DNA from: an uncultured Flavobacteriaceae bacterium
GTDB taxonomy: Bacteria > Bacteroidota > Bacteroidia > Flavobacteriales > Flavobacteriaceae
Assembly (NCBI GenBank): GCA_913065125.1
Contig: CAJYAG010000002.1
Span: 310,001 to 374,000, forward strand
Direction of reading: 5' to 3'
Length of the DNA: 64,000 nucleotides
Shown here: piece after piece, positions 1-64,000 of the stretch
Position numbering within the stretch: position 1 is the first letter of the stretch
Layout of the letters: the number at the start of each line of letters is the position of its first letter
The notes under the pieces: model-generated
The model's input: the letters and a program-made list of their open reading frames with translations, nothing else
What the model was told of the DNA's origin: nothing
The model's database searches: none
Position numbers and translations under genes: made by a program

Positions 1-2034
1 ACGCAAAATAATTGGGCATATACAATTTCTATAAGTAGACGAGCAGGAAAAGAAGGTTTTAACGAAGGTACTTTCTATGATGCAAATTCTTTTTTTGCTT
101 CTGTTGAGAAAAAAATCAACTCTTCTCACAGTATTAATTTTACGGCTATTTATACACCAAATAAAAGAGGGAAATCGTCTGCAAATACACAAGAAGTTTA
201 TGATTTAAAAGGCATTCAATACAATTCGTATTGGGGAATGCAAAACGGACGAATGCGAAATGCTCGTCAAAAAAGAATTGTAGAGCCCATTCTGATGTTA
301 AATCATTATTGGACAATAACTAAAAACACAACTTTAAACACCAATGTTGCGTATCAATTTGGAAAAGTTGCAAATAGTAGAATAGATTATAACGGAAGTA
401 AAATTGACGGTTCTATTAATGGTGTTCCAACAATGGTAAGTTTGGGTGGCGCAAATCCAGATCCAACCTATTATCAAAAATTACCAAGTTATGGTTTAAA
501 AAAAGGCTTTCCCAATGTGTATGAAATGGAAAAAACATTCCTCAAAAATGGTCAGCTAGATTGGACAAATTTCTATCAAAAAAATTCAAATCCGATAAAC
601 AATGGCTATGCTGCCTATGTTTTATATGATGACAGAAATGACGACAAACAGTTTTCTGTAAATTCAATTTTTGAGGCAGAAATAAATGAAAACAGCACTT
701 TAAACGCTTCAATTCAATACAGGAATTTAAGTTCAGATAATTTTGCACAAGTAACCGATTTGTTTGGAGGAACAAAATTTTTAGATGTAGATTCTTTTGC
801 AAATACAAACACTTTAAAACAAAATGATTTACAACATCCGAACAGAGAAGTTACAGTTGGTGACAAGTTTAAATACAACTATAATTTAACCACCAATATT
901 TTAAACGGATTTGCACAAGCGCAGTTTAAATACAATAAAATTGATTTTTATACTGCTGCAAGTATTTCAAATACAACGCATCAAAGAAATGGATTATATA
1001 AAAACGGAAAATTTGCTACAGGAAATGCTTCTTTAGGGAAATCTGATAAACCTACTTTTACAAATTATGGATTAAAAGGTGGCGCAACCTATAAATTTAC
1101 TGGTCGTCATTTAGTTGACGCAAATGCTGGTTATTTGACAAAAGCACCAACATTACGAAACGCCTTTTCTAACGCAAGAATAAATAATGATGTTGTTGAA
1201 AATTTAACTAGCGAAAAAATCTTTTCTGGGGATGCGAGTTACATTTTTAGAAGTCCAAATTTACAGGCAAAAGCAACTGGTTATTATGCAAAAATTAAAG
1301 GCGCTACAGAAGTTTCCTTTTATTATGCAGACGGAGTTGGAGGAAGCGGGTCTGATTACACCGCTTTTGTACAAGAAATTTTAACCGAAATCGATAAGAA
1401 AAACATTGGTATAGAACTAGGTTTAGAAGCACAAGTTACAGCATCAATCAAATTAAAAGGAGCTGCAAATATGGGTCAATATATCTATGATAGCAATCCA
1501 ACTTTAACGCTAAAATCTGAAATTGATGGATTTCAATTTGCATCAAGAGCATCCAACTTAAAAAACTACAAATTAGCCGCTGGACCTCAACAAGCATATT
1601 CTGTTGGATTTGAATATAGAGATCCAGATTATTGGTGGTTTGGAGCAACGATGAACTTTTTTGCAAATGCTTATGTAGATGTTGCTCCATTAACAAGAAC
1701 AAGCAATTTTACGGATAATGGCGGAATTCCTTTTAACGATTACGACCCAGAATTAGCAAAAACATTATTGCAACAAGAAAAATTTGACAGTTATAATGTC
1801 ATCAATTTGGTTGGAGGAAAATCTTGGAAAATTAACGACTATTATATCAGCCTTTTTGCAAGTATTAGCAATCTACAAAACACCAAATATAAAACGGGTG
1901 GTTTTGAGCAAGGCAGAAATGCAAATTACAGAGAATTACGAGATGATAAAGCGTTAGACAAGCCTATTTTTGGCCCAAAATATTGGTTTGGAAGAGGAGC
2001 AACTTACTTTTTGAATGTCAGCTTTAGATTTTAA
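1..2034 (+). CDS. TonB-dependent outer-membrane receptor, C-terminal part (5' end outside window)
   Basis: The reading frame is open from the first base, so this is the 3' part of a longer gene; about 677 residues are present. The visible part is the beta-barrel of a TonB-dependent receptor: alternating aromatic/polar strands, many Asn/Tyr-rich loops, and a last strand ending in Phe (FLNVSFRF), the usual outer-membrane insertion signal. The plug domain and TonB box lie upstream of the window. Such receptors import large ligands (glycans, siderophores, cobalamin) across the outer membrane using TonB energy. The ligand cannot be told from this part. A DUF5689 lipoprotein follows after about 20 bases and is probably co-transcribed as its surface partner. 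Confidence 0.88.
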   Translation, partial: TQNNWAYTISISRRAGKEGFNEGTFYDANSFFASVEKKINSSHSINFTAIYTPNKRGKSSANTQEVYDLKGIQYNSYWGMQNGRMRNARQKRIVEPILMLNHYWTITKNTTLNTNVAYQFGKVANSRIDYNGSKIDGSINGVPTMVSLGGANPDPTYYQKLPSYGLKKGFPNVYEMEKTFLKNGQLDWTNFYQKNSNPINNGYAAYVLYDDRNDDKQFSVNSIFEAEINENSTLNASIQYRNLSSDNFAQVTDLFGGTKFLDVDSFANTNTLKQNDLQHPNREVTVGDKFKYNYNLTTNILNGFAQAQFKYNKIDFYTAASISNTTHQRNGLYKNGKFATGNASLGKSDKPTFTNYGLKGGATYKFTGRHLVDANAGYLTKAPTLRNAFSNARINNDVVENLTSEKIFSGDASYIFRSPNLQAKATGYYAKIKGATEVSFYYADGVGGSGSDYTAFVQEILTEIDKKNIGIELGLEAQVTASIKLKGAANMGQYIYDSNPTLTLKSEIDGFQFASRASNLKNYKLAAGPQQAYSVGFEYRDPDYWWFGATMNFFANAYVDVAPLTRTSNFTDNGGIPFNDYDPELAKTLLQQEKFDSYNVINLVGGKSWKINDYYISLFASISNLQNTKYKTGGFEQGRNANYRELRDDKALDKPIFGPKYWFGRGATYFLNVSFRF

Positions 2035-2054
2035 AAACTTAAAAAACATTGATT

Positions 2055-3491
2055 ATGAAAACATATAAATTATATCCAAAAACCTTATTTCTGTTACTTT
2101 TTATTAGTATTTCTTGCGTGCAAGACAACGCTTTTGAAGTGCCAGATATTACCATCACAGATCCAACTATTACTGTAAATTCAGATTTAGGAAAAGTAAA
2201 AACAGCTTTACAACAAGAGTACTTTTCTAACCAAAAGTTAGTGTTTACATTTCCTGTAAACGAAAATAGCCCAACGTTTATTGAAGGCTATGTAATTTCA
2301 TCAGATGCTACTGGAAATTTTTACAACAAACTTATTGTGCAAGACAAACCAGATAATCCAACTGCAGGAATTGAAATTTTAATCAATAAATCTGCATTGA
2401 GTGATTTGTTTACAATTGGGCAAAAAATTTATATCAAATTAGATGGTTTGTCAGTTTCCTATGATGATGGGCAAAGTGAAGTGAACCCAATAAATTTAGC
2501 GCCCGGAAAATATTCGTTAGGTTTTTTAGAAGGGGATAGAGCTGGTAAAATTCCTGCAACGGCAATTAAGAATCATCTTTTTAGAACGGCAACAATTGCT
2601 ACAATTGTTCCTCAAAAAATTACGATAGAAACGATAACAGATGCAACCATAAATACCTTTGTTCAGTTAGAAAATGCTCAGTTTGATATTTCTGAAATTG
2701 GAAAAACTTTTGCGGGTGAAAAATATGATGAATACGACGGGTTTCGATATGTATTTGAATGCGGATCAGAACACGAATTAAGATTACAAACCAGTACTTT
2801 TTCTAGTTTTAAATCGACTTTGATTCCAGACGGACAAGGAAAAATTGACTTTATTTTATCCAAAGATTTTAAATCAGAGTTTTTAGTTGCTATTGTAAAT
2901 TCTCCTTCAACAATTGATTTTACAAACGCTACAAGGTGCGATCCTGATTTTTTAGATTGTGATGCAAACACAAGTGTCGGAACTATTATTTTAATTAATG
3001 AAGACTTTGAAAACATTAAAACAAATTCGCATTTACTTAATGCAGGTTGGTCAAATACCAATACAAATGGCGGTAAAAATGTATTTAAGTCTAAAACAAA
3101 AAACGGGAATAGAGTAATGGAAATGTCTGCTTATAACACCGCAGAAAATCCGTTAGAAATCTGGTTGATTTCTCCAACAATTAATTTAGATGCAACCACA
3201 AACGAAACCTTAACTTTTGAAACTAATAATGGTTATGACAATGGTAGAGCCTTAAAAGTTTTTGTTTCCTCTGATTTTTCTGGAGATGTAAAAACAGCAA
3301 CTTGGACTCAAATTAATGCTGATTTATCTGAAGGTCCAAGCAGTGATTACTCAAACTTCTTTACCAAATCTGGCGATATTAGTTTGTCTTGTTTGTCAGG
3401 AAATGTACATATTGCTTTTCAATATTTTGGTGGCGACGGTGCAGTTTCTACAACGGTACAACTAGATAATGTGAAAATTACAGGAGACTAA
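2055..3491 (+). CDS. DUF5689-type surface lipoprotein paired with the TonB receptor
   Basis: A 478-residue protein starting at ATG 2055 (a TTG two codons earlier is less likely). Residues 1-21 form a lipoprotein signal peptide ending in ISISC, with Cys21 as the lipidated residue. The middle part resembles the DUF5689 family found beside TonB-dependent receptors in Bacteroidetes. Residues about 315-478, starting near ILINEDFEN, look like a jelly-roll choice-of-anchor/cleaved-adhesin domain, often a carbohydrate- or protein-binding module. It probably sits on the outer membrane next to the receptor encoded just upstream. The exact ligand is unknown. A terminator hairpin follows. Confidence 0.75.
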   Translation: MKTYKLYPKTLFLLLFISISCVQDNAFEVPDITITDPTITVNSDLGKVKTALQQEYFSNQKLVFTFPVNENSPTFIEGYVISSDATGNFYNKLIVQDKPDNPTAGIEILINKSALSDLFTIGQKIYIKLDGLSVSYDDGQSEVNPINLAPGKYSLGFLEGDRAGKIPATAIKNHLFRTATIATIVPQKITIETITDATINTFVQLENAQFDISEIGKTFAGEKYDEYDGFRYVFECGSEHELRLQTSTFSSFKSTLIPDGQGKIDFILSKDFKSEFLVAIVNSPSTIDFTNATRCDPDFLDCDANTSVGTIILINEDFENIKTNSHLLNAGWSNTNTNGGKNVFKSKTKNGNRVMEMSAYNTAENPLEIWLISPTINLDATTNETLTFETNNGYDNGRALKVFVSSDFSGDVKTATWTQINADLSEGPSSDYSNFFTKSGDISLSCLSGNVHIAFQYFGGDGAVSTTVQLDNVKITGD

Positions 3492-3507
3492 TAGCAATTC
3501 ATTGTAT

Positions 3508-3548
3508 CCTACAAGGTCAAAAAAAAGACCTTGTAGGTATCTTTTTTA
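3508..3548 (+). terminator. Terminator after the TonB receptor/DUF5689 pair
   Basis: An 11-bp perfect stem (CCTACAAGGTC at 3508-3518 and GACCTTGTAGG at 3527-3537) with an A8 loop, followed by a T-rich stretch. It lies between convergent genes and best serves the plus strand. Confidence 0.8.
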
Positions 3549-3998
3549 TTAGTTTAAATTCCGTTTTTCAATAAAAAAGCGTTTTAATATTTGCGAACAT
3601 TCGTTTTCTAAAATTCCGCCAACAACTTTTGTTTTTGGATGAATGGTTGTTTTTAGTGTTAAAAATCCGCGTTCTAATTCAGAAGCTCCGTAAACGATTT
3701 TGCCTAGTTGTGTCCAATAACTTGCGCCAGCACACATTTGGCAAGGTTCTAACGTAACATACAAGGTACAATCTTTTAAATATTTACCTCCTAAATAATC
3801 TGCTGCAGCCGTAAATGCTTGCATTTCTGCGTGTGCAGTTACATCATTTAACGTTTCTGTTAAGTTGTGTGCTCTTGCAATAATTTGTTCCTTAAAAACA
3901 ATGATTGCTCCGACAGGAACTTCACCTTTATCAAAAGCAGTTGTTGCTTCATCTAAAGCTTTTTTCATAAAATAAACGTCGTCAAAAGGATTTATCAT
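3549..3998 (-). CDS. tadA: tRNA-specific adenosine-34 deaminase
   Basis: A 149-residue cytidine/deoxycytidylate-deaminase-fold enzyme of the usual TadA length. The zinc site is complete: His56-Ala-Glu58 (HAEMQA) and Cys86/Cys89 (PCQMC), with Glu58 as the proton shuttle. TadA converts A34 of tRNA-Arg(ACG) to inosine in the cytoplasm so that one tRNA can read several Arg codons. The gene is divergent from dxs with about 60 bases between starts. A second possible start at Met11 cannot be excluded. Confidence 0.92.
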   Translation of the reverse strand: MINPFDDVYFMKKALDEATTAFDKGEVPVGAIIVFKEQIIARAHNLTETLNDVTAHAEMQAFTAAADYLGGKYLKDCTLYVTLEPCQMCAGASYWTQLGKIVYGASELERGFLTLKTTIHPKTKVVGGILENECSQILKRFFIEKRNLN

Positions 3999-4049
3999 TT
4001 AAAAAATATTTTTTCAATAATACAAAAAGCAAATCAGATGTAAAACTCG

Positions 4050-4057
4050 TACTTTTG
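4050..4057 (+). promoter_or_regulatory. -7 promoter element of dxs, very close to the start codon
   Basis: TACTTTTG fits the Bacteroidetes -7 consensus TAnnTTTG. Only four bases (TTGC) separate it from the dxs ATG at 4062, so transcription should begin at or next to the start codon, giving a leaderless mRNA. No clear -33 TTTG is seen. Confidence 0.55.
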
Positions 4058-4061
4058 TTGC

Positions 4062-5843
4062 ATGTCAACAAAACTTTTAGATACAATTTACAATCCTAAA
4101 GATGTACGAAAACTAAAACCAGTACAATTGCCGGTTTTAGCAAAAGAATTGCGTGCCTTTATTATTGATATTGTTGCTACAAAAGAAGGACATTTAGGCG
4201 CAAGTTTAGGTGTTGTTGAACTCACAATCGCTTTGCATTATTTGTTTGACACGCCAACTGATTTATTGGTTTGGGATGTTGGACATCAAGCGTACGGACA
4301 TAAAATTCTTACAGAAAGAAAAGAAGTTTTTGACACCAATAGAAGACTAAACGGAATTTCGGGTTTCCCAAAAAGAAGTGAAAGTAAATATGATGCTTTT
4401 GGCGTTGGACATTCTTCAACGTCTATTTCTGCAATTTTAGGAATGGCAATCGCATCAAAATTAAAAGGAGAAACCGAAAAACAACATATTGCCGTTATTG
4501 GAGATGCTTCTATTGCAAGCGGAATGGCTTTTGAAGCGTTGAATCATGCTGGTGTAACGGATGCAAATGTATTGGTTATTTTAAATGACAATGCAATTGG
4601 AATTGATCCTTCTGTTGGCGCATTAAAAGAATATTTAACCAAAGTAAAAACCGATAAAAGGCTTGCCGCGCAAAACAATATTATAAAAGCCTTGAATTTT
4701 AATTATTCTGGTCCAATTGATGGTCATAATTTAGAAGAATTATTAGCCGAGTTATCTCGATTAAAAAAAGTAAAAGGCCCAAAATTCTTACATATAATTA
4801 CCACCAAAGGAAAAGGATTACAACAAGCAGAAGAAAATCAAGTGCAATATCATGCGCCTGGAAAATTTGACAGTAAAACAGGTGAAATTATCCCGAAGGA
4901 ACAAAAAATAGAGCCTCTAAAATACCAAGATGTATTTGGAAAAACCTTGGTAGAATTAGCCGATAAAAATGATAAAATTGTAGGTATTACTCCAGCAATG
5001 ATTACAGGAAGTTCTTTAACATTTTTATTAGAAAAATATCCTGAAAGAATGTTTGATGTTGGCATTGCAGAACAACACGCAGTAACATTAGCAGCAGGAA
5101 TGGCAACACAAGGAATGATGCCTTTTTGCAATATTTACTCTACCTTTTTACAACGTGCTTACGATCAAATTATTCACGATGTTGCTTTACAAAATTTACC
5201 TGTAATTTTCTGTTTAGATAGAGCTGGCTTGGTGGGCGAAGATGGTGCAACACATCACGGAGTTTTTGATTTGGCGTATTTACGTGCAATTCCGAATTTG
5301 ATACTCTTTGCGCCAAGAAACGAAGTTGAACTTCGCAATATCATGTACACAGCGCAATTAGGATTAGAGAATCCGATTGCAATTAGATATCCGAGAGGAA
5401 AAGGGGTTTTGATAGATTGGAAACAACCTTTTTCTAAAATAAAAATCGGAACAGGAATTTGCGTAAAAGAAGGAAAAGGTATTGCTGTACTATCTATTGG
5501 TAGCATTGCAAAAAATGTAACTCTTGCCATTGAAAAAACAAATCAAGAAATTGCTGTTGCACATTACGATATGCGTTTTGTAAAACCATTGGATGAAAAA
5601 TTATTGCATACCATTTTTAATTCTTTTCAAAAAGTAATTACCGTTGAAGACGGAACAGTTGCTGGCGGATTTGGATCTGCAATCGCGGAGTTTGCTGTAA
5701 AAAACAACTATAAAAATACCATTACAATACTTGGAGTTCCAGATGTATTTATTCATCAAGGAACTGTAGAAGAACTGCATAAAATTGCAAAAATAGATGC
5801 TGAATCTATCTTTAACATAATAAAAAAAGCAGCATTAAAATAA
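4062..5843 (+). CDS. dxs: 1-deoxy-D-xylulose-5-phosphate synthase
   Basis: A 593-residue thiamine-diphosphate enzyme that condenses pyruvate with glyceraldehyde 3-phosphate to DXP, the first step of the MEP isoprenoid pathway. Visible signatures are the N-terminal GHQAYGHK region, the ThDP/Mg motif starting GDASIASGMAFEALNHAG, the catalytic-Glu motif GIAEQHAVTLAAG, the transketolase-type DRAGLVGEDGATHHG segment and the C-terminal transketolase domain. It is slightly shorter than the roughly 620 residues of E. coli Dxs, as is common in Flavobacteria. The start is fixed by the -7 element four bases upstream. The stop codon lies inside a terminator hairpin. Confidence 0.95.
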   Translation: MSTKLLDTIYNPKDVRKLKPVQLPVLAKELRAFIIDIVATKEGHLGASLGVVELTIALHYLFDTPTDLLVWDVGHQAYGHKILTERKEVFDTNRRLNGISGFPKRSESKYDAFGVGHSSTSISAILGMAIASKLKGETEKQHIAVIGDASIASGMAFEALNHAGVTDANVLVILNDNAIGIDPSVGALKEYLTKVKTDKRLAAQNNIIKALNFNYSGPIDGHNLEELLAELSRLKKVKGPKFLHIITTKGKGLQQAEENQVQYHAPGKFDSKTGEIIPKEQKIEPLKYQDVFGKTLVELADKNDKIVGITPAMITGSSLTFLLEKYPERMFDVGIAEQHAVTLAAGMATQGMMPFCNIYSTFLQRAYDQIIHDVALQNLPVIFCLDRAGLVGEDGATHHGVFDLAYLRAIPNLILFAPRNEVELRNIMYTAQLGLENPIAIRYPRGKGVLIDWKQPFSKIKIGTGICVKEGKGIAVLSIGSIAKNVTLAIEKTNQEIAVAHYDMRFVKPLDEKLLHTIFNSFQKVITVEDGTVAGGFGSAIAEFAVKNNYKNTITILGVPDVFIHQGTVEELHKIAKIDAESIFNIIKKAALK

Positions 5844-5853
5844 TGCTGCTTTT
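5825..5853 (+). terminator. Terminator overlapping the dxs stop codon
   Basis: AAAAGCAGCATTA (5825-5837) pairs with TAATGCTGCTTTT (5841-5853) around a 3-base loop. The dxs stop TAA forms part of the 3' arm. Confidence 0.75.
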
Positions 5854-5858
5854 GTCTG

Positions 5859-5876
5859 TTCGAGCGGAGTCGAGAA
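5859..5876. repeat. 18-bp intergenic repeat, copy 1
   Basis: TTCGAGCGGAGTCGAGAA occurs here and, exactly as its reverse complement, at 10063-10080. Both copies lie just past gene ends. Related forms with the core GAGCnnAGyCGA occur at 28209 and 29798. Confidence 0.7.
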
Positions 5877-5895
5877 CTTATAAAAAATGAATTTT

Positions 5896-8640
5896 TTACT
5901 TGATAATTACTTTTCCTGTTGCTTTTTTATTGTTAGCATCTATTAAGTTAACAACATACACACCAGAAGGTAAGTTTACAGAAACAGGCTGTTTTTCTTG
6001 TTGTGTAAAATCTACCTGCTTAGAAAATACTTGTTTTCCGTTGATATCAAATAGCAATAAATTAGCTTTTCCTAAAGTGTTTTTTGCAAAAATGGTAAAG
6101 TCTCCGTTAGAAACCGTTGGATACATTGTAAAAACTTTGTTTTCTTTTATTACATCATCAACAGAAACAACCCCTGCAGCAAATTGTCCAGTAAACATTC
6201 CTCTACCATAAGTGGTTGCCATAACCGTATTATCAGCAGTTCTAAAACTAAAAGAAGTTACTTTTACATTAGACATTCCGTTAAAGGATTGTGACCAACT
6301 TGGTGAAGCATCTTTAAAATTACTTGTTCTCCAAACACCTAATTCAGTACCAATAATAACTTCATCATTATTTAAAGGATTCATCATGATTGCTTTTACA
6401 GGAATATCTGGAAAATTACCTTCTTTTTCTTCCCAGTTAGCACCACCATCTGCGCTAAACCAAACACTTGTAATACCGTAATTATGAAAAGAAACTAAGA
6501 TTTCGTTTTCTGATGCTCCAAATGCAATGTCAGAAATGCTTCCTAAAAAGTTAGGGTCTCCAATACTTGTCCATGCCGGACCGGCTGAATTAGCACTTTC
6601 TATTTTTAATAACTTTCCATTATTTGTACCAACAAAAAGTTTTGTAGAATTTGTAGTAAAAGGAGATACTTTAAAAGCAGTTGGTTCTCCTGTTAACAAG
6701 TCGTTTGTAAGTTCTGTTTTTATTGGTGATCCTAATAAATTAGCAAATTTTGCTATCACATAAGTACTTCCTTTAGAATAATTTGTATATAAAATATCTA
6801 AATTATCATCTAAATCAGCCGGATTGATAAAATTTCCTGAATACGGACTACTGTCAGAAGAAATTACTACTCCAGAACCTGTATAAGGCAAATTGTATCT
6901 GTTGTAATTGTTATACACATAAGATGCAATGGCATAAGCACCATCTTTATCTATAAATGAGTAAGCACCATCTCCACCTCTCATTCTCACTGTACTATTA
7001 ATTCCATTACTAGCTCCATTGATAAACTGTGTGCCGTTGTCTTGTGCGCCAGCTAATAATAGCTTTTGGTTTGTACTTTGACCTATTTCTCCATGATAAA
7101 ACTGTGTTATATTATAATCTTTAATTCTAGCTTCTATTGCAGTAGTAGAGGTTTCTGCACCAGATAAAGAAGTTGCATAATAAACACCACCATCATTACC
7201 TATAATTGCTTTGTTAGCATCTGTTGGATGAAATGCCCAACCATGTTGATCTGCATGAACCGTTGGAATTGTCATTGCTGCCAAATTATTATTGTTAGAC
7301 CATTTAGAAATTTGTTTCCAAGAACTACCTGAATTTGTACTTCTAAACAAATCAATTCCACCAACATAAAGTGTGTTGTCATTTGTTGGGTCTACTTCAA
7401 TTACCAAATCGTAATAAGCTTGTCCTCTTGTAAAATCATTATTTGGAATTCCTGTGTCTGCATCTGCTGGTGTTATAATATTTGTTGTATTGGCAAAACC
7501 ATCTGTTGTTACTTCTATTTTTGGAGCACCACTAATGTGGTACAAAGCATACATTTTATCTTTATTTGTTTTAGAAACTGCTATTTCTGTTCTTTTAGCA
7601 TTAGCGACTGAATGTGTAACAGAAAATGAAGTTCCGTCAATCGATTTTAAAATAGTACCGCCACCAAGTCCCCAGGCATTACTATCTGAACCTATCCAAA
7701 GTGTATTGTCTACTCCAATTTCAAAATCGTTTGGTTCATAAAAAGAATGTACAGCTCCTTGAGATTGTCCAGGAATTGTAGGTAATGATACTATGTTCCA
7801 AGTTGATCCATCGTCCACACTTTTATACAACCCTGTTTTATCTAATCCTGCAAACTGATTAGTTCCTGCATACGAACCAACATAAGCCCCAGCAACACCA
7901 ATAAAAACTTCAGTTTTACCATTATTATTCCAAGCAATAACATCATTAATAAAAAATAGTCTTTTTCTATAATCTGGATTTGTGTTTTCACTATACACAT
8001 TTGTCCAAGAAGCACCACCATCTGTAGATTTCCAAACTCCATTTCCTATAGAACTCGGGTTTGCTTGTCCTTCACCAGTTCCCACATACATAATTTGTGA
8101 ATTGTTTGGGTCAACTGTCATACAACTTACCGATAAATTTTCATCAATACCTACTTGTGTCCAAGAAGAATTGGCATCCGTAATGTCATTATTTACCCAT
8201 AAACCTCCAGAAACGCCACCAGCAAAAACTCGCTTGTGTGTTGCGTCATTCGGGTCGAACATCACAACTCTAGTTCTACCACCAACATTGTTTGGACCTC
8301 TTTCTGCCCACATATTATCTGCTGCATCACCTGGAACTCTTTGTAATTTTCTTTGTGCTTTTAATTCTTGTTGAACTTTAAATACATTTTCTGGATGTGT
8401 TCTACCAGTATTTGGGTTCATTTCCAATAAATATTCTTGTTCAAAATATTTATTTGGTGGCATTCCTTCTGCTTTTCTCTCTTTCTTAGTAAGTTTTAGT
8501 GTGTTATTATATGGATGATTCTTTAAGAATTTTGCATAATTTTCTCTTGCCTTTTCTGCTGCTGAATCTGTATCTAAAACTAGATAAGTTGTGAAAGCTA
8601 CAGCTACAATTGCAAAAACGAATAGTAGTTTTTTCTTCAT
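5896..8640 (-). CDS. Large BNR/sortilin-type beta-propeller protein exported by T9SS
   Basis: A 914-residue protein with an N-terminal signal peptide (about residues 1-22). Many BNR/Asp-box repeats of the SxDxGxxW type are visible (for example KSTDGGASW, KSVDDGSTW, RSTNSGSSW, SADGGANW), predicting two VPS10/sortilin-like beta-propellers. The last 75 residues (from about 838, MYPTVSNGDF to GKVIIK) are a type A T9SS C-terminal sorting domain, so the protein should cross the outer membrane and be released or anchored to A-LPS. Bacteroidetes relatives are often named glycosyl hydrolases, but no catalytic motif is evident, so the enzymatic role is unknown. It has its own promoter and is the last gene before the convergent dxs. 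Confidence 0.82.
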   Translation of the reverse strand: MKKKLLFVFAIVAVAFTTYLVLDTDSAAEKARENYAKFLKNHPYNNTLKLTKKERKAEGMPPNKYFEQEYLLEMNPNTGRTHPENVFKVQQELKAQRKLQRVPGDAADNMWAERGPNNVGGRTRVVMFDPNDATHKRVFAGGVSGGLWVNNDITDANSSWTQVGIDENLSVSCMTVDPNNSQIMYVGTGEGQANPSSIGNGVWKSTDGGASWTNVYSENTNPDYRKRLFFINDVIAWNNNGKTEVFIGVAGAYVGSYAGTNQFAGLDKTGLYKSVDDGSTWNIVSLPTIPGQSQGAVHSFYEPNDFEIGVDNTLWIGSDSNAWGLGGGTILKSIDGTSFSVTHSVANAKRTEIAVSKTNKDKMYALYHISGAPKIEVTTDGFANTTNIITPADADTGIPNNDFTRGQAYYDLVIEVDPTNDNTLYVGGIDLFRSTNSGSSWKQISKWSNNNNLAAMTIPTVHADQHGWAFHPTDANKAIIGNDGGVYYATSLSGAETSTTAIEARIKDYNITQFYHGEIGQSTNQKLLLAGAQDNGTQFINGASNGINSTVRMRGGDGAYSFIDKDGAYAIASYVYNNYNRYNLPYTGSGVVISSDSSPYSGNFINPADLDDNLDILYTNYSKGSTYVIAKFANLLGSPIKTELTNDLLTGEPTAFKVSPFTTNSTKLFVGTNNGKLLKIESANSAGPAWTSIGDPNFLGSISDIAFGASENEILVSFHNYGITSVWFSADGGANWEEKEGNFPDIPVKAIMMNPLNNDEVIIGTELGVWRTSNFKDASPSWSQSFNGMSNVKVTSFSFRTADNTVMATTYGRGMFTGQFAAGVVSVDDVIKENKVFTMYPTVSNGDFTIFAKNTLGKANLLLFDINGKQVFSKQVDFTQQEKQPVSVNLPSGVYVVNLIDANNKKATGKVIIK

Positions 8641-8662
8641 AATTAATTTATTTTAATGTTCT

Positions 8663-8670
8663 CAAAGTTA
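8663..8670 (-). promoter_or_regulatory. -7 element for the BNR-repeat T9SS protein
   Basis: Minus-strand TAACTTTG, matching TAnnTTTG, 22 bases before the start codon and within the gap after dgt. Confidence 0.5.
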
Positions 8671-8681
8671 ATGAAATGATT

Positions 8682-10022
8682 TTATATTAAATTTCCATTT
8701 AATTTTTTATGCAATCGTATTGCGTAACTATCAGACATTTTAGAAACATAACTACAAATTTTCATAATTCTGTTGTATAAATTATCTGTGGTGTTTTTGT
8801 ATTCGTTGGGCAATAAGTTTAAGACTAGTTTATCATAATTTGATGCTGTTCCTAAATAGTTGTTATTTAATGCATTTACAAACACATCTAGTACATCGGC
8901 AATAATTTTATAGCCAGCAACTTCTTTTTCTACAACATCGTTGCTTTTGTAAATTTTATCTACACTTATTTTTAGGATGTCGTTTATTTGTGCCTCATAC
9001 TTACATCTGTCTAACAAACCTTTGTCAAATTCTCCTTTTAAAATAGCTTCTTCATTTGCTAAAAAGATATCAACTGTTTCATTTACCAACACACCAATTG
9101 CCAATGCGCGTAAATAACTTACTCTGTCTTTTTTGTGTTGTAAAGAATGATATTTCTTCGTATCAATGGTATCTTTTACTAGCTTTATCATAAACTCTAG
9201 CGCAAAATCTTCATCGATTAAACCTAAATTTATTCCGTCTTCAAAATCGATAATGGTATAACAAATATCATCAGCAGCTTCTACTAAATACGCCAACGGA
9301 TGTCTGTAAAAAGAAACATCGTTTGTGGTAGATTTACGCAGCAAACCCAATTCGTTTGCTACATCTAGAAAAGCCTCTTTTTCTGATTGAAAAAAGCCAT
9401 ATTTTTTATCGACAATATGTTTTGTTGGTTTTTTTGGCAACGATTCTTTCGGATATTTTAAAAACGTACCCAAGGTTGCGTACGATAATCGCAAACCGCC
9501 AGAAATGCCTTTTCTTGTTTCTGTTAATATTTTAAATCCGTTGGCATTGCCTTCAAAATCTATGAGATCTTGATATTCTTTTTCGGTAAGTTCTGTTTTA
9601 TATTTTGCGCCGTTTCCTGTTTTAAAATATTCGCCGATGGCTTTTTCTCCCGAATGTCCAAAAGGCGGATTTCCAATATCATGAGTAACAGAAGCAGCGG
9701 CTACAATAGCGCCAAAATCGTTAAAAGTATAGCCTAATTTTGCTAAGTTTGGATGACGTTCTAACAACACTTTTCCAACGCGTCTTCCAATACTTCTACC
9801 AACCACAGAAACTTCTAAACTGTGCGTTAAACGGGTGTGTACAAAATCGGTTTCTGACAACGGAATTACTTGTGTTTTGTCTTGCAAACTTCTAAATGCA
9901 GATGAAAATATAATTCTATCAAAATCTACATCAAAACCCAAACGTGTTTCGTCTTGTTGTGCTCTATGGCGTTTTTCTGTGTCGCCAAATCGTTTTAACG
10001 ATAGTAATTGTTCCCAGTTCAT
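8682..10022 (-). CDS. dgt: Deoxyguanosinetriphosphate triphosphohydrolase (dNTPase)
   Basis: A 446-residue HD-domain enzyme that hydrolyses dGTP (and often other dNTPs) to the deoxynucleoside and triphosphate. The HD motif is seen at His114-Asp115 in THDIGNPPFGHSGE, preceded by the conserved R-LTHSLEV segment and followed by the substrate-pocket part with HPLAYLVEAADDICY, which supplies the second metal Asp. The length matches the short dGTPase subfamily. Its position beside nrdBA puts dNTP breakdown next to dNTP synthesis, but the two are separated by a terminator and an intergenic repeat, so they are probably separate units. Confidence 0.9.
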   Translation of the reverse strand: MNWEQLLSLKRFGDTEKRHRAQQDETRLGFDVDFDRIIFSSAFRSLQDKTQVIPLSETDFVHTRLTHSLEVSVVGRSIGRRVGKVLLERHPNLAKLGYTFNDFGAIVAAASVTHDIGNPPFGHSGEKAIGEYFKTGNGAKYKTELTEKEYQDLIDFEGNANGFKILTETRKGISGGLRLSYATLGTFLKYPKESLPKKPTKHIVDKKYGFFQSEKEAFLDVANELGLLRKSTTNDVSFYRHPLAYLVEAADDICYTIIDFEDGINLGLIDEDFALEFMIKLVKDTIDTKKYHSLQHKKDRVSYLRALAIGVLVNETVDIFLANEEAILKGEFDKGLLDRCKYEAQINDILKISVDKIYKSNDVVEKEVAGYKIIADVLDVFVNALNNNYLGTASNYDKLVLNLLPNEYKNTTDNLYNRIMKICSYVSKMSDSYAIRLHKKLNGNLI

Positions 10023-10062
10023 TGTTGAATTATTAATTGATTTGTAAATCTACAAAATTGAT

Positions 10063-10080
10063 TTCTCGACTCCGCTCGAA
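10063..10080. repeat. 18-bp intergenic repeat, copy 2 (inverted)
   Basis: TTCTCGACTCCGCTCGAA is the exact reverse complement of 5859-5876 and is followed by AATGAC, a motif shared with the longer elements at 36125-36302 and 59678-59738. Confidence 0.7.
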
Positions 10081-10082
10081 AT

Positions 10083-10118
10083 GACAAAAAAAAGAGAAGC
10101 ATTTCAGCTTCTCTTTTT
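10083..10118 (-). terminator. Terminator of the nrdB-nrdA operon
   Basis: AAAAAGAGAAGC (10089-10100) pairs with GCTTCTCTTTTT (10107-10118) around a 6-base loop. On the minus strand the stem is followed by a T run. Confidence 0.8.
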
Positions 10119-10180
10119 CCCCTTTAATTTAATTTTTATGAAAAACTATTTTCATAGCAGTTCACAGATTTTGGATTTGA

Positions 10181-12565
10181 TTATGATCCACACATTAAGC
10201 AATCGTCTGGTCCGGCATTTTTAGATGCCTCTACCATTGCTTTAAATTCTTCTGGAGACATTGGTTTCTCCTCTTCTTTTTTCTCTTTTGATAAGGTAAA
10301 CTGAATGGCGTTTACTGCCGATTTTGTTCTTAAGTAATACATTCCTGTTTTTAATCCAGATTTCCATCCGTAGAAATGCATCGATGTTAATTTTCCAAAA
10401 TCTGGATCTTGCATAAACAAGTTTAACGATTGCGATTGATCGATAAAATATCCTCTATGGCGCGCCATATCAATAATATCTTTCATACTCATTTCCCAAA
10501 CTGTTTTGTACAATTCTCTTAATTCTGCAGGAATTTTTTCGATATGTTGTATCGATCCGTTTGCACGCATAATATCTTCTTTCATATCGTTGTCCCACAA
10601 GCCTAACTCTACTAAATCTTCTAGTAAATGTTTGTTTACAACAATAAATTCGCCCGATAAAACTCTACGCGTATAAATGTTAGAAGTATATGGTTCAAAT
10701 GCTTCGTTGTTTCCTAAAATTTGAGAGGTTGATGCTGTTGGCATCGGTGCAACTAATAACGAGTTTCTAACTCCGTGTTTCATTACTTGCTTACGCAATT
10801 TCCCCCAATCCCAGTTTCCGCTTAATTCGTCATCTTTAATTCCCCACATGTTAAATTGGAATTCTCCTTCAGACATTGGCGAACCTTTAAATGTAGAATA
10901 AGGTTCTTTTGCTTTTGCAATTTCCATTGACGATGTAACAGCTGCAAAATACATGGTTTCAAAAATTTCTTGATTCAGTTTTTTTGCTTCTTCGGATGTA
11001 AAAGGCAAACGTAAATTGATAAAAGTATCTGCTAAACCTTGAATTCCTAATCCAACGGGTCTGTGACGGAAGTTTGAATTTTCTGCCTCTTTCACAGGAT
11101 AGTAATTCATATCAATCACCGTATCTAAATTACGAGTTACTTTTTTAGTTACTTCAAATAATTTTTTATGATTAAAGAATTTTTCTCCGTTTTCTTTTTC
11201 TGTCACAAACATTGGCAATGCAATAGATGCTAAGTTACACACAGCAACTTCATCATTTGCAGTGTATTCCATAATTTCTGTACATAAGTTTGAAGAACGG
11301 ATTGTTCCTAAGTTCTTATGATTCGTTTTACGGTTTACAGCATCTTTGTACAACATGTACGGAGTTCCTGTTTCAATTTGAGATTCTAATATTTTCTCCC
11401 AAAGTTCTCTTGCTTTAATTGTTTTTCTTCCTTTTGCTGCAGCTTCGTATCCTTCATATAATCTTTCGAATTCATCGCCATATGAATCAAATAAATGCGG
11501 ACATTCATTTGGACACATTAAAGTCCAGTTTCCATCTTCTTGCACACGTTTCATAAACAAATCTGGAATCCACATTGCGTAGAATAAATCTCTTGCACGC
11601 ATTTCTTCTTTTCCGTGATTTTTCTTTAAATCTAAAAAGTCGAAAATATCTGCATGCCAAGGTTCTAAATACATAGCGAAAGAACCTTTACGTTTTCCTC
11701 CACCTTGATCTACATAACGCGCTGTATCATTAAATACTTTTAACATTGGTACAATTCCGTTTGATGTACCATTTGTTCCTCTAATATAAGAACCTGTTGC
11801 TCTAACATTATGAATCGACAAACCGATTCCGCCAGCAGATTGAGAAATTTTAGCAGTTTGTTTTAAGGTGTCATAAATTCCGCCAATACTATCATCTTGC
11901 ATTTGTAATAAAAAACAAGAAGACATTTGTGGTTTTGGTGTACCAGCATTAAATAAAGTTGGTGTTGCATGTGTAAAATATTTTTTACTCATCAACTCAT
12001 ATGTTTCAATCGCTTCGTCTATATCATTTTTATGAATACCAATAGAAACACGCATTAACATGTGCTGTGGACGTTCTGCAATTTGCCCGTTTAATTTTAA
12101 TAAATACGAACGTTCTAATGTTTTAAAACCAAAATAATCGTAATTAAAATCTCTATTGTAAATGATCGTAGAATCTAATTTTTCTGCATTGTCTTTGATG
12201 ATTTGATATACATCATCTGCCAACAACGGTGCTTTTTTACCAGTACGTGGATTTACATAGTAATACAAATCGTCCATAGTTTCAGAGAACGATTTCTTGG
12301 TGTTTTTATGTAAGTTAGAAACGGCAATTCTTGCAGCTAATTTTGCATAATCTGGATGAGCAGTTGTCATTGTTGCAGCAGTTTCTGCAGCTAAATTGTC
12401 TAATTCTGAAGTGGTAACTCCATCATATAAACCTTCAATAACACGCATCGCAACTTTTACAGGATCAACTATTTTGTTTAATCCATAGCACATTTTTTTT
12501 ACTCTAGCAGTAATTTTATCAAACATTACTGGCTCTTTTTTGCCATCTCTTTTTAGTACGAACAT
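10181..12565 (-). CDS. nrdA: Ribonucleoside-diphosphate reductase class Ia, alpha (large) subunit
   Basis: A 794-residue protein that reduces NDPs to dNDPs with the NrdB radical subunit. Residues 1-90 form an ATP-cone, the allosteric activity site that shuts the enzyme down at high dATP. The barrel carries the active-site cysteine regions ([21 protein letters not shown]) and ends in the redox-active C-terminal pair DDCLMCGS that is re-reduced by thioredoxin or glutaredoxin. It lies 94 bases downstream of nrdB on the same strand, so the gene order is nrdB-nrdA. An inverted repeat sits in the gap. A strong terminator follows. Confidence 0.96.
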
Positions 12566-12597
12566 AATTATTTAAGGTTTTTTTTGGTTGTTTGTTT

Positions 12598-12621
12598 TGT
12601 CAAAACATCCACTTTTTGACA
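12598..12621. repeat. Inverted repeat between nrdB and nrdA
   Basis: TGTCAAAA (12598-12605) and TTTTGACA (12614-12621) are perfect inverted arms with an 8-base spacer. In the nrd mRNA it forms a short hairpin without a following U tract, so it is not a good terminator; an RNA-processing or regulatory site is possible. Confidence 0.4.
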
Positions 12622-12659
12622 ATTATTTTTTATTGTATATTTTTTTAATGCGTAAATTA

Positions 12660-13631
12660 TTAGAAATCTGAATCGAAACTAATGCTTCCTGTTCCTCCAG
12701 ATTTTACTCCTGCCTTTTGATATTCTGATACTCTTTTTTCAAAGAAATTTGTTTTTCCTTCTAAAGAAATCATTTCCATAAAATCAAATGGGTTTGTTGC
12801 ATTGTATTCTTTTTCACAATTGAATTCTTCAAGCAATCTATCTGTTACAAATTCTAAATATTGTGTCATTAATTTAGCATTCATACCAATTAAACTTACT
12901 GGTAAAGATTCTGTAATAAATTCGCGTTCAATATTTAATGCATCAACAATAATTTCTCTAATACGATCTTTAGGAACTTTATTTATAATGTGATTGTTAT
13001 GTAAGTGCACAGCAAAATCGCAATGCATTCCTTCATCTCTAGAAATTAACTCGTTAGAAAATGTTAATCCTGGTAATAATCCTCTTTTCTTCAACCAAAA
13101 AATAGAGCAAAAAGCACCTGAAAAGAAAATCCCTTCAACAGCTGCAAAAGCTATTAATCGTTCAGCAAAAGAATCAGATTCAATCCATTTTAACGCCCAA
13201 TCTGCTTTCTTTTTAATTGCAGGGAAATTTTCTATTGCATTAAACAACTTGTCTTTTTCTGTTTCGTCTTTTACGTAGGTATCTATTAATAAAGAGTAGG
13301 TTTCTGAGTGGATGTTTTCCATCATTATTTGAAATCCGTAGAAAAATTTCGCTTCAGAAAATTGCACTTCATTTACAAAATTTTCTGCAAGATTTTCGTT
13401 TACAATACCATCAGAAGCAGCAAAAAAAGCTAAAATATGTTTGATAAAATAACGTTCATCATCGGTTAATTTATCGTTCCAATCTACAATATCTGCATGC
13501 AAGTCAATTTCTTCTGCTGTCCAAAAACACGCTTGTTGTTTTTTGTACCAATCCCACAAATCGGTATGTTGAATTGGAAAAATTACGAATCTATTATCAT
13601 TAGGTTGTAAAATTGGTTCTATAGCAGACAT
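12660..13631 (-). CDS. nrdB: Ribonucleoside-diphosphate reductase class Ia, beta (radical) subunit
   Basis: A 323-residue ferritin-like di-iron protein that makes the tyrosyl radical needed by NrdA. Metal-ligand helices are visible in [20 protein letters not shown], the [15 protein letters not shown] region and [15 protein letters not shown]. The C-terminal tail, which binds NrdA, ends in ISFDSDF. It is the first gene of the nrdBA operon. The 360-base upstream gap has no perfect -7 element but holds a 17-bp palindrome. Confidence 0.95.
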
Positions 13632-13793
13632 TCTTGTATAAAAATTTTAGTTGTTTTGAAAATCAGGGTTTTTGTCGAAAAAGACGTTAACAAAGATTGA
13701 AAAATTTGACTGAAAAATGAAGCTATACTTATTCACAAAAAGTTGAAGTTTTTAACAAAATCTTCACATTTGTGTTTTTTTTGACTTAAAAAA

Positions 13794-13810
13794 AATAAGT
13801 TCAACTTATT
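13794..13810. promoter_or_regulatory. Palindrome upstream of nrdB, possible operator
   Basis: AATAAGTT-C-AACTTATT is a perfect 8+1+8 palindrome about 165 bases before nrdB. A related AAGTTGAAGTT lies at about 13740. The rest of the 13632-13946 gap is AT-rich and shows no gene. It does not resemble an NrdR box closely; its role is a guess. Confidence 0.3.
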
Positions 13811-13937
13811 GATTATCAATAAATTAATTTTTGTTTTTTTTACAACACCCTGATTTTATTGACTTCTTCAAAAAACTTAATTTTACTTTTTTGAAAATAG
13901 GACAATGCTATTTTTATTTTTTTATGTTGCTTTTTTG

Positions 13938-13971
13938 TCAAAAAAAAATGACTCCTAAATTTGGAGTCATT
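13938..13971 (-). terminator. Terminator of the small lipoprotein gene
   Basis: AATGACTCC (13947-13955) pairs with GGAGTCATT (13963-13971); the minus-strand hairpin is followed by nine Ts. Confidence 0.85.
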
Positions 13972-13992
13972 TTATTAAAAAAGTGGTGTATT

Positions 13993-14520
13993 TTATTCTT
14001 TTATTGTTGCTGTTAAGCTAATACTTACTTCAACTTTAAAATCCATTGGTCCCGCATCAGAAAGTGCATTTCCAGATAAAGTTATTACTGTTGAGGTATT
14101 ATTTACAAAAGCATCTTCTAATTTGCTTAAAACAGCAGCATCAGAAACTGTAAAAATAGTTTCATCAGTTACGGCTTGAGAAATATTTAGGTTGGTAATT
14201 GTACCAACTTCAGTATCATCAAATTTTAAAACTCCAGACGGAATTGTACCTTCTGTATTTCCAGAAAAGTCTTTAAACTTATACGTAAATGAATTGATTT
14301 TTACAGCAGTTATTTTATCTACATATTCCGCAAAATCTCCTGATCTAAGATCTATTGTTTCGGTCAAATCAAATGTTCCGGTTGTTCCTGCGGTTTGAGG
14401 TACATTTACATCGATGCTTTCTGTTAAATCGTTATCAACCTTTAATTCTAACAGCTCAAATAAACTACCACAAGAAATTGTTATTGTTGCTAACAACACG
14501 AATACTATTATTTTTTTCAT
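13993..14520 (-). CDS. Small lipoprotein of unknown function
   Basis: A 175-residue protein, start chosen at the MKKIIVF signal peptide (14520); an in-frame ATG nine codons earlier would add a poor N-terminus. The signal ends in ITISC, so it should be lipidated and face the periplasm or cell surface. The rest is beta-rich with repeated T/V-D-T patterns and no recognised domain; it might adopt an immunoglobulin-like or jelly-roll fold. It stands between DUF3109 and its own strong terminator. The function is unknown. Confidence 0.7.
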   Translation of the reverse strand: MKKIIVFVLLATITISCGSLFELLELKVDNDLTESIDVNVPQTAGTTGTFDLTETIDLRSGDFAEYVDKITAVKINSFTYKFKDFSGNTEGTIPSGVLKFDDTEVGTITNLNISQAVTDETIFTVSDAAVLSKLEDAFVNNTSTVITLSGNALSDAGPMDFKVEVSISLTATIKE

Positions 14521-14548
14521 GATTCTTGGTTTTTTGTAAAAATACAAT

Positions 14549-15121
14549 TTAGTTTTTTAATTGCTTCTCTGCTACTTTTTCTAATTCGGCATACCAATCT
14601 TCTCCAAATTTACGAACTAACGCCTGTTTAACAAACTTATATACTGGCACTTGTAATTCTTTTCCTAAAGAACAAGCGTCATCACAAATTTCCCATTTGT
14701 GATAATTTACAGCAGAAAACTCTGCATAATCTCTAACTCGTATTGGGTATAAATGACAAGAAACGGGCTTTTTCCAATCGATAATTCCCTGATTATAAGC
14801 TTCTTCAATTGCACATAATGCTGTTTTATTTTCATCAAAAATTACATATGCACAATCTGCATTGTTAATTAACGGTGTTTCTAATTCTCCAAATTCGCTT
14901 GTTACCCAAGTTCCTTGGCTTTCTATTACGTCAATTCCTTCTTGGCGTAAAAAAGGTTTTACCTTCGGATAAATCTCTTCTAAAATTTTGGTTTCTTCTT
15001 TTTCTAATGGTGCGCCAGCATCACCATCAATACAGCAAGCACCTTTACATGCAGATAAATTACAGACAAAATCTTTTTGAATAACGTCTTCCGAAACAAT
15101 TGTTTTTCCTAGTTGAAACAT
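14549..15121 (-). CDS. DUF3109 family cysteine-rich protein
   Basis: A 190-residue cytoplasmic protein. The N-terminal CNLSACKGACC cluster plus later cysteines (ADCAY, ALCAIE, SCHLYPIR, CDDAC) are typical of DUF3109/YkgJ-like proteins, thought to bind zinc or an iron-sulfur centre; no biochemical role is established. The start was set at MFQLGK because a -7 element (TATTTTTG) ends four bases before this ATG; an upstream ATG would lie beyond the promoter. It is divergent from marC, and both have clear promoters in the short gap. Confidence 0.82.
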   Translation of the reverse strand: MFQLGKTIVSEDVIQKDFVCNLSACKGACCIDGDAGAPLEKEETKILEEIYPKVKPFLRQEGIDVIESQGTWVTSEFGELETPLINNADCAYVIFDENKTALCAIEEAYNQGIIDWKKPVSCHLYPIRVRDYAEFSAVNYHKWEICDDACSLGKELQVPVYKFVKQALVRKFGEDWYAELEKVAEKQLKN

Positions 15122-15125
15122 ATCG

Positions 15126-15133
15126 CAAAAATA
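15126..15133 (-). promoter_or_regulatory. -7 element of DUF3109, four bases from the ATG
   Basis: Minus-strand TATTTTTG, spacer CGAT, then the ATG at 15121. It predicts a leaderless transcript, as for dxs and panD. Confidence 0.55.
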
Positions 15134-15176
15134 CATTTATTTTACAATTATTCACTTTAAATCAATCTAACTTACC

Positions 15177-15184
15177 TAATTTTG
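15177..15184 (+). promoter_or_regulatory. -7 element of marC
   Basis: TAATTTTG, 21 bases before the ATG at 15206. A TTG inside this element is in frame but is not the start. Confidence 0.55.
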
Positions 15185-15205
15185 CCAATTATAAAATCAA
15201 CCAAA

Positions 15206-15790
15206 ATGAATTTAGATTTTAAAGAAATTTTCACAGCCTTTATGGTTTTGTTTGCTGTAATTGATATTATTGGAAACATTCCTATCATTATTGACTTACG
15301 TAAAAAAGTAGGTCATATTCAATCAGAAAAAGCCTCAATTATTGCAGGTATTTTAATGATTCTTTTCTTGTTTCTTGGTAAAAGCTTATTAAGTTTAATT
15401 GGAATTGATGTAAATTCTTTTGCGGTTGCAGGTGCTTTTATTTTGTTTTTTATCGCTTTAGAAATGATTTTAGGAATTACCTTATACAAAGATGATGGAG
15501 AAGCTTCTCCTATTACTGCATCTGTTTTTCCGCTAGCATTTCCATTAATTGCTGGCCCGGGGAGTTTAACAACTTTGCTTTCTTTACGAGCAGAATTTAG
15601 CATAGAAAACATTATTGTTGCAGTACTTTTAAATGTTGTTGTAATTTATATTGTCTTAAAAACTTCGTCTAAAATTGAGCGTATTATTGGTCAAAACGGA
15701 ATTAGTATTATTAGAAAAGTATTCGGAGTTATTTTATTGGCAATTGCCGTAAAACTTTTTGCTGCAAATATTAAAGCATTATTTATTTAA
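15206..15790 (+). CDS. MarC family integral membrane protein
   Basis: A 194-residue protein with six predicted membrane helices, matching the MarC/NAAT family (conserved N-terminal FTAFMVLFAVIDIIGNIPI and the internal PLAFPLIAGPGSLTTLL segment). The family was once linked to multiple antibiotic resistance but its substrate remains unclear; some members are amino-acid carriers. The start is ATG 15206, downstream of a -7 element. The next gene begins two bases after the stop, so the two are co-transcribed. Confidence 0.88.
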   Translation: MNLDFKEIFTAFMVLFAVIDIIGNIPIIIDLRKKVGHIQSEKASIIAGILMILFLFLGKSLLSLIGIDVNSFAVAGAFILFFIALEMILGITLYKDDGEASPITASVFPLAFPLIAGPGSLTTLLSLRAEFSIENIIVAVLLNVVVIYIVLKTSSKIERIIGQNGISIIRKVFGVILLAIAVKLFAANIKALFI

Positions 15791-15791
15791 A

Positions 15792-16403
15792 ATGATTTTT
15801 GATTCACTTATTATTGGAGGTGGTGTTGCAGGAATGCAATGTGCTTTGGTGTTGGGTTCTGCTAAAAACAAATCCTTTGCTGCTGATAAAAATATAGGAA
15901 TTATCATCAATCAAAAAGCATCGCATTTGCAAAATGCCTTATTTAATAATGTATTGGGGTTGAGTCCAAAAACATTAGGCAAGGACATTTTAGAAGTTGG
16001 TAAAAAACAATTGACAGAATTGTATCCTGATGTACATCAAATTACAAACGAAAAAGTGATTTCTGTTGTTGATTTGATTGACGGTACTTTTAAAATAGTA
16101 ACAAACAAAAATAATTATCAAAGTAAAATTGTTGTTGTTGCTTTAAATTATTCTAAACCTTTTTTAATAAAAGGGTTAGACAATTATATAATTCCGCACC
16201 AAAGAGCAAATCCAAAAAAAGATAGAGTTCAGTTACAAAACAAAGATTTTTTAATAAAAGAAGGATTGTATGTTTGTGGTACAATTGCAGGAATTAGAAG
16301 TCAGTTTGCCATTGCAGCTGGAAGCGGAGCAATTGTAGCAACAGATATTTTAACACTTTGGAATCATGGAAATCACACTAAAGTTCATGATAAAGCACAA
16401 TAA
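15792..16403 (+). CDS. Short FAD-dependent pyridine-nucleotide-disulfide-type oxidoreductase
   Basis: A 203-residue protein with an N-terminal Rossmann FAD motif (IIGGGVAGMQCAL, about residues 6-18) and a C-terminal segment GLYVCGTIAGIRSQFAIAAGSGA that resembles the FAD-binding GD motif of thioredoxin-reductase relatives. It lacks the redox CxxC and the NAD(P) domain of full thioredoxin reductase (about 310 residues), so it is a single-domain flavoprotein. It is tightly coupled to marC (one base between stop and start). Substrate and partner are unknown. Confidence 0.7.
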   Translation: MIFDSLIIGGGVAGMQCALVLGSAKNKSFAADKNIGIIINQKASHLQNALFNNVLGLSPKTLGKDILEVGKKQLTELYPDVHQITNEKVISVVDLIDGTFKIVTNKNNYQSKIVVVALNYSKPFLIKGLDNYIIPHQRANPKKDRVQLQNKDFLIKEGLYVCGTIAGIRSQFAIAAGSGAIVATDILTLWNHGNHTKVHDKAQ

Positions 16404-16435
16404 AAAAAGTTACCCTAAAATAAGAAAATCGCTTA

Positions 16436-16466
16436 TTGAATAGTATTATGCTGTTATATATATTTG
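16436..16466 (+). promoter_or_regulatory. Full -33/-7 promoter of an intergenic small-RNA candidate
   Basis: TTG at 16436-16438, 20-base spacer, then TATATTTG at 16459-16466. This is one of the best promoter matches in the window, yet no convincing gene lies between it and the terminator about 120 bases later. Confidence 0.55.
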
Positions 16467-16471
16467 TAAAG

Positions 16472-16593
16472 TAATGTTTAATGAACATTAAATCAATCTA
16501 ATAACAAATTAATACATACCCCCCAAAAAAAATCTATCCCCCAAGATATTTTTTAAAAAGAAGCTAAACTAGCAACATAGTTTAGCTTTTTTT
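16472..16593 (+). ncRNA. Candidate small RNA of about 120 nt
   Basis: Between a good promoter and a strong terminator there is no plausible gene. The predicted transcript starts with a small hairpin (TAATGTT 16472-16478 / AACATTA 16484-16490), then a single-stranded AU-rich linker with two C runs (CCCCCC and CCCCC), then the terminator hairpin. Unpaired C-rich stretches are a common seed type in bacterial small RNAs that bind G-rich translation starts. An AGGGG run lies just beyond the terminator at 16611. The only reading frame inside is six codons. A leader of something downstream is less likely because the terminator ends it. Confidence 0.45.
16561..16593 (+). terminator. Terminator of the small-RNA candidate
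   Basis: AAGCTAAACTA (16561-16571) pairs with TAGTTTAGCTT (16578-16588) around a 6-base loop, followed by a T run ending at 16593. It is about 160 bases past the FAD protein gene and could also end that transcript. Confidence 0.85.
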
Positions 16594-16673
16594 ACTGTAA
16601 AAATTAAACAAGGGGAAAATGGGTATTCAGAAACTATTAGAATTGTTTAACACAAAATAACTTCTCTTTTAAG

Positions 16674-17036
16674 TTAGGCTTTTTTTATTGCCTCTATTAA
16701 TTTATCAAAATCTTTAGATTTATCAAAAAAGGCAGATGCTCCATATTTTAAGCAAATGTTCTTTAGCTCTGTGCTAATAGAAAAAACAAAAACTTTTTTT
16801 TCTATTTTTTTTTCTTTAAAATGTTTTAATATTTCAATGCCATTCCCGTCTGGCAATTTTAAATCGAGTATTAAAAATTTAAATTTCATCTCATTCAAAA
16901 AAGCAATTGCTTCTTGTATAGATTCAGCTAACCGTATATCTACTATAGTATTAAGTTCTTTAGTTGCCTTAAGGATTTTTTTTCCTATAAAAGAATTATC
17001 CTCTACTATTAGTAGATTATTTGATGTGTTTTTCAA
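16674..17036 (-). CDS. Single-domain response regulator (receiver only)
   Basis: A 120-residue CheY-like receiver with no output domain. The acidic pair Glu12-Asp13, phosphoacceptor Asp58 (LILDLKLPDG), the Ser/Thr switch in FSIS and the Lys in FFDKSKD are all present, so it should be phosphorylated. It probably signals by protein contact, perhaps in a relay with the large histidine kinase at 17817-21083. It has its own promoter. Confidence 0.85.
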   Translation of the reverse strand: MKNTSNNLLIVEDNSFIGKKILKATKELNTIVDIRLAESIQEAIAFLNEMKFKFLILDLKLPDGNGIEILKHFKEKKIEKKVFVFSISTELKNICLKYGASAFFDKSKDFDKLIEAIKKA

Positions 17037-17060
17037 ATTAAAAATTTAATTTTTTAGGTA

Positions 17061-17068
17061 CAAAGTTA
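17061..17068 (-). promoter_or_regulatory. -7 element of the single-domain response regulator
   Basis: Minus-strand TAACTTTG, 24 bases before the start codon at 17036. Confidence 0.5.
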
Positions 17069-17194
17069 ACTGAAGGGGATAACAAATATAAAGTCTTCTA
17101 TTATCTGTCTATATAAGCAAAATTCTTAATTTTTTAACAAAGGAACTTATTACTGTTATTAAAAATCTAACTTAATTAACCCTTTTAGAATCGC

Positions 17195-17811
17195 TTATTT
17201 TGTCAATTCTTGGGTGCTGTATAATTCTGCTTTATTAATAGCATTGTTTTTATGAGCGTCAACAGTTTTTGAACTTAAAAACAATAATATTCCTAATTCT
17301 TTAGAAAAAACACCTTTCGCAATAAACAGTATTACTCCTTTTCCTCTAGAACTTAGTGATGCTTTTTTTAGAACTTCGTCCTTTTAAGTAGTGTAAGGAA
17401 TTCTTGATTGATATTTCTTGAAAGATATTTTTTGTTTTGCATTACTGTAGAAATCGCTATAATTAATTCATCCGCATCTCCATCTTTTAACAAGTATCCA
17501 AAAGCACCCGCCTTAAACATTCCTTGAATAAATTGTTTGCCAGAATGCATAGAAAGACCAATTATTTTTATCTCTGGCTGGGCTTTATGGATTCGTTTTG
17601 CCGCTTCAATACCATTTAAACCTGGCATTGAAACATCCATAATAATAACATTTGGCTGTAATTTTGAAGCTGCTTCTATGGCTTCTATTCCATCGGAAGC
17701 CTCACCAATTATTAGCATATTAGATCTTTGCTCTATAATGTTTCTTAGACCATCTCTAAGAAACTTATGATCATCGGCTAATAGTATTTTAATTTCATCT
17801 GTATGAATCAT
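17195..17811 (-). pseudogene. NarL/LuxR-type response regulator, DNA-binding domain cut off by a frameshift
   Basis: The open part (17368-17811, 147 residues) is a complete receiver: Asp13-Asp14, phospho-Asp59 (VIIMDVSMPG) and LLKDGDADE with the conserved Lys. It stops after LLKRTKF. In the next frame, from about 17370 to the stop at 17195-17197, a LuxR helix-turn-helix can still be read: SLSSRGKGVILFIAKG, then KELG and TVDAHKNN. Two Glu of the usual REKEVL are Gly, so the domain has drifted since the frame was lost. Five bases separate it from the kinase gene, so it is the likely cognate regulator. The receiver may still be made and act without DNA binding. Confidence 0.75.
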
Positions 17812-17816
17812 ATAGG

Positions 17817-20800
17817 TTAAGGTATAAGTATTTCTATAGATGTTCCTGCGTTTATTTTAGATGTAATCAAAAATTCACCTTGTATATTTCGAATACGTTC
17901 CTGCACTGCAAATAAGCCAAAGCCAGACCCTGAATGGTTTTTATAATTATTTAATTTAGATGTATTAAAACCAACGCCGTTATCGGTAAAAAGTATATGA
18001 AACCCAAGTTCATTTTTATTAAGATCTAGTGTAAATAAAGTTGCTTTGGCATATTTCACTGCATTTTTAATCAGTTCTTGTATAGATCTGTACAATAAAA
18101 TCGCTTTTATATCAATCATTTCAATACTCTCTATATTACTGTTAATTCTACATTCAATTTTATGAGTAGCTTCTGTTTCTTCAAACAGCCAATTTAATGC
18201 ATCAATTATGCCTAACTGATACAAAACAGGTGGAGAAAGTTCATAGGTGATCTTACGACTATTTTCTAAAGCTTCAGTAATATTTTTTTTAATAAAATTT
18301 AAGTCTTCATCTATGAATTTTAATTCTGCTTTTTTCTTTAACTCATTGATTCTCATATTAGAAATAACCAAAGATTGACTTAAGTGATCGTGTATGTTTG
18401 CTGCGATTTCTTTTTTCTGTTTTTCTTCTATCAAGGTCATTTCTGTAGTCATTTTTTGAAGAACTACTTGATATTCTTGAATCTCCTCCCTTGCTTTCAC
18501 CCATTGAGTGATGTCTCTAGCAGATGTTACAAAATAACTAATCTCTTTCTCTTTATAAACAGGCGATGTTAAAAACTCTAACCATACAAAATGCCCCTCC
18601 TTATGACGAACTCTAATAGAAATAGCTTCAGGGTTTAAACCACGAAATTCCTTTTGCCTAATTGCTCTATATAAAAGCTGTATGTCATCACTATGAACTA
18701 AGTTAAATACTTTTTTACCTATAAGCTGGGATTGCTCATAACCCAATAAGTTTTTTATAGAAGGGCTGATATATTTAAATGTACTATCCGGTTCTTGCAA
18801 ACAAATTAAGTCATTAGAATTATCCGTCAATACACGATACAGCTCTTCAGCCTTTTTAATTTTATCTGTGATTCTTTTTTGCATAGTAATATCTTGAGAC
18901 ACTCCTCTTCTACCAATAATTTCATTTTTATCATTGTATATGGGCTCTCCCATGTTTCGTATCCAACGTTTTTCGTTTTTAAAATTGATCATTTCTAATT
19001 CAATATCGAAAGGAACGCCATCACTAGCAAGGGTTACTGTTGCCTCTATTAGCTTTTTTCTAGATTTATCAGTAAAAGATCCCAGAATTATTTCAATTCC
19101 TGGCACACCTTTCTCAATATCATTACCATATATTTGATGAATTGCTTCGGACCAAATAATTGTATCGTTTATCGTATCGTATTTCCAATAACCAATTTTT
19201 GCCATTCTACCCGCTTCTTTTAACGAGTACTCATTTTCTTGAACCGCCTCTAAAATAGTTTCAAGATTTTGCTTTGAGTGTTCTAACTCAAATTGCGCTT
19301 TTTTAGAATCTGTAATATCCTGCACAACACCTCTTCTTCCAACGATATCTTTTTGGTTGTTGTATACAGGATGAACTACAAGCCTTAACCAAATCTCTTC
19401 TTCTCTTAGGTTCGTTAATTTTATCTCTATATCAATAGGAATCCCCTCAGAGTCAAGTTTTAAACCACCCTCTATCGCTTTCTGTTTAGACTCCTCGTCC
19501 ATAAGAGCCAAAGTTTCTTCACCTGATAGCACTTTGTCTTTTGGGTCGAGTCCGAAAATATGATACATATTATCAGACCATGTACGAGTTTCTGATACAA
19601 AATCGTCTTCCAAATACCCTATTTTGGCTATTTTACTCGCTTCATTCATAGAGAAATCTCTTTTCTCTAAAAGATGAAAAGAATTCTGAATCTCTCGATT
19701 AGAAAATTCTATTTGCAATTGTGCATTTTTAGATTCGGTAATATCTAGCGTTACCCCTTTTCTTCCAATAACTTCTTTTTGTTGATTGTAAATAGGTTGC
19801 GTTACATCTCTTATCCAAACCTCTTCGTTTTTAAAGTTGATTAATCTTAACTCAATATCATACGAAATGCCTTTTAAATCTAGATCTTGAGTAACTTTTA
19901 TCATTTTCTGTTGAGACTCTTCATCAAGTAAAGCTAAAAGTTCTGTTCGTGGTGGAATTGGTTTTTCTAAATCTAATCCAAAGATATGATACAAATATTC
20001 AGACCATATACGAGTTCCTGTTGCAATATCATCTTCAAAAAAACCTATTTTAGCCAGCTTACTCGCCTCTTTTAAGGAGTTTTCCCTATTTTCTGCTAGT
20101 AATAGAGCGTTTTTAACTCTTTTTGAATTTGAATAAAAAACAAATATTATTAATAATGATATACTTAATAAAAAAATGAAAACCGTTTTGTAAACTGTTT
20201 CATAAAACGGCTTCATTATTTCGTTATAAGGAACTATACTGATTAGAAACCAATTACCAACTCCTCCGGATCCGTGTTTTGAAAGCATTGCATACTCAAA
20301 GAGAACTTTTACACCTTTAGAATTTTCATTAAAATAAAAGCCATTTTCTCCAACCTTAAGTTGTTCTTGCAATTTATTTATTGATACATCAGGGTGTTGT
20401 TGAAAAATCTTTACTTCTTTATTTCCAGAAAAAAGAACAACTCCTTTGTTATTTAATAAATAAACATGTTTGTTATCGACTGTGTTGTTATCTGTAAAAA
20501 ATATTAATTCCTTTAAAAGTTTCATATTCATAAAACCTACTAATACACCAACTACATTTCCCTCTAAATCAATTACATCACTCAATATTTTAAGCTCTAA
20601 TAACTGATTGCTATTTATCTCGTTTTTCGAAGTTAAGGATAAGTCTGAAATAAACACATCTTCATTTCCTCCATTAATTGTTTTGGTTAATTCATCTTGC
20701 AAACCAGGCTCCAACTGCAAAAGGTCTTCTCCAATAAGTTTTTCGTCTGATGAGGATAGGATAATTCCTTTCTTATTTACAAAAAAGAGGTTGTTATAAA

Positions 20801-21083
20801 AAGGATATTGTTCTACAACTCTTTCTAGATATTGAGATGTAATTTCGTTAGAGCTTGAACTAAACAACGGGTTATTGCTTAAAACATTAAAGTCTGCAAC
20901 TCTAGTAAACATAAAATTATCTATATCTTTTGCAGAGTTCCTTAGGATCACATTAAGTCGATTTCCTTCTTTTAGTTCAAAATTATTCGACAAAGTAAAA
21001 TAGATGGCACTTATTATACTTACCCCAAGTACAATAGAGGTTAAAATAAAAGCCTTTTTGAATTTTTTTATTCCAATTCTCAT
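17817..21083 (-). CDS. Membrane sensor histidine kinase with dCACHE and four PAS domains (NarX/HisKA_3 class)
   Basis: A 1088-residue inner-membrane kinase. TM1 is at residues 12-31 and TM2 at 298-318, with a dCACHE-like periplasmic sensor between them. Three PAS/PAC units begin EAS at 339, EAS at 481 and EAG at 623, an exact 142-residue period with strong similarity, followed by a fourth, more distant PAS (about 747-860). The catalytic part is of the HisKA_3 type: phospho-His898 in NIHDHLSQS, N-box Asn1007 (NAVKYA), G1 box DNGVG near 1034 and a final SGFGL glycine box. Kinases of this class pair with NarL/LuxR regulators, and such a gene, now frameshifted, starts five bases downstream. The signal is unknown. 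Confidence 0.88.
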   Translation of the reverse strand: MRIGIKKFKKAFILTSIVLGVSIISAIYFTLSNNFELKEGNRLNVILRNSAKDIDNFMFTRVADFNVLSNNPLFSSSSNEITSQYLERVVEQYPFYNNLFFVNKKGIILSSSDEKLIGEDLLQLEPGLQDELTKTINGGNEDVFISDLSLTSKNEINSNQLLELKILSDVIDLEGNVVGVLVGFMNMKLLKELIFFTDNNTVDNKHVYLLNNKGVVLFSGNKEVKIFQQHPDVSINKLQEQLKVGENGFYFNENSKGVKVLFEYAMLSKHGSGGVGNWFLISIVPYNEIMKPFYETVYKTVFIFLLSISLLIIFVFYSNSKRVKNALLLAENRENSLKEASKLAKIGFFEDDIATGTRIWSEYLYHIFGLDLEKPIPPRTELLALLDEESQQKMIKVTQDLDLKGISYDIELRLINFKNEEVWIRDVTQPIYNQQKEVIGRKGVTLDITESKNAQLQIEFSNREIQNSFHLLEKRDFSMNEASKIAKIGYLEDDFVSETRTWSDNMYHIFGLDPKDKVLSGEETLALMDEESKQKAIEGGLKLDSEGIPIDIEIKLTNLREEEIWLRLVVHPVYNNQKDIVGRRGVVQDITDSKKAQFELEHSKQNLETILEAVQENEYSLKEAGRMAKIGYWKYDTINDTIIWSEAIHQIYGNDIEKGVPGIEIILGSFTDKSRKKLIEATVTLASDGVPFDIELEMINFKNEKRWIRNMGEPIYNDKNEIIGRRGVSQDITMQKRITDKIKKAEELYRVLTDNSNDLICLQEPDSTFKYISPSIKNLLGYEQSQLIGKKVFNLVHSDDIQLLYRAIRQKEFRGLNPEAISIRVRHKEGHFVWLEFLTSPVYKEKEISYFVTSARDITQWVKAREEIQEYQVVLQKMTTEMTLIEEKQKKEIAANIHDHLSQSLVISNMRINELKKKAELKFIDEDLNFIKKNITEALENSRKITYELSPPVLYQLGIIDALNWLFEETEATHKIECRINSNIESIEMIDIKAILLYRSIQELIKNAVKYAKATLFTLDLNKNELGFHILFTDNGVGFNTSKLNNYKNHSGSGFGLFAVQERIRNIQGEFLITSKINAGTSIEILIP

Positions 21084-21553
21084 TAATTATTGTCTTTTTC
21101 TCATATAGCTCACTAAAGATTAAATTTTAGAGCTATAATTTCCATACTAAATTCGCTGTTTTAAATCTAAAAGATCATTTTATTTTTCAATCTCTCTACT
21201 TGTATTATCTTATGTTCTAATCATGCAAAAAACTTGACTTTTGAATATGTTATTGACAAAATGTAAAAAATTGTTCCTTAAACTATAATTAGCCAAACTC
21301 ATCATTATCGTTGTTGTACAAGAAATAACAGTGAACTTAAAGATAGTAAATTCTACACCAATATCTAATTTTTTTCAAAATCGAAATTAAAAAGTATTAT
21401 AAAGGCATGCCAAAACCTTTGTAAAAAACAATATATTTATTTGATTTAATTCAAGATTAGGAAGGTCTTTAAACCAACTTTCTGTTGATGAAAAAAGTGA
21501 AATCCCTCTAAATTAAAGCTCTATTAATTATTTAAAATGAATTTTTGGAATAA
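21084..21553. other. Gene-free region between the kinase and glmS
   Basis: About 470 AT-rich bases without a credible reading frame, RNA structure or perfect -7 element on the minus strand. It must hold the kinase promoter, which is not recognisable by eye. Confidence 0.5.
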
Positions 21554-21581
21554 AAAAATCCAGCTAATTAGCTGGATTTTT
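21554..21581 (-). terminator. Terminator of the glmS operon
   Basis: A 28-bp perfect palindrome centred at 21567/21568 with the core AATCCAGCTAATTAGCTGG, A-rich on one side and T-rich on the other, 24 bases after glmS. It can work in both directions. Confidence 0.85.
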
Positions 21582-21604
21582 AATATAATTATTTCTAAAA
21601 TCAA

Positions 21605-23461
21605 TTACTCTACAGTAACCGATTTTGCTAAGTTTCTAGGTTGATCAACGTTTCTTCCTAATAGTACCGCAATATGATACGATAATAATTGTAACGGAAT
21701 TGTTGTCAATAAAGGTGTAAAAGCTTCTTCAGTATCAGGGATTTCAATTACATGATCTGCTATTTCTTTTACTGTTGTATCACCTTCAGTTACTACAGCA
21801 ATAATTTTTCCTGCTCTTGATTTAATTTCTTGAATATTGCTTACAACTTTTTCGTAATGTCCTTTGCTTGTTGCAATGACAAAAATTGGCATATTTTCAT
21901 CAATCAATGCAATTGGGCCGTGTTTCATTTCTGCTGCCGGATAACCTTCTGCATGGATGTAAGAGATTTCTTTCAGTTTTAGAGCGCCTTCTAAAGCAAC
22001 AGGAAAGTTAAATCCTCTTCCTAAATACAAACAGTTTTTTGCATCTTTATAAACAGAAGCAATGTGTTTTACTTGGTCATCAATTTTTAATAATTCTTCT
22101 ACTTTACCTGGAATTAATTGTAAGGTTTGTAAGTAAGATTGAAAAGTAGGAATAGATATAGCACCTTTTGCTTTTCCAAGTTTTAATGCAATTAAAGACA
22201 ACACCGTAATTTGTGTTGTAAATGCTTTTGTAGATGCAACTCCAATTTCTGGGCCTGCGTGGGTGTAGGCTCCTGCATGCGTTTCTCTAGCAATTGATGA
22301 ACCAACTACATTACAAACTCCAAAAACAAAAGCTCCTTTTTCTTTCGCCAATTTAATAGCAGCTAAAGTATCTGCTGTTTCTCCTGATTGAGAAATTGCA
22401 ATAACTACATCTTTTTCAGTAATAATCGGATTTCTGTATCTAAACTCTGATGCGTATTCAACTTCAACAGGAATCCTTGCTAAATCTTCAAATAAATATT
22501 CTGCAACTAAACCTGCGTGCCAAGAAGTACCGCAAGCAACAATAATGATTCTATTTGCGTTTAAAAATCTTTCAAGGTTGTCATCAACACCAGCCATTCT
22601 AATAATTCCTTCATCAGGAAGCATTCTACCACGATATGTATCTATAATAGCTTTAGGTTGTTCGTGAATTTCTTTCAACATAAAGTGCTCGTAACCGCCT
22701 TTTTCTATCTGTTCTAAACTCATTTTTAATTCATGAATTTTAGCAACTGCTATAGAATCATCATGAATTTTACGAACTTTAATTCCTTTATCAAGCTTTA
22801 TAATAGCTAATTGTTCGTCTTCTAAATAGATCGCATCTTTAGTATATTCTAGAAAAGGAGAAGCATCTGAAGCTACAAAAAATTCTTTGTTGTCTTTTCC
22901 TACTCCAATGGCAATCGGACTTCCTAAGCGGGCTACAACTATTTCGTTGGTTTTTGATTTATCAAATACAGCAATTGCATACGCACCAATTACTTGTGTT
23001 AATGCCAATTGAACAGCTTTTCCTAACTTACACCCTTCTTGTTTTTTTACTTCTTCTATTAAGTTTACTAAAACTTCTGTATCTGTGTCACTTTTAAAAG
23101 TATATCCTCTTGTGATTAATTCTTTTTTTATGGTGTCATAATTTTCAATAATCCCGTTATGAACAATTACAAGTTCGCCAGACATTGATGTATGTGGGTG
23201 AGAATTTACATCGTTAGGAACCCCGTGTGTTGCCCATCTTGTATGACCAATTCCAATATTTCCTTTTTTAGTGTGTGGATTTTTATCAGCTATTTGTTTT
23301 AAATCAGCAACTTTTCCTTTTGTTTTAGAAACATGAATTTTTTCTCCATCAAACATCATAATACCGGCACTATCGTAACCTCTGTATTCTAATCTTTGTA
23401 ATCCGTTTACAACAATTGGGTAGGCTTCTCTATAGCCAATGTATCCTGTTATTCCACACAT
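21605..23461 (-). CDS. glmS: Glutamine--fructose-6-phosphate aminotransferase (isomerizing)
   Basis: A 618-residue two-domain enzyme making glucosamine 6-phosphate for peptidoglycan and LPS. The glutaminase half begins MCGITGYIG, the catalytic Cys becoming the N-terminus; GHTRWATHG and the NGIIENYD motif are present. The isomerase half has two SIS domains with CGTSWHAG and SQSGETADT motifs, and ends in the conserved PRNLAKSVTVE. It is the last gene of a three-gene operon with the GT5-like protein and DUF4270. No glmS ribozyme is expected or seen in Bacteroidetes. Confidence 0.97.
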   Translation of the reverse strand: MCGITGYIGYREAYPIVVNGLQRLEYRGYDSAGIMMFDGEKIHVSKTKGKVADLKQIADKNPHTKKGNIGIGHTRWATHGVPNDVNSHPHTSMSGELVIVHNGIIENYDTIKKELITRGYTFKSDTDTEVLVNLIEEVKKQEGCKLGKAVQLALTQVIGAYAIAVFDKSKTNEIVVARLGSPIAIGVGKDNKEFFVASDASPFLEYTKDAIYLEDEQLAIIKLDKGIKVRKIHDDSIAVAKIHELKMSLEQIEKGGYEHFMLKEIHEQPKAIIDTYRGRMLPDEGIIRMAGVDDNLERFLNANRIIIVACGTSWHAGLVAEYLFEDLARIPVEVEYASEFRYRNPIITEKDVVIAISQSGETADTLAAIKLAKEKGAFVFGVCNVVGSSIARETHAGAYTHAGPEIGVASTKAFTTQITVLSLIALKLGKAKGAISIPTFQSYLQTLQLIPGKVEELLKIDDQVKHIASVYKDAKNCLYLGRGFNFPVALEGALKLKEISYIHAEGYPAAEMKHGPIALIDENMPIFVIATSKGHYEKVVSNIQEIKSRAGKIIAVVTEGDTTVKEIADHVIEIPDTEEAFTPLLTTIPLQLLSYHIAVLLGRNVDQPRNLAKSVTVE

Positions 23462-23474
23462 AGCATTATTGTTT

Positions 23475-25007
23475 TTATTTTTTCTTTGAGTAGGTTATTT
23501 TCAGCTGAGCTTTTCTAGCTCCATTAATATTTGAATGATTTAACAATGTAACCACTTTTGGGTTCCAATTATAATTAGCAACTAAAGTATCTGCTGCCGA
23601 AGTTGGAAAATCTGATGAATTATATACTCTAAGTCCTAAAATCGGATTATAATTTGATTCTCCAGTTAATAAATCAGAAATATAATCTGTAATTTTAAAA
23701 GTATAATAATCTGGCTTATCATTGTTAATAACTAATTTCCCATCAAAAGATCCTACACCTTCGGTGATTACATCTTTAATTTGAGATTTTGGGCTACCAT
23801 CTTTATACAAGAACAATCTATAAGGAGTTACAAGGGTATCTGTTCCTACTATATTTTGGTTTACATAAAAAGTTAAAGCAGCATCATTAACCAACCAGTT
23901 TTTACTTCTTAAAGCTGTTAGTTCGTTAGCAGCAAGTAATTCTACCTGAGCCATGTTTCCTGCTGTTCCTTGTAAAACAATGTTTCCGTTATTTGGATAT
24001 GCTTTTTCATCCATTTTGTAAACACTTGTACTAAAATTAGAAAGCAAAAAGGAGCTTGATTTTTCAATAGTATCTAACACCGTAGTTCCTCCTTTTAACA
24101 CTGTTTTTGTATATCTAATCTCAATGGATGGTCTTAAACTAAGGTCTGGTTCATTAATTTTAAATGATAGTAAAGAACCTTCGTTTCCACTTGCCTGAAT
24201 ATAAAGCCCTTTGAAATATTGCTCTAAAGCATCTTGAGTCTTAAATTTAGGGGTGTCGTATTCATCAACAAAAATCTGTTTTATTTTAGCTTCATCTAGC
24301 GTAATTCTTGCAAAAGGATTGTTGCTAGACAACCTAAGAGTGTCTGTTTTGTATATAGTTCCATTACTCAATCTTCTTTTAAGAACCATTAAGGTATCCG
24401 TTGGGTTCGGCACAAATAAATAGTTTACTTGAGCGTTTAATTCTCCAGGAAGAATCTGATAGGTTTTGTCTGATTGAAAATTGCTTGCTTTTGATGGATC
24501 TACAGGATCTAGCCTACTCATATAAGTATCTGTTCTATACAAATTAAGAGTAAATGGTCTTGTTTGATCACCGATGATAGAATCTAAAGTATATTCTGAA
24601 GTTGTTCCTGTTTTTAAAGTTGCTTGATATGGCAATTTCAAAAATACCGTATCAATAGTTGTTACAACAGTTGTGTCATTTCCGTATACTCTTTCGGCAT
24701 TGTCTTTAAACTCAATTCCAGTATCTAAAGCTAATTGAGAAACAATTGATGCTTCAATTTTTTCGTAATTTGGATTGTTATAAACTCCCAAAAGGTATTG
24801 ACTAAGTGCCCCTCCAATAGTTAAACCATCGGCTCTAACACTTGTAATTTGTTTGTTTGTAATTACAATATCAATAATAGTATCTTTAGTCTCAAACTTG
24901 GTGTTACTTACTACTGAAGTTGCAATATCTTGAAAATCTTTTTCACAAGAAACTACCATTGTTATAAACAATATAAACACGCTAATATATGCACTCTTTT
25001 TAATCAT
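23475..25007 (-). CDS. DUF4270 family lipoprotein
   Basis: A 510-residue lipoprotein; the signal peptide ends in MVVSC. The sequence fits DUF4270, a Bacteroidetes family usually encoded between a glycogen-synthase-like gene and glmS, as here. The body is beta-rich with repeated D-T-L segments. It lies 20 bases after the GT5-like gene and 13 bases before glmS, so the three form an operon. The context suggests a cell-envelope role, but no function is established. Confidence 0.85.
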   Translation of the reverse strand: MIKKSAYISVFILFITMVVSCEKDFQDIATSVVSNTKFETKDTIIDIVITNKQITSVRADGLTIGGALSQYLLGVYNNPNYEKIEASIVSQLALDTGIEFKDNAERVYGNDTTVVTTIDTVFLKLPYQATLKTGTTSEYTLDSIIGDQTRPFTLNLYRTDTYMSRLDPVDPSKASNFQSDKTYQILPGELNAQVNYLFVPNPTDTLMVLKRRLSNGTIYKTDTLRLSSNNPFARITLDEAKIKQIFVDEYDTPKFKTQDALEQYFKGLYIQASGNEGSLLSFKINEPDLSLRPSIEIRYTKTVLKGGTTVLDTIEKSSSFLLSNFSTSVYKMDEKAYPNNGNIVLQGTAGNMAQVELLAANELTALRSKNWLVNDAALTFYVNQNIVGTDTLVTPYRLFLYKDGSPKSQIKDVITEGVGSFDGKLVINNDKPDYYTFKITDYISDLLTGESNYNPILGLRVYNSSDFPTSAADTLVANYNWNPKVVTLLNHSNINGARKAQLKITYSKKK

Positions 25008-25027
25008 TCTTCCTTTAAAATAATGGG

Positions 25028-25840
25028 TTATTTTGCTAAAACTTCGTTAGCATAAAAATTTAAATAAGCTTCGGTTAGGTTTTCTTCTGTTTGATACTCT
25101 AAAATTGGTTTATTATTGGTCTCAATAAAACTATTTAATTCATCAGAAATACTTTCGCTTCCTTTAATAACTGCATCAGAATTTTCGATTGCACTTTTAA
25201 GGATGTTTGTATGGTTAGGTGTTTTTAATACAGCAATTTTACTTGCATCAATTTTGTCAAATTTAATTTTATCTGCTAATGTAGCGTTTAACGCTCCTTC
25301 AAAGTCGTTATTGTAAATAGATGTTACAATTTTACTCTCTGTAAACAAAGGCTCTTCTTTGTAGAACTCTTTTAAATACAAAGGCAATAAAGAGGCCATC
25401 CATCCATGGATATGAATAATGTCTGGTGCCCAATTTAATTTTTTTACCGTTTCTATAACTCCTTTTGCAAAAAAGATAGCTCTTTCATCATTGTCGTCAA
25501 ATAATTGATCGTCTTCATCAGTAAAAATGGCTTTACGCTTAAAGTATTCTTCGTTATCAATAAAATAAACTTGCATTCTTTCTTTCGGAATTGATGCAAC
25601 TTTAATAATTAACGGCATATCCATGTCGTTAATAATCAAATTCATTCCTGATAATCTAATTACTTCGTGTAATTGATGTCTTCTTTCGTTAATTACACCA
25701 AATCTTGGCATAAAAATTCGTGTCTGAACTCCATTTGAATGTGCATTTCTAGCCGCGTTAAAAGCTGTTGATGCCATTTCTGTTTCTGGTAAATATGGTA
25801 CTACTTCAGATGAAACGTATAATATTCTCTTATCTTTCAT
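25028..25840 (-). CDS. Stand-alone GT5 N-terminal domain, glycogen-synthase-like, probably non-catalytic
   Basis: A 270-residue protein matching only the first Rossmann domain of GT5 glycogen/starch synthases (about 480 residues); the nucleotide-binding C-terminal GT-B domain is absent. Family traits seen are the N-terminal ILYVSSEVVPY, the FIDNEEYF segment and the IHIHGWMASLLPLYLK helix. The substrate-binding KTGGL motif expected after SSEVVPY is replaced by LPETEMAST. It is therefore unlikely to make glycogen alone and may be a sugar-binding or regulatory protein. It is the first gene of the operon leading to glmS. Confidence 0.75.
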   Translation of the reverse strand: MKDKRILYVSSEVVPYLPETEMASTAFNAARNAHSNGVQTRIFMPRFGVINERRHQLHEVIRLSGMNLIINDMDMPLIIKVASIPKERMQVYFIDNEEYFKRKAIFTDEDDQLFDDNDERAIFFAKGVIETVKKLNWAPDIIHIHGWMASLLPLYLKEFYKEEPLFTESKIVTSIYNNDFEGALNATLADKIKFDKIDASKIAVLKTPNHTNILKSAIENSDAVIKGSESISDELNSFIETNNKPILEYQTEENLTEAYLNFYANEVLAK

Positions 25841-25866
25841 TTAAATCTATCCCTTTATAAGAAGTG

Positions 25867-25874
25867 CAAAAATA
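25867..25874 (-). promoter_or_regulatory. -7 element of the GT5-like/DUF4270/glmS operon
   Basis: Minus-strand TATTTTTG, 26 bases before the GT5-like start. Confidence 0.55.
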
Positions 25875-25906
25875 CACTTTTTTATGCTAATTTCATGTTA
25901 AAATGC

Positions 25907-25914
25907 TAAGTTTG
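25907..25914 (+). promoter_or_regulatory. -7 element of panC
   Basis: TAAGTTTG, 23 bases before the panC ATG. It is back-to-back with the glmS-operon promoter. Confidence 0.55.
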
Positions 25915-25937
25915 CACACATTTTACAAGTACCGTTT

Positions 25938-26777
25938 ATGCAAATTTTCAAAAAAAAGAGCACTTTAATTCCTTGTTTATCTTTGCTTAAGGAAAAAAAC
26001 AAGCAAATTGGTTTTGTCCCAACTATGGGCGCATTGCATAAAGGGCATCAATCTTTGGTAGAGGAATCAATAAAAAATAATGATTATACTGTTGTTAGTA
26101 TCTTTGTAAATCCTACTCAATTTAACAATGCTGATGATTTAAAAAAATACCCTAAAACATTAAAAGAAGACCTACAATTACTTGAAAATATTGGTTGTGA
26201 TATTGTTTTTATTCCAACTGTTGAAGAAATTTACGCACAAACAGTGGTTTCTAAATCTTATTCTTTTGACGGAATTGAAAATCAAATGGAAGGAAAATTT
26301 AGAAAAGGGCATTTTGATGGTGTGGCAACAATTGTACAAACATTTTTTGAAATCATACAACCAGATAATGCATATTTTGGAGAAAAAGATTTTCAGCAAT
26401 TACAGGTTGTAAAAAAGCTAGCAGAAAAAGAAAATATCCCTGTAAAAGTTATTGGCTGTCCAATTTATAGAGAAAACGATGGCTTGGCCATGAGTTCTAG
26501 AAATATTCGCCTATCTAAAGCACAAAGAAATGAAGCTCCTTTTATCTATCAAACCTTAAAAAAAGTAGTTGATTTTGCTAAAACTAAATCAATAAAAGAG
26601 ATGTATGAATTCGTAAAAAATGAATTCGCCACAACTTCATTGGAGTTAGAATATTTTACGATTGCAGAAGAAAATACGCTAGCAGAAGTATCAGAAATTA
26701 ATTTCGATAAAAAAACTAGAGCGTTTATTGCTGTTAATATTGGCAAAATTCGATTAATCGACAACATTTCTTTATAA
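25938..26777 (+). CDS. panC: Pantoate--beta-alanine ligase (pantothenate synthetase)
   Basis: A 279-residue nucleotidyltransferase-fold enzyme that joins pantoate and beta-alanine with ATP to give pantothenate, the coenzyme A precursor. The ATP-binding HxGH is at His34-His37 (TMGALHKGH). Further family blocks are FVNPTQF, the YFGEKDFQQL motif and SSRNIRLS. It is followed by panD, which supplies beta-alanine; panD has its own -7 element, so the pair may be partly uncoupled. Confidence 0.96.
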   Translation: MQIFKKKSTLIPCLSLLKEKNKQIGFVPTMGALHKGHQSLVEESIKNNDYTVVSIFVNPTQFNNADDLKKYPKTLKEDLQLLENIGCDIVFIPTVEEIYAQTVVSKSYSFDGIENQMEGKFRKGHFDGVATIVQTFFEIIQPDNAYFGEKDFQQLQVVKKLAEKENIPVKVIGCPIYRENDGLAMSSRNIRLSKAQRNEAPFIYQTLKKVVDFAKTKSIKEMYEFVKNEFATTSLELEYFTIAEENTLAEVSEINFDKKTRAFIAVNIGKIRLIDNISL

Positions 26778-26833
26778 AAAAATCGTCTTTTCCCTTTTTG
26801 TTTTTTTTAAGATACAATTACATTTAAAAGTTT

Positions 26834-26841
26834 TATTTTTG
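26834..26841 (+). promoter_or_regulatory. -7 element of panD, four bases from the ATG
   Basis: TATTTTTG, spacer CCGC, ATG at 26846. It predicts a leaderless panD transcript. Confidence 0.55.
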
Positions 26842-26845
26842 CCGC

Positions 26846-27196
26846 ATGTTAGTGCAAGTAGTAAAATCTAAAATTCACCGAGTTAAAGTAACGGGTGCAG
26901 ATTTAAATTATATAGGAAGTATTACCATTGATTTAGATTTAATGGAAGCTGCCAATATAATTGAAGGAGAAAAAGTGCAAATTGTTAACAATAATAACGG
27001 AGAGCGCTTGGAAACTTATGCTATACCAGGTAAAAGAGGAAGCGGAGAAATTACGCTAAACGGAGCTGCCGCAAGAAGAGTTGCTGTTGGCGATGTGCTT
27101 ATTTTAATTGCATATGCATTTATGGATTTAGAAGAAGCGAAAGAATTTAAACCATCTTTGGTCTTTCCAAACGAAAAAACAAACACACTTAACTAA
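26846..27196 (+). CDS. panD: Aspartate 1-decarboxylase proenzyme
   Basis: A 116-residue pyruvoyl enzyme making beta-alanine from L-aspartate for pantothenate. Self-cleavage is expected between Gly24 and Ser25 (YIGSIT), giving a short beta chain and an alpha chain with an N-terminal pyruvoyl group. The [19 protein letters not shown] block and GAAARR are typical. It lies 68 bases after panC and 2 bases before the flippase-like gene. Confidence 0.96.
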
Positions 27197-27198
27197 GT

Positions 27199-28149
27199 TT
27201 GAACAAATCACTAAAAAAAACACTAAAAATTATATTACCTCTTATTTTAGGAGGATTTTTAGTGTGGTATTCTTTATCAAATATTTCAATTGCAACATTA
27301 GTTTCTTATTTTCAAAATGCTAATTATTGGTGGATTGGTTTAGGGTTATTTTTCGGAATTCTAAGTCATTTGTCTAGAGCATATCGTTGGAAATTTATGC
27401 TAGAACCAATTGGGTACAAACCAAAATTAGGAAATAGTATTTTGGCTGTTTTAGTGGGATATTTAGTCAATTTAGTAATTCCAAGAGCTGGTGAAGTTTC
27501 TAGAGCTGCAGTATTAACAAATTACGAAAACGTTCCGTTTGAAAAAGGTTTTGGAACCATTGTAGCAGAACGAATTGCTGATTTAATCATGATGTTAATC
27601 ATCATTTTAATTACACTTTTTGTACAATTCGATTTTATTTACGATTTGCTTACCAAAAATTTTGATCCTACAAAAATTATCCTTTTAATTGTGTTTTTAA
27701 GTATTGGTTTTTATGTTTTTACATCCTTTGTGAAAAAAGCAAAAAAAGGATTTCTACTAAAAATTAAAACCTTTGTTTCTGGTTTAGTTGAAGGGGTTAC
27801 AAGCATTTTTAAAATGAAAAACAAATGGGCATTTATATTTCATACGGTGTTTATTTGGGCAATGTATGTTGCCATGTTTTGGGCAACAATCCCTGCAATT
27901 GAAGATTTACACGTTCCTTTTGGTGGTGTTTTAATTGGCTTTATTGCTGGCGCATTTAGTATTGCTGCAACAAATGGCGGAATTGGTTTATATCCTGTTG
28001 CAGTAGCTGGAGCTTTAGCTTTATTTGGTATTTCTGAAGAACCTGCAACAGCTTTTGGTTGGATTATGTGGACTGCACAAACAGGAATGATTATCATTTT
28101 TGGCGGATTGTCTTTTTTAGTGCTTCCTATTTACAATAAGAATAAATAG
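27199..28149 (+). CDS. Flippase-like/LPG-synthase transmembrane domain protein
   Basis: A 316-residue protein with about eight membrane helices, matching the lysylphosphatidylglycerol-synthase TM/UPF0104 family without the C-terminal tRNA-dependent transferase domain. The GLFFGILSHLSRAYRWKFML and NLVIPRAGEVSRA segments are typical. Such proteins may flip lipids or lipid-linked sugars. The start is TTG at 27199, two bases after panD; a stop codon lies three codons upstream and the next in-frame ATG is about 67 codons in, inside the conserved part. It is probably co-transcribed with panD. Confidence 0.82.
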   Translation: MNKSLKKTLKIILPLILGGFLVWYSLSNISIATLVSYFQNANYWWIGLGLFFGILSHLSRAYRWKFMLEPIGYKPKLGNSILAVLVGYLVNLVIPRAGEVSRAAVLTNYENVPFEKGFGTIVAERIADLIMMLIIILITLFVQFDFIYDLLTKNFDPTKIILLIVFLSIGFYVFTSFVKKAKKGFLLKIKTFVSGLVEGVTSIFKMKNKWAFIFHTVFIWAMYVAMFWATIPAIEDLHVPFGGVLIGFIAGAFSIAATNGGIGLYPVAVAGALALFGISEEPATAFGWIMWTAQTGMIIIFGGLSFLVLPIYNKNK

Positions 28150-28372
28150 TTTTTTGGCGTTCCTCTATCCTGAAGGCGTTCAGCACCAAGGTCGCGCTGG
28201 AATTTATCTTGAGCGTAGCCGAAAGGTTACTCGCTTACCACAAAAAAGTGGTAGAGCTCAAACAGACCATTCAATCGCTAACGCAACTTTTTATCAACTT
28301 TAAGAAATTTTTATTTTTAAAAGTTATCAACTCATAAACTTTGTAACTTTACAACTTTGAAACTCTTTTTAA
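28150..28372. other. Intergenic region with repeat fragment and hairpin before radA
   Basis: It holds a GAGC-type repeat (28209-28226), a direct pair of imperfect CTGAAGGCGTTCAG-like arms near 28180, and a small stem-loop with TACCAC/GTGGTA arms around A6 (28236-28253). The 3' part has two ATCAACTT-like repeats and no perfect -7 element. No gene is seen. Confidence 0.4.
28209..28226. repeat. GAGC-type intergenic repeat, diverged copy
   Basis: TTGAGCGTAGCCGAAAGG resembles the repeat core at 5859, 10063 and 29798. Confidence 0.45.
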
Positions 28373-29731
28373 ATGGCTAAAGTAAAAACTTCTTTTTTTT
28401 GTCAAAACTGTGGAGCACAAACTCCAAAATGGACAGGTCAATGTTCTACCTGTAACGAATGGAATACGATTGTTGAAGAAGTAATCCAAAAAGAAGACAA
28501 AAGAAGTTGGAAACAATCTACCTCTTTAAAACAGAAAGCAAAACCATTACGAATTGATGAAATTCAGCTAAATCCAGAAGAGCGAATTAAAACCAACAAT
28601 AACGAATTAGATACGGTTTTAGGCGGCGGTTTGGTAAAAGGTTCTGTAACACTTTTAGGAGGTGAACCCGGAATTGGTAAATCAACTTTATTGTTACAAG
28701 TTGCCCTATCAATTTCGCAAAAAGTATTGTACGTTTCTGGCGAAGAAAGTCAATCACAAATAAAAATGAGAGCAGAAAGAATTGATGTTTCAACATCTAA
28801 CTGCCTAATTTTAACCGAAACCAATACACAACAAATCTTTAAAAACATAGAAGAAGTTCAGCCAGAATTTTTAATCATAGATTCTATCCAAACATTACAC
28901 ACAGAATCTATCGATGCAACTCCTGGAAGTATTTCTCAAATTAGAGAAACCACCGCAGAATTGATCAAATTTGCTAAAGAAACCGCAACTCCGGTTTTAT
29001 TAATTGGTCATATCAACAAAGAAGGACAAATTGCTGGACCAAAAATTTTAGAACACATGGTTGATGTTGTCTTGCAATTTGAAGGAGATAGAAATCACAC
29101 CTACAGAATTTTAAGAGCACAAAAAAATCGCTTTGGATCTACAGCAGAATTAGGAATTTACGAAATGTTATCTGACGGTTTGCGAGAAATTTCAAATCCG
29201 TCTGAAATATTAATTTCTAAAAAAGATGCTGATTTAAGCGGAACGGCAATTGCGTCAACTTTAGAAGGAATTCGTCCTTTAATGATAGAAATTCAAGCCT
29301 TAGTTAGCACAGCCGTTTACGGAACTCCACAGCGCTCAACAACTGGATATAATTTAAAAAGATTGCACATGATTTTGGCTGTTTTAGAAAAAAGAGCAGG
29401 ATTTAAATTAGGCGCAAAAGATGTATTTCTAAATGTCACTGGCGGCATACATGTTGATGATCCGGCAATAGATTTGGCTGTTGTTGCTTCTATTTTATCT
29501 TCAAATGAAGACATTGCAATTTCGCCTCAAGTTTGTTTTGCTGCAGAAGTTGGTTTGGCAGGAGAAATTAGACCAGTTTCTAAAATAGATCAACGGATTA
29601 GCGAAGCAGAAAAATTGGGTTACACGAAATTTGTTGCATCCAAATACAATAAAATAACTACCAAAAATCGTAAGATTCAATTGATTCTTGTTGGAAAAGT
29701 TGAAGAAGCTTTTGCAACGTTGTTTGCATAA
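28373..29731 (+). CDS. radA: DNA repair protein RadA
   Basis: A 452-residue RecA-like helicase that helps branch migration in homologous recombination. Domains in order: N-terminal zinc finger with Cys10/Cys13/Cys24/Cys27; RecA core with Walker A GEPGIGKS (residues 97-104), a Walker B-type FLIIDSI strand and the RadA-specific KNRFG motif; and a C-terminal Lon-protease-like domain containing GGIHVDDPAIDLA. The length is normal. It is a single-gene unit convergent with hemD. Confidence 0.96.
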   Translation: MAKVKTSFFCQNCGAQTPKWTGQCSTCNEWNTIVEEVIQKEDKRSWKQSTSLKQKAKPLRIDEIQLNPEERIKTNNNELDTVLGGGLVKGSVTLLGGEPGIGKSTLLLQVALSISQKVLYVSGEESQSQIKMRAERIDVSTSNCLILTETNTQQIFKNIEEVQPEFLIIDSIQTLHTESIDATPGSISQIRETTAELIKFAKETATPVLLIGHINKEGQIAGPKILEHMVDVVLQFEGDRNHTYRILRAQKNRFGSTAELGIYEMLSDGLREISNPSEILISKKDADLSGTAIASTLEGIRPLMIEIQALVSTAVYGTPQRSTTGYNLKRLHMILAVLEKRAGFKLGAKDVFLNVTGGIHVDDPAIDLAVVASILSSNEDIAISPQVCFAAEVGLAGEIRPVSKIDQRISEAEKLGYTKFVASKYNKITTKNRKIQLILVGKVEEAFATLFA

Positions 29732-29754
29732 AAAAACCGAACATTTCTGCTCGG
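29730..29754 (-). terminator. Terminator of the DUF4271-hemD operon
   Basis: On the minus strand CCGAGCA pairs with TGTTCGG (one G-T pair) around a GAAA tetraloop and is followed by seven Ts. It sits about 60 bases after hemD and next to the radA stop. Confidence 0.6.
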
Positions 29755-29797
29755 ATTTCATCAACTTAATAATTTATACTCAAACCAAAGTTGTGCA

Positions 29798-29817
29798 GGT
29801 TGAGCACAGTCGAAACC
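29798..29817. repeat. GAGC-type intergenic repeat
   Basis: GGTTGAGCACAGTCGAAACC, with GGTT/AACC ends, lies between radA and hemD and touches the hemD stop. It shares the GAGCnnAGTCGA core with the repeats at 5859 and 10063. Confidence 0.5.
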
Positions 29818-30563
29818 TATTTTTTATTTACTTCTTTAATGTACTTTTCTAATGCCATCGTCATTGATGGTGTTTCTGGTGCTGGCGCCATAATATCACA
29901 TTTTAAACCAGCATCAGTTACCGCTTTAATTGTGGTATTTCCAAAAGCAGCAATACGCGTATTATTTTGTTTGAAGTCTGGAAAGTTTTGAAATAAAGAA
30001 TCAATTCCAGATGGACTGAAAAACACTAAAATATCGTAAAACACGTCTTCTAAATCAGACAAATCACTTACCACAGTTCTATACAAAGTTGCTGGTTTCC
30101 AATCAACACCTAAAGCGTTTAATTCTTCAGGAATTAAATCTTTTAATTTATCAGAAGCTGGTAATAAAAATTTTTCGTCTTTGTGTTTTTTAATCAATTT
30201 ACACAATTCAGGAAAAGTTCTATTTCCAACATAAATTTTACGTTTTCTGTACACAACATATTTTTGCAAATAGTAAGCAACTGCTTCAGACTGGCAAAAA
30301 TATTTCATAGAATCTGGCACTTTAAAACGCATTTCTTCAGCAACTCTGAAAAAGTTATCTACTGCATTTCTACTTGTTAATATAATTGCAGTATGTTGAT
30401 TTAAGTCAACTTTCTGAGCTCTAACTTCTTTTACCTCTACACCTTCTACATGTATAAAAGATCTGAAATCAATTTTTACTTTCTGCTTTTCAGATAAGTC
30501 AAAATAAGGTGAAGTTTCCGTTTTTGGAGCTGGTTGTGAGACCAATATTGTTTTCACTTTCAT
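29817..30563 (-). CDS. hemD: Uroporphyrinogen-III synthase
   Basis: A 248-residue protein that fits the HemD fold, two alternating Rossmann-like lobes: TAIILTSRNAVDNFF in the first lobe, and LVFFSPSGIDSLF plus RIAAFGNTTIKAV in the second. HemD closes hydroxymethylbilane to uroporphyrinogen III in heme synthesis. HemD sequences are poorly conserved, so the call rests on these blocks and length. It is 15 bases downstream of DUF4271, a pairing common in Flavobacteria. Confidence 0.85.
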   Translation of the reverse strand: MKVKTILVSQPAPKTETSPYFDLSEKQKVKIDFRSFIHVEGVEVKEVRAQKVDLNQHTAIILTSRNAVDNFFRVAEEMRFKVPDSMKYFCQSEAVAYYLQKYVVYRKRKIYVGNRTFPELCKLIKKHKDEKFLLPASDKLKDLIPEELNALGVDWKPATLYRTVVSDLSDLEDVFYDILVFFSPSGIDSLFQNFPDFKQNNTRIAAFGNTTIKAVTDAGLKCDIMAPAPETPSMTMALEKYIKEVNKK

Positions 30564-30578
30564 ATATCCCCTTTTTTA

Positions 30579-31220
30579 TTAAACAGTTATTTTATAAATA
30601 ATTAATAACGGTGCTATTTCAAGTGCGCAAAGGTACAAAATAAAATAAAACAACTTATTAATAATCAAGTTTTTGTTATTAATAAACGTTAAGACCACGC
30701 TCAGCATAAATAACACAGCAAAGACTATTAATAATGCGTAAATAGTTAAAAAGCTATAACTTGTAAAGAGTAGAAAAGGAAAAAGAAGCAATGCAATTGT
30801 ATATAAATATCCCAATTTTGCTGCAATAAGTTGCGCTAATTCTGCTCTTATTTCAAATAAATTACACAAAATTGCATCTAAAGAAATAAATACCGTAAAG
30901 TAACCAAAAACCAAAGCCGTAATTTTTAAGTATACTTGAATATTAAACTCTATTTCAGTAAAAAAATACGTTGCTAAGTGGGTAAAAAAAAGTGCATATA
31001 CTACTACAGAGAACAAAAATAAAATGATGTTAAAACCGTTAAAAAAAGACCCTCTTTCTTCTACTTTCTTTTCTATAAATCCTTTTAAAAAAAAGGCTCT
31101 AGAATATTCAAAGAGTTTTTGATGGTTTAGCATTTTTAGAACCACTAATAAAAACAAGCCCAATACATAGACAAGCGTTAACCAATTATTAGAGAAATCT
31201 ATCCGTTCTAAAGCCTGCAT
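30579..31220 (-). CDS. DUF4271 family membrane protein
   Basis: A 213-residue protein with about six membrane helices, matching the Bacteroidetes DUF4271 family. The start was set at MQALERID (31220) because a -7 element lies 27 bases upstream; an in-frame ATG ten codons earlier falls next to the promoter. It is co-transcribed with hemD. The function is not known; the steady link to hemD suggests a role near heme or the envelope, but this is inference. Confidence 0.78.
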   Translation of the reverse strand: MQALERIDFSNNWLTLVYVLGLFLLVVLKMLNHQKLFEYSRAFFLKGFIEKKVEERGSFFNGFNIILFLFSVVVYALFFTHLATYFFTEIEFNIQVYLKITALVFGYFTVFISLDAILCNLFEIRAELAQLIAAKLGYLYTIALLLFPFLLFTSYSFLTIYALLIVFAVLFMLSVVLTFINNKNLIINKLFYFILYLCALEIAPLLIIYKITV

Positions 31221-31247
31221 TAAATTGTTTTTATGAAAAATATAACA

Positions 31248-31255
31248 CAAAATTA
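31248..31255 (-). promoter_or_regulatory. -7 element of the DUF4271-hemD operon
   Basis: Minus-strand TAATTTTG, 27 bases before the chosen start at 31220. Confidence 0.55.
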
Positions 31256-31269
31256 GTGATAAAATAGCG

Positions 31270-31277
31270 TATATTTG
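31270..31277 (+). promoter_or_regulatory. -7 element of the glycosyltransferase/pyrC operon
   Basis: TATATTTG, 27 bases before ATG 31305. A TTG inside it is in frame but is promoter sequence, not a start. Confidence 0.55.
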
Positions 31278-31304
31278 TTACTCTTATTTTTTATTAGTAA
31301 AAAA

Positions 31305-32024
31305 ATGTCTGACGCTTTAGTAATCATTCCTACATACAACGAAAAAGAAAATATCGAAGCGATTATTAGAGCTGTATTTAAACAAAAAAAAGCATTTCAT
31401 ATTTTAGTCGTTGATGATAATTCACCAGACGGAACTTCATCAATTGTAACACATCTTATCAACGAGTTTTCCGATAGATTATTTATCGAAAATAGAACTG
31501 AAAAAAACGGAATTGGAACTGCATATATTCACGGATTTAAGTGGGCAATTGAAAAAAAATATGAATACATTATAGAAATGGACGCAGATTTTTCTCATGA
31601 TCCAAAAGACTTGATTAGGTTGTACAATGCCTGTGCTAAAAACGGAGCAGATTTATCAATTGGTTCTAGATATTCTAAAGGTGTAAACGTAGTAAATTGG
31701 CCAATGAAGCGCGTTTTACTTTCGTATTTTGCCTCTAAATATGTGCGTCTTATAACCGGAATTCCAGTTCATGATACTACTGCCGGTTTTGTGTGTTATA
31801 AAAGAAAAGTGCTAGAAAAAATTCAACTTGATAAAATTAGGTTTGTTGGTTATGCGTTTCAAATAGAAATGAAATTTAAAGCTTGGAAACACAAGTTTAA
31901 CATCAAAGAAGTTTCTGTAATTTTTACAGATAGAACTTTAGGCGAATCTAAAATGAGCGGCTCAATTGTATATGAAGCATTGTTTGGCGTATTAAAATTA
32001 AGACTAAAAGGTATCCCAAAATGA
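31305..32024 (+). CDS. Polyprenol-phosphate glycosyltransferase (GT2, dolichol-phosphate-mannose-synthase-like)
   Basis: A 239-residue soluble GT2 enzyme with no membrane extension. Blocks seen: IPTYNEKENIE, VVDDNSPDGTSS, the metal-binding DAD in MDADFSHDP, SIGSRYSKG and the acceptor region TAGFVCYKR. It should transfer a sugar, probably mannose, from a nucleotide sugar to a polyprenyl phosphate at the inner membrane. It overlaps pyrC by four bases (ATGA), so translation is likely coupled. Confidence 0.88.
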   Translation: MSDALVIIPTYNEKENIEAIIRAVFKQKKAFHILVVDDNSPDGTSSIVTHLINEFSDRLFIENRTEKNGIGTAYIHGFKWAIEKKYEYIIEMDADFSHDPKDLIRLYNACAKNGADLSIGSRYSKGVNVVNWPMKRVLLSYFASKYVRLITGIPVHDTTAGFVCYKRKVLEKIQLDKIRFVGYAFQIEMKFKAWKHKFNIKEVSVIFTDRTLGESKMSGSIVYEALFGVLKLRLKGIPK

Positions 32025-33358
32025 ATAGAACGTTAATAAAAAATGCTCAAATAGTAAACGAAAATGTTGTTTTTAAAGGCGATTTGTTAATCGAAAATAA
32101 CATTATCAAAGAAATTTCTGAACATATTTCTGCAACAGAAAATACCAAAATTATTGATGCAAACGGCAGTTATTTATTGCCGGGTTTTATAGACGATCAA
32201 GTGCATTTTCGCGAGCCAGGCTTAACACATAAAGCAAATATTGCTACAGAAAGTAAAGCGGCAATTGCTGGCGGAATTACTTCTTTTATAGAAATGCCAA
32301 ATACGGTTCCGCAAGCTACAACGCAAGAATTACTTGAAGATAAATTTAAAATTGCTTCAAAAACTTCGTATGCAAATTATTCATTTATGTTTGGCGGCAC
32401 CAACGATAATTTAGAAGAATTGCTAAAAACAAATCCTAAAAATGTAGCCGGAATAAAACTATTCTTAGGTTCATCAACCGGAAATATGTTGGTGGATAAT
32501 GAAGTAGTTTTAGAAAAAATATTTTCATCCACAAAAATGTTAATTTCTGTGCATTGCGAAGACGAAGCAACCATCAAAAAAAATACAGAACATTACAAAG
32601 CGATTTATGGCGATGATATTCCGTTAAAATTTCATCCAATAATAAGAAGCGAAGAAGCGTGTTATTTATCCTCTTCAAGAGCAATTGAATTGGCTAAAAA
32701 AACCGGAGCAAGATTGCATATTTTTCATTTATCAACAGAAAAAGAAACACATTTATTTAGAAATGATATTCCTTTAGAAGAAAAACAAATTACTGCCGAA
32801 GTTTGTGTGCATCATTTATGGTTTACTGATAAAGATTATGATGAAAAAGGAACGTTGATCAAATGGAATCCGGCAGTAAAAACGGCAAATGACAGAACGG
32901 GGTTATGGAAAGCGTTGTTAGACGACAGAATTGATGTGATTGCAACCGACCATGCACCACACACAATTGAAGAAAAAAATAATATATATACAAAAGCTCC
33001 GAGTGGCGGACCTTTAGTGCAACACGCATTAAATGCTATTTTAGAAAAAGTAAAAGACGGAACAATTTCTATTGAAAAAGCAGTAGAAAAAATGAGTCAT
33101 AATCCAGCTAAAATTTTTAAAATTGAAAAACGTGGTTTTATAAAAGAGGGTTTTTATGCCGATTTAGTTTTGGTAAATTCCAAGCTTTCTAATACGGTCT
33201 CTAAAGATACTCTTTTATACAAATGTGGTTGGTCTCCGTTTGAAGGAACGACATTTTCATCAACAATTACACATACTTTTGTAAACGGTAATTTGATGTA
33301 TGATAACGGAAAATTTAACGAAGAAATAAAAGGAGAACGCTTAGTTTTTAATCGATAG
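32021..33358 (+). CDS. pyrC: Dihydroorotase
   Basis: A 445-residue amidohydrolase of the allantoinase-like (type I) dihydroorotase group, closing carbamoyl-aspartate to dihydroorotate in pyrimidine synthesis. Metal and substrate blocks: DDQVHFREPGLTHKAN, SVHCEDE, IFHLSTEKE and ATDHAPHT. The first His of the usual HxH is Gln (QVH), which I recall as common in Bacteroidetes enzymes, so it need not mean loss of activity. It overlaps the glycosyltransferase and is followed two bases later by the DUF4296 gene. Confidence 0.92.
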   Translation: MNRTLIKNAQIVNENVVFKGDLLIENNIIKEISEHISATENTKIIDANGSYLLPGFIDDQVHFREPGLTHKANIATESKAAIAGGITSFIEMPNTVPQATTQELLEDKFKIASKTSYANYSFMFGGTNDNLEELLKTNPKNVAGIKLFLGSSTGNMLVDNEVVLEKIFSSTKMLISVHCEDEATIKKNTEHYKAIYGDDIPLKFHPIIRSEEACYLSSSRAIELAKKTGARLHIFHLSTEKETHLFRNDIPLEEKQITAEVCVHHLWFTDKDYDEKGTLIKWNPAVKTANDRTGLWKALLDDRIDVIATDHAPHTIEEKNNIYTKAPSGGPLVQHALNAILEKVKDGTISIEKAVEKMSHNPAKIFKIEKRGFIKEGFYADLVLVNSKLSNTVSKDTLLYKCGWSPFEGTTFSSTITHTFVNGNLMYDNGKFNEEIKGERLVFNR

Positions 33359-33360
33359 TT

Positions 33361-33714
33361 ATGAAGAAAATTGTATTCTTTTTTATTGGAATTATAGTTA
33401 CTTCTTGTACAAGTAATACCATTTTAGAAAAACCTAAAGATTTAATTCCGAAGGATACAATGGTGCTTTTATTGACCGATTTATTTATAGCAAAAAGTGC
33501 TTTTATTGAAAAAAACAAACAAAATAATCGCAAGGTAAATTACATGCCTTTGGTGTATAATAAATATAAAATTGATAGTACTCGTTTTGGGAGTAGCAAC
33601 TTTTATTATACTTCTAAGCTCGAAGAATATGAGTTGATTTATCAAGCTGTAAATGACAAATTGCTTGCAAAAAAAGCGGAGTTAGAAGAAGTTCTAAAAA
33701 ACAAACCAGAGTAG
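33361..33714 (+). CDS. DUF4296 family small lipoprotein
   Basis: A 117-residue lipoprotein; the signal peptide ends in IIVTSC. It matches DUF4296, a family restricted to Bacteroidetes and commonly placed after the polyprenol glycosyltransferase and pyrC. The mature part is helical and basic with an N-terminal MVLLLTDLFIAKS helix. It is the last gene of the three-gene operon, ending one base before the convergent epimerase gene. The function is unknown. Confidence 0.82.
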   Translation: MKKIVFFFIGIIVTSCTSNTILEKPKDLIPKDTMVLLLTDLFIAKSAFIEKNKQNNRKVNYMPLVYNKYKIDSTRFGSSNFYYTSKLEEYELIYQAVNDKLLAKKAELEEVLKNKPE

Positions 33715-33715
33715 T

Positions 33716-34732
33716 TTATTTGACCTTATTTTCTTTTTTATAAATAGCACAAACTTCTTCAATTACCTCTTCTGTTGATTTGAAATTAAATCCGATTTTT
33801 TTTATAATTTTTTCTGAAGAATAATATGTTTTTCCGTGTAAAGACTTCACAGAATCTTTGGTAATTAAGCGTTTTTTTCTAGTGATAAAAGTAACCACAG
33901 CATCTGCCCTTCTCAAAAAATTTGAAAGCGTTTTAGAAACTCGAATTGTTGGTGGTTTTTTACCAAACTGATTGGCAATGAGTGTAAAAATTTCTCGAAA
34001 GGAATTGTTTTCTGCAACTAAAACAAATTGCTCATTTTTTACCGAACTTTGGGTTAATTGAATCATTGCTTTTGCAACATCTTTTACGCCTACAAAACCT
34101 GTAACTCCATCCGAATACAAAGAAAACCCTTTAGCAACTTTAGAAAATAATTGTCCGGTGTTTAGGTCCCAAAAACCAGCTCCTAAAATTACTCCTGGGT
34201 TTACAATGATAACATCAATTCCTTCTTGACTTCCGCGCCAAACTTCCATTTCTGCGCCGTGTTTTGTAATTGCGTAACCGTTATTATTTGATTCTTTGTT
34301 CCATTCGTTTTCTTCGGTTACAATTTCGTTATTAATAGCATTTCCAATAGCAGCAATAGAGCTTACATAACACAATTTTTTTACAGAATTGCTAATGCAT
34401 TTATTTACAATATTTGCTGTTCCTTCAATATTTATTTGACGCATTTTTCTGTACTCTTTGGCATCAAAAGATACCAATGCAGCTGCATGATACACAATTG
34501 AAACGTCTTTAAAAGCTTCGGTTAATGATGGAATGTCCGTAATATCAGCTTGTATCCAATCAATTTTAGAAAAGTGCGAATCTACATCATCTGTAAAATA
34601 AGAAAAGATTTTTTTTACAGTTACAAAACTTGTTTCGGTTCTGTAAATTGCTTTAATATTCTCGTTTTTTACCGTTAATTGATATAATAAATGCGAACCA
34701 ACTAAACCTGTGCCTCCTGTTACTAAAATCAT
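33716..34732 (-). CDS. NAD-dependent epimerase/dehydratase family protein (extended SDR)
   Basis: A 338-residue extended short-chain dehydrogenase. The NAD-binding TGGTGLVG is at residues 5-12, and the active-site Tyr-x3-Lys is in YAITK. The C-terminal part resembles dihydroflavonol-reductase or 3-beta-hydroxysteroid-dehydrogenase relatives rather than UDP-sugar epimerases. The substrate is unknown. It is divergent from tyrS. Confidence 0.85.
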   Translation of the reverse strand: MILVTGGTGLVGSHLLYQLTVKNENIKAIYRTETSFVTVKKIFSYFTDDVDSHFSKIDWIQADITDIPSLTEAFKDVSIVYHAAALVSFDAKEYRKMRQINIEGTANIVNKCISNSVKKLCYVSSIAAIGNAINNEIVTEENEWNKESNNNGYAITKHGAEMEVWRGSQEGIDVIIVNPGVILGAGFWDLNTGQLFSKVAKGFSLYSDGVTGFVGVKDVAKAMIQLTQSSVKNEQFVLVAENNSFREIFTLIANQFGKKPPTIRVSKTLSNFLRRADAVVTFITRKKRLITKDSVKSLHGKTYYSSEKIIKKIGFNFKSTEEVIEEVCAIYKKENKVK

Positions 34733-34786
34733 TGCTAAATTCTAAAAATCCTATATGCTAAAATAGTTTTTTTTGTAGGATAAAAG

Positions 34787-34794
34787 TATCTTTG
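34787..34794 (+). promoter_or_regulatory. -7 element of tyrS; fixes the start at 34816
   Basis: TATCTTTG, 21 bases before ATG 34816. An in-frame TTG inside this element would put the start within the promoter and is rejected. Confidence 0.6.
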
Positions 34795-34815
34795 CACTCT
34801 CATAAATTATTACTG

Positions 34816-36111
34816 ATGACAAATTTTGTAGAAGAATTACGTTGGCGTGGATTATTGCATGATATCATGCCAGACACCGAAGAATATTTATTAAAAAATA
34901 AAACTGCTGGTTATATTGGCTTCGATCCAACAGCAGATTCTTTACATATTGGTAGTTTAGTGCAGATTATTATTTTAATGCATTTTCAAAAAGCCGGACA
35001 CTCTTCTATCGCTTTAGTTGGTGGTGCAACCGGAATGGTTGGTGATCCTTCAGGGAAATCAGCAGAACGTAATTTACTAGATGAAGAAACCTTAGCAAAA
35101 AATATTGCAGGTGTTAGAGAAAACTTAGAGCGTTATTTAGATTTTGATGAAACTACTTCTGAGAATCCGGCAGAATTGGTAAACAATTACGATTGGATGA
35201 AAGATATTTCGTTAATCGATTTTGTTAGAGATACTGGAAAACACATCACCGTAAATTACATGATGGCCAAGGATTCTGTAAAAAAGCGTTTGAACGGAGA
35301 GTTTGCAGAAGGCATGAGTTTTACAGAATTTACATACCAACTTTTTCAAGGATACGATTTTTATCATTTATACAAAGAGAAAAATTGTAAACTGCAAATG
35401 GGTGGTTCTGATCAATGGGGGAATATTACAACCGGAACAGAATTAATAAGAAGAAAAGCGAAAGGAAAAGCGTATGCAATTACAGTTCCTTTGGTTACAA
35501 AAGCAGACGGAACAAAATTTGGAAAAACCGAAGGTGGAAATGTTTGGTTAGACGCCAAAAGAACATCGCCTTATAAATTTTACCAATATTGGTTAAATTC
35601 TTCGGATGAAGATTCTGAGAAATACATTAAAATATTTACTTTTTTATCTAAAGAAGAAATTGATGTTTTAATTGCTGAGCATAAAGAAAATCCACATTTG
35701 CGTTTGTTGCAAAAGAAAATTGGAGAAGAGGTTACGGTAATGACTCACGGACAAGAAGCGTATGAAAATGCTATAAAAGCTTCAACTATTTTGTTTGGAA
35801 AATCTACTTCTGAGGATATTAAATCCTTAGACGAACAAACATTTTTAGATGTTTTTGAAGGTGTTCCGCAAGCAACTGTTAGCAAAGAAGATGTAGAAAA
35901 TGGTTTAGATATGATTGGTGCTTTGGCAGCAAAAACAAACTTTTTAGCTTCAAATTCTGATGCTCGAAGAGCCTTAAAAGAAAATGCAATTTCTGTAAAT
36001 AAAGAAAAGGTAAAAGAAGATTATACAATTACTTCTACTGATTTAATTGCAAATAAATATGTGTTATTACAGCGTGGTAAGAAAAGTTATTTTTTATTAA
36101 ACGTTGAGTAA
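34816..36111 (+). CDS. tyrS: Tyrosyl-tRNA synthetase
   Basis: A 431-residue class I synthetase charging tRNA-Tyr. The HIGH box is His44-Ile-Gly-Ser (SLHIGSLV) and the KMSKS loop is KFGKTEGG. The MGGSDQWGN tyrosine/tRNA-binding motif and a C-terminal S4 RNA-binding domain ([14 protein letters not shown]) are present. The start was set at MTNFVEEL from promoter placement and family length. No T-box or other leader structure is seen in the 21-base leader. Confidence 0.96.
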
Positions 36112-36124
36112 CTTATTATAATAC

Positions 36125-36211
36125 TGTCATTTTGAAAGAGTAATCTCATAAATTATACTTCTATTTTATAAGATTTCTCAATCGCTTAAAAAAGCTCTTT
36201 TCGAAATGACA
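36125..36211. repeat. GTCATT...AATGAC palindromic element 1
   Basis: TGTCATTTTGAAAGAG (36125-36140) and CTCTTTTCGAAATGACA (36195-36211) are imperfect inverted arms of an 87-base element, with further internal pairing. It resembles REP/MITE-like intergenic elements common in Bacteroidetes. Confidence 0.65.
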
Positions 36212-36234
36212 TTTGGTGTTTTTTTTGAGTTAAA

Positions 36235-36302
36235 TGTCATTCCTGCGTAGGCAGGAATCTAAACAACCCTTTCTATGGATTTCTGTTTCCACAGGAATGA
36301 CA
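36235..36302. repeat. GTCATT...AATGAC palindromic element 2
   Basis: TGTCATTCCTG (36235-36245) and CAGGAATGACA (36292-36302) are perfect inverted ends. A nested hairpin TCCTGC-GTAG-GCAGGA lies at 36241-36256. It is 24 bases from element 1, giving a tandem pair between tyrS and the YHS gene. Confidence 0.7.
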
Positions 36303-36306
36303 AACG

Positions 36307-36750
36307 TTAATTCTTTTTTAACTTTTCCCAGTTTTTATCAGCCAATGTTTTCAAGTCTTCTGCGCCTTCTTTGGTCCAAAGTTTTAAAGTATTTGTTCCC
36401 CAAGAATTGTAAAACAAGTATAATTTTCCGTCTCTAATTTCAAATGTTTTTGGATTGATAGCGACTTTTTCTCCGTTTTTACCAATTGCGTATGCGCAAT
36501 ATCCTCCGTATTGTGGCATATATTTTTTTGGTGCTTTTTTAAAGGTTTCTAAATTTTCTTTATTAGAGAACATAAGTTTTACACCATCAAAAGTAGTTTG
36601 AAATTTCTTATTTCCTTTTTCTGCTTTGTTGTTAAAATACTCTACAACATCATAGCCTTCGGCGATAAAATCTTTTTTAGTATTATAATCTAGTTGGGCA
36701 AAAAAAGGGGTTGAAATCGTAATAAATAGTAGTGTGATAAATTGTTTCAT
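36307..36750 (-). CDS. Exported YHS domain protein
   Basis: A 147-residue protein with a cleavable signal peptide (residues 1-19, ending FFAQ). The mature part is a YHS domain: GYDVVEYFNNKAEKG, then the MFSNKENLETFKKAPKKYMP block and QYGGYCAYAIGKNG. YHS domains are linked to metal (often copper or heavy-metal) proteins, but Cys is scarce here (one in GGYCAYA). It is likely periplasmic, with no clear operon partner. Confidence 0.8.
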   Translation of the reverse strand: MKQFITLLFITISTPFFAQLDYNTKKDFIAEGYDVVEYFNNKAEKGNKKFQTTFDGVKLMFSNKENLETFKKAPKKYMPQYGGYCAYAIGKNGEKVAINPKTFEIRDGKLYLFYNSWGTNTLKLWTKEGAEDLKTLADKNWEKLKKN

Positions 36751-36888
36751 CGAAAGTAGTTTTGAAAATAGTCGATGAAAAGGTTCGTAAATTACAACGA
36801 GGGTTTATTATGATTTGATATTGGAATACGTATATAGATTAGCTGAGTTTGGCTAGCAATTAAATTTATACATTCCTAAAGTACTTTT

Positions 36889-37269
36889 TTATATGATTTC
36901 AAAATATTTTTTCACAAAAGCAACCTGTTCATTATCCGTAATATTATCTGCTGATTCTATATCTATTTTGATATTTTTAAAACGTAAATCTTTATTCAAG
37001 TAATTGTGTAGTTCTACTTTTGCGTTAGTTGGCCCAAATAATAGTACATGTTCATATTTTAAAATTTGTGCTCCAATTTTGTCGTAAAATTTTTCATGCA
37101 TTTGTTGTCTTTTATTGTGCATAAGATTTTCGCTTCGAATCAAGGCCTCTTGCTTTGTTTTTGATGTAAATTTTGACACAATAGAACGGCATTCGTTTTT
37201 TGAACTGATATCAATCAAATTTGCCGATGAATGATCCATCCAGATACCTAAATTGTTACTGTTTTTCAT
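36889..37269 (-). CDS. Small protein resembling a bacterial eRF1/Pelota-type domain
   Basis: A 126-residue cytoplasmic protein. The N-terminal GIWMDHSSANLIDI strand pair, central long helix (KRQQMHEKFYDKIGAQIL) and LLFGPTNAKVELHNYL segment recall the bacterial relatives of the eRF1/Pelota central domain, which are thought to act on ribosomes under stress. This is a resemblance seen by eye, not a firm family call. A small acidic-helix gene follows 100 bases upstream on the same strand. No perfect promoter is seen. Confidence 0.5.
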   Translation of the reverse strand: MKNSNNLGIWMDHSSANLIDISSKNECRSIVSKFTSKTKQEALIRSENLMHNKRQQMHEKFYDKIGAQILKYEHVLLFGPTNAKVELHNYLNKDLRFKNIKIDIESADNITDNEQVAFVKKYFEII

Positions 37270-37369
37270 AATGTTAAGTTTTGGTGTTTTTTGAATTTCT
37301 CCAAGAATATTTTCAATAGAAGTTTTCTATTGTCAAAGCTTTGTCAGCATTTATTTGAATACCCTTTTT

Positions 37370-37573
37370 TTAATGATCTTTAGCATAAGTTTTTAATAAA
37401 TCATTTATAAAACCTAAATAATCTTTCAAATCTTTCTGACTCACACCCTTTTCGGTGTTCAATAAATTTATTGGTATTTCATCCAAGTATTTCATCAACT
37501 CAGGAAATTCTTCTTGAATTTTCTCAGTAGTTAAGAAGATTTTTTTACTAAGACTACTACTCTGATGTTCCAT
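37370..37573 (-). CDS. Small conserved-looking helical protein
   Basis: A 67-residue cytoplasmic protein with a plausible ATG and normal codon use. It is predicted to be almost fully helical with charged and leucine-rich helices (LTTEKIQEEFPELMKYLDE). No domain was recognised. It lies upstream of the eRF1-like gene on the same strand and may share its transcript. Confidence that it is real is moderate because of its size. Confidence 0.5.
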   Translation of the reverse strand: MEHQSSSLSKKIFLTTEKIQEEFPELMKYLDEIPINLLNTEKGVSQKDLKDYLGFINDLLKTYAKDH

Positions 37574-37770
37574 TTTTATGGAATATACACATTATATTCT
37601 CAAATGAGTTATATAATTGGGTATTTAAATTTGTATCTCGTTTTTGGGAAAAACTTAGTTTTAATTACCGATTTTTACATTGCAACTAATTTACGAATAT
37701 GTTTCTGTTTTAATAAACTATATTCAATGTTAACAAGTTGTTGCAAAGGTTAGAAACAAACTTAAATCTG

Positions 37771-38745
37771 CTACAACACCATCAAATTACAACCTCTAAT
37801 ATCCGAATTATCAAAGCGTCCAATAATTTCGAAACTTCCGTTTTGATGTACTTTTCCTAAATCTTGCGTTGCAATAAAAGAACACGAATTGTAATTGGCT
37901 AAATCGATGACGTTAATTCCGCCTGTTTTATTTGGTTGTTGAATTGTTAATGCGTCTTCCGTATCGCGTGTTAAGATTTTCATCCAAGGCGGACAATCGA
38001 AAACTCCGTTTTCTTTAGAATACGCTTGACTTAATAATTCTGTCATTCCGTATTCTGAATGAATTTGAGAAACGCCAAATCCGTTTTTAAGAATGGTGTG
38101 CAATTCTTCACGAATCAATTCTTTTCGTCTTCCTTTCATTCCGCCAGTTTCCATAACGATGGTGTTTTTTAAATCGAATTGATGTTGTTCAATCAAATCT
38201 AACAAGGCAAAAGAAACACCAATTAACAACACTTTTTTGTCTGAATGATTTAAGCGAAGTAACTCCTCAGACAATTCTTTTAAATTGTTTAGGTAAAATC
38301 CGCTTTCTGGTTGATCAGATTTTTTAATCAAATCATTAACCATATACACCAAAGACGAACCTTTTCGTTCTAAATAATTGGGCAACAATGCCAAAACCGT
38401 ATATTCTTTTATATTGCCATAAAAATGATGAAAGCCTTTTAAATAACTTTCTTCATACAAAGAAATATCGGTTACAAAATGTTTACTTGTTAGGCTTCCT
38501 GTAGTTCCAGAGCTTGAAAAAGTTTCCACAATTTCATCTAAAGAAGAAAGTATTTTTCGAGATTTAAAAAACTGAATTGGCAAAAACGGAATGTCTTTTA
38601 TTTCGGTAACATCAGAAGGATGAATGTATAATAAATCACAAAAAGAGCGATATACTTTATTATTCTTAAACTGATGTTTAAAAATAGTTAAAGCAACTTC
38701 ACTAAAGTTTTTTGAGCTATTTATATTAAAAATTATGTCCTTCAT
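37771..38745 (-). CDS. LuxE/PaaK-family acyl-protein synthetase
   Basis: A 324-residue adenylate-forming enzyme related to LuxE. The phosphate-binding SSGTTGSLTSKHF, the IHSEYGMTELLSQAY motif and the C-terminal GRFDNSDIRGCNL (the hinge/A8 region) are clear. Such enzymes activate acyl groups by adenylation and transfer them to a protein or Cys. No luxCD or other luciferase genes are nearby; Bacteroidetes use relatives in capsule, O-antigen or other acyl metabolism. The start was set at MKDIIF because a -7 element ends six bases upstream. Confidence 0.85.
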   Translation of the reverse strand: MKDIIFNINSSKNFSEVALTIFKHQFKNNKVYRSFCDLLYIHPSDVTEIKDIPFLPIQFFKSRKILSSLDEIVETFSSSGTTGSLTSKHFVTDISLYEESYLKGFHHFYGNIKEYTVLALLPNYLERKGSSLVYMVNDLIKKSDQPESGFYLNNLKELSEELLRLNHSDKKVLLIGVSFALLDLIEQHQFDLKNTIVMETGGMKGRRKELIREELHTILKNGFGVSQIHSEYGMTELLSQAYSKENGVFDCPPWMKILTRDTEDALTIQQPNKTGGINVIDLANYNSCSFIATQDLGKVHQNGSFEIIGRFDNSDIRGCNLMVL

Positions 38746-38751
38746 ATATTG

Positions 38752-38759
38752 CAAAAATA
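38752..38759 (-). promoter_or_regulatory. -7 element of the luxE-like gene, six bases from the ATG
   Basis: Minus-strand TATTTTTG, spacer CAATAT, ATG at 38745. A near-leaderless transcript is predicted. Confidence 0.55.
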
Positions 38760-38830
38760 GTTGATAAAAATATCTTTATAGAAGATTTGTTAATATTGTT
38801 AAAATTGTTTTTTTAATTTGAATTTGGTAT

Positions 38831-38838
38831 TATTTTTG
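38831..38838 (+). promoter_or_regulatory. -7 element for the 111-residue protein gene
   Basis: TATTTTTG, 77 bases before ATG 38916. The leader holds a small hairpin (CTTCTTT 38864-38870 / AAAGAAG 38875-38881). A second TAATTTTG at 38907-38914 is only one base from the ATG and probably too close to serve. Confidence 0.4.
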
Positions 38839-38915
38839 TATTGCTAAAACATTATCAATAGCTCTTCTTTCTTTAAAGAAGTATTGTTTTTATTAATCCC
38901 CTAAATTAATTTTGT

Positions 38916-39251
38916 ATGAAAAAATACAAACTTACTACGTACAGAACTATAACAGGTTCTAAAGATATTCTTGAAATACCAAATAAAAAATCAGGTCAAT
39001 GGATTCTTTATAAAAACGATGAGCCTACCTACTTTGTAGACTGTTTTGATTTTAAAGAAGAGTCGAACTTAATACTTAATAATTTAATTCTTAGCGAAAG
39101 AAACACCATTGATGATGTACTTAATAAGATTAAGAAAAAGAAAAAAATAAAACTTACTCTAGAAACACCACCACTTCTTGAAATAGAAATAAAATCTGAA
39201 ATTAAAGAACTAGATTTACAACCCTTACCAGAAGAATGGTTGCATTTTTAA
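38916..39251 (+). CDS. Hypothetical 111-residue protein
   Basis: A charged cytoplasmic protein with a beta-rich N-terminal half (GSKDILEIPNKKSGQWILY) and a Lys-rich middle followed by an acidic Leu-Glu tail. No domain was recognised and there are no Cys/His clusters. It stands alone between the divergent luxE-like gene and the aldehyde dehydrogenase gene. A good start and promoter support it as a real gene; function unknown. Confidence 0.6.
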   Translation: MKKYKLTTYRTITGSKDILEIPNKKSGQWILYKNDEPTYFVDCFDFKEESNLILNNLILSERNTIDDVLNKIKKKKKIKLTLETPPLLEIEIKSEIKELDLQPLPEEWLHF

Positions 39252-39310
39252 TGTTTAATTTTAAACAATCATTTAAATTTTGTTTAATTTATTATCTATT
39301 AAATTATTTG

Positions 39311-39318
39311 TATTTTTG
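39311..39318 (+). promoter_or_regulatory. -7 element of the aldehyde dehydrogenase gene
   Basis: TATTTTTG, 35 bases before ATG 39354. Confidence 0.5.
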
Positions 39319-39353
39319 AGGTTCTATTTTAATAATTAAAAAAGAACGACAAA

Positions 39354-40895
39354 ATGAGCGAATTTGGCATAAAAGAAGCCTTACAACAATTAGGTGTAAA
39401 AGATATAAATAACGGAACTTCTACAGGTTCAAACAATTTTTCTAACGGAGAAATTATAGAGAGTTATTCTCCTGTTGACGGAAAATTAATTGGTAAAGTA
39501 AAAACCACTACAAAAGAAGATTACGAAGTTGTCATGAAAACTGCAACTGAAGCATTTCTATCTTTTAGAAATATGCCAGCTCCACAAAGAGGAGAAATCG
39601 TACGTCAATTCGGAAATAAATTAAGAGACTTAAAAGAGCCATTAGGAAAATTGGTTTCTTATGAAATGGGAAAATCTTTGCAAGAAGGTTACGGAGAAGT
39701 TCAAGAAATGATTGACATCTGTGATTTTGCAGTTGGATTATCAAGGCAATTAAACGGACAAACCATTCCGTCTGAAAGACCAGGTCACGTAATGAGAGAA
39801 CAATGGCATCCAATTGGAGTTGTTGGTATTATCTCTGCATTTAATTTTCCTGTTGCAGTTTGGGCTTGGAACACGGCGCTAGCTTGGATTTGTGGTGATG
39901 TTTGCGTGTGGAAAGGTTCTGAAAAAGCACCGTTATGTACCATTGCTTGTCAAAATATTATTGCATCAATTTTAAAAGAAAATAATTTACCAGAAGGAAT
40001 TTCTTCTATTATTAACGGAGATTATAAAGTTGGCGAAATGATGACAACAGATCCTAGAATTCCATTGGTTTCTGCTACAGGATCAACAAGAATGGGAAGA
40101 ATCGTTGGAGCAACTGTTGCAAAACGTTTCGGAAAATCATTATTAGAATTAGGTGGAAACAATGCCATTATTATTACACCAACGGCCGATTTAAAAGTAG
40201 TGGTTCCTGGTGCTGTATTTGGCGCTGTTGGAACTTGTGGACAACGTTGTACTTCTACAAGAAGATTAATTATTCACGAATCGGTGTACGATAAAGTAAG
40301 AGATGCCATAGTTGGCGCTTACGGACAATTAACAATTGGAAATCCTTTGGATGAAAAAAATCATATTGGTCCGTTAATCGATAAAGATGCAGTAAACACC
40401 TATTTAGCTGCCATAGAAAAAGCAAAAGCAGAAGGTGGAAATGTACTGGTTGAAGGTGGTGTTTTAGAAGGTAAAGGTTACGAAAGTGGTTGCTACGTAA
40501 AACCAGCAATTATTGAAGCTGAAAACCACTTTGAAATTGTTCAACATGAGACATTTGCTCCGATTTTATATTTGATGAAATATGCTGGAGATGTAGAAAA
40601 TGCAATCGATAAACAAAATGGAGTCGCTCAAGGGTTGTCTTCTGCAATTATGACAAACGAATTAAAAGAAGCTGAAAAATTCTTGTCTTATGCGGGTTCT
40701 GATTGTGGAATTGCCAATGTAAATATCGGAACTTCTGGTGCAGAAATTGGTGGCGCTTTTGGTGGTGAAAAAGAAACTGGTGGCGGACGCGAATCTGGTT
40801 CTGATGCTTGGAAAGTGTATATGAGAAGACAAACAAATACCATCAATTATTCAGACGAATTGCCTTTAGCACAAGGAATTAAGTTTGACTTATAA
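39354..40895 (+). CDS. ALDH7-type aldehyde dehydrogenase (aminoadipate-semialdehyde type)
   Basis: A 513-residue NAD(P)-dependent aldehyde dehydrogenase. The catalytic Cys lies in GTCGQRCTSTRRLI and the general-base Glu in LLELGGNNAIII; both blocks match the ALDH7/antiquitin group, which oxidises alpha-aminoadipic semialdehyde in lysine breakdown. The cofactor-site SATGSTRMG is present. It is a single-gene unit with its own promoter and strong terminator, so the lysine link is by family only. Confidence 0.88.
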   Translation: MSEFGIKEALQQLGVKDINNGTSTGSNNFSNGEIIESYSPVDGKLIGKVKTTTKEDYEVVMKTATEAFLSFRNMPAPQRGEIVRQFGNKLRDLKEPLGKLVSYEMGKSLQEGYGEVQEMIDICDFAVGLSRQLNGQTIPSERPGHVMREQWHPIGVVGIISAFNFPVAVWAWNTALAWICGDVCVWKGSEKAPLCTIACQNIIASILKENNLPEGISSIINGDYKVGEMMTTDPRIPLVSATGSTRMGRIVGATVAKRFGKSLLELGGNNAIIITPTADLKVVVPGAVFGAVGTCGQRCTSTRRLIIHESVYDKVRDAIVGAYGQLTIGNPLDEKNHIGPLIDKDAVNTYLAAIEKAKAEGGNVLVEGGVLEGKGYESGCYVKPAIIEAENHFEIVQHETFAPILYLMKYAGDVENAIDKQNGVAQGLSSAIMTNELKEAEKFLSYAGSDCGIANVNIGTSGAEIGGAFGGEKETGGGRESGSDAWKVYMRRQTNTINYSDELPLAQGIKFDL

Positions 40896-40914
40896 TTTTT
40901 AAAAGTATAAAATT

Positions 40915-40942
40915 AAAACCCACTCAATTGAGTGGGTTTTTT
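40915..40942 (+). terminator. Terminator of the aldehyde dehydrogenase gene
   Basis: A perfect palindrome, AAAACCCACTCAA (40915-40927) and TTGAGTGGGTTTT (40928-40940), followed by more Ts. Confidence 0.85.
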
Positions 40943-41002
40943 GTTTAAAACGCGCAATTAAACAATAATGTCTATTTTTATCTAAACAAAAATGAACTAT
41001 TG

Positions 41003-41587
41003 ATGAAAAAAATTATTTACTTCTGTATTATTATTGCCATGGTTTCATGCAAATCAGAAAAAACATACAATGTTGGACAAATTATAACTCCTAAAGGTGA
41101 AATCTTAATTTGGCTGCATGAAGAAACACCAAAACACAAAGCAAGTTTTACACAATTAGCAAATGATGGTTATTGGGATAACTATACGTTTAACCGTGTT
41201 ATACCAAATTTTGTTGCTCAAGGTGGTTGCCCTGATACACCAGAAGGATTTAATGATCCAGAATATTTATTAGAACCAGAGTTTGATAAAAACTTACGCC
41301 ATGTTTATGGTGCTGTTGGTGCTGGTCGTGATGATAACCCAAAAATGCTTTCTGCTAGATGTCAGTTTTATATTGTTCAAAATAAAAATGGCTTAAGTAG
41401 ACTAGATGATAAATACACCATTTTTGGAAAAGTTATTAAAGGTATGGATGTAGTAAATACAATAACAAATATAGAACGCGATTCTACCAATAAACCACTT
41501 TCAGATATTTCGCTAGATGTAAATATGATTAAAATGAAAGTATCTGAGTTAGAAAAGATATATCCAGAAGGAATACAAATAAAATAA
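41003..41587 (+). CDS. Cyclophilin-type peptidyl-prolyl isomerase lipoprotein
   Basis: A 194-residue lipoprotein; the signal peptide ends in AMVSC. The cyclophilin core is seen: GYWDNYTFNRVIPNFVAQGG, then SARCQFYIVQ and LDDKYTIFGKVIKGMDVV. Active-site Arg (NRVIPNF) and Gln (QGG) are kept; the Phe of the usual QFFI is Tyr (QFYI). It should assist folding in the periplasm, anchored in a membrane. ATG 41003 is preferred over a TTG one codon earlier. Confidence 0.9.
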   Translation: MKKIIYFCIIIAMVSCKSEKTYNVGQIITPKGEILIWLHEETPKHKASFTQLANDGYWDNYTFNRVIPNFVAQGGCPDTPEGFNDPEYLLEPEFDKNLRHVYGAVGAGRDDNPKMLSARCQFYIVQNKNGLSRLDDKYTIFGKVIKGMDVVNTITNIERDSTNKPLSDISLDVNMIKMKVSELEKIYPEGIQIK

Positions 41588-41701
41588 GTATTAGATTAAA
41601 CCAAATTAAAAAAAAATAGTCTAAGCATAGATGTCCCAGCTAAAAATAATTTATTCGTATAACTGGTTGTCAAATTTTAAAAAACTTAAAACAATTATAA
41701 A

Positions 41702-42079
41702 ATGAAAACAAAACACTTCGTATTTACAATCCTATTTTTTATTGGAGCATTAACAGTACAGGCTCAAAGAGGTGAGCGACCTGATCCAAAAGTACAAGCA
41801 AAAACAAGTGCTGATACTTGGCAAAAAGAATTTAGTTTATCTGATGAACAAAGAACAAAAGTGTATGACCTTCTTATAAAGTCTTCAGAAGACAGAACTA
41901 AGAAAATGGCTGAATTAAGAGCAAGTGGGGATAGAGAAGGAATGCGTGAAGCTTTTACAAAACTTCAAGCAGAAACAGACAAAGGATTGAAAGCAATATT
42001 TACTGACACTCAATGGGTAAAATATGAAAATTGGAAAAAAGAAAACCCTCCAAGAAGAAGAGGTAGAGGAGGAAATTAA
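41702..42079 (+). CDS. Exported Spy/CpxP-like small helical protein
   Basis: A 125-residue protein with a signal peptide (1-21, TVQAQ). The mature part is helical with the LSDEQRTKVYDLL (LTxxQ-like) motif, close to periplasmic Spy/CpxP-type chaperones and metal-stress sensors. The tail is Arg/Gly-rich (PPRRRGRGGN). It has a strong terminator. The neighbouring metal-efflux gene is separated from it by that terminator and a recombination-type junction, so they are not an operon. Confidence 0.75.
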   Translation: MKTKHFVFTILFFIGALTVQAQRGERPDPKVQAKTSADTWQKEFSLSDEQRTKVYDLLIKSSEDRTKKMAELRASGDREGMREAFTKLQAETDKGLKAIFTDTQWVKYENWKKENPPRRRGRGGN

Positions 42080-42096
42080 CAACCCCAGCAAATAGC

Positions 42097-42127
42097 AAAA
42101 AACCAACTCAAATGAGTTGGTTTTTTT
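42097..42127 (+). terminator. Terminator before the CDF cassette
   Basis: AACCAACTCA (42101-42110) pairs with TGAGTTGGTT (42113-42122), with a run of seven Ts from 42121. Confidence 0.85.
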
Positions 42128-42166
42128 ATTTTGTTAAACTTGACTTTCTTAAAAAAAACCGCTAAC

Positions 42167-42215
42167 TTCGTTTAACGTCTGATAAAATGAATTAAAACTC
42201 ACGTTATCATTATAG
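42167..42215. repeat. Left part of a hairpin insertion site (attC-like)
   Basis: TTCGTTTAAC (42167-42176), TGATAA (42180-42185) and TTATCA (42204-42209) form the R'', L'' and L' arms of a small attC-like hairpin. Its last arm, GTTAAACGAA, is split: G at 42215 and TTAAACGAA at 43306-43314, on the other side of the CDF gene. Confidence 0.6.
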
Positions 42216-43305
42216 TTGTGTGCAACCTAAAAACGAATGAATAACGAACAAACTGCAATACGAATAACTTATTTCAGCATAATTGGAAATACGATTTTAG
42301 CCTTGATAAAAGGACTTGCGGGGTTTTTCGGAAATTCATACGCTTTAATTGCAGATGCGATTGAATCGACAACTGATATTTTTGCTTCATTTTTAGTTTT
42401 ATTAGGCTTTAAATATGCAAAACGACCAGCAGATGAAAACCATCCATATGGACACGGAAAAATTGAACCTTTAATTACATTTGGAGTAGTTGTTTTTCTT
42501 GTGGTTTCTGCTACAATAATTGCATATGAAAGTATCCAAAACATTCAAACGCCTCATAAAATTCCGAAATCTTGGACTTTGATTGTTTTGGGACTAATAA
42601 TAGTTTGGAAAGAAATCTCTTTTCAAATCGTAATTAGAAAAAGTAAACAAACCAATAGTTCTTCACTTAAAGCAGATGCTTGGCATCATAGAAGTGATGC
42701 TATTACTTCGGTAATGGCATTTATTGGAATTTCAATAGCAATAATATTCGGAAAAGGTTATGAAACTGCTGATGATTGGGCAGCTTTATTAGCTTCTGCA
42801 TTTATTTTATACAATAGCTATTTAATTTTAAGACCAGCTTTAGGAGAAGTTATGGACGAGCAACTTTATGACGACCTAATACTTGAAATTAGAGAAAAAT
42901 CAATAAAAGTTAAAGGTGTTTTAGACACAGAAAAATGTTTTATCCGAAAATCAGGAATGAAATTTCACGTTGATTTACACGCAATTGTGAATAGTGAAAT
43001 AACAGTAAAATCAGGGCACGATATTGCACATAAATTAAAGGACTATTTACGAGAAGAAATACCGAATTTGGGACACGTACTAATTCATATTGAACCGAAT
43101 GAATAAAAGGCAGCACACAACACCGTATAAAATTAATGTGGGTTTTTATGGTTTAGCCTAAAGTTTTAGTTTATTTATAAAGTCCGCTTAAACTTATTTA
43201 TCTATTTTTAGATCGACAAGATAAAAACATTAAATAAGTATAAGCTTAGTGCTTGGCTGATAATCTAGCGATTATCAACACCCACACTAATCTTATACAA
43301 AAACG
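42216..43305 (+). mobile_element. Integron-type gene cassette carrying a CDF efflux gene
   Basis: The cassette is 1090 bp. It begins TTGTGTGC, and its own 3' recombination site begins with the complementary GCACACAAC (43113-43121), as expected when a circular cassette opens at G^TT. The CDF gene starts 21 bases from the left edge and stops six bases before the site, a typical cassette layout with no promoter of its own. Taking it out rejoins a perfect 10-bp stem (TTCGTTTAAC/GTTAAACGAA) of a hairpin site. No integrase gene is in the window. This is inference from sequence architecture. Confidence 0.6.
42237..43106 (+). CDS. Cation diffusion facilitator (CDF) metal-efflux transporter
   Basis: A 289-residue CDF-family metal/H+ antiporter with six predicted helices and a C-terminal cytoplasmic domain. 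Helix 2 carries Glu43 and Asp47 (DAIESTTDIF), matching the Asp-x3-Asp metal site of YiiP with Glu for the first Asp; helix 5 carries the partner His-x3-Asp in AWHHRSDA. The conserved ENHPYGHGK loop is present. The likely substrate is a divalent metal (Zn, Cd, Fe or Mn), not resolved here. It is the only gene of the cassette described at 42216-43305. Confidence 0.92.
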   Translation: MNNEQTAIRITYFSIIGNTILALIKGLAGFFGNSYALIADAIESTTDIFASFLVLLGFKYAKRPADENHPYGHGKIEPLITFGVVVFLVVSATIIAYESIQNIQTPHKIPKSWTLIVLGLIIVWKEISFQIVIRKSKQTNSSSLKADAWHHRSDAITSVMAFIGISIAIIFGKGYETADDWAALLASAFILYNSYLILRPALGEVMDEQLYDDLILEIREKSIKVKGVLDTEKCFIRKSGMKFHVDLHAIVNSEITVKSGHDIAHKLKDYLREEIPNLGHVLIHIEPNE

Positions 43306-43314
43306 TTAAACGAA
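43113..43314. repeat. Large attC-like recombination site after the CDF gene
   Basis: Nested inverted arms: GCACACAAC (43113-43121, matching the cassette's own 5' edge); a 19-base arm (43125-43143) matching 43280-43298 at 17 of 19 positions; and an inner arm GCTTAAACTTATTT matching AAATAAGTATAAGC at 13 of 14. It ends AACG^TTAAACGAA. The about 200-bp foldable structure resembles the long attC sites of chromosomal integrons. Confidence 0.6.
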
Positions 43315-43319
43315 CCTTA

Positions 43320-44459
43320 CTAATTATACTTCACCTTTCTTAAAACACGCATCGCTTCTTTGTATTTAATATACGTAGTTTTATCTGCAATATTTTTAAT
43401 GTATTCTTTTGCTTTTCGTAATTGAGTTGGCGCGTCTAAATATCCGTGTAAATAGCAAATTAAATAATTGGTTGGCAATCTAAAAACATCTTCGTGCTCG
43501 GTAACAGAAAGTGCTTGTTTTGCAATTATCTTTTTTACAATTGCATTGTTGTTTTGATAAATATGATTAATAATTGTTGTATCAAAAGCTGGTGGTTTAA
43601 ACAATAGTTCGTTTACAAGATCGTGTTTTCCGTTCTCTTTAAAATGAATAATCGTTTTTTCTAACGGATAATGAATTTCTTTTTTATCGATTCCTAATAA
43701 AATATATTCTGTAATAATAAATGAGTGCGAATTGTAACTAATTTGAACTTCGTCTAAGGCAGAAAAAAACAACTGAACTTGTTCGTTTATCAATTCGATA
43801 TCAACTCTAGAAAAAAATTCCTCTCCGTTTATAATCGATTTTTTTCCAGCCCAACACAACACAAACTGCTCGTTAAAAACTTTGTACTGCGGATTGTATT
43901 CCTTTTTATGATTATTGATAAAATCAAAAACTCCGTTTAGTGTTAACTCAATATTATTGCTGGCGTTTTTCTCAATTGCCTCAACAATTTCTTGATTGGT
44001 GTTTTTAAGTTCAAAAACTCCTTTTGATGACATCGAATTACTTCCGCGTCTAAAAAAAACGGAACCTTGTTTGTATTTCCAAGCATTTTTTGAGAGTGAT
44101 GTAATCTTATTATTTGGCAAAACAGTAACCAATCCAATTACTTTATGACGCGGTAATGTTGGAAACGGAACATTTTCGTATTGTATCTTTGGCGGGTTTG
44201 TTAAATACGCATTTGCCAAATTTTGAATTTTGCTGTCATCAAAAAAATCGACACCAATAATTTTATTTTCTTCGTCTTCTATGCCAATTACAATATAAGA
44301 ATTGTTTGTTGGATTCGAATTTGACAACGCACAAACGTGTTTTATAAATTTTGCTTTTCCTTCTTTGTTATGCAATGATAATTTTTGCTTTTTATCATAA
44401 AAACTATTCTCATCATTATGAGAAAGTAAGTTTTTAATCAAAAGGCGTTTGTTTATCAT
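43320..44459 (-). CDS. AlbA_2/Schlafen-type divergent AAA (ATP-binding) domain protein
   Basis: A 379-residue protein; the start was set at MINKRLL because earlier in-frame starts add a poor N-terminus. Residues about 20-150 match the AlbA_2 (PF04326) fold: FIKHVCALSNSNPTNNSYIVIGIEDE, then VIGLVTV and YKQGSVFFRRGSNSM. The C-terminal half is unknown. Such proteins occur in defence, transcription control and RNA cleavage, with no assigned role here. Its 3' end abuts the recombination site of the CDF cassette; it does not itself show a matching cassette edge. Confidence 0.7.
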   Translation of the reverse strand: MINKRLLIKNLLSHNDENSFYDKKQKLSLHNKEGKAKFIKHVCALSNSNPTNNSYIVIGIEDEENKIIGVDFFDDSKIQNLANAYLTNPPKIQYENVPFPTLPRHKVIGLVTVLPNNKITSLSKNAWKYKQGSVFFRRGSNSMSSKGVFELKNTNQEIVEAIEKNASNNIELTLNGVFDFINNHKKEYNPQYKVFNEQFVLCWAGKKSIINGEEFFSRVDIELINEQVQLFFSALDEVQISYNSHSFIITEYILLGIDKKEIHYPLEKTIIHFKENGKHDLVNELLFKPPAFDTTIINHIYQNNNAIVKKIIAKQALSVTEHEDVFRLPTNYLICYLHGYLDAPTQLRKAKEYIKNIADKTTYIKYKEAMRVLRKVKYN

Positions 44460-44555
44460 TTTTAAAATTCTATTGAAATAAAACATTCCTTTTCTAATAA
44501 GGTTTGGCATACAGTTTGACTAACCTATATCGAAACACTAAAAATGTAATTAATT

Positions 44556-45410
44556 ATGAAAATTAAGAATTTTATTTTAAGTTTAGTAATAATAGTGGCT
44601 TTTAACTTTACAAGTTGCTCTAAAAGTGGTGAAAGTACCTCTACTGTTAAAATAAATTTAGTAGATGCTCCTGGAAAGTATGAAAAAGTATTAGTTAATA
44701 TCATTGATGTTCAGTACAACAGAAGTGATGATGATGCTGGTTGGGTAAGTTTTAATGGATTTATTCCTCCTATAACAAATGATCCTTTTAACCGTATAGA
44801 TCTAACTGAATTAATCGCTGGGACTTCTTTAGTGCTAACAAATGAGGAAGTTGAGTCTGGAGCACTAAAACACATTAGGTTGGTTTTAGGCGATAATAAT
44901 GCTTTAGTATTTGAAGGAGGAACTCAAGAAATAGCTCTTTCAACACCTAGTGCACAACAATCTGGTTTAAAAATTAATGTCAATGCTAATTTAGAGCCTG
45001 GTTTTTCTTATAACTTTATTTTAGATTGGGATGTGCAAAAATCTATTGTAGAAGCAGGTAGTTCTGGAGCATATAATCTAAAACCTGTAATTAGAATGAT
45101 TGCTGAGGTCAATTCTGGAACAATTGAAGGTAGAATAGCAGATACAGACGAAACAACAACTAATCTTATACCAATTGCAAATGCAGTTGTAACAGCATAT
45201 AATGATTCTGACACTTCTTTTGTAACAGCAATAAGCTCAACATATACAAATGAAGAAGGAAACTTTAGTTTAAAAGGGTTACCTAAAGGAAGCTATAAAT
45301 TAAAAGTTGAAAAAGACGGATATACTACATATATATCTACTAGTGCTATATCAGTAGCAGTTGGCGAAAAGACAACTGTAGCTAGTATTCCAATGACTAA
45401 ATCGTCTTAG
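44556..45410 (+). CDS. DUF4382 lipoprotein with C-terminal carboxypeptidase-regulatory-like domain
   Basis: A 284-residue lipoprotein (signal ends NFTSC). The first part, starting STVKINLVDAPGKYEKVLVNI, matches DUF4382. The last about 90 residues (GTIEGRIADTDE to KDGYTTY) form a carboxypeptidase-regulatory-like beta-sandwich with the GNFSLKGLPKGSYKLKV signature. It is probably surface-exposed and ligand-binding. Single-gene unit with a terminator. Confidence 0.82.
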   Translation: MKIKNFILSLVIIVAFNFTSCSKSGESTSTVKINLVDAPGKYEKVLVNIIDVQYNRSDDDAGWVSFNGFIPPITNDPFNRIDLTELIAGTSLVLTNEEVESGALKHIRLVLGDNNALVFEGGTQEIALSTPSAQQSGLKINVNANLEPGFSYNFILDWDVQKSIVEAGSSGAYNLKPVIRMIAEVNSGTIEGRIADTDETTTNLIPIANAVVTAYNDSDTSFVTAISSTYTNEEGNFSLKGLPKGSYKLKVEKDGYTTYISTSAISVAVGEKTTVASIPMTKSS

Positions 45411-45436
45411 GTTTTCTAGTTTATTAAAACATACTA

Positions 45437-45468
45437 AAAAAGAGGTTCTTACAGAGCCTCTTTTTTTA
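45437..45468 (+). terminator. Terminator between DUF4382 and the SDR gene
   Basis: AGAGGTTCT (45441-45449) pairs with AGAGCCTCT (45453-45461, one G-T pair), followed by Ts. The stem touches the SDR stop codon from the other side and may serve both genes. Confidence 0.7.
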
Positions 45469-46207
45469 TTATTGTAGCACTTGCTTGCGCTGTTGGATAC
45501 ACAATTAAATCTTCAATATTAACATGATAAGGTCTTGTAATTACAAAGTGAATAATATCTGCAATATCTTCTGCTTGTAATGCTTTATATCCAGAATAGA
45601 CTGATTTTGCTTTTTCTGTATCGCCTTTAAAACGAACTTCAGAAAATGCTGTTTCAACTGCTCCTGGATGAATTGCACAAACACGAATGTTGTGTTTGTT
45701 TAAATCGATCCTCATTCCTTTGTTTAACGCATTTACAGCGTATTTAGAAGCACAATACACATTTCCGTTTGGATAGACTTCTTTTCCTGCAATAGAGCCA
45801 ATATTTACAATAAATCCGCTGTTTTTTGCAGTCATTTTAGGAATGATCGCTTTAGAAACATATAACAATCCTTTTACATTGATGTCTAACATGGCATCCC
45901 AATCATCCGTATCGCCATCTTGAATGGTACTCAATCCATGAGCATTACCAGCGTTGTTGATTAAAATATCTACATCACTAAAATTTTCTGGTAAAGAATT
46001 GATTGCTAAAAAAACATCTTCTTTGTTACGAACATCAAATTGTAAAATTGTCACGTCGGTAAGTTTTCCTAATTCTTTTTGAAGTTCTTCTAATCGTTCT
46101 TTTCTTCTTCCACAAAGGATTAAACGAATTTGGTTTTTAGCAAACAGTTCTGCAGTTGCTTTTCCGATTCCAGATGTTGCTCCGGTTATAAGTGCAGTTA
46201 AACTCAT
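45449..46207 (-). CDS. Short-chain dehydrogenase/reductase (YdfG-like)
   Basis: A 252-residue classical SDR. The cofactor motif TGATSGIG is at residues 8-15, NNAG in INNAGNAHG, and the active-site Tyr-x3-Lys in YCASK. The length and GRRKERL after the glycine motif (NADP preference) fit the YdfG/serine-3-dehydrogenase group acting on 3-hydroxy acids or malonic semialdehyde. The start at 46207 gives the standard SDR N-terminus MSLTALITG; a -7 element lies 42 bases upstream. Confidence 0.88.
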   Translation of the reverse strand: MSLTALITGATSGIGKATAELFAKNQIRLILCGRRKERLEELQKELGKLTDVTILQFDVRNKEDVFLAINSLPENFSDVDILINNAGNAHGLSTIQDGDTDDWDAMLDINVKGLLYVSKAIIPKMTAKNSGFIVNIGSIAGKEVYPNGNVYCASKYAVNALNKGMRIDLNKHNIRVCAIHPGAVETAFSEVRFKGDTEKAKSVYSGYKALQAEDIADIIHFVITRPYHVNIEDLIVYPTAQASATIIKKEAL

Positions 46208-46249
46208 TGATTTTCTTTTTGTTAAAGATACTTGAGTTGGTTTAAAAAT

Positions 46250-46257
46250 CAAAACTA
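46250..46257 (-). promoter_or_regulatory. -7 element of the SDR gene
   Basis: Minus-strand TAGTTTTG, 42 bases before the SDR start. Confidence 0.45.
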
Positions 46258-46264
46258 AACCGCA

Positions 46265-46322
46265 TGAAAAAACCGCTCTACCTCTAGAGCGGTTTACTTT
46301 AATTGGTTGTTTACACAACCAA
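46265..46322 (-). terminator. Terminator (two adjacent hairpins) of the lipoprotein gene at 46345
   Basis: AAACCGCTCTA (46270-46280) pairs with TAGAGCGGTTT (46285-46295); on the minus strand six Ts follow. A second hairpin, TTGGTTGT-TTAC-ACAACCAA (46303-46322), lies just before it. Confidence 0.8.
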
Positions 46323-46344
46323 CTAAAAATCAACTAACCAAACT

Positions 46345-47262
46345 TTATTTTAAATGTCTTCTAACTTTTGTTTCTCTTTGTATCTTAGTTCGTTTTCTAC
46401 CGCTGTTCCTTACAGTTGGTTTTGCTTTTCCTCCTTTTAAGAATTGTATAAAACCTCGTCCATTAAATTCATAAGTTGTTTGCGAACTTATGTGGTATAA
46501 ACTTACTTTACTATCATTAATAACGCTTAACTCAAATTCTTCATTGTCTCCGCCATCATAATTAAGTGTTAAAATCTTTAGGTTGTTATAATTCTGCACA
46601 TCATATATGTTATAACTACCTACAAAATTCCAATTAATAATATCAATATCTGTGCCAAAAGGATCTTTTGACGAATAGAAAGTGGTGTTATTTTCTGGTG
46701 TAAATTGTAAAAACATTTCTTCGTCAAAAGCATTTATAGTTCCTGAATTACTAGTGCTTATTTTTTCCCAAGCAACATATTCTTGCAGAAAATATTCGAT
46801 GTTTTCATAAAACAATTTATCATAATCAAAATTGTTTCTTTGATATCCAGTTAAATAATAGGAAACATCATTATATGTATCGTCTATTCGTATTTCGTTT
46901 GCAGAAATAACAAATACATCAAAATCATAGCTTCCGTCTAAAGTGTGATCTATTTCTAAATAGCCTTTGTATGTATTATAGTTTCCTACTTTAATTCCTA
47001 AGCCATTTCCAGTGATTCCTATATCAGCAATATTATTATTTGCATAGAATTGTCCGTTAAAAAAAGAAACTGTAAATGCTTTAGATAAAAACGGAACATC
47101 TCCATTTCCTGTCGTTTTATGATAATCTACATACCACAAATCATATTCTGTCATTACTTCTTCAAGTGGAATTTCGTATATATAATCATCATCTAAAAGT
47201 GTACATGATGTAAATATAGCTCCAGTAATAAGAAGTATTAAAAGTAGTTTTACTGATTTCAT
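46345..47262 (-). CDS. Lipoprotein with a strongly basic C-terminal tail
   Basis: A 305-residue lipoprotein (signal ends IFTSC), start at MKSVKLLL. The mature part is acidic and aromatic, predicted as beta-rich lipocalin-like repeats (SYYLTGYQ, LTLNYDGGD). The last about 30 residues are very basic (RNSGRKRTKIQRE). This combination recurs in Bacteroidetes lipoproteins without known function. It shares the MKS-K-LLL signal type with the next upstream lipoprotein but is separated from it by a terminator. Confidence 0.7.
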   Translation of the reverse strand: MKSVKLLLILLITGAIFTSCTLLDDDYIYEIPLEEVMTEYDLWYVDYHKTTGNGDVPFLSKAFTVSFFNGQFYANNNIADIGITGNGLGIKVGNYNTYKGYLEIDHTLDGSYDFDVFVISANEIRIDDTYNDVSYYLTGYQRNNFDYDKLFYENIEYFLQEYVAWEKISTSNSGTINAFDEEMFLQFTPENNTTFYSSKDPFGTDIDIINWNFVGSYNIYDVQNYNNLKILTLNYDGGDNEEFELSVINDSKVSLYHISSQTTYEFNGRGFIQFLKGGKAKPTVRNSGRKRTKIQRETKVRRHLK

Positions 47263-47309
47263 AAGCATTAGTTTTATGGTTATGCTGTTGTAATTTCAAA
47301 TTACGTGCC

Positions 47310-47342
47310 AAAAAGAAAAGGCAACCAGATGCCGGTTGCCTT
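47310..47342 (-). terminator. Terminator of the lipoprotein gene at 47366
   Basis: AAGGCAACC (47318-47326) pairs with GGTTGCCTT (47334-47342); the minus strand continues TTTTCTTTTT. Confidence 0.8.
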
Positions 47343-47365
47343 ATATACTTATAAATGGTATTTTC

Positions 47366-47857
47366 TTATGGATAAAAAACAGTGTCTGTTTTTTTAATTT
47401 TTGATACTTTATAATAGTAAGTTTTTTTACCAGAAATGTAGCTAACTACTGCTTCATTTGGTTCTAAATTAAATGGAATTGTTTCTCTTTTAATTTTTGG
47501 ATTATTACGTTCATCACTCATTACCACTCCTCCATTTACAGTAGTTTTTGTTCTAGTTTCTAGAACCATTTCTGCTGAAGTGCTTATGTTGGCTATCACA
47601 TATTTTTTTCCTTTCCTCTCTGTGGTACTCGCATCTACAACTTTATTGTGAAAATATATTTTCTTAAAAGTAATGTTTGCATCGTTTTCTACACCAATAA
47701 TTAAATTTGTTCCGCTTACACCAGGTTGCCCGCCAACCCAATTGTGATACGTTGCTCCAAAAACTCTAAAAGGTGCCGATTTAGTTAACTTTAATGTGCT
47801 ACAACTTGAAAAACTAACAGCTACGCAGAAGAAGAGAAGTAATTTTATTGATTTCAT
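47366..47857 (-). CDS. Small lipoprotein of unknown function
   Basis: A 163-residue lipoprotein; the signal peptide ends in FSSC. The mature domain is beta-rich (ATYHNWVGGQPGVSGTNLII start, several KKYVIANI-type strands) and has no recognised family. Flanked by its own terminator and by the ATP synthase terminator upstream, so it is an independent unit. A periplasmic or outer-membrane location is likely. Confidence 0.7.
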   Translation of the reverse strand: MKSIKLLLFFCVAVSFSSCSTLKLTKSAPFRVFGATYHNWVGGQPGVSGTNLIIGVENDANITFKKIYFHNKVVDASTTERKGKKYVIANISTSAEMVLETRTKTTVNGGVVMSDERNNPKIKRETIPFNLEPNEAVVSYISGKKTYYYKVSKIKKTDTVFYP

Positions 47858-47898
47858 AAATGTCTTTTTATATTCTATTTCAATTGTTATGCCAATTT

Positions 47899-47936
47899 AC
47901 AAAAAAAAGAGCTTATCAAAATTGATAAGCTCTTTT
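47899..47936 (-). terminator. Terminator of the atp operon
   Basis: A 15-bp perfect stem (47905-47919 and 47922-47936, core AAAAGAGCTTATCAA) with a 2-base loop; on the minus strand a run of eight Ts follows. It ends the operon after atpG, so atpD and atpC are not part of it. Confidence 0.92.
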
Positions 47937-47958
47937 AAATATACTTGTAAAATTATAT

Positions 47959-48822
47959 CTAATTGTTTAATGCCTCAGCACCTCCAACGATTTCAAGAAT
48001 TTCGTTGGTAATTGCAGCTTGACGTGCTTTGTTGTACGTTAACAATAAATCGTCACGTAAATCTGTAGCATTATCTGTTGCTTTATGCATCGCTGTCATT
48101 CGAGCACCGTGTTCTGCGGCAAAACTATCTCTAATAGATTTGTACAATTGTGTTTTTAATGACTTCGGAATTAACTCTAAAACAATTTCTTCTTTAGAAG
48201 GTTCAAAAATGTAGTCTAAATTTGCATTTACGTTTTCTCCTTCCACAGGTTTTATTGGTAAAAATTGCTCTACAGTTGGTATTTGAGTTGCTGCATTTTT
48301 AAACCTATTGTAAACAATTTCTATTTTATCATAGCTACCGTCAACAAATAAACTCATTAATTTTTCAGCAATTACAGAAACATTATCAAAAGTTAGGTCA
48401 TCAAAAATATCGTTATTATTATCAATAACATTGTATTTTTTTGATAAGATTCCATGTCCTTTTTTACCAATAGTAAGCAAATCTACGGTACAATTGTTAT
48501 AATTATCCTCAATTGTTTTTAAAGTTTCTTTGATTACATAAGAATTAAATCCACCACATAAACCTCTATTAGAAGTAACAACCACAATTAATACTTTAGA
48601 AACTTCTTTCTGATTAGAATATGCACCTCCAGCGTCACCATCTAAAGTAGCGCTTAAACTTTGTAACAATTCGGTTAACTTAGATGAATATGGACGCATT
48701 GCAGTAATTGCATCTTGCGCTTTTTTCAACTTAGCAGCAGATACCATTTTCATGGCACTTGTAATCTGCATGGTAGAACCAATCGATGTTATCCTATTAC
48801 GTATTTCTTTTAAGTTTGCCAT
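47959..48822 (-). CDS. atpG: ATP synthase gamma subunit
   Basis: A 287-residue central-stalk subunit. The N-terminal helix ANLKEIRNRITSIGSTMQIT and the C-terminal helix ending RQAAITNEILEIVGGAEAL are the two long coiled-coil arms that turn inside the alpha3-beta3 head. The SNRGLCGGFN motif is present. Last gene of the operon before the terminator. Confidence 0.96.
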   Translation of the reverse strand: MANLKEIRNRITSIGSTMQITSAMKMVSAAKLKKAQDAITAMRPYSSKLTELLQSLSATLDGDAGGAYSNQKEVSKVLIVVVTSNRGLCGGFNSYVIKETLKTIEDNYNNCTVDLLTIGKKGHGILSKKYNVIDNNNDIFDDLTFDNVSVIAEKLMSLFVDGSYDKIEIVYNRFKNAATQIPTVEQFLPIKPVEGENVNANLDYIFEPSKEEIVLELIPKSLKTQLYKSIRDSFAAEHGARMTAMHKATDNATDLRDDLLLTYNKARQAAITNEILEIVGGAEALNN

Positions 48823-48880
48823 TCTTTGTTATTTGAATGATGAAATTCTCACTTTCGTAAGAATTACAACTATATTAAGC

Positions 48881-50455
48881 TTAATATTTGCTTGAAATCT
48901 CTTTTGCAGCGTCTTCTAACGTAGCAATAACTTCATCAGTTAATTTTCCAGATTTAATAGTATCTAACACATCTCTGTGCTTAGCGTTTAAATATGAAAT
49001 ATAATCTGCTTCAAATTCTTTAACTTTTTCTACTGGAACTTTACTTAACAAGTTTTTAGAACCTGCATAAATAATTGCAACCTGATCTTCAACTGAGTAA
49101 GGATCGTTTTGTGCTTGCTTTAAAATTTCAACATTACGTTGTCCTTTAGAAATTACACTCATTGTTGCGGCATCTAAATCAGAACCAAATTTTGCAAACG
49201 CTTCTAATTCACGGTATGCTGCTTGATCTAATTTTAATGTTCCAGATACTTTCTTCATTGATTTAATCTGTGCGTTACCTCCAACACGAGATACAGAAAT
49301 ACCTACGTTAATTGCTGGACGTACACCAGAGTTAAATAAATCTCCGTCTAAGAAGATTTGTCCATCCGTAATCGAAATTACGTTTGTTGGAATATATGCT
49401 GATACGTCTCCTGCTTGTGTTTCAATAATTGGCAATGCAGTTAAAGAACCTCCACCTTTTACAATTCCTTTTAAAGAATCTGGTAAATCGTTCATTTCAC
49501 TAGCAATTTTATCATCATTGATCACTTTTGCCGCACGTTCTAATAACCTTGAGTGTAAGTAAAATACATCACCAGGATATGCCTCACGTCCCGGTGGTCT
49601 TCTTAATAATAAAGAAATCTCACGGTATGCAACAGCTTGTTTAGATAAATCATCATAAATAATTAAAGCTGGTCTTCCAGAATCTCTAAAATACTCTCCA
49701 ATTGCTGCTCCAGCAAACGGTGCATATACTTGCATTGCTGCAGGATCTGATGCATTTGCTGCTACAATTGTAGTATACGCCATAGCTCCTTTTTCTTCTA
49801 ACATATTTGCAATTGCTGCAACTGTAGAAGCTTTTTGACCAATAGCTACATAAATACAATAAACTGGCTCACCAGCATCGTAAAATTCTTTTTGATTTAA
49901 AATCGTATCTAAAGCAACTGTAGATTTACCTGTTTGACGATCTCCAATGATTAACTCACGTTGTCCACGTCCAACTGGAATCATTGCATCAATAGATTTA
50001 ATTCCTGTTTGTAATGGTTCCGTTACAGGTTCTCTATAAATAACTCCTGGAGCTCTACGCTCTAGAGGCATTTCATAAGTTTTTCCTTCAATCGGACCTT
50101 TACCGTCAATAGGGCTTCCTAAAGTATCAACTACACGACCAATAATACCTTCTCCGGCTTTTAAAGAAGCAATTCTTTCAGTTCTTTTTACTACAGAACC
50201 TTCTACAACAGATGTTGGGTCTCCTAATAATACAACTCCTACGTTGTCTTCTTCAAGGTTTAATACAATTCCTTCTAATCCACTTTCGAATTCAACTAAT
50301 TCTCCGTATTGAACATTAGATAATCCATAAACACGAGCAATACCATCACCTACTTGTAATACAGTACCTACTTCGTTTAACGAAGCTTTTGCTTCGAAAT
50401 TTGTTAATTGTTGCTTTAATATTGCTGAAACTTCAGCTGGTTTAATTGCTGCCAT
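48881..50455 (-). CDS. atpA: ATP synthase alpha subunit
   Basis: A 524-residue F1 subunit. Walker [10 protein letters not shown], the alpha-specific Arg finger region [11 protein letters not shown] and [23 protein letters not shown] are visible. It binds non-catalytic nucleotide and completes the catalytic sites of beta, whose gene is not in this window. It lies 21 bases after atpH. Confidence 0.97.
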
Positions 50456-50476
50456 CTTTTATAATTTGATGTAAAA

Positions 50477-51034
50477 TTAAATTTTTGGTATATATTGACT
50501 GTTGTCAAATTCTTTTCTTAACTCATTCAGGTTGCTAGAAATACTTGCGTCATACTGCATATCTCCAACACGTAATATAAATCCTCCTAAAATAGCTGGA
50601 TCAATTTTGTTTTCTATATTCGTTTTATTTCCTGTAAGTTCTATTATTTTCTGTAATATTTTATCCTCTAAACTTTTTGTTAATGGAACAGCTGTGGTAA
50701 CCTTAGCTGTATCCATGTTTTTTAAGAAATCATAAATGATTGTATATTGTTGCGCAATTTGTGCCAACATAATCATTCTTTTATTTTCTTCTAAAAGGTT
50801 AAATAAACCTAAAGTGATTGCATTTACTTTACCTGCAAAAAGAGCATCTAATACTTTCTTTTTATTTGATGCTTTTATTATTGGACTTTTCAACATTGTT
50901 TGAAAATCATCACTACCAGAAATAGTTTCGTAAATAAGTTGCATGTCTAAATTTACTTCACTTTCTAAAGACGATTCTTTTGCTAAATTTAAAATAGCTT
51001 TTGCGTAACGTAATGCTGGTCTTGCTCCTTTCAT
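50477..51034 (-). CDS. atpH: ATP synthase delta subunit
   Basis: A 185-residue stator subunit linking F1 alpha to subunit b. The N-terminal helical bundle (ALRYAKAILNLAKE) and the C-terminal block ILGGFILRVGDMQYDASIS are typical. It starts seven bases after atpF. Confidence 0.93.
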   Translation of the reverse strand: MKGARPALRYAKAILNLAKESSLESEVNLDMQLIYETISGSDDFQTMLKSPIIKASNKKKVLDALFAGKVNAITLGLFNLLEENKRMIMLAQIAQQYTIIYDFLKNMDTAKVTTAVPLTKSLEDKILQKIIELTGNKTNIENKIDPAILGGFILRVGDMQYDASISSNLNELRKEFDNSQYIPKI

Positions 51035-51041
51035 ACAATTA

Positions 51042-51542
51042 TTAGTTTAAAGTAACGTCTTTAAGCATTCCTTCTACCAATTTAATTTGGTCTTCTTGAG
51101 AAGTTAATTCCTTTTTAATTACTGCTTCGGCAATAATAATTGATAAATCACCAACTTCCTTTTTTAAATGTGCAATTGCAGCTTGCTTTTCTTGACCTAT
51201 TGCAACGATTGCTCCTTCAATTAATTTAGCAGCTTGTTCTTTTGCATCTTCTTTGGCTTCTGAAATCATTTTTTCTTTGATTTCTCTAGCTTCTTTCATC
51301 ATTGCGTCTCTTTCCGCTCTTGCTTCTTTAACTAGCTTTTCGTTATTCGCTGTTAAGTTTTGCATTTCTTTTTTAGCTTCTTCTGCAGATGCTAAAGCTT
51401 TTTTAATACCTTCTTCTCTGTCATTTACAGCATCTAAAATTGGTTTCCAAGCAAATTTCTTTAACAACAAAACCAATAGCACAAACAAAACGCCCATCCA
51501 TACAAATAGCCCTAAAGAAAAATCGTTTATTAACTTATCCAT
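51042..51542 (-). CDS. atpF: ATP synthase b subunit
   Basis: A 166-residue subunit: one N-terminal membrane helix (about residues 11-27, GLFVWMGVLFVLLVLLL) followed by a long charged coiled coil that forms the peripheral stalk. It lies 83 bases after atpE, and the gap holds a 15-bp hairpin. Confidence 0.95.
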   Translation of the reverse strand: MDKLINDFSLGLFVWMGVLFVLLVLLLKKFAWKPILDAVNDREEGIKKALASAEEAKKEMQNLTANNEKLVKEARAERDAMMKEAREIKEKMISEAKEDAKEQAAKLIEGAIVAIGQEKQAAIAHLKKEVGDLSIIIAEAVIKKELTSQEDQIKLVEGMLKDVTLN

Positions 51543-51583
51543 ATTATTATATCTATATAATTTTTATCTCTTGTTTAATAGTA

Positions 51584-51618
51584 AACAAAAGCTATAACCA
51601 ACCGTTATAGCTTTTGTT
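51584..51618 (-). promoter_or_regulatory. Intercistronic hairpin between atpE and atpF
   Basis: AACAAAAGCTATAAC (51584-51598) pairs perfectly with GTTATAGCTTTTGTT (51604-51618) around a 5-base loop, eight bases after the atpE stop. On the minus strand it is followed by TACTATT, only partly U-rich, so it may be a leaky terminator or a 3' stabiliser that raises c-subunit mRNA. Confidence 0.6.
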
Positions 51619-51625
51619 AGTTGTT

Positions 51626-51817
51626 TTAAGCTGCAAATAAAGCAGCAAATCCGATACCTTCAATTAAGGCAGCAGCAATTAACATTGCTGTTTGGATTTT
51701 TCCAGAAGCTTCTGGTTGACGTGCTATAGCGTCCATTGCTGAACCACCAATCTTACCGATACCTAAACCAGCTCCGATAACGATCAATCCTGCTCCAATA
51801 AAATTTAATCCTTCCAT
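51626..51817 (-). CDS. atpE: ATP synthase c subunit
   Basis: A 63-residue two-helix proteolipid, slightly shorter than the usual 70-80. The ion-binding carboxylate is Glu53 in ALIEGIGF; the polar loop is RQPEASGK. The residue after Glu53 is Gly and helix 1 lacks the Gln of Na+ binding sites, so a proton-coupled ring is expected. It lies between atpB (32 bases upstream) and an intercistronic hairpin. Confidence 0.95.
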   Translation of the reverse strand: MEGLNFIGAGLIVIGAGLGIGKIGGSAMDAIARQPEASGKIQTAMLIAAALIEGIGFAALFAA

Positions 51818-51849
51818 TATATATATATTTAATTATTAAACATTCAATT

Positions 51850-52944
51850 TTAGTGATCATCATGTTCTTCTACTGCTGAACCAAAGTACAGTGCAGATAA
51901 CATAGTGAAAATATAAGCTTGTAGCGCTGCTACTAATAATTCTAATAATGATAAAGCAAATGCCAATCCAAATGATAATGGGCTACCAATCCAGCTTTTA
52001 AAAATAAACATTAAACCAATAATACTCATTAATACAATATGACCTGCTGTAATGTTTGCATACAAACGAATCATCAATGAAAATGGCTTGATAACCAATC
52101 CTAATAACTCTATCGGAGCTAAAACAATTCTCATTAATTTAGGAACTCCTGGCATCCAGAAAATATGTCCCCAATAATTTTTGTTTGCAGTAACATTTGT
52201 CAATATAAATGTAATTAATGCCAACACTAAAGTTACAGCAATATTATTTGTTACGTTTACACCTAATGGAGTTAATCCTAACAAGTTAATAATCCACACA
52301 AAGAAAAATACCGTTAATAAATAACTCATGTATTTTCTATAATGCTTTTCTCCAATATTCGGAATTGCAATATCGTCTCTAATATATAAAATAATTGGCT
52401 CTAATAAACGACCAACACCTTTTGGTAAAGCATTTTTTTGGTAATTTTTTGCCATTCTTGTAAAAACAAAGAACATTAACAAACCAACTAAAAATATAAA
52501 TACCACGTTTTTAGTGATAGAAAAATCTAGTGGCTTTGCATTTGTTGGATGCTTTTCTGCATCATAAGTGATGGTTCCTTCGGCATCCGTTTTGTAAATT
52601 TTGTTGTGATATACCTTATAGTAGTTTCCTCCAACTTCTGCAACCGTTTCACCATGATGAAACTTAGATGACAAAAACACTTTTAAACCATTGTCCCATA
52701 AAATAATAGGTAACGGGGCTCCAATATGATGAACTTCCTTATTATCATCTGTATAAGAGAACAAACCAAAATCATATGAATCTAACAAGTGATGGTTGAT
52801 GTATTCTTTAATAGAAGCTTTTAAATTCTTTTCTTCTTTTGGTTGGTTTTCAACAGTTGTACTGTCACTGTGTTGAGCCACAGAAACAAACGAAACTAAA
52901 AATAGTAAAAACGTAATCTTTTTTATTGAAAATTTTCTTCGCAT
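51850..52944 (-). CDS. atpB: ATP synthase a subunit with N-terminal extension
   Basis: A 364-residue subunit, about 100 residues longer than E. coli AtpB. Residues 1-23 form a signal-peptide-like segment (FLLFLVSFVSVAQ), followed by an about 110-residue soluble part, then the membrane helices from about 145 on. The essential Arg is in FSLMIRLYANITAGH. The extension is shared by many Bacteroidetes. It has a -7 element 33 bases upstream, inside the operon. Confidence 0.95.
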   Translation of the reverse strand: MRRKFSIKKITFLLFLVSFVSVAQHSDSTTVENQPKEEKNLKASIKEYINHHLLDSYDFGLFSYTDDNKEVHHIGAPLPIILWDNGLKVFLSSKFHHGETVAEVGGNYYKVYHNKIYKTDAEGTITYDAEKHPTNAKPLDFSITKNVVFIFLVGLLMFFVFTRMAKNYQKNALPKGVGRLLEPIILYIRDDIAIPNIGEKHYRKYMSYLLTVFFFVWIINLLGLTPLGVNVTNNIAVTLVLALITFILTNVTANKNYWGHIFWMPGVPKLMRIVLAPIELLGLVIKPFSLMIRLYANITAGHIVLMSIIGLMFIFKSWIGSPLSFGLAFALSLLELLVAALQAYIFTMLSALYFGSAVEEHDDH

Positions 52945-52977
52945 ATCACTCGGATAATAGTGTCTTTAAAATCGGTG

Positions 52978-52985
52978 CAAAGGTA
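52978..52985 (-). promoter_or_regulatory. Internal -7 element before atpB
   Basis: Minus-strand TACCTTTG, 33 bases before atpB, in a 105-base gap. It would let the core atp genes be made apart from sprE and bactofilin. Confidence 0.5.
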
Positions 52986-53049
52986 GGTTTTTCTCTTAAA
53001 AATAAAAACTATTTATAACTTTATTTTAAGTGCTAAAATTTCACAGTTA

Positions 53050-53463
53050 TTATCCTTCTTTTTCTGGAAGATTTAAAAGCTTAATTAATGCCAAAGTTTC
53101 TATTAGTAGTGCATAAATATAAGGTATAAAAAACGCCATAAACTCTAATCTTGAAATAGTGCCATCTGAATGATAAGAAGGATAAAAAAAGATAAAAAAT
53201 ACAGCAAATTTTAAAAAACTGCCAAACATAAAAAGAAAACCTAATTGATTTTTTTGCCTTACTCTTAAAAAAAATAACACCAAAAAAATAATGATGGCTA
53301 ACAAACCATTAATAAAATAGGCTAAAACGATCTTAGCATCATAAATTAGCAAGTTGTAGTTTTCTAAAATAAAAGTATGAACAAAAAAAACCAGTAACAG
53401 ACCAATAATTAATTGAGTAAAAAAATTAACTACTACCTTTTGAGTACTATTCTTCTTTTTCAT
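53050..53463 (-). CDS. Four-helix membrane protein upstream of atpB
   Basis: A 137-residue protein with four predicted membrane helices and a basic N-terminus. It takes the place of AtpI in the operon but shows no clear AtpI motif; it resembles small Flavobacteria proteins (possibly DUF6168). It overlaps the AtpZ-like gene by 17 bases, so the two are translationally coupled. A role in assembly of the c-ring is possible but inferred only from position. Confidence 0.7.
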   Translation of the reverse strand: MKKKNSTQKVVVNFFTQLIIGLLLVFFVHTFILENYNLLIYDAKIVLAYFINGLLAIIIFLVLFFLRVRQKNQLGFLFMFGSFLKFAVFFIFFYPSYHSDGTISRLEFMAFFIPYIYALLIETLALIKLLNLPEKEG

Positions 53464-53683
53464 TTATTTTTTTTAACTGAATCATTAAGCTAATTAACGA
53501 GCCTACAAATCCGAAAAGTATAAAAATTAATGTGACGTAGTTTTTTTCAAATTGATAATGAGCATCAATTTTTTTTCCAAAGTAAGCGGCAAAGTAAATG
53601 GTAATTCCCATTTGCAATCCAACTCCACTAAGTCTAATAAACTTGTTAAGCGGTTTTTTCTTCGGATTTTGATTGTTGTTCAT
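53447..53683 (-). CDS. AtpZ/AtpI family membrane protein
   Basis: A 78-residue protein with two membrane helices (GLQMGITIYFAAYFGKKID and the FILFGFVGSLISLMIQL helix), matching the AtpZ/AtpI family that aids ATP synthase assembly or Mg2+ supply. It overlaps bactofilin by 38 bases at its 5' end and the next gene by 17 bases at its 3' end. Confidence 0.85.
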   Translation of the reverse strand: MNNNQNPKKKPLNKFIRLSGVGLQMGITIYFAAYFGKKIDAHYQFEKNYVTLIFILFGFVGSLISLMIQLKKINEKEE

Positions 53684-54056
53684 TTGCGTTGAGTTCTTTT
53701 AATGCTCCTTTCATTGTACAAGATGCGTTAAAAGCTGCTCCTGGTTCTACTGATAATTTACCTAAAACTACTTCTCCAGAAATAGATGCCGATGCTTTTA
53801 TAGTCAGCATTTTGTTCACTTTTAATTCGCCAGAAAATTTACCTTCAATATCAGCATTGTCGCATAAAACTTTTCCTTGAACAGATCCTTCTAATCCAAT
53901 AATTACTCTTCCTTTTGTTTCTAAAGTTCCTTCTAAAATTCCGTCAATCCTAAAATCTCCTTCAGAACTTAAATCGCCAACAATTTTTGTGTGTTTGGCT
54001 AAGATATTTCTTTCCATTGCGTTTGGTTTCTTCTGATTATTTTCTTTATTAAACAT
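53646..54056 (-). CDS. Bactofilin (polymer-forming cytoskeletal protein)
   Basis: A 136-residue bactofilin: a short disordered N-terminus, a central right-handed beta-helix of repeated G-x-(I/V) turns (about residues 20-110, GDLSSEGDFRIDG to SGEVVLGKLSVEPG) and a polar tail. Bactofilins polymerise without nucleotide and set cell shape or membrane position. It lies 11 bases after sprE and overlaps the AtpZ-like gene, so it belongs to the sprE-atp transcript. Confidence 0.9.
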   Translation of the reverse strand: MFNKENNQKKPNAMERNILAKHTKIVGDLSSEGDFRIDGILEGTLETKGRVIIGLEGSVQGKVLCDNADIEGKFSGELKVNKMLTIKASASISGEVVLGKLSVEPGAAFNASCTMKGALKELNANEQQSKSEEKTA

Positions 54057-54067
54057 TGGGGAATGTT

Positions 54068-56269
54068 TTAATTTAACTGCTTTATGATTTCTTTTGCTCG
54101 CTGCCCTTCTTTGGTGTTTCCGTAATTAAACAACACATATTCTAATGCTTTTTTATACGCTTCTTTCGATTGATATTTACCAATTGCCATGGCTTTAAGC
54201 AATTCAAATTTAGCAATTAAATTTGAATCTTTAATTTCTGGTGCTAATTCTATGATTTGAGAAACCACATCTTCAAATTTATCATCTTTGTAGATGTAAT
54301 ACAATTCTTTATAAATTGCTTCGGTTTGACCTATCTTTTTCTCGTCTTGTTTTTTAGGTTTGTTCTGTAATATCTCAGCATACCTAGATGCTGGATACTC
54401 TTTAATAATTAACGCTTTGTATTCTGCTGCCTTACTGCTTTTTAATTCTGAATACAATTGGTACAAGTGATATTTTGTTGGCAATAACAACATTTTATCT
54501 GGTTTCTCTTTTAACAATCTTTCAAGCCTAAAAATTGCTAAATCTACATCTTTAAATTGCTCTTTATAAATAATTCCGGTTTGATATAGCGCCTCGTTTC
54601 TATTATAAATTAAAGAATCAATGGCAGATTTAGTTTGCGGTAAGGCATCTAAATAGGTCTTTAAATTATACTTTGGTAACCATACCGTTGCTTCCTTTTT
54701 AGTTGAAGTTGTTGTTACAACTTGCGCTTGTTGCTTGTCAGAAATTCTCCAATTATCCTCTAACGGTCTGTTTCCCCACACTTTTTCAAATTCGTTTTTG
54801 CCAAAATTTAAAGATTGTACATTGTAAAAATACCATTTGCCTTTTTTGGTTGATTTTATCGAAGAACCTCCACTAAAAGAACTACCAAATGAAATATTTT
54901 TCAACTGTGCTTTTGCTGCTTTTTCATCTGCTTTTTTAAGACTTTCTATATGTTTCTTAAAAAATGTGATTTGTTCTAACTTAGATAAATTGGCTATTTT
55001 TAAAACACTATCGTTTGTTTTTAATGTGGCCTCAAATGCCGTTAAAGCTGCTAAATTTTTATGTTTTCTTCTAATTTGTCTGATGCGTAAATCTGTGCTA
55101 TTTTTTGAAATCTGAATCACACTATCGTAATACGCACTTGCTTGAACAAACAATGAATAGTCAAACGAAATATTTCCTAATTTCTCGTATGTGTAGGTTT
55201 TCTGAACAAGATCTCCGTCTGGAATTCTAAGCGAGGTTTTAAAATCTTTTAACGCAATATGTAAACTATCTCTTTTCTCTTCTAACAAGCCTTTTTGATA
55301 ATACAACGCATCTAAATATCCTCTGTTTTCTCTATCTTTTATAAGTGTTTTAAACTTTGTTATTAAACTAGAAACTGCAGAATCTGATGTGCTTGCTTTT
55401 GCTAAATCGATGTTGGCATAAATTTTAAATTTATACGGCGCTTTTTTAAAATTGATCAATCGATTAAAAACAATTGCTGCAGAATCTTTTTTATTTTCTG
55501 AACTGTAAATTTGTCCCAACACAAATAGATTTCTTGCAGCTTGTTCTGTGTTTGTTTGCGTTGCAGTTGCTAATGTTAAATGCTCAATTGCACGTTGGAT
55601 ACTATCATTTTTAACATAGGCCATTGCCAAAGCCGTGTGCGCTTCTTCTTTTATTCTTGGGTCTAATTCTTCGTTTTTTAAAACAATTTTTAATGTTTCA
55701 ATTGCAAACTGATCATTGTCTAATCTGATATTTGTTTTTGCTCTCCAAATTCTTGTTTCATCTATTAAATCTGCATACGGATAATTTATAATCACGTAAT
55801 TAAACGCTTCAATTGCTGGAATAAATCTTTGAGTATAATACCTAGATTTCCCTAGTAATAAATACGCATCATCAATTTGATTATTGCGTTCTCGCCCACC
55901 AATATTCATAGAATGCAACTGAATTGCTTTTACCGCTTTTTCTTCGGCTTTATCAAAAGTGGTGAGTGGTTTTTCTTCTTCATCGTTTGCATCAGGAAAT
56001 CCTGGGTTTCCACCAAAAGAAGCAATTGAAGTTGATTTTTCTTCAAAAGTAATGGGTTCTATAGAAAGTTGTTCCCAAAAATTATCTTTGTGTTGTTGGT
56101 TGATTTGATCTAATCCTTCTTGAAAAGCCAAATTACCATTGTACAAAATATTGTATTTGGTGGTAATTGAATTGTAAGCTCTGTTTACAAAAGCATCTTT
56201 TTTTGTGCTACAAGAAATAAAAGCCACTATGGCGATCAAAAAAAGTACGATTGTGTTTTTGTTTTTCAT
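54068..56269 (-). CDS. sprE: TPR lipoprotein SprE/PorW-like, gliding and T9SS
   Basis: A 733-residue lipoprotein (signal ends AFISC). Many tetratricopeptide-type helical repeats follow (for example DDAYLLLGKSRYYTQRF, RNLFVLGQIYSSENKKDSA, GIIYKEQFKDVDLAIFRLE). The start STKKDAFVNRAYNSITTKYN is typical of SprE of Flavobacterium (PorW in Porphyromonas), needed for gliding and T9SS export. The window also encodes a T9SS client at 5896-8640. It heads the operon with bactofilin and atp genes. Confidence 0.85.
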   Translation of the reverse strand: MKNKNTIVLFLIAIVAFISCSTKKDAFVNRAYNSITTKYNILYNGNLAFQEGLDQINQQHKDNFWEQLSIEPITFEEKSTSIASFGGNPGFPDANDEEEKPLTTFDKAEEKAVKAIQLHSMNIGGRERNNQIDDAYLLLGKSRYYTQRFIPAIEAFNYVIINYPYADLIDETRIWRAKTNIRLDNDQFAIETLKIVLKNEELDPRIKEEAHTALAMAYVKNDSIQRAIEHLTLATATQTNTEQAARNLFVLGQIYSSENKKDSAAIVFNRLINFKKAPYKFKIYANIDLAKASTSDSAVSSLITKFKTLIKDRENRGYLDALYYQKGLLEEKRDSLHIALKDFKTSLRIPDGDLVQKTYTYEKLGNISFDYSLFVQASAYYDSVIQISKNSTDLRIRQIRRKHKNLAALTAFEATLKTNDSVLKIANLSKLEQITFFKKHIESLKKADEKAAKAQLKNISFGSSFSGGSSIKSTKKGKWYFYNVQSLNFGKNEFEKVWGNRPLEDNWRISDKQQAQVVTTTSTKKEATVWLPKYNLKTYLDALPQTKSAIDSLIYNRNEALYQTGIIYKEQFKDVDLAIFRLERLLKEKPDKMLLLPTKYHLYQLYSELKSSKAAEYKALIIKEYPASRYAEILQNKPKKQDEKKIGQTEAIYKELYYIYKDDKFEDVVSQIIELAPEIKDSNLIAKFELLKAMAIGKYQSKEAYKKALEYVLFNYGNTKEGQRAKEIIKQLN

Positions 56270-56285
56270 AAAATAGATTCAACAT

Positions 56286-56313
56286 CAAAACTAAAAAAGC
56301 TCCTATTCACAAA
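56286..56313 (-). promoter_or_regulatory. Promoter of the sprE-bactofilin-atp operon
   Basis: Minus-strand TAGTTTTG (56286-56293), 16 bases before sprE, with TTTG at 56310-56313 at a -33-like distance. It overlaps the terminator hairpin of the upstream ABC operon. Confidence 0.5.
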
Positions 56314-56347
56314 CATATTTTCTGTAAAAATATTGTGAATAGAAGCT
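56292..56347 (-). terminator. Terminator of the padR-ABC operon
   Basis: On the minus strand AGCTTCTATTCACAA (56333-56347) pairs with TTGTGAATAGGAGCT (56298-56312), one G-T pair, with inner AU pairing, followed by six Ts. Confidence 0.7.
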
Positions 56348-56376
56348 GTAAAAATAAGAATAAAAAAAGTAAGAAT

Positions 56377-57072
56377 TTACACCGCGAAATAGCTTTCTAA
56401 TTCTTTTAAAGTTTCTGTAGATGTTTTGATGTCTTTTACAACGTTTCCTTTATCTAAAACCACAATACGCTCGCACACTTCTGTTACATGACTTAAATCG
56501 TGGCTAGAAACCAACACGGTAACTTCGTTGTTGTCTGTTAATTCTTTCAACATCTTTTTTAATCTGATTTGTGTTGTTGGATCTAAATTTGCAAAAGGTT
56601 CGTCTAAAATTACCACTTGCGGATTCCCTAAAAGTGCCGCAACAATTCCTGCTTTTTTCTGATTTCCTTTACTTAAATCTCTTAAATATTTCTTTCCTCC
56701 AAGAATTTCTCCGTTAAATATTTCTTCGAACTGACTTAAAAAGCTTGTAATATCTGCTTTGTTCATTCCGCGTAAATCGCCAATAAAATCGAAATATTCT
56801 TCTGGAGTTAAATAACCAATTAAAAAAGTTTCATCAATAAAAGAACCTGTAAAAGATTTCCAAGCTTCACTTTTATTTACGGTTACATCGTGATTTATAA
56901 CTTCGCCAGTTGTTGGTCTAATTAAATCTAACAGAATATTAAAAAACGTTGTTTTTCCTGCTCCGTTATTCCCCACTAATCCAAAACTTTGTCCCTTTGG
57001 AATTTCTAATTCTTCTATATTTAGTACTTGAGTTGTACCGTATTTTTTTGTGATATTTTTTGAATGTATCAT
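56377..57072 (-). CDS. ABC transporter ATP-binding protein
   Basis: A 231-residue ATPase subunit: Walker A GNNGAGKTT, signature DLSKGNQKK (LSKGN for LSGGQ), Walker B VVILDEPFANLD and the H-loop SSHDLSH. The sequence resembles export-type ATPases paired with CcmB/YhgE or ABC-2 permeases. It starts 26 bases after the DUF5687 membrane gene, which should be its permease. Confidence 0.92.
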   Translation of the reverse strand: MIHSKNITKKYGTTQVLNIEELEIPKGQSFGLVGNNGAGKTTFFNILLDLIRPTTGEVINHDVTVNKSEAWKSFTGSFIDETFLIGYLTPEEYFDFIGDLRGMNKADITSFLSQFEEIFNGEILGGKKYLRDLSKGNQKKAGIVAALLGNPQVVILDEPFANLDPTTQIRLKKMLKELTDNNEVTVLVSSHDLSHVTEVCERIVVLDKGNVVKDIKTSTETLKELESYFAV

Positions 57073-57098
57073 AATTTTTTGTGTCTTAATTTTGTTGC

Positions 57099-58568
57099 TT
57101 ATGCTTTTTGATCGAATGCGTGAATTGCTGCATATTTTTCTTGAATATACTTTTTAGCAATCAAATTCATAAAATAATTTTTTGTTACCAATCCTAAAAT
57201 TCCGAATCCTGCGATAGCAGCAATTCCGGCGTTAAAACCAAATGGCAAACTAAATGCGTAAAACAATCCGATAGGAATTAACATGACCGGTATAATAACA
57301 ATAAATTGTTTTGCACTTGTTCCTTGTGTGTTTCCAAATCCGCTTGCGTTTAAATCTATTTGTTTTCTGTTAAATGAACCTGCATATAATAAAACCAGCG
57401 TGTTAAAGCCAATATTAAAAAGGGCTCCAGCGCCAATCATTAAATAAAATTTTAATCCAAAGTATATATATGGCGTTGCTAAAATGAATAATACAGAAGT
57501 TACTACAACCATTAAATACCATTTAGATTCTAAATATTTTCTGTAAGAAAGGTTTTGAGTCATTAGCATTTTATAGTAAGCGCTTTCCCAAGCTGGGATA
57601 AACTGACCGTAGTTTAAAACAAATCCACCAGTAACAAATAACGATGCAAAAATTAAAAATCCTGGCATCTTTTCTTCATAAATGGGATTTGTAAAAAATA
57701 TCAATCCATATAAAACAAAAGCGAAAGACATTAAGAAAACCGTTTTTGTTCTTTTGTTTCTCCAAATCAATCTGATTTCGTTTTTAATAAACGGCGCCAT
57801 TTCTCCGAATCTGTTTGCCCAAGATAAATCTGCCGTGCTTGCTTCTTTTACTTTTACTTTTACCGCATCATCTAAATACAATTGTTGTCTTAATATTTTT
57901 TGATTTACGCTGTATAAAACTGCTAATAATGCAACCGGAATAAGCACATAAATTGGATTTGCAAAAACACCATCAAAAATTGCTTGACTATGAATTGTTA
58001 CCTCGTAAATATTAAAATATTGTAAAGCTATCGTTCCCATTAAAACAACTGCTAAAGTCCAAAATGCAACATTGTTTTTATTGATAATAAAGTTTAAGAA
58101 GTTTGCACATTGTGTGATTAAAATCATAGAAAACAACCAACCCAACGCTCCAGAAACACTATAGTTTTCTGCCATCAATACTATTGAAAACGGAATGTAA
58201 AAAAACAATGAGAAAATGTTAAATGCAGAAAACATCGATTTTCCTAATACATAATGCACCAATTTGTTCTTTTTTATAGGAAGAACAAGTAATGGTTTTA
58301 CATTCATTACTGGTAGTTTTTGCATTAAATACCTAAAAATTAAATCTCCAATAATTGCAAAAAGCAAATAAGAATTAACTACTTGTAACGGATCTGCATC
58401 TGGCATTGTTTCTCTAATGATAAAGAAACTACCAATTCCTAATGCGAGGAAAGAAACCATCATGTATAAGGCGAAAAAGCCCATAATAATTTTTAATGCG
58501 ATTCCTTTTTGCCAATACGAAGAACGGAAATATTGTTTCCATTCTAATTTTAAAAATCTTCTAAACAT
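57099..58568 (-). CDS. DUF5687 family multi-helix membrane protein, likely ABC permease
   Basis: A 489-residue protein with about ten membrane helices. The N-terminus FRRFLKLEWKQYFRSSYWQK and the paired helices fit the Bacteroidetes DUF5687 family, placed next to an ABC ATPase. It probably forms an exporter with the ATPase encoded downstream. The substrate is unknown; PadR control suggests a toxic or envelope-active compound, which is inference. Confidence 0.82.
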   Translation of the reverse strand: MFRRFLKLEWKQYFRSSYWQKGIALKIIMGFFALYMMVSFLALGIGSFFIIRETMPDADPLQVVNSYLLFAIIGDLIFRYLMQKLPVMNVKPLLVLPIKKNKLVHYVLGKSMFSAFNIFSLFFYIPFSIVLMAENYSVSGALGWLFSMILITQCANFLNFIINKNNVAFWTLAVVLMGTIALQYFNIYEVTIHSQAIFDGVFANPIYVLIPVALLAVLYSVNQKILRQQLYLDDAVKVKVKEASTADLSWANRFGEMAPFIKNEIRLIWRNKRTKTVFLMSFAFVLYGLIFFTNPIYEEKMPGFLIFASLFVTGGFVLNYGQFIPAWESAYYKMLMTQNLSYRKYLESKWYLMVVVTSVLFILATPYIYFGLKFYLMIGAGALFNIGFNTLVLLYAGSFNRKQIDLNASGFGNTQGTSAKQFIVIIPVMLIPIGLFYAFSLPFGFNAGIAAIAGFGILGLVTKNYFMNLIAKKYIQEKYAAIHAFDQKA

Positions 58569-58631
58569 AATTACTTGGTTAATTGTTTAATGGTTATAGG
58601 TATCTAAAATGTCCTTTTTGTTACAAAAAAA

Positions 58632-59321
58632 TTACACCATTGTATATTCTGGATAAGTTTCTGCCAATAATTCTTCTGCTTTTGATGGCATTACAAACGC
58701 TGTAATATAAAAAACGATACACATTAAGGTTGCAAAAGCAGCAACTAAAAAGAGTAAATAAAGAGCCATTGTATTAAAATTTACATCTGATAAATTAATG
58801 ATGTTAAAAATATTGATAAACACAAGTACAGAAAAACCATTTCTTGTTTCTCCAATCATAGATTCTAATAAAAATATTTTTGCTTGCTGTTTTTTCTTTT
58901 TACCTCTGCTTTTAAAGAAGTAATACAAATCAACAATTACTAAAATAAAAATGGATGCAATAATTATTTCTTCGGCGTACTTTGATTGAAGAACAGTAAA
59001 AAACAGCATAAAAATTAAACTTGTTAAAATTATTTTTGGCAATGTAAACCACTCTTTTACAAAACGTAATAATATTTTCCAATAGCGTTTATTCATCGCT
59101 TTTTGCTTTTGTTCCACAACATCCATAAAGCCAAAAACACCAAACTTTTTAAACGATATATCTCTTGCTTCTCTAAATGTTAATTTTGGTTGTGCTTCCC
59201 AAATTTGTTCAATATCATTTGCTAAATGATCTACCAATTCGGTTTGTACATCGTAATGATACACAAAATGTTCTCTTGTAAATTTGTAGAGTTCTTCTAT
59301 TTGAGTTTCTGTTATTTTCAT
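58632..59321 (-). CDS. Membrane protein with DUF1700-like N-terminal helical domain
   Basis: A 229-residue protein. The N-terminal about 85 residues form a helical cytoplasmic domain (ELVDHLANDIEQIW, REARDISFKKFGVFGFMD) of the kind encoded next to PadR regulators and ABC permeases; four membrane helices follow. It starts two bases after padR and probably takes part in PadR-linked membrane sensing or transport. No catalytic motif was found. Confidence 0.75.
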   Translation of the reverse strand: MKITETQIEELYKFTREHFVYHYDVQTELVDHLANDIEQIWEAQPKLTFREARDISFKKFGVFGFMDVVEQKQKAMNKRYWKILLRFVKEWFTLPKIILTSLIFMLFFTVLQSKYAEEIIIASIFILVIVDLYYFFKSRGKKKKQQAKIFLLESMIGETRNGFSVLVFINIFNIINLSDVNFNTMALYLLFLVAAFATLMCIVFYITAFVMPSKAEELLAETYPEYTMV

Positions 59322-59322
59322 C

Positions 59323-59661
59323 TTACTTCAAACTAAGTTTAGGATTTACCAAATGCTGCATCGTTTTTAAAAACTCTTGCATTTCTGCCAATTTATTTGC
59401 GGTTTCTTTGGTTCCGTGTTCGGTAAGTTTGTAATATTTACGCAAACGATTCCCTATTTTTGCAACCTCAACATCTAACAAACCATCAGCTTCTAATTTA
59501 TGCAATGCTGGATACAATGCACCTTCTGTAATTTTTAATTCTCCGTTTGTTAATTCTTTTACTTTTTGAGTAATTTCATAACCGTACATTTTATCATTCT
59601 GCGCCAACAATTTTAAAATGATGGTTTGTAATGAGCCTTTAAATAGTTTTTGATTTCCCAT
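59323..59661 (-). CDS. PadR family transcriptional regulator
   Basis: A 112-residue winged-helix repressor of the short PadR type. Conserved blocks: LKLLAQNDKMYGYEITQKVKE, ITEGALYPALHKLEADGLL and RLRKYYKLTEHGT, followed by a C-terminal dimer helix. The start was set at MGNQKLF; an in-frame ATG seven codons earlier lies inside a repeat element (AATGAC). It is the first gene of a four-gene operon with two membrane proteins and an ABC ATPase, and its promoter carries ATGTAT/ATACAT half-sites. Confidence 0.92.
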   Translation of the reverse strand: MGNQKLFKGSLQTIILKLLAQNDKMYGYEITQKVKELTNGELKITEGALYPALHKLEADGLLDVEVAKIGNRLRKYYKLTEHGTKETANKLAEMQEFLKTMQHLVNPKLSLK

Positions 59662-59677
59662 GTTTTGATGTGTAATC

Positions 59678-59738
59678 GTCATTCCGAACGAAGTGAAGGA
59701 ATCTCTTTTTTAAGATTGCTTCGCAAACTCGCAATGAC
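59678..59738. repeat. GTCATT...AATGAC palindromic element 3
   Basis: GTCATTCCGAACGAAGTGAA at the left and GCAATGAC at the right end bound a 61-base element of the same type as 36125-36302. It lies in the padR leader and supplies an unlikely upstream ATG. Confidence 0.65.
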
Positions 59739-59745
59739 TTTTTCT

Positions 59746-59781
59746 ATGTATCAAATTTATACATAATTTTCTTATGTATAA
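59746..59781 (-). promoter_or_regulatory. PadR operator overlapping the padR promoter
   Basis: Three half-sites: ATGTAT (59746-59751), ATACAT (59759-59764) and ATGTAT (59774-59779). The first two form ATGTAT-N7-ATACAT; the last two lie in a 10-bp perfect inverted repeat, TTATACATAA-N5-TTATGTATAA. The minus-strand -7 element TAAATTTG (59752-59759) sits between the first two half-sites, so PadR binding would block its own promoter. Confidence 0.6.
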
Positions 59782-59837
59782 AACTCTTAGGTAATTAATT
59801 TATAGAAACTCTAACAAACTGTTCATGATTTGTTTCT

Positions 59838-59845
59838 TATTTTTG
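59838..59845 (+). promoter_or_regulatory. -7 element of the PaaE-like reductase gene
   Basis: TATTTTTG, 19 bases before ATG 59865. Confidence 0.55.
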
Positions 59846-59864
59846 CATTCTTAAATAAAGATTG

Positions 59865-60908
59865 ATGTCGAAATTTCACAAATTAACAATTCAAAAAATC
59901 ATTAAAGAAACAGCCAATGCTGTTTCTATTTTGTTTAATGTTCCTGCAAATTTAAAAGAAGAATTTACTTTTAAAGCCGGACAATATATTACGTTAAAAG
60001 CAACCATTAACAATAATGAAGTGCGAAGGGCGTATTCTATTTGCGCTTCTCCAAATAGCAACCAATTAAAAGTTGCTATAAAAGCAGTTGAAAATGGCGT
60101 GTTTTCTACTTTTGCAACTTCAGTTTTAAAAGATGGCGATGTTCTTGAGGTTTCAGCTCCTGATGGAAAATTTATTTTATCTCCTGAAGCAAATAAAAAT
60201 TATATTGCTTTTGCAGCTGGTAGCGGAATTACACCTGTTTTATCTATGGTGAAAACAGTTTTAGAAACTGAAAAATCTTCAACTTTTACGTTGATTTATG
60301 GAAATAAAACAACAGATAGAACTATTTTTAAAAGTGAACTAGATGCGCTTTTAGAAGAAAATCCAAACAGTTTTAAAGTACATTATATTTTTAGTAAAGA
60401 AAATAATGCTGGTTCTCAATTCGGAAGAATCAATAAAGGAATTACAAATTATTTTGTTAAAAATATTTACAAAGAAACAGCTTTTGATGCTGCTTTTTTA
60501 TGTGGTCCAGAAGAAATGATTAACATTGTTTCAGAAACTTTAAAAGGGAATAACTTTCCAGAAAATGCAATTCATTTTGAATTGTTTACGGCTTCTACAG
60601 AAGAAAATGATGTAGAAATTGAAGAAGGAAAAACAGAAATTACGGTATTGTTAGATGATGAAGAAACAACTTTTACAATGAGCAAAACCGACAATATTTT
60701 AGCGGCTTCTTTACGTAATAATTTAGATGCGCCGTATTCTTGTCAAGGTGGAGTTTGTAGTAGTTGTTTGTGTAAAATTACAGAAGGAAAAGCGGTAATG
60801 ACCAAAAATAGCATTTTAACGGATGGCGAAGTGGAAGAAGGATTTGTTTTAGCTTGTCAAGCGCATCCAACAACTCCAAAAATAACAATCGATTTTGACG
60901 ATGTTTAA
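59865..60908 (+). CDS. PaaE-like ferredoxin/flavodoxin-type reductase with C-terminal 2Fe-2S domain
   Basis: A 347-residue electron-transfer protein: FAD-binding domain with RAYS (RRAYSICASPN), NAD(P)-binding domain with FAAGSGITPVLSM and LCGPEEMI, and a plant-type 2Fe-2S domain with Cys293, Cys298, Cys301 and Cys331 (SCQGGVCSSC; LACQ). This is the architecture of PaaE/HcR-type oxygenase reductases. No oxygenase gene is near, so its partner is unknown. ATG 59865 is preferred to an overlapping TTG. It is followed 22 bases later by a LysE-type exporter. Confidence 0.9.
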   Translation: MSKFHKLTIQKIIKETANAVSILFNVPANLKEEFTFKAGQYITLKATINNNEVRRAYSICASPNSNQLKVAIKAVENGVFSTFATSVLKDGDVLEVSAPDGKFILSPEANKNYIAFAAGSGITPVLSMVKTVLETEKSSTFTLIYGNKTTDRTIFKSELDALLEENPNSFKVHYIFSKENNAGSQFGRINKGITNYFVKNIYKETAFDAAFLCGPEEMINIVSETLKGNNFPENAIHFELFTASTEENDVEIEEGKTEITVLLDDEETTFTMSKTDNILAASLRNNLDAPYSCQGGVCSSCLCKITEGKAVMTKNSILTDGEVEEGFVLACQAHPTTPKITIDFDDV

Positions 60909-60930
60909 TAACAAATTGTATCTTTAAAAA

Positions 60931-61611
60931 ATGGATATCTACGATATAAAAAACGCAATACTTTTTGGTTTCTTTCTTTCTTTTATGATCGGACCCGTGT
61001 TTTTTATGTTGATACAAACCAGTATTTTAAAAGGTGCAAGAGCTGCAATTATGTTTAATCTTGGCGTAATTTTAGGCGATATTGCGTTTATAATTATTGC
61101 TTATTTAGGAAGTAGACATTTATTAGAAAGAATTAAAGACGATCCAAGATTATTTTTTATTGGCGGATTAATTCTTGTAGTTTATGGGTTGATTACATAC
61201 TTTGATAAATCTAACAAAAAGGAAGCAGAAGACACACCGTTAATTGAAATTCCGGTTAGTAATAATTATTTAAAATTATTACTTAAAGGGTTCTTTCTAA
61301 ACTTTATTAATATTGGTGTTTTAGGGTTTTGGTTAGGTCTAATTGTTGTTATTGGACCAACGTTAGACATGAATCCAAATCATATTTTTTGGTACTTTAC
61401 CACAATTATTATTAGCTATTTTATTACCGATTTAGGGAAGATAGTACTGGCAAAAAAATTAAAAAAGAAACTAACATCAAATGTGATTTACAAGATTAAA
61501 AAAACCATGGGTGTTCTATTAATTATTTTTGGATTTGGCTTAATTCTAAAAGGATTTATCCCAAAAGAAAAATTAAATTTAGACAACTTTATTGAACAGG
61601 TTGAAAAATAA
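60931..61611 (+). CDS. LysE family translocator
   Basis: A 226-residue protein with about six membrane helices. The N-terminal FLSFMIGPVFFMLIQTSILKG and GVILGDIAFIIIAYLG match the LysE/RhtB amino-acid exporter superfamily. The substrate is unknown. Likely co-transcribed with the reductase upstream; its stop lies at the edge of a bidirectional terminator. Confidence 0.85.
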   Translation: MDIYDIKNAILFGFFLSFMIGPVFFMLIQTSILKGARAAIMFNLGVILGDIAFIIIAYLGSRHLLERIKDDPRLFFIGGLILVVYGLITYFDKSNKKEAEDTPLIEIPVSNNYLKLLLKGFFLNFINIGVLGFWLGLIVVIGPTLDMNPNHIFWYFTTIIISYFITDLGKIVLAKKLKKKLTSNVIYKIKKTMGVLLIIFGFGLILKGFIPKEKLNLDNFIEQVEK

Positions 61612-61640
61612 AAAGCGAGGTTTTTACCTCGCTTTTCTTT
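61611..61640. terminator. Bidirectional terminator between lysE-type gene and M1 peptidase gene
   Basis: AAAAGCGAGG (61611-61620) pairs with CCTCGCTTTT (61627-61636) around a 6-base loop, with T-rich flanks on both strands. Confidence 0.85.
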
Positions 61641-61669
61641 TATTTACTAAACTGTAATTCGTTTTTTAA

Positions 61670-63511
61670 TTAACGTTTTTCATACACATTATTATCTCTG
61701 TTGATATCAGCCATTAATTTAGAAGTGTCTATCTCCACTTTTTTAATGTCTTTAGATACAGAAAAAGAATATGAAGGATGTGCCCAAGTCCAGTCTTCAA
61801 TAACTGTTGCGCTTGTTGGCTTGTTTCCTCTCATCATTCTTAACGGAATATTAAAATCTTCTGTTGTACCGTCTGCATAAGTAACAGTAACATCAATTGG
61901 CATTGGCATTTGTCCAATTCTTTCTAATGTTATTTTTTTACCATCAACACTTTGGATACCGTAATCAATTGTGTGTGTAGTTTGTGTCCACTCATTTAAA
62001 TACCAATCTAAATGCAATCCTGATACTTTTTCTGCAGTTCTTTTAATATCATTTGGAACTGGGTGTTTAAAACTAAAATCGTCGTAGTATTTTTTCAATG
62101 TTTTTTGTACATTTTCTTCTCCAATTATATAATTTAATTGCGTTAAGAAAATACTTCCTTTTGTGTAACTTCCAGTACTAAAAGCTCTGTTTGTGTTAAA
62201 TCTATCAGCATGTGTAGTTAAGTTTTCTTCCATTCCGTTTTTTACAAGATTAAAATAACCTCTATAGCTTCCTGGCGATGGTTTTCCTTCTCCGCCACGT
62301 AGAATTTTATTTGCTGCTAATCCTGTTACGTAAGATCCAAAGCCTTCATCCATCCAAGAATGTTTACTTTCATTATTGGCTAAAATTTGTTGAAACCAAG
62401 TATGAGCCAATTCATGAATAATTGTTCCCATATTGCTTCTTTTTCCACCACCAGCAACAAATGTACACATAGCGTATTCCATACCACCATCTCCAGCTTG
62501 AATCACTGAATATTGTTTCCACGGGTAAGGACCAACTGTTTCGCTAAAATATTCCATCGCTTTTGCAGTTAAAGCCTGATTTTTTGTCCAATTTTCTTTA
62601 TTATAATCTCTGTCTTTATAGAAAAAGTGTAAATCTGGACCGTTTTCCATTTTGTAAATATCGTGTACATATTCGTCATCAGCGGCCCACGTAAAATCAT
62701 GTACTCTTTCTGCTTTAAAATGCCACGCTAATTTTGGAGTATCTGGAACATTTAAAGGTTTCGTTTTGTCTTCGTAACCATGCCCAATTTCTTGTGGATT
62801 TTGTAAGTTTCCTGTTCCTCCAATTGTATAATTTCTATCAATTCTAAGAGTTACATCAAAATCTCCCCAAACTCCTTGAAATTCTCTAGCAATATATGCG
62901 TGAGCTTGCCATCCTTCAAAATCATATTCTGCCATTTTAGGATACCATTGCGCCATAGACATTGCAATATCATCTCTACTATTTCTTCCTGCTCTACGAA
63001 TGTGAACTGGTAACTGTCCGTCAAATTCCATTTCAAAAGTAACTTTTGATCCGGCTTTAATAGGTTCGTTTAAAGTAACTTCTAAAACAGTTCCTGCAAC
63101 TTCAAACTTTACATCTTTACCGTTCTGTTTTAATGATTTTACTTTTAAATACCCAATTTCACTAGGTTTTAACATGGCAATTCTACTTTTTACTTCACCA
63201 TTTTCACGTACAATCATCCTGCCGTCTGGATCTGCAATACTTTGTAAACGTGCATCCATTTCGCTTCCTGGTTGAAATGCATTGTAGTATAAGTGATAAT
63301 ACACGTTATTTAAATCATCTGGGGAGTTGTTTGTATAGACTAATTTTTGAGTTCCGCTGTATTGAAACTTTTCTACATCTACATCAACATCCATTGTGTA
63401 ATCAACATGTTGTTGCCAATATTCATTTTTAGATGTTGTTGAATTTTTTGAGTTTTGTGCACAAGAAATCATTAGTGAAAATGATAGTGCAATGAATAAA
63501 ACTTTTTTCAT
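61670..63511 (-). CDS. M1 family metallopeptidase lipoprotein
   Basis: A 613-residue lipoprotein (signal ends LMISC). The gluzincin zinc site is complete: His366-Glu367-x2-His370 (HELAH) and Glu389 (WMDEGF), 19 residues later; the exopeptidase GGMEYA motif precedes it. It is an aminopeptidase, probably outer-membrane or periplasmic, that trims peptides. The length suits a short bacterial M1 enzyme. It lies 100 bases after the subtilase gene on the same strand. Confidence 0.92.
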   Translation of the reverse strand: MKKVLFIALSFSLMISCAQNSKNSTTSKNEYWQQHVDYTMDVDVDVEKFQYSGTQKLVYTNNSPDDLNNVYYHLYYNAFQPGSEMDARLQSIADPDGRMIVRENGEVKSRIAMLKPSEIGYLKVKSLKQNGKDVKFEVAGTVLEVTLNEPIKAGSKVTFEMEFDGQLPVHIRRAGRNSRDDIAMSMAQWYPKMAEYDFEGWQAHAYIAREFQGVWGDFDVTLRIDRNYTIGGTGNLQNPQEIGHGYEDKTKPLNVPDTPKLAWHFKAERVHDFTWAADDEYVHDIYKMENGPDLHFFYKDRDYNKENWTKNQALTAKAMEYFSETVGPYPWKQYSVIQAGDGGMEYAMCTFVAGGGKRSNMGTIIHELAHTWFQQILANNESKHSWMDEGFGSYVTGLAANKILRGGEGKPSPGSYRGYFNLVKNGMEENLTTHADRFNTNRAFSTGSYTKGSIFLTQLNYIIGEENVQKTLKKYYDDFSFKHPVPNDIKRTAEKVSGLHLDWYLNEWTQTTHTIDYGIQSVDGKKITLERIGQMPMPIDVTVTYADGTTEDFNIPLRMMRGNKPTSATVIEDWTWAHPSYSFSVSKDIKKVEIDTSKLMADINRDNNVYEKR

Positions 63512-63610
63512 GATAGTATTAATTTTATTTGGTTTGTGATCTCTTATTAATAAAGAACTTCTGTAAATTTAGAATTCTTTTTTTAGATATGCTAATTCGA
63601 TAAAATTGTA

Positions 63611-64000
63611 TTATTTACCATTTACCATTCTGTCTGCCATTTTTAAAGCATTATAAGCATTAACAATTCTCCCAGTAACTGATAATTCTGAAAAAGGAAC
63701 TTTTACTCCCTTTGGATTGTCTTGAGAAAATGAACCTGGTTTTATAACTTCTAAATCTATTTTAGTTCCAGAATTCATAATGATATGTTTTACTTGCTTT
63801 GCTGTTAATTTTGGATAATAAGAACGAATTAATGCAGCAACTCCGGCAGTTGATGGTGCCGCCATTGATGTTCCGTTAAAAAATTCGTATTCATTTTCTG
63901 GAATTGTAGAATATATTTGAACTCCAGGAGCAAAAATATCAACATTTCTTTTTCCATAATTAGAAAAATCTGCAACTAAATTCTCATTATAATTAGAACT
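63611..64000 (-). CDS. S8 family serine peptidase (subtilase), C-terminal part (5' end outside window)
   Basis: The frame is open to the window edge; 130 residues are visible. The catalytic Ser is in NGTSMAAPSTAGVAAL and the preceding strand is VDIFAPGVQIYST, both classic S8 blocks. The Asp and His of the triad lie upstream of the window. After the peptidase helix there are about 60 more residues with no sorting domain. An exported protease is likely; it may share a function with the M1 peptidase downstream. Confidence 0.92.
   Translation of the reverse strand, partial: SSNYNENLVADFSNYGKRNVDIFAPGVQIYSTIPENEYEFFNGTSMAAPSTAGVAALIRSYYPKLTAKQVKHIIMNSGTKIDLEVIKPGSFSQDNPKGVKVPFSELSVTGRIVNAYNALKMADRMVNGK

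Follow-up and report, generated by a model that had tools for sequence, protein, structure and literature searches.

A cation-efflux gene cassette in a flavobacterial genome suggests an integron-like system in Bacteroidia

Introduction

Sedentary chromosomal integrons consist of an integrase, IntI, an attI site and an array of attC sites. Cassettes also occur away from such arrays, at chromosomal G^TT positions referred to as attG or other secondary sites. The insertion that is particular to IntI is held necessary in the integron literature.

For the Bacteroidetes proper, the available part of one article names a complete integron for Salinibacter ruber only (PMC9024848), and that of another counts the phylum Bacteroidota among the integron carriers (PMC8618304). 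According to the accessible portion of a further study, integrases were selected by the additional domain of IntI (PMC2426708), a procedure that would miss the recombinase described here. An excerpt of a fourth paper reports that one attC site of the Polaribacter phage P12002L was recombined by IntI1 via its bottom strand, the top strand yielding no recombinants (PMC9892861). Judging by titles and the beginnings of abstracts, we found no integron with a non-IntI recombinase in the class Bacteroidia, bioRxiv and most subscription journals lying outside the scope of this search.

Here we analyze a stretch of 64,000 nucleotides (the window) from the genome (G000) of an uncultured member of the Flavobacteriaceae, together with related genomes. 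A sequence-only reading of the window had proposed that it holds a CDF metal-efflux gene in an integron-type cassette. We estimate at roughly 0.85 the probability that this gene is a mobile cassette of an integron-like system of the Bacteroidia, docked at a landing pad, for which a 382-aa tyrosine recombinase would be the most likely enzyme.

Results

A Cassette Exchanged at Both Edges

The repeats, gene coordinates and distances read from the letters all proved exact on rechecking (Table 1). The arms of the outer inverted repeat match at 12 of 12 positions and those of the inner pair at 9 of 9; the start codon of the CDF gene lies 21 bases from the left edge of the cassette, and its stop codon ends six bases before the end box. 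The repeat and cassette structure is confirmed as real, and three observations given below (a swap in a sister genome, empty sites in related genomes and a covariance-model match) show that it is more than chance. Taken on its own, the inner 9-mer is not enriched genome-wide (17 matches versus 14 in the reversed control), and Rfam gave nothing above threshold between 41500 and 44000, the matches there being sub-threshold. The gene belongs to the CDF family (PF01545, 5.8e-48; PF16916, 1.5e-19) and presumably encodes a metal transporter; the original label "metal resistance" reflects this family membership and is putative.

Table 1. Features of the cassette locus, with positions counted from the first base of the window.
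Feature	Position	Strand	Remarks
Upstream gene, DUF4890-like, 125 aa	41702..42079	+	PF16231, score below cut-off
Terminator-like hairpin 3' of the upstream gene	42097..42126	+	two arms of 14 nt with 100% complementarity, followed by a T-run
Left part of the dispersed landing pad (promoter-like sequence and left hairpin part)	42136..42215	+	ends at the crossover G; first base approximate
Bacteroidetes-type promoter-like sequence TTG-N20-TAACTTCG, front of the pad	42140..42170	+	pattern match
Outer arm TTCGTTTAACGT, which is the pad's left core box	42167..42178	+	
Cassette start box GTTGTGTGC (R')	42215..42223	+	
Cassette, 1090 bp, bounded by two G^TT crossover points	42216..43305	+	
CDF cation-efflux gene, 289 aa	42237..43106	+	
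Cassette end box GCACACAAC (R'')	43113..43121	+	
attC-like site of the CDF cassette	43113..43312	-	z -4.65; fold energies; model match 43115-43311
Outer arm ACGTTAAACGAA, which from 43306 onward is the pad's right core box	43303..43314	+	
Downstream gene, AlbA_2 and DUF5929, used as synteny anchor	43320..44510	-	

A sister genome (G020) was the closest among 59 relatives searched with the downstream gene (98% identity). It aligns at 93% to the stretch 41517-42220, which includes the upstream gene, and its flanks are 91-95% identical to the window up to 42220 and again from 43285. Between the same edges it carries a different gene, of 206 aa, instead of the CDF gene, with TATAG^TTGTGCC on the left, GGCACAAC ahead of a site of 121 nt, and then CCCG^TTAAACGAACC. 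Since another gene stands here at identical edges, we conclude that cassettes were exchanged at both points predicted by the sequence-only reading. A crossover between G and TT agrees with this swap and with the empty pads found elsewhere (see below), the exact position within the shared GTT being assigned by analogy. The proposed cassette with attC-type logic and G^TT junctions is borne out accordingly.

A Recombinase Followed by a Long Cassette Array

The cassette had been described as lying far from any integrase, a view that is at least incomplete: the same contig carries, about 230 kb away (G000:C2:583.8-585.0k), the gene of a 382-aa tyrosine recombinase with an array of 38 cassettes. A recJ-like gene (so named by eye) is its neighbor, and the ORFs that come after the recombinase gene run in the same direction. 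The main array extends over C2:540041-583224, with its 38 sites, as recognized by the model described below, all on one strand, and ends at the recombinase. The longest ORF is in forward orientation in 37 of the 38 cassettes, the remaining one having no ORF of 50 aa, and 32 of them show matching inverted edges (at most one difference in ten). Their grammar is G^TTRNNNNNAA, or nearly so, at the start and its reverse complement at the end, the next start box following about 118-121 nt after the end box.

Behind the stop codon of the recombinase lies an attI-like sequence, TATAACNA|GTT, and after it come the 38 cassettes. TATAACN(N)|GTT was present 3' of the recombinase at all 17 genus loci examined (of 20 fetched, three being cut short), with the cut 30-45 nt past the stop codon at 13 of them and 146-204 nt past it at four, including G000 (146). 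The locus thus resembles a sedentary chromosomal integron in having a tyrosine recombinase beside an attI-like site, a long array of one-gene cassettes in a single tandem orientation, and the G^TT crossover. Unlike in IntI integrons, the recombinase gene is co-directed with the cassettes and the attI-like cut lies behind its stop codon. A second attI-like copy with a cassette is present away from the recombinase, at about G000:C1:622.7k.

Such an arrangement is not restricted to this genome. By the edge rule, chains of at least three cassettes followed the recombinase at 18 of the 31 loci (out of 41) that had at least 1.5 kb of downstream sequence, nine of them outside the genus, and 13 had no chain of three; two of the loci (L175, L176) come from one genome, and 20 recombinase places were picked from those listed with a preference for downstream sequence. 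As controls, a chain of three arose at 3 of the 31 loci in ten shuffles of each, and 15 upstream stretches gave two at most.

Several array cassettes encode likely anti-phage proteins: a type IIG restriction-methylase, Shedu SduA, an NsnA/GmrSD-like protein, SoFic and PDC-M59A. These matches refer to 10 of 37 cassette proteins scanned, twenty having been covered in other scans (L399, L400; G000:C2:539500-578000).

Sites That Fold on the Bottom Strand

We built a covariance model from 47 array sites of this and related genomes, leaving out the CDF site. The alignment was drawn from 56 array sites of up to 135 nt, after dropping five chance pairs, the divergent L189 and three near-copies from L187. 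The model recovered the CDF site as its sole match in the window, on the minus strand (E 1.8e-6), with a score of 45 bits that is lower than that of most array sites. The sequence-only reading had suggested looking for further copies of the structure, and there are 47 in the genome: the 38 of the main array and nine scattered ones, including the CDF site. Two other detectors were abandoned, one for near-perfect stems that missed all sites of L007 but one, and a fuzzy pattern (20 sites in 250 kb versus one in the reversed control); the edge grammar and the covariance model took the place of both.

RNAalifold predicted 20 base pairs, 13 of them showing compensatory changes, in which one or more of the sequences differ at both partners. 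As in attC sites, the boxes R''/L'' and L'/R' are paired and the fold favors the bottom strand, which is more stable than the top strand in 45 of the 47 sites (DNA parameters; Wilcoxon p 5e-9, a value that is too small because the sites are related and conserved columns are counted many times). Written as bottom strand, the outer stems contain 204 G.T and 2 A.C mismatches, G.T exceeding A.C in each of the 47 sites. For the CDF site the computed energies are -28.4 (bottom) versus -24.9 kcal/mol (top). The simplest reading of these sequences is that the bottom strand would have to fold. All 47 core boxes begin with GTTR, but GTTRRRY, the box of IntI integrons, is found in seven.

The model also gave nine matches with E below 0.01 in the lytic Polaribacter phage P12002L (NC_028924), the attC of the published assay not being assigned to one of them. 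Eight of these lie between 30.9 and 39.7 kb, near the 3' ends of phage genes and turned against them by match strand. In the phage collection, blastn found no match to the CDF site.

The CDF gene itself occurs both inside and outside arrays. It is found at E 1e-100 or better in 18 of the 78 genus genomes. In a related genome (G061) a copy of 92% identity lies inside an array, with model sites on either side and an edge box of its own, and in Cochleicola gelatinilyticus the gene likewise has a site on each side and carries GTTGTGTGC, the edge box seen in the window. The sister genome G020 keeps a homologue (89%) at a different place, no right edge being recognized there. Exact inner edges were present at one of 80 loci of CDF relatives, and sound edges at two of 17 genus loci parsed, window included (L398 was left out of the parsing, and a one-mismatch match at L384 is low-complexity). 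Judged by how rare such edges are, the majority of CDF relatives would be fixed genes of the ordinary kind.

A Recombinase Distinct From IntI and Xer

A search of the genome for an IntI-type recombinase, as proposed earlier, returned no canonical IntI above the cut-off of the IntI model, but three recombinases below it. The 382-aa protein reached 204 bits against TIGR02249, whose cut-off is 265. It lacks the insertion of about 42 residues that defines IntI: the spacing between GKGxxxR and HxLRH is 65-66 residues in array-type recombinases (all 22 of 41 in which both motifs were recognized), versus 73 in the XerD-like protein of the same genome and 107 in three canonical IntI, and the alignment to IntI4 (2a3v) skips IntI4 residues 189-248. 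A further difference from IntI is a stretch of about 90 extra residues ahead of the recombinase domains. A HARP-like N-terminal domain was considered for it and set aside, the hint coming from 2 of 20 members (best E 7e-4). The cassette has attC-type logic, but the recombinase of the array is not IntI by its defining domain.

Like the array recombinase, the XerA/XerD-like proteins 5hxy (2e-41) and 4a8e (3.2e-40), which are its best PDB matches, have no IntI insertion. A tree with 52 rows places the 41 array-type recombinases on one side of a branch (92/66, a support that is not strong), groups IntI at 100/100 and sets five Xer rows apart (100/98), long branches making the deeper order unsure. 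The XerD-like protein of the genome groups with Flavobacterium loci, which, together with the named CDF relatives and the type of promoter, points to Flavobacteriaceae, Bacteroidia and Bacteroidota as family, class and phylum.

At 1e-60 the recombinase profile matched 100 of the 198 class genomes sampled (69 of 120 genera). Sites of the model were detected in at least 43 of the 198 genomes, a lower bound under stricter filters. The recombinase is present in 32 of the 43 genomes with sites versus 68 of the 155 without (Fisher p 0.0005, hand-counted from two tables of genomes that are not independent). Eleven of the 43 have no recombinase at this threshold, and one of these, G135, has a canonical IntI together with one site of the present model. 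In viral contigs, matches to the recombinase had at most 36% identity over most of the catalytic part and 48% over one fragment. Two Chryseobacterium plasmids, NZ_CP041688 and NZ_CP094530, carry relatives of about 40% identity, followed by several co-directed small genes in the former and by one in the latter.

These distributions bear on which enzyme moves the cassettes. The CDF gene could be a cassette strayed from a canonical IntI integron, a single attC without an integrase that was captured or that remained after the loss of intI, and indeed the folding and junctions of the site are those of attC, the IntI-bearing G135 has a site of the model, and IntI1 used one attC of the Polaribacter phage, albeit one not assigned to a particular match among the nine. 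We nevertheless consider this improbable, as the genome carries no IntI over the cut-off, the array adjoins a different recombinase, and IntI over the cut-off, although found in 84 of 296 genomes of the phylum (the share of the class among them being unstated), was found in one genome of the class and in none of the family. Slightly less probable still is that XerCD moves the cassettes, in the manner of elements that borrow host Xer enzymes. The genome has XerC- and XerD-like genes, and it is XerA-type proteins that the array recombinase itself most resembles; yet no sites lie within 50 kb of the xer-like genes, the nearest model site being 57 kb away, cassette chains follow the other recombinase at many loci, and the bottom-strand bias of the sites counts against XerCD. 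Unlike Xer, moreover, the array recombinase is linked to cassette arrays. We therefore favor this 382-aa protein as the probable enzyme, also for cassettes in pads, because pads and arrays share the same cassette grammar and the CDF gene is found in both settings.

Dispersed Putative Landing Pads With a Promoter-Like Sequence

The left flank of the cassette is, rather than an accidental target of insertion, one copy of a dispersed, promoter-bearing landing pad. By similarity search, the 86 bases preceding the cassette recur in at least 26 of the 78 genus genomes, the count being a minimum since in each genome few candidates received a score. With a strict pad pattern, 38 copies were found in 22 of the 78 genus genomes; in the family, 26 of 149 genomes have copies, representing 25 of 148 genera, with up to 13 per genome. 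The reversed pattern gave none in either set.

The promoter-like sequence at the front of the pad is of the Bacteroidetes promoter type, and in 30 of 36 pads a TTG stands at promoter spacing ahead of a TAACTTCG-like box. The earlier statement that the gene has no promoter holds at most within the cassette, since this sequence lies just outside; it is part of the pad, and the CDF cassette stands directly behind it. As a candidate for the Pc promoter, which drives the first cassettes of an integron, the pattern TTG-N18-22-TAnnTTYG was found in the pad of the window but in none of 19 attI-like stretches, which measured at most 93 nt.

Occupancy could be parsed for 36 of the 38 pads. Six are empty, four of them with the exact junction G|TTAAACGAAC and three of these four reading TATAG|TTAAACGAAC, which is the empty site foreseen by the sequence-only reading; none of the six occupies the orthologous place. 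Sixteen were scored as holding one cassette with both edges, of which about 15 are sound (L239 appears to be a false case, and the end scored for L230 is wrong, the proper one being known). The other 14 are occupied without both edges being recognizable, ten with an end box at most and four without one. Pads with two sites also exist (L232). The same pad holds the CDF gene in G000 and another gene in G020, which would be an example of reloading.

The distributions of pads and recombinases do not fully coincide: of the 19 genus genomes that have a recombinase of at least 48% identity, nine show no pad, and in two genomes (G015, G032) pads are present and the recombinases are Xer-like only. The genome under study contains a second, variant pad (G000:C2:659317), with genes and a model site (662118) 2.8 kb downstream. 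In G632, G689 and others, a pad variant has CTTCGCTTATC in place of CTTCGTTTAAC; its partner box, if complementary, would be without GTT, and it may represent a sister element of other use.

Cassettes at attG or other secondary sites likewise lie at a chromosomal G^TT, whereas the target here recurs, is conserved and includes a promoter-like sequence. The least probable alternative, that the 12-bp repeats bound a transposon or MITE with the CDF gene inside, would account for inverted ends and for repetition through genomes, but we rejected it, since the outer arms remain in empty pads and around other genes, which assigns them to the target rather than the insert; the insert moreover has no transposase match, no ORF of 80 aa or more besides the CDF gene on its strand, and no target duplication at its junctions.

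Discussion

The sequence-only interpretation of the locus is partly supported, and the comparison of genomes points to the following mechanism. A cassette would consist of one gene and a site of about 120-190 nt, leave as a circle when two G^TT points recombine, and enter by the same reaction in reverse. The 382-aa tyrosine recombinase, as the most likely enzyme, would act on the folded bottom strand of the site, and its home would be the attI-like sequence behind its own stop codon, with 38 stored cassettes after it. Cassettes would also dock, mostly singly and apparently by deliberate use, at dispersed pads made of a promoter-like sequence and a hairpin of 58 nt with G|TTAAACGAA at its end. 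One such pad carries the CDF cassette, whose transcription would be driven from there.

To judge from these sequences, the system may be called an integron in its working logic, with one-gene cassettes in storage, an attI-like site, folded sites and G^TT exchange. It is not an integron by the usual IntI definition, because the IntI-specific domain is absent and the GTTRRRY box is not the rule. We put forward more tentatively, and with slightly less than even confidence, the idea of a "distributed integron", in which an insertion-less recombinase working on folded single strands would be combined with a largely silent central library and with reloadable promoter-bearing pads, usually of one cassette each, some of them kept vertically. 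The extra N-terminal domain would then perhaps help the recombinase on folded strands.

Complete integrons are thought to be rare in Bacteroidetes; if our reading is true, this rarity would largely be an effect of searching by IntI. The system would also put to the test whether the additional domain of IntI is truly needed for the recombination of folded DNA; the repeated pads, for their part, prompt the question of whether cassettes are expressed from multiple sites. Our results suggest that a large bacterial group has an integron-like gene-shuffling system of its own: many Bacteroidia genomes would then hold their own cassette system, which in the one array examined stores restriction and other defence genes.
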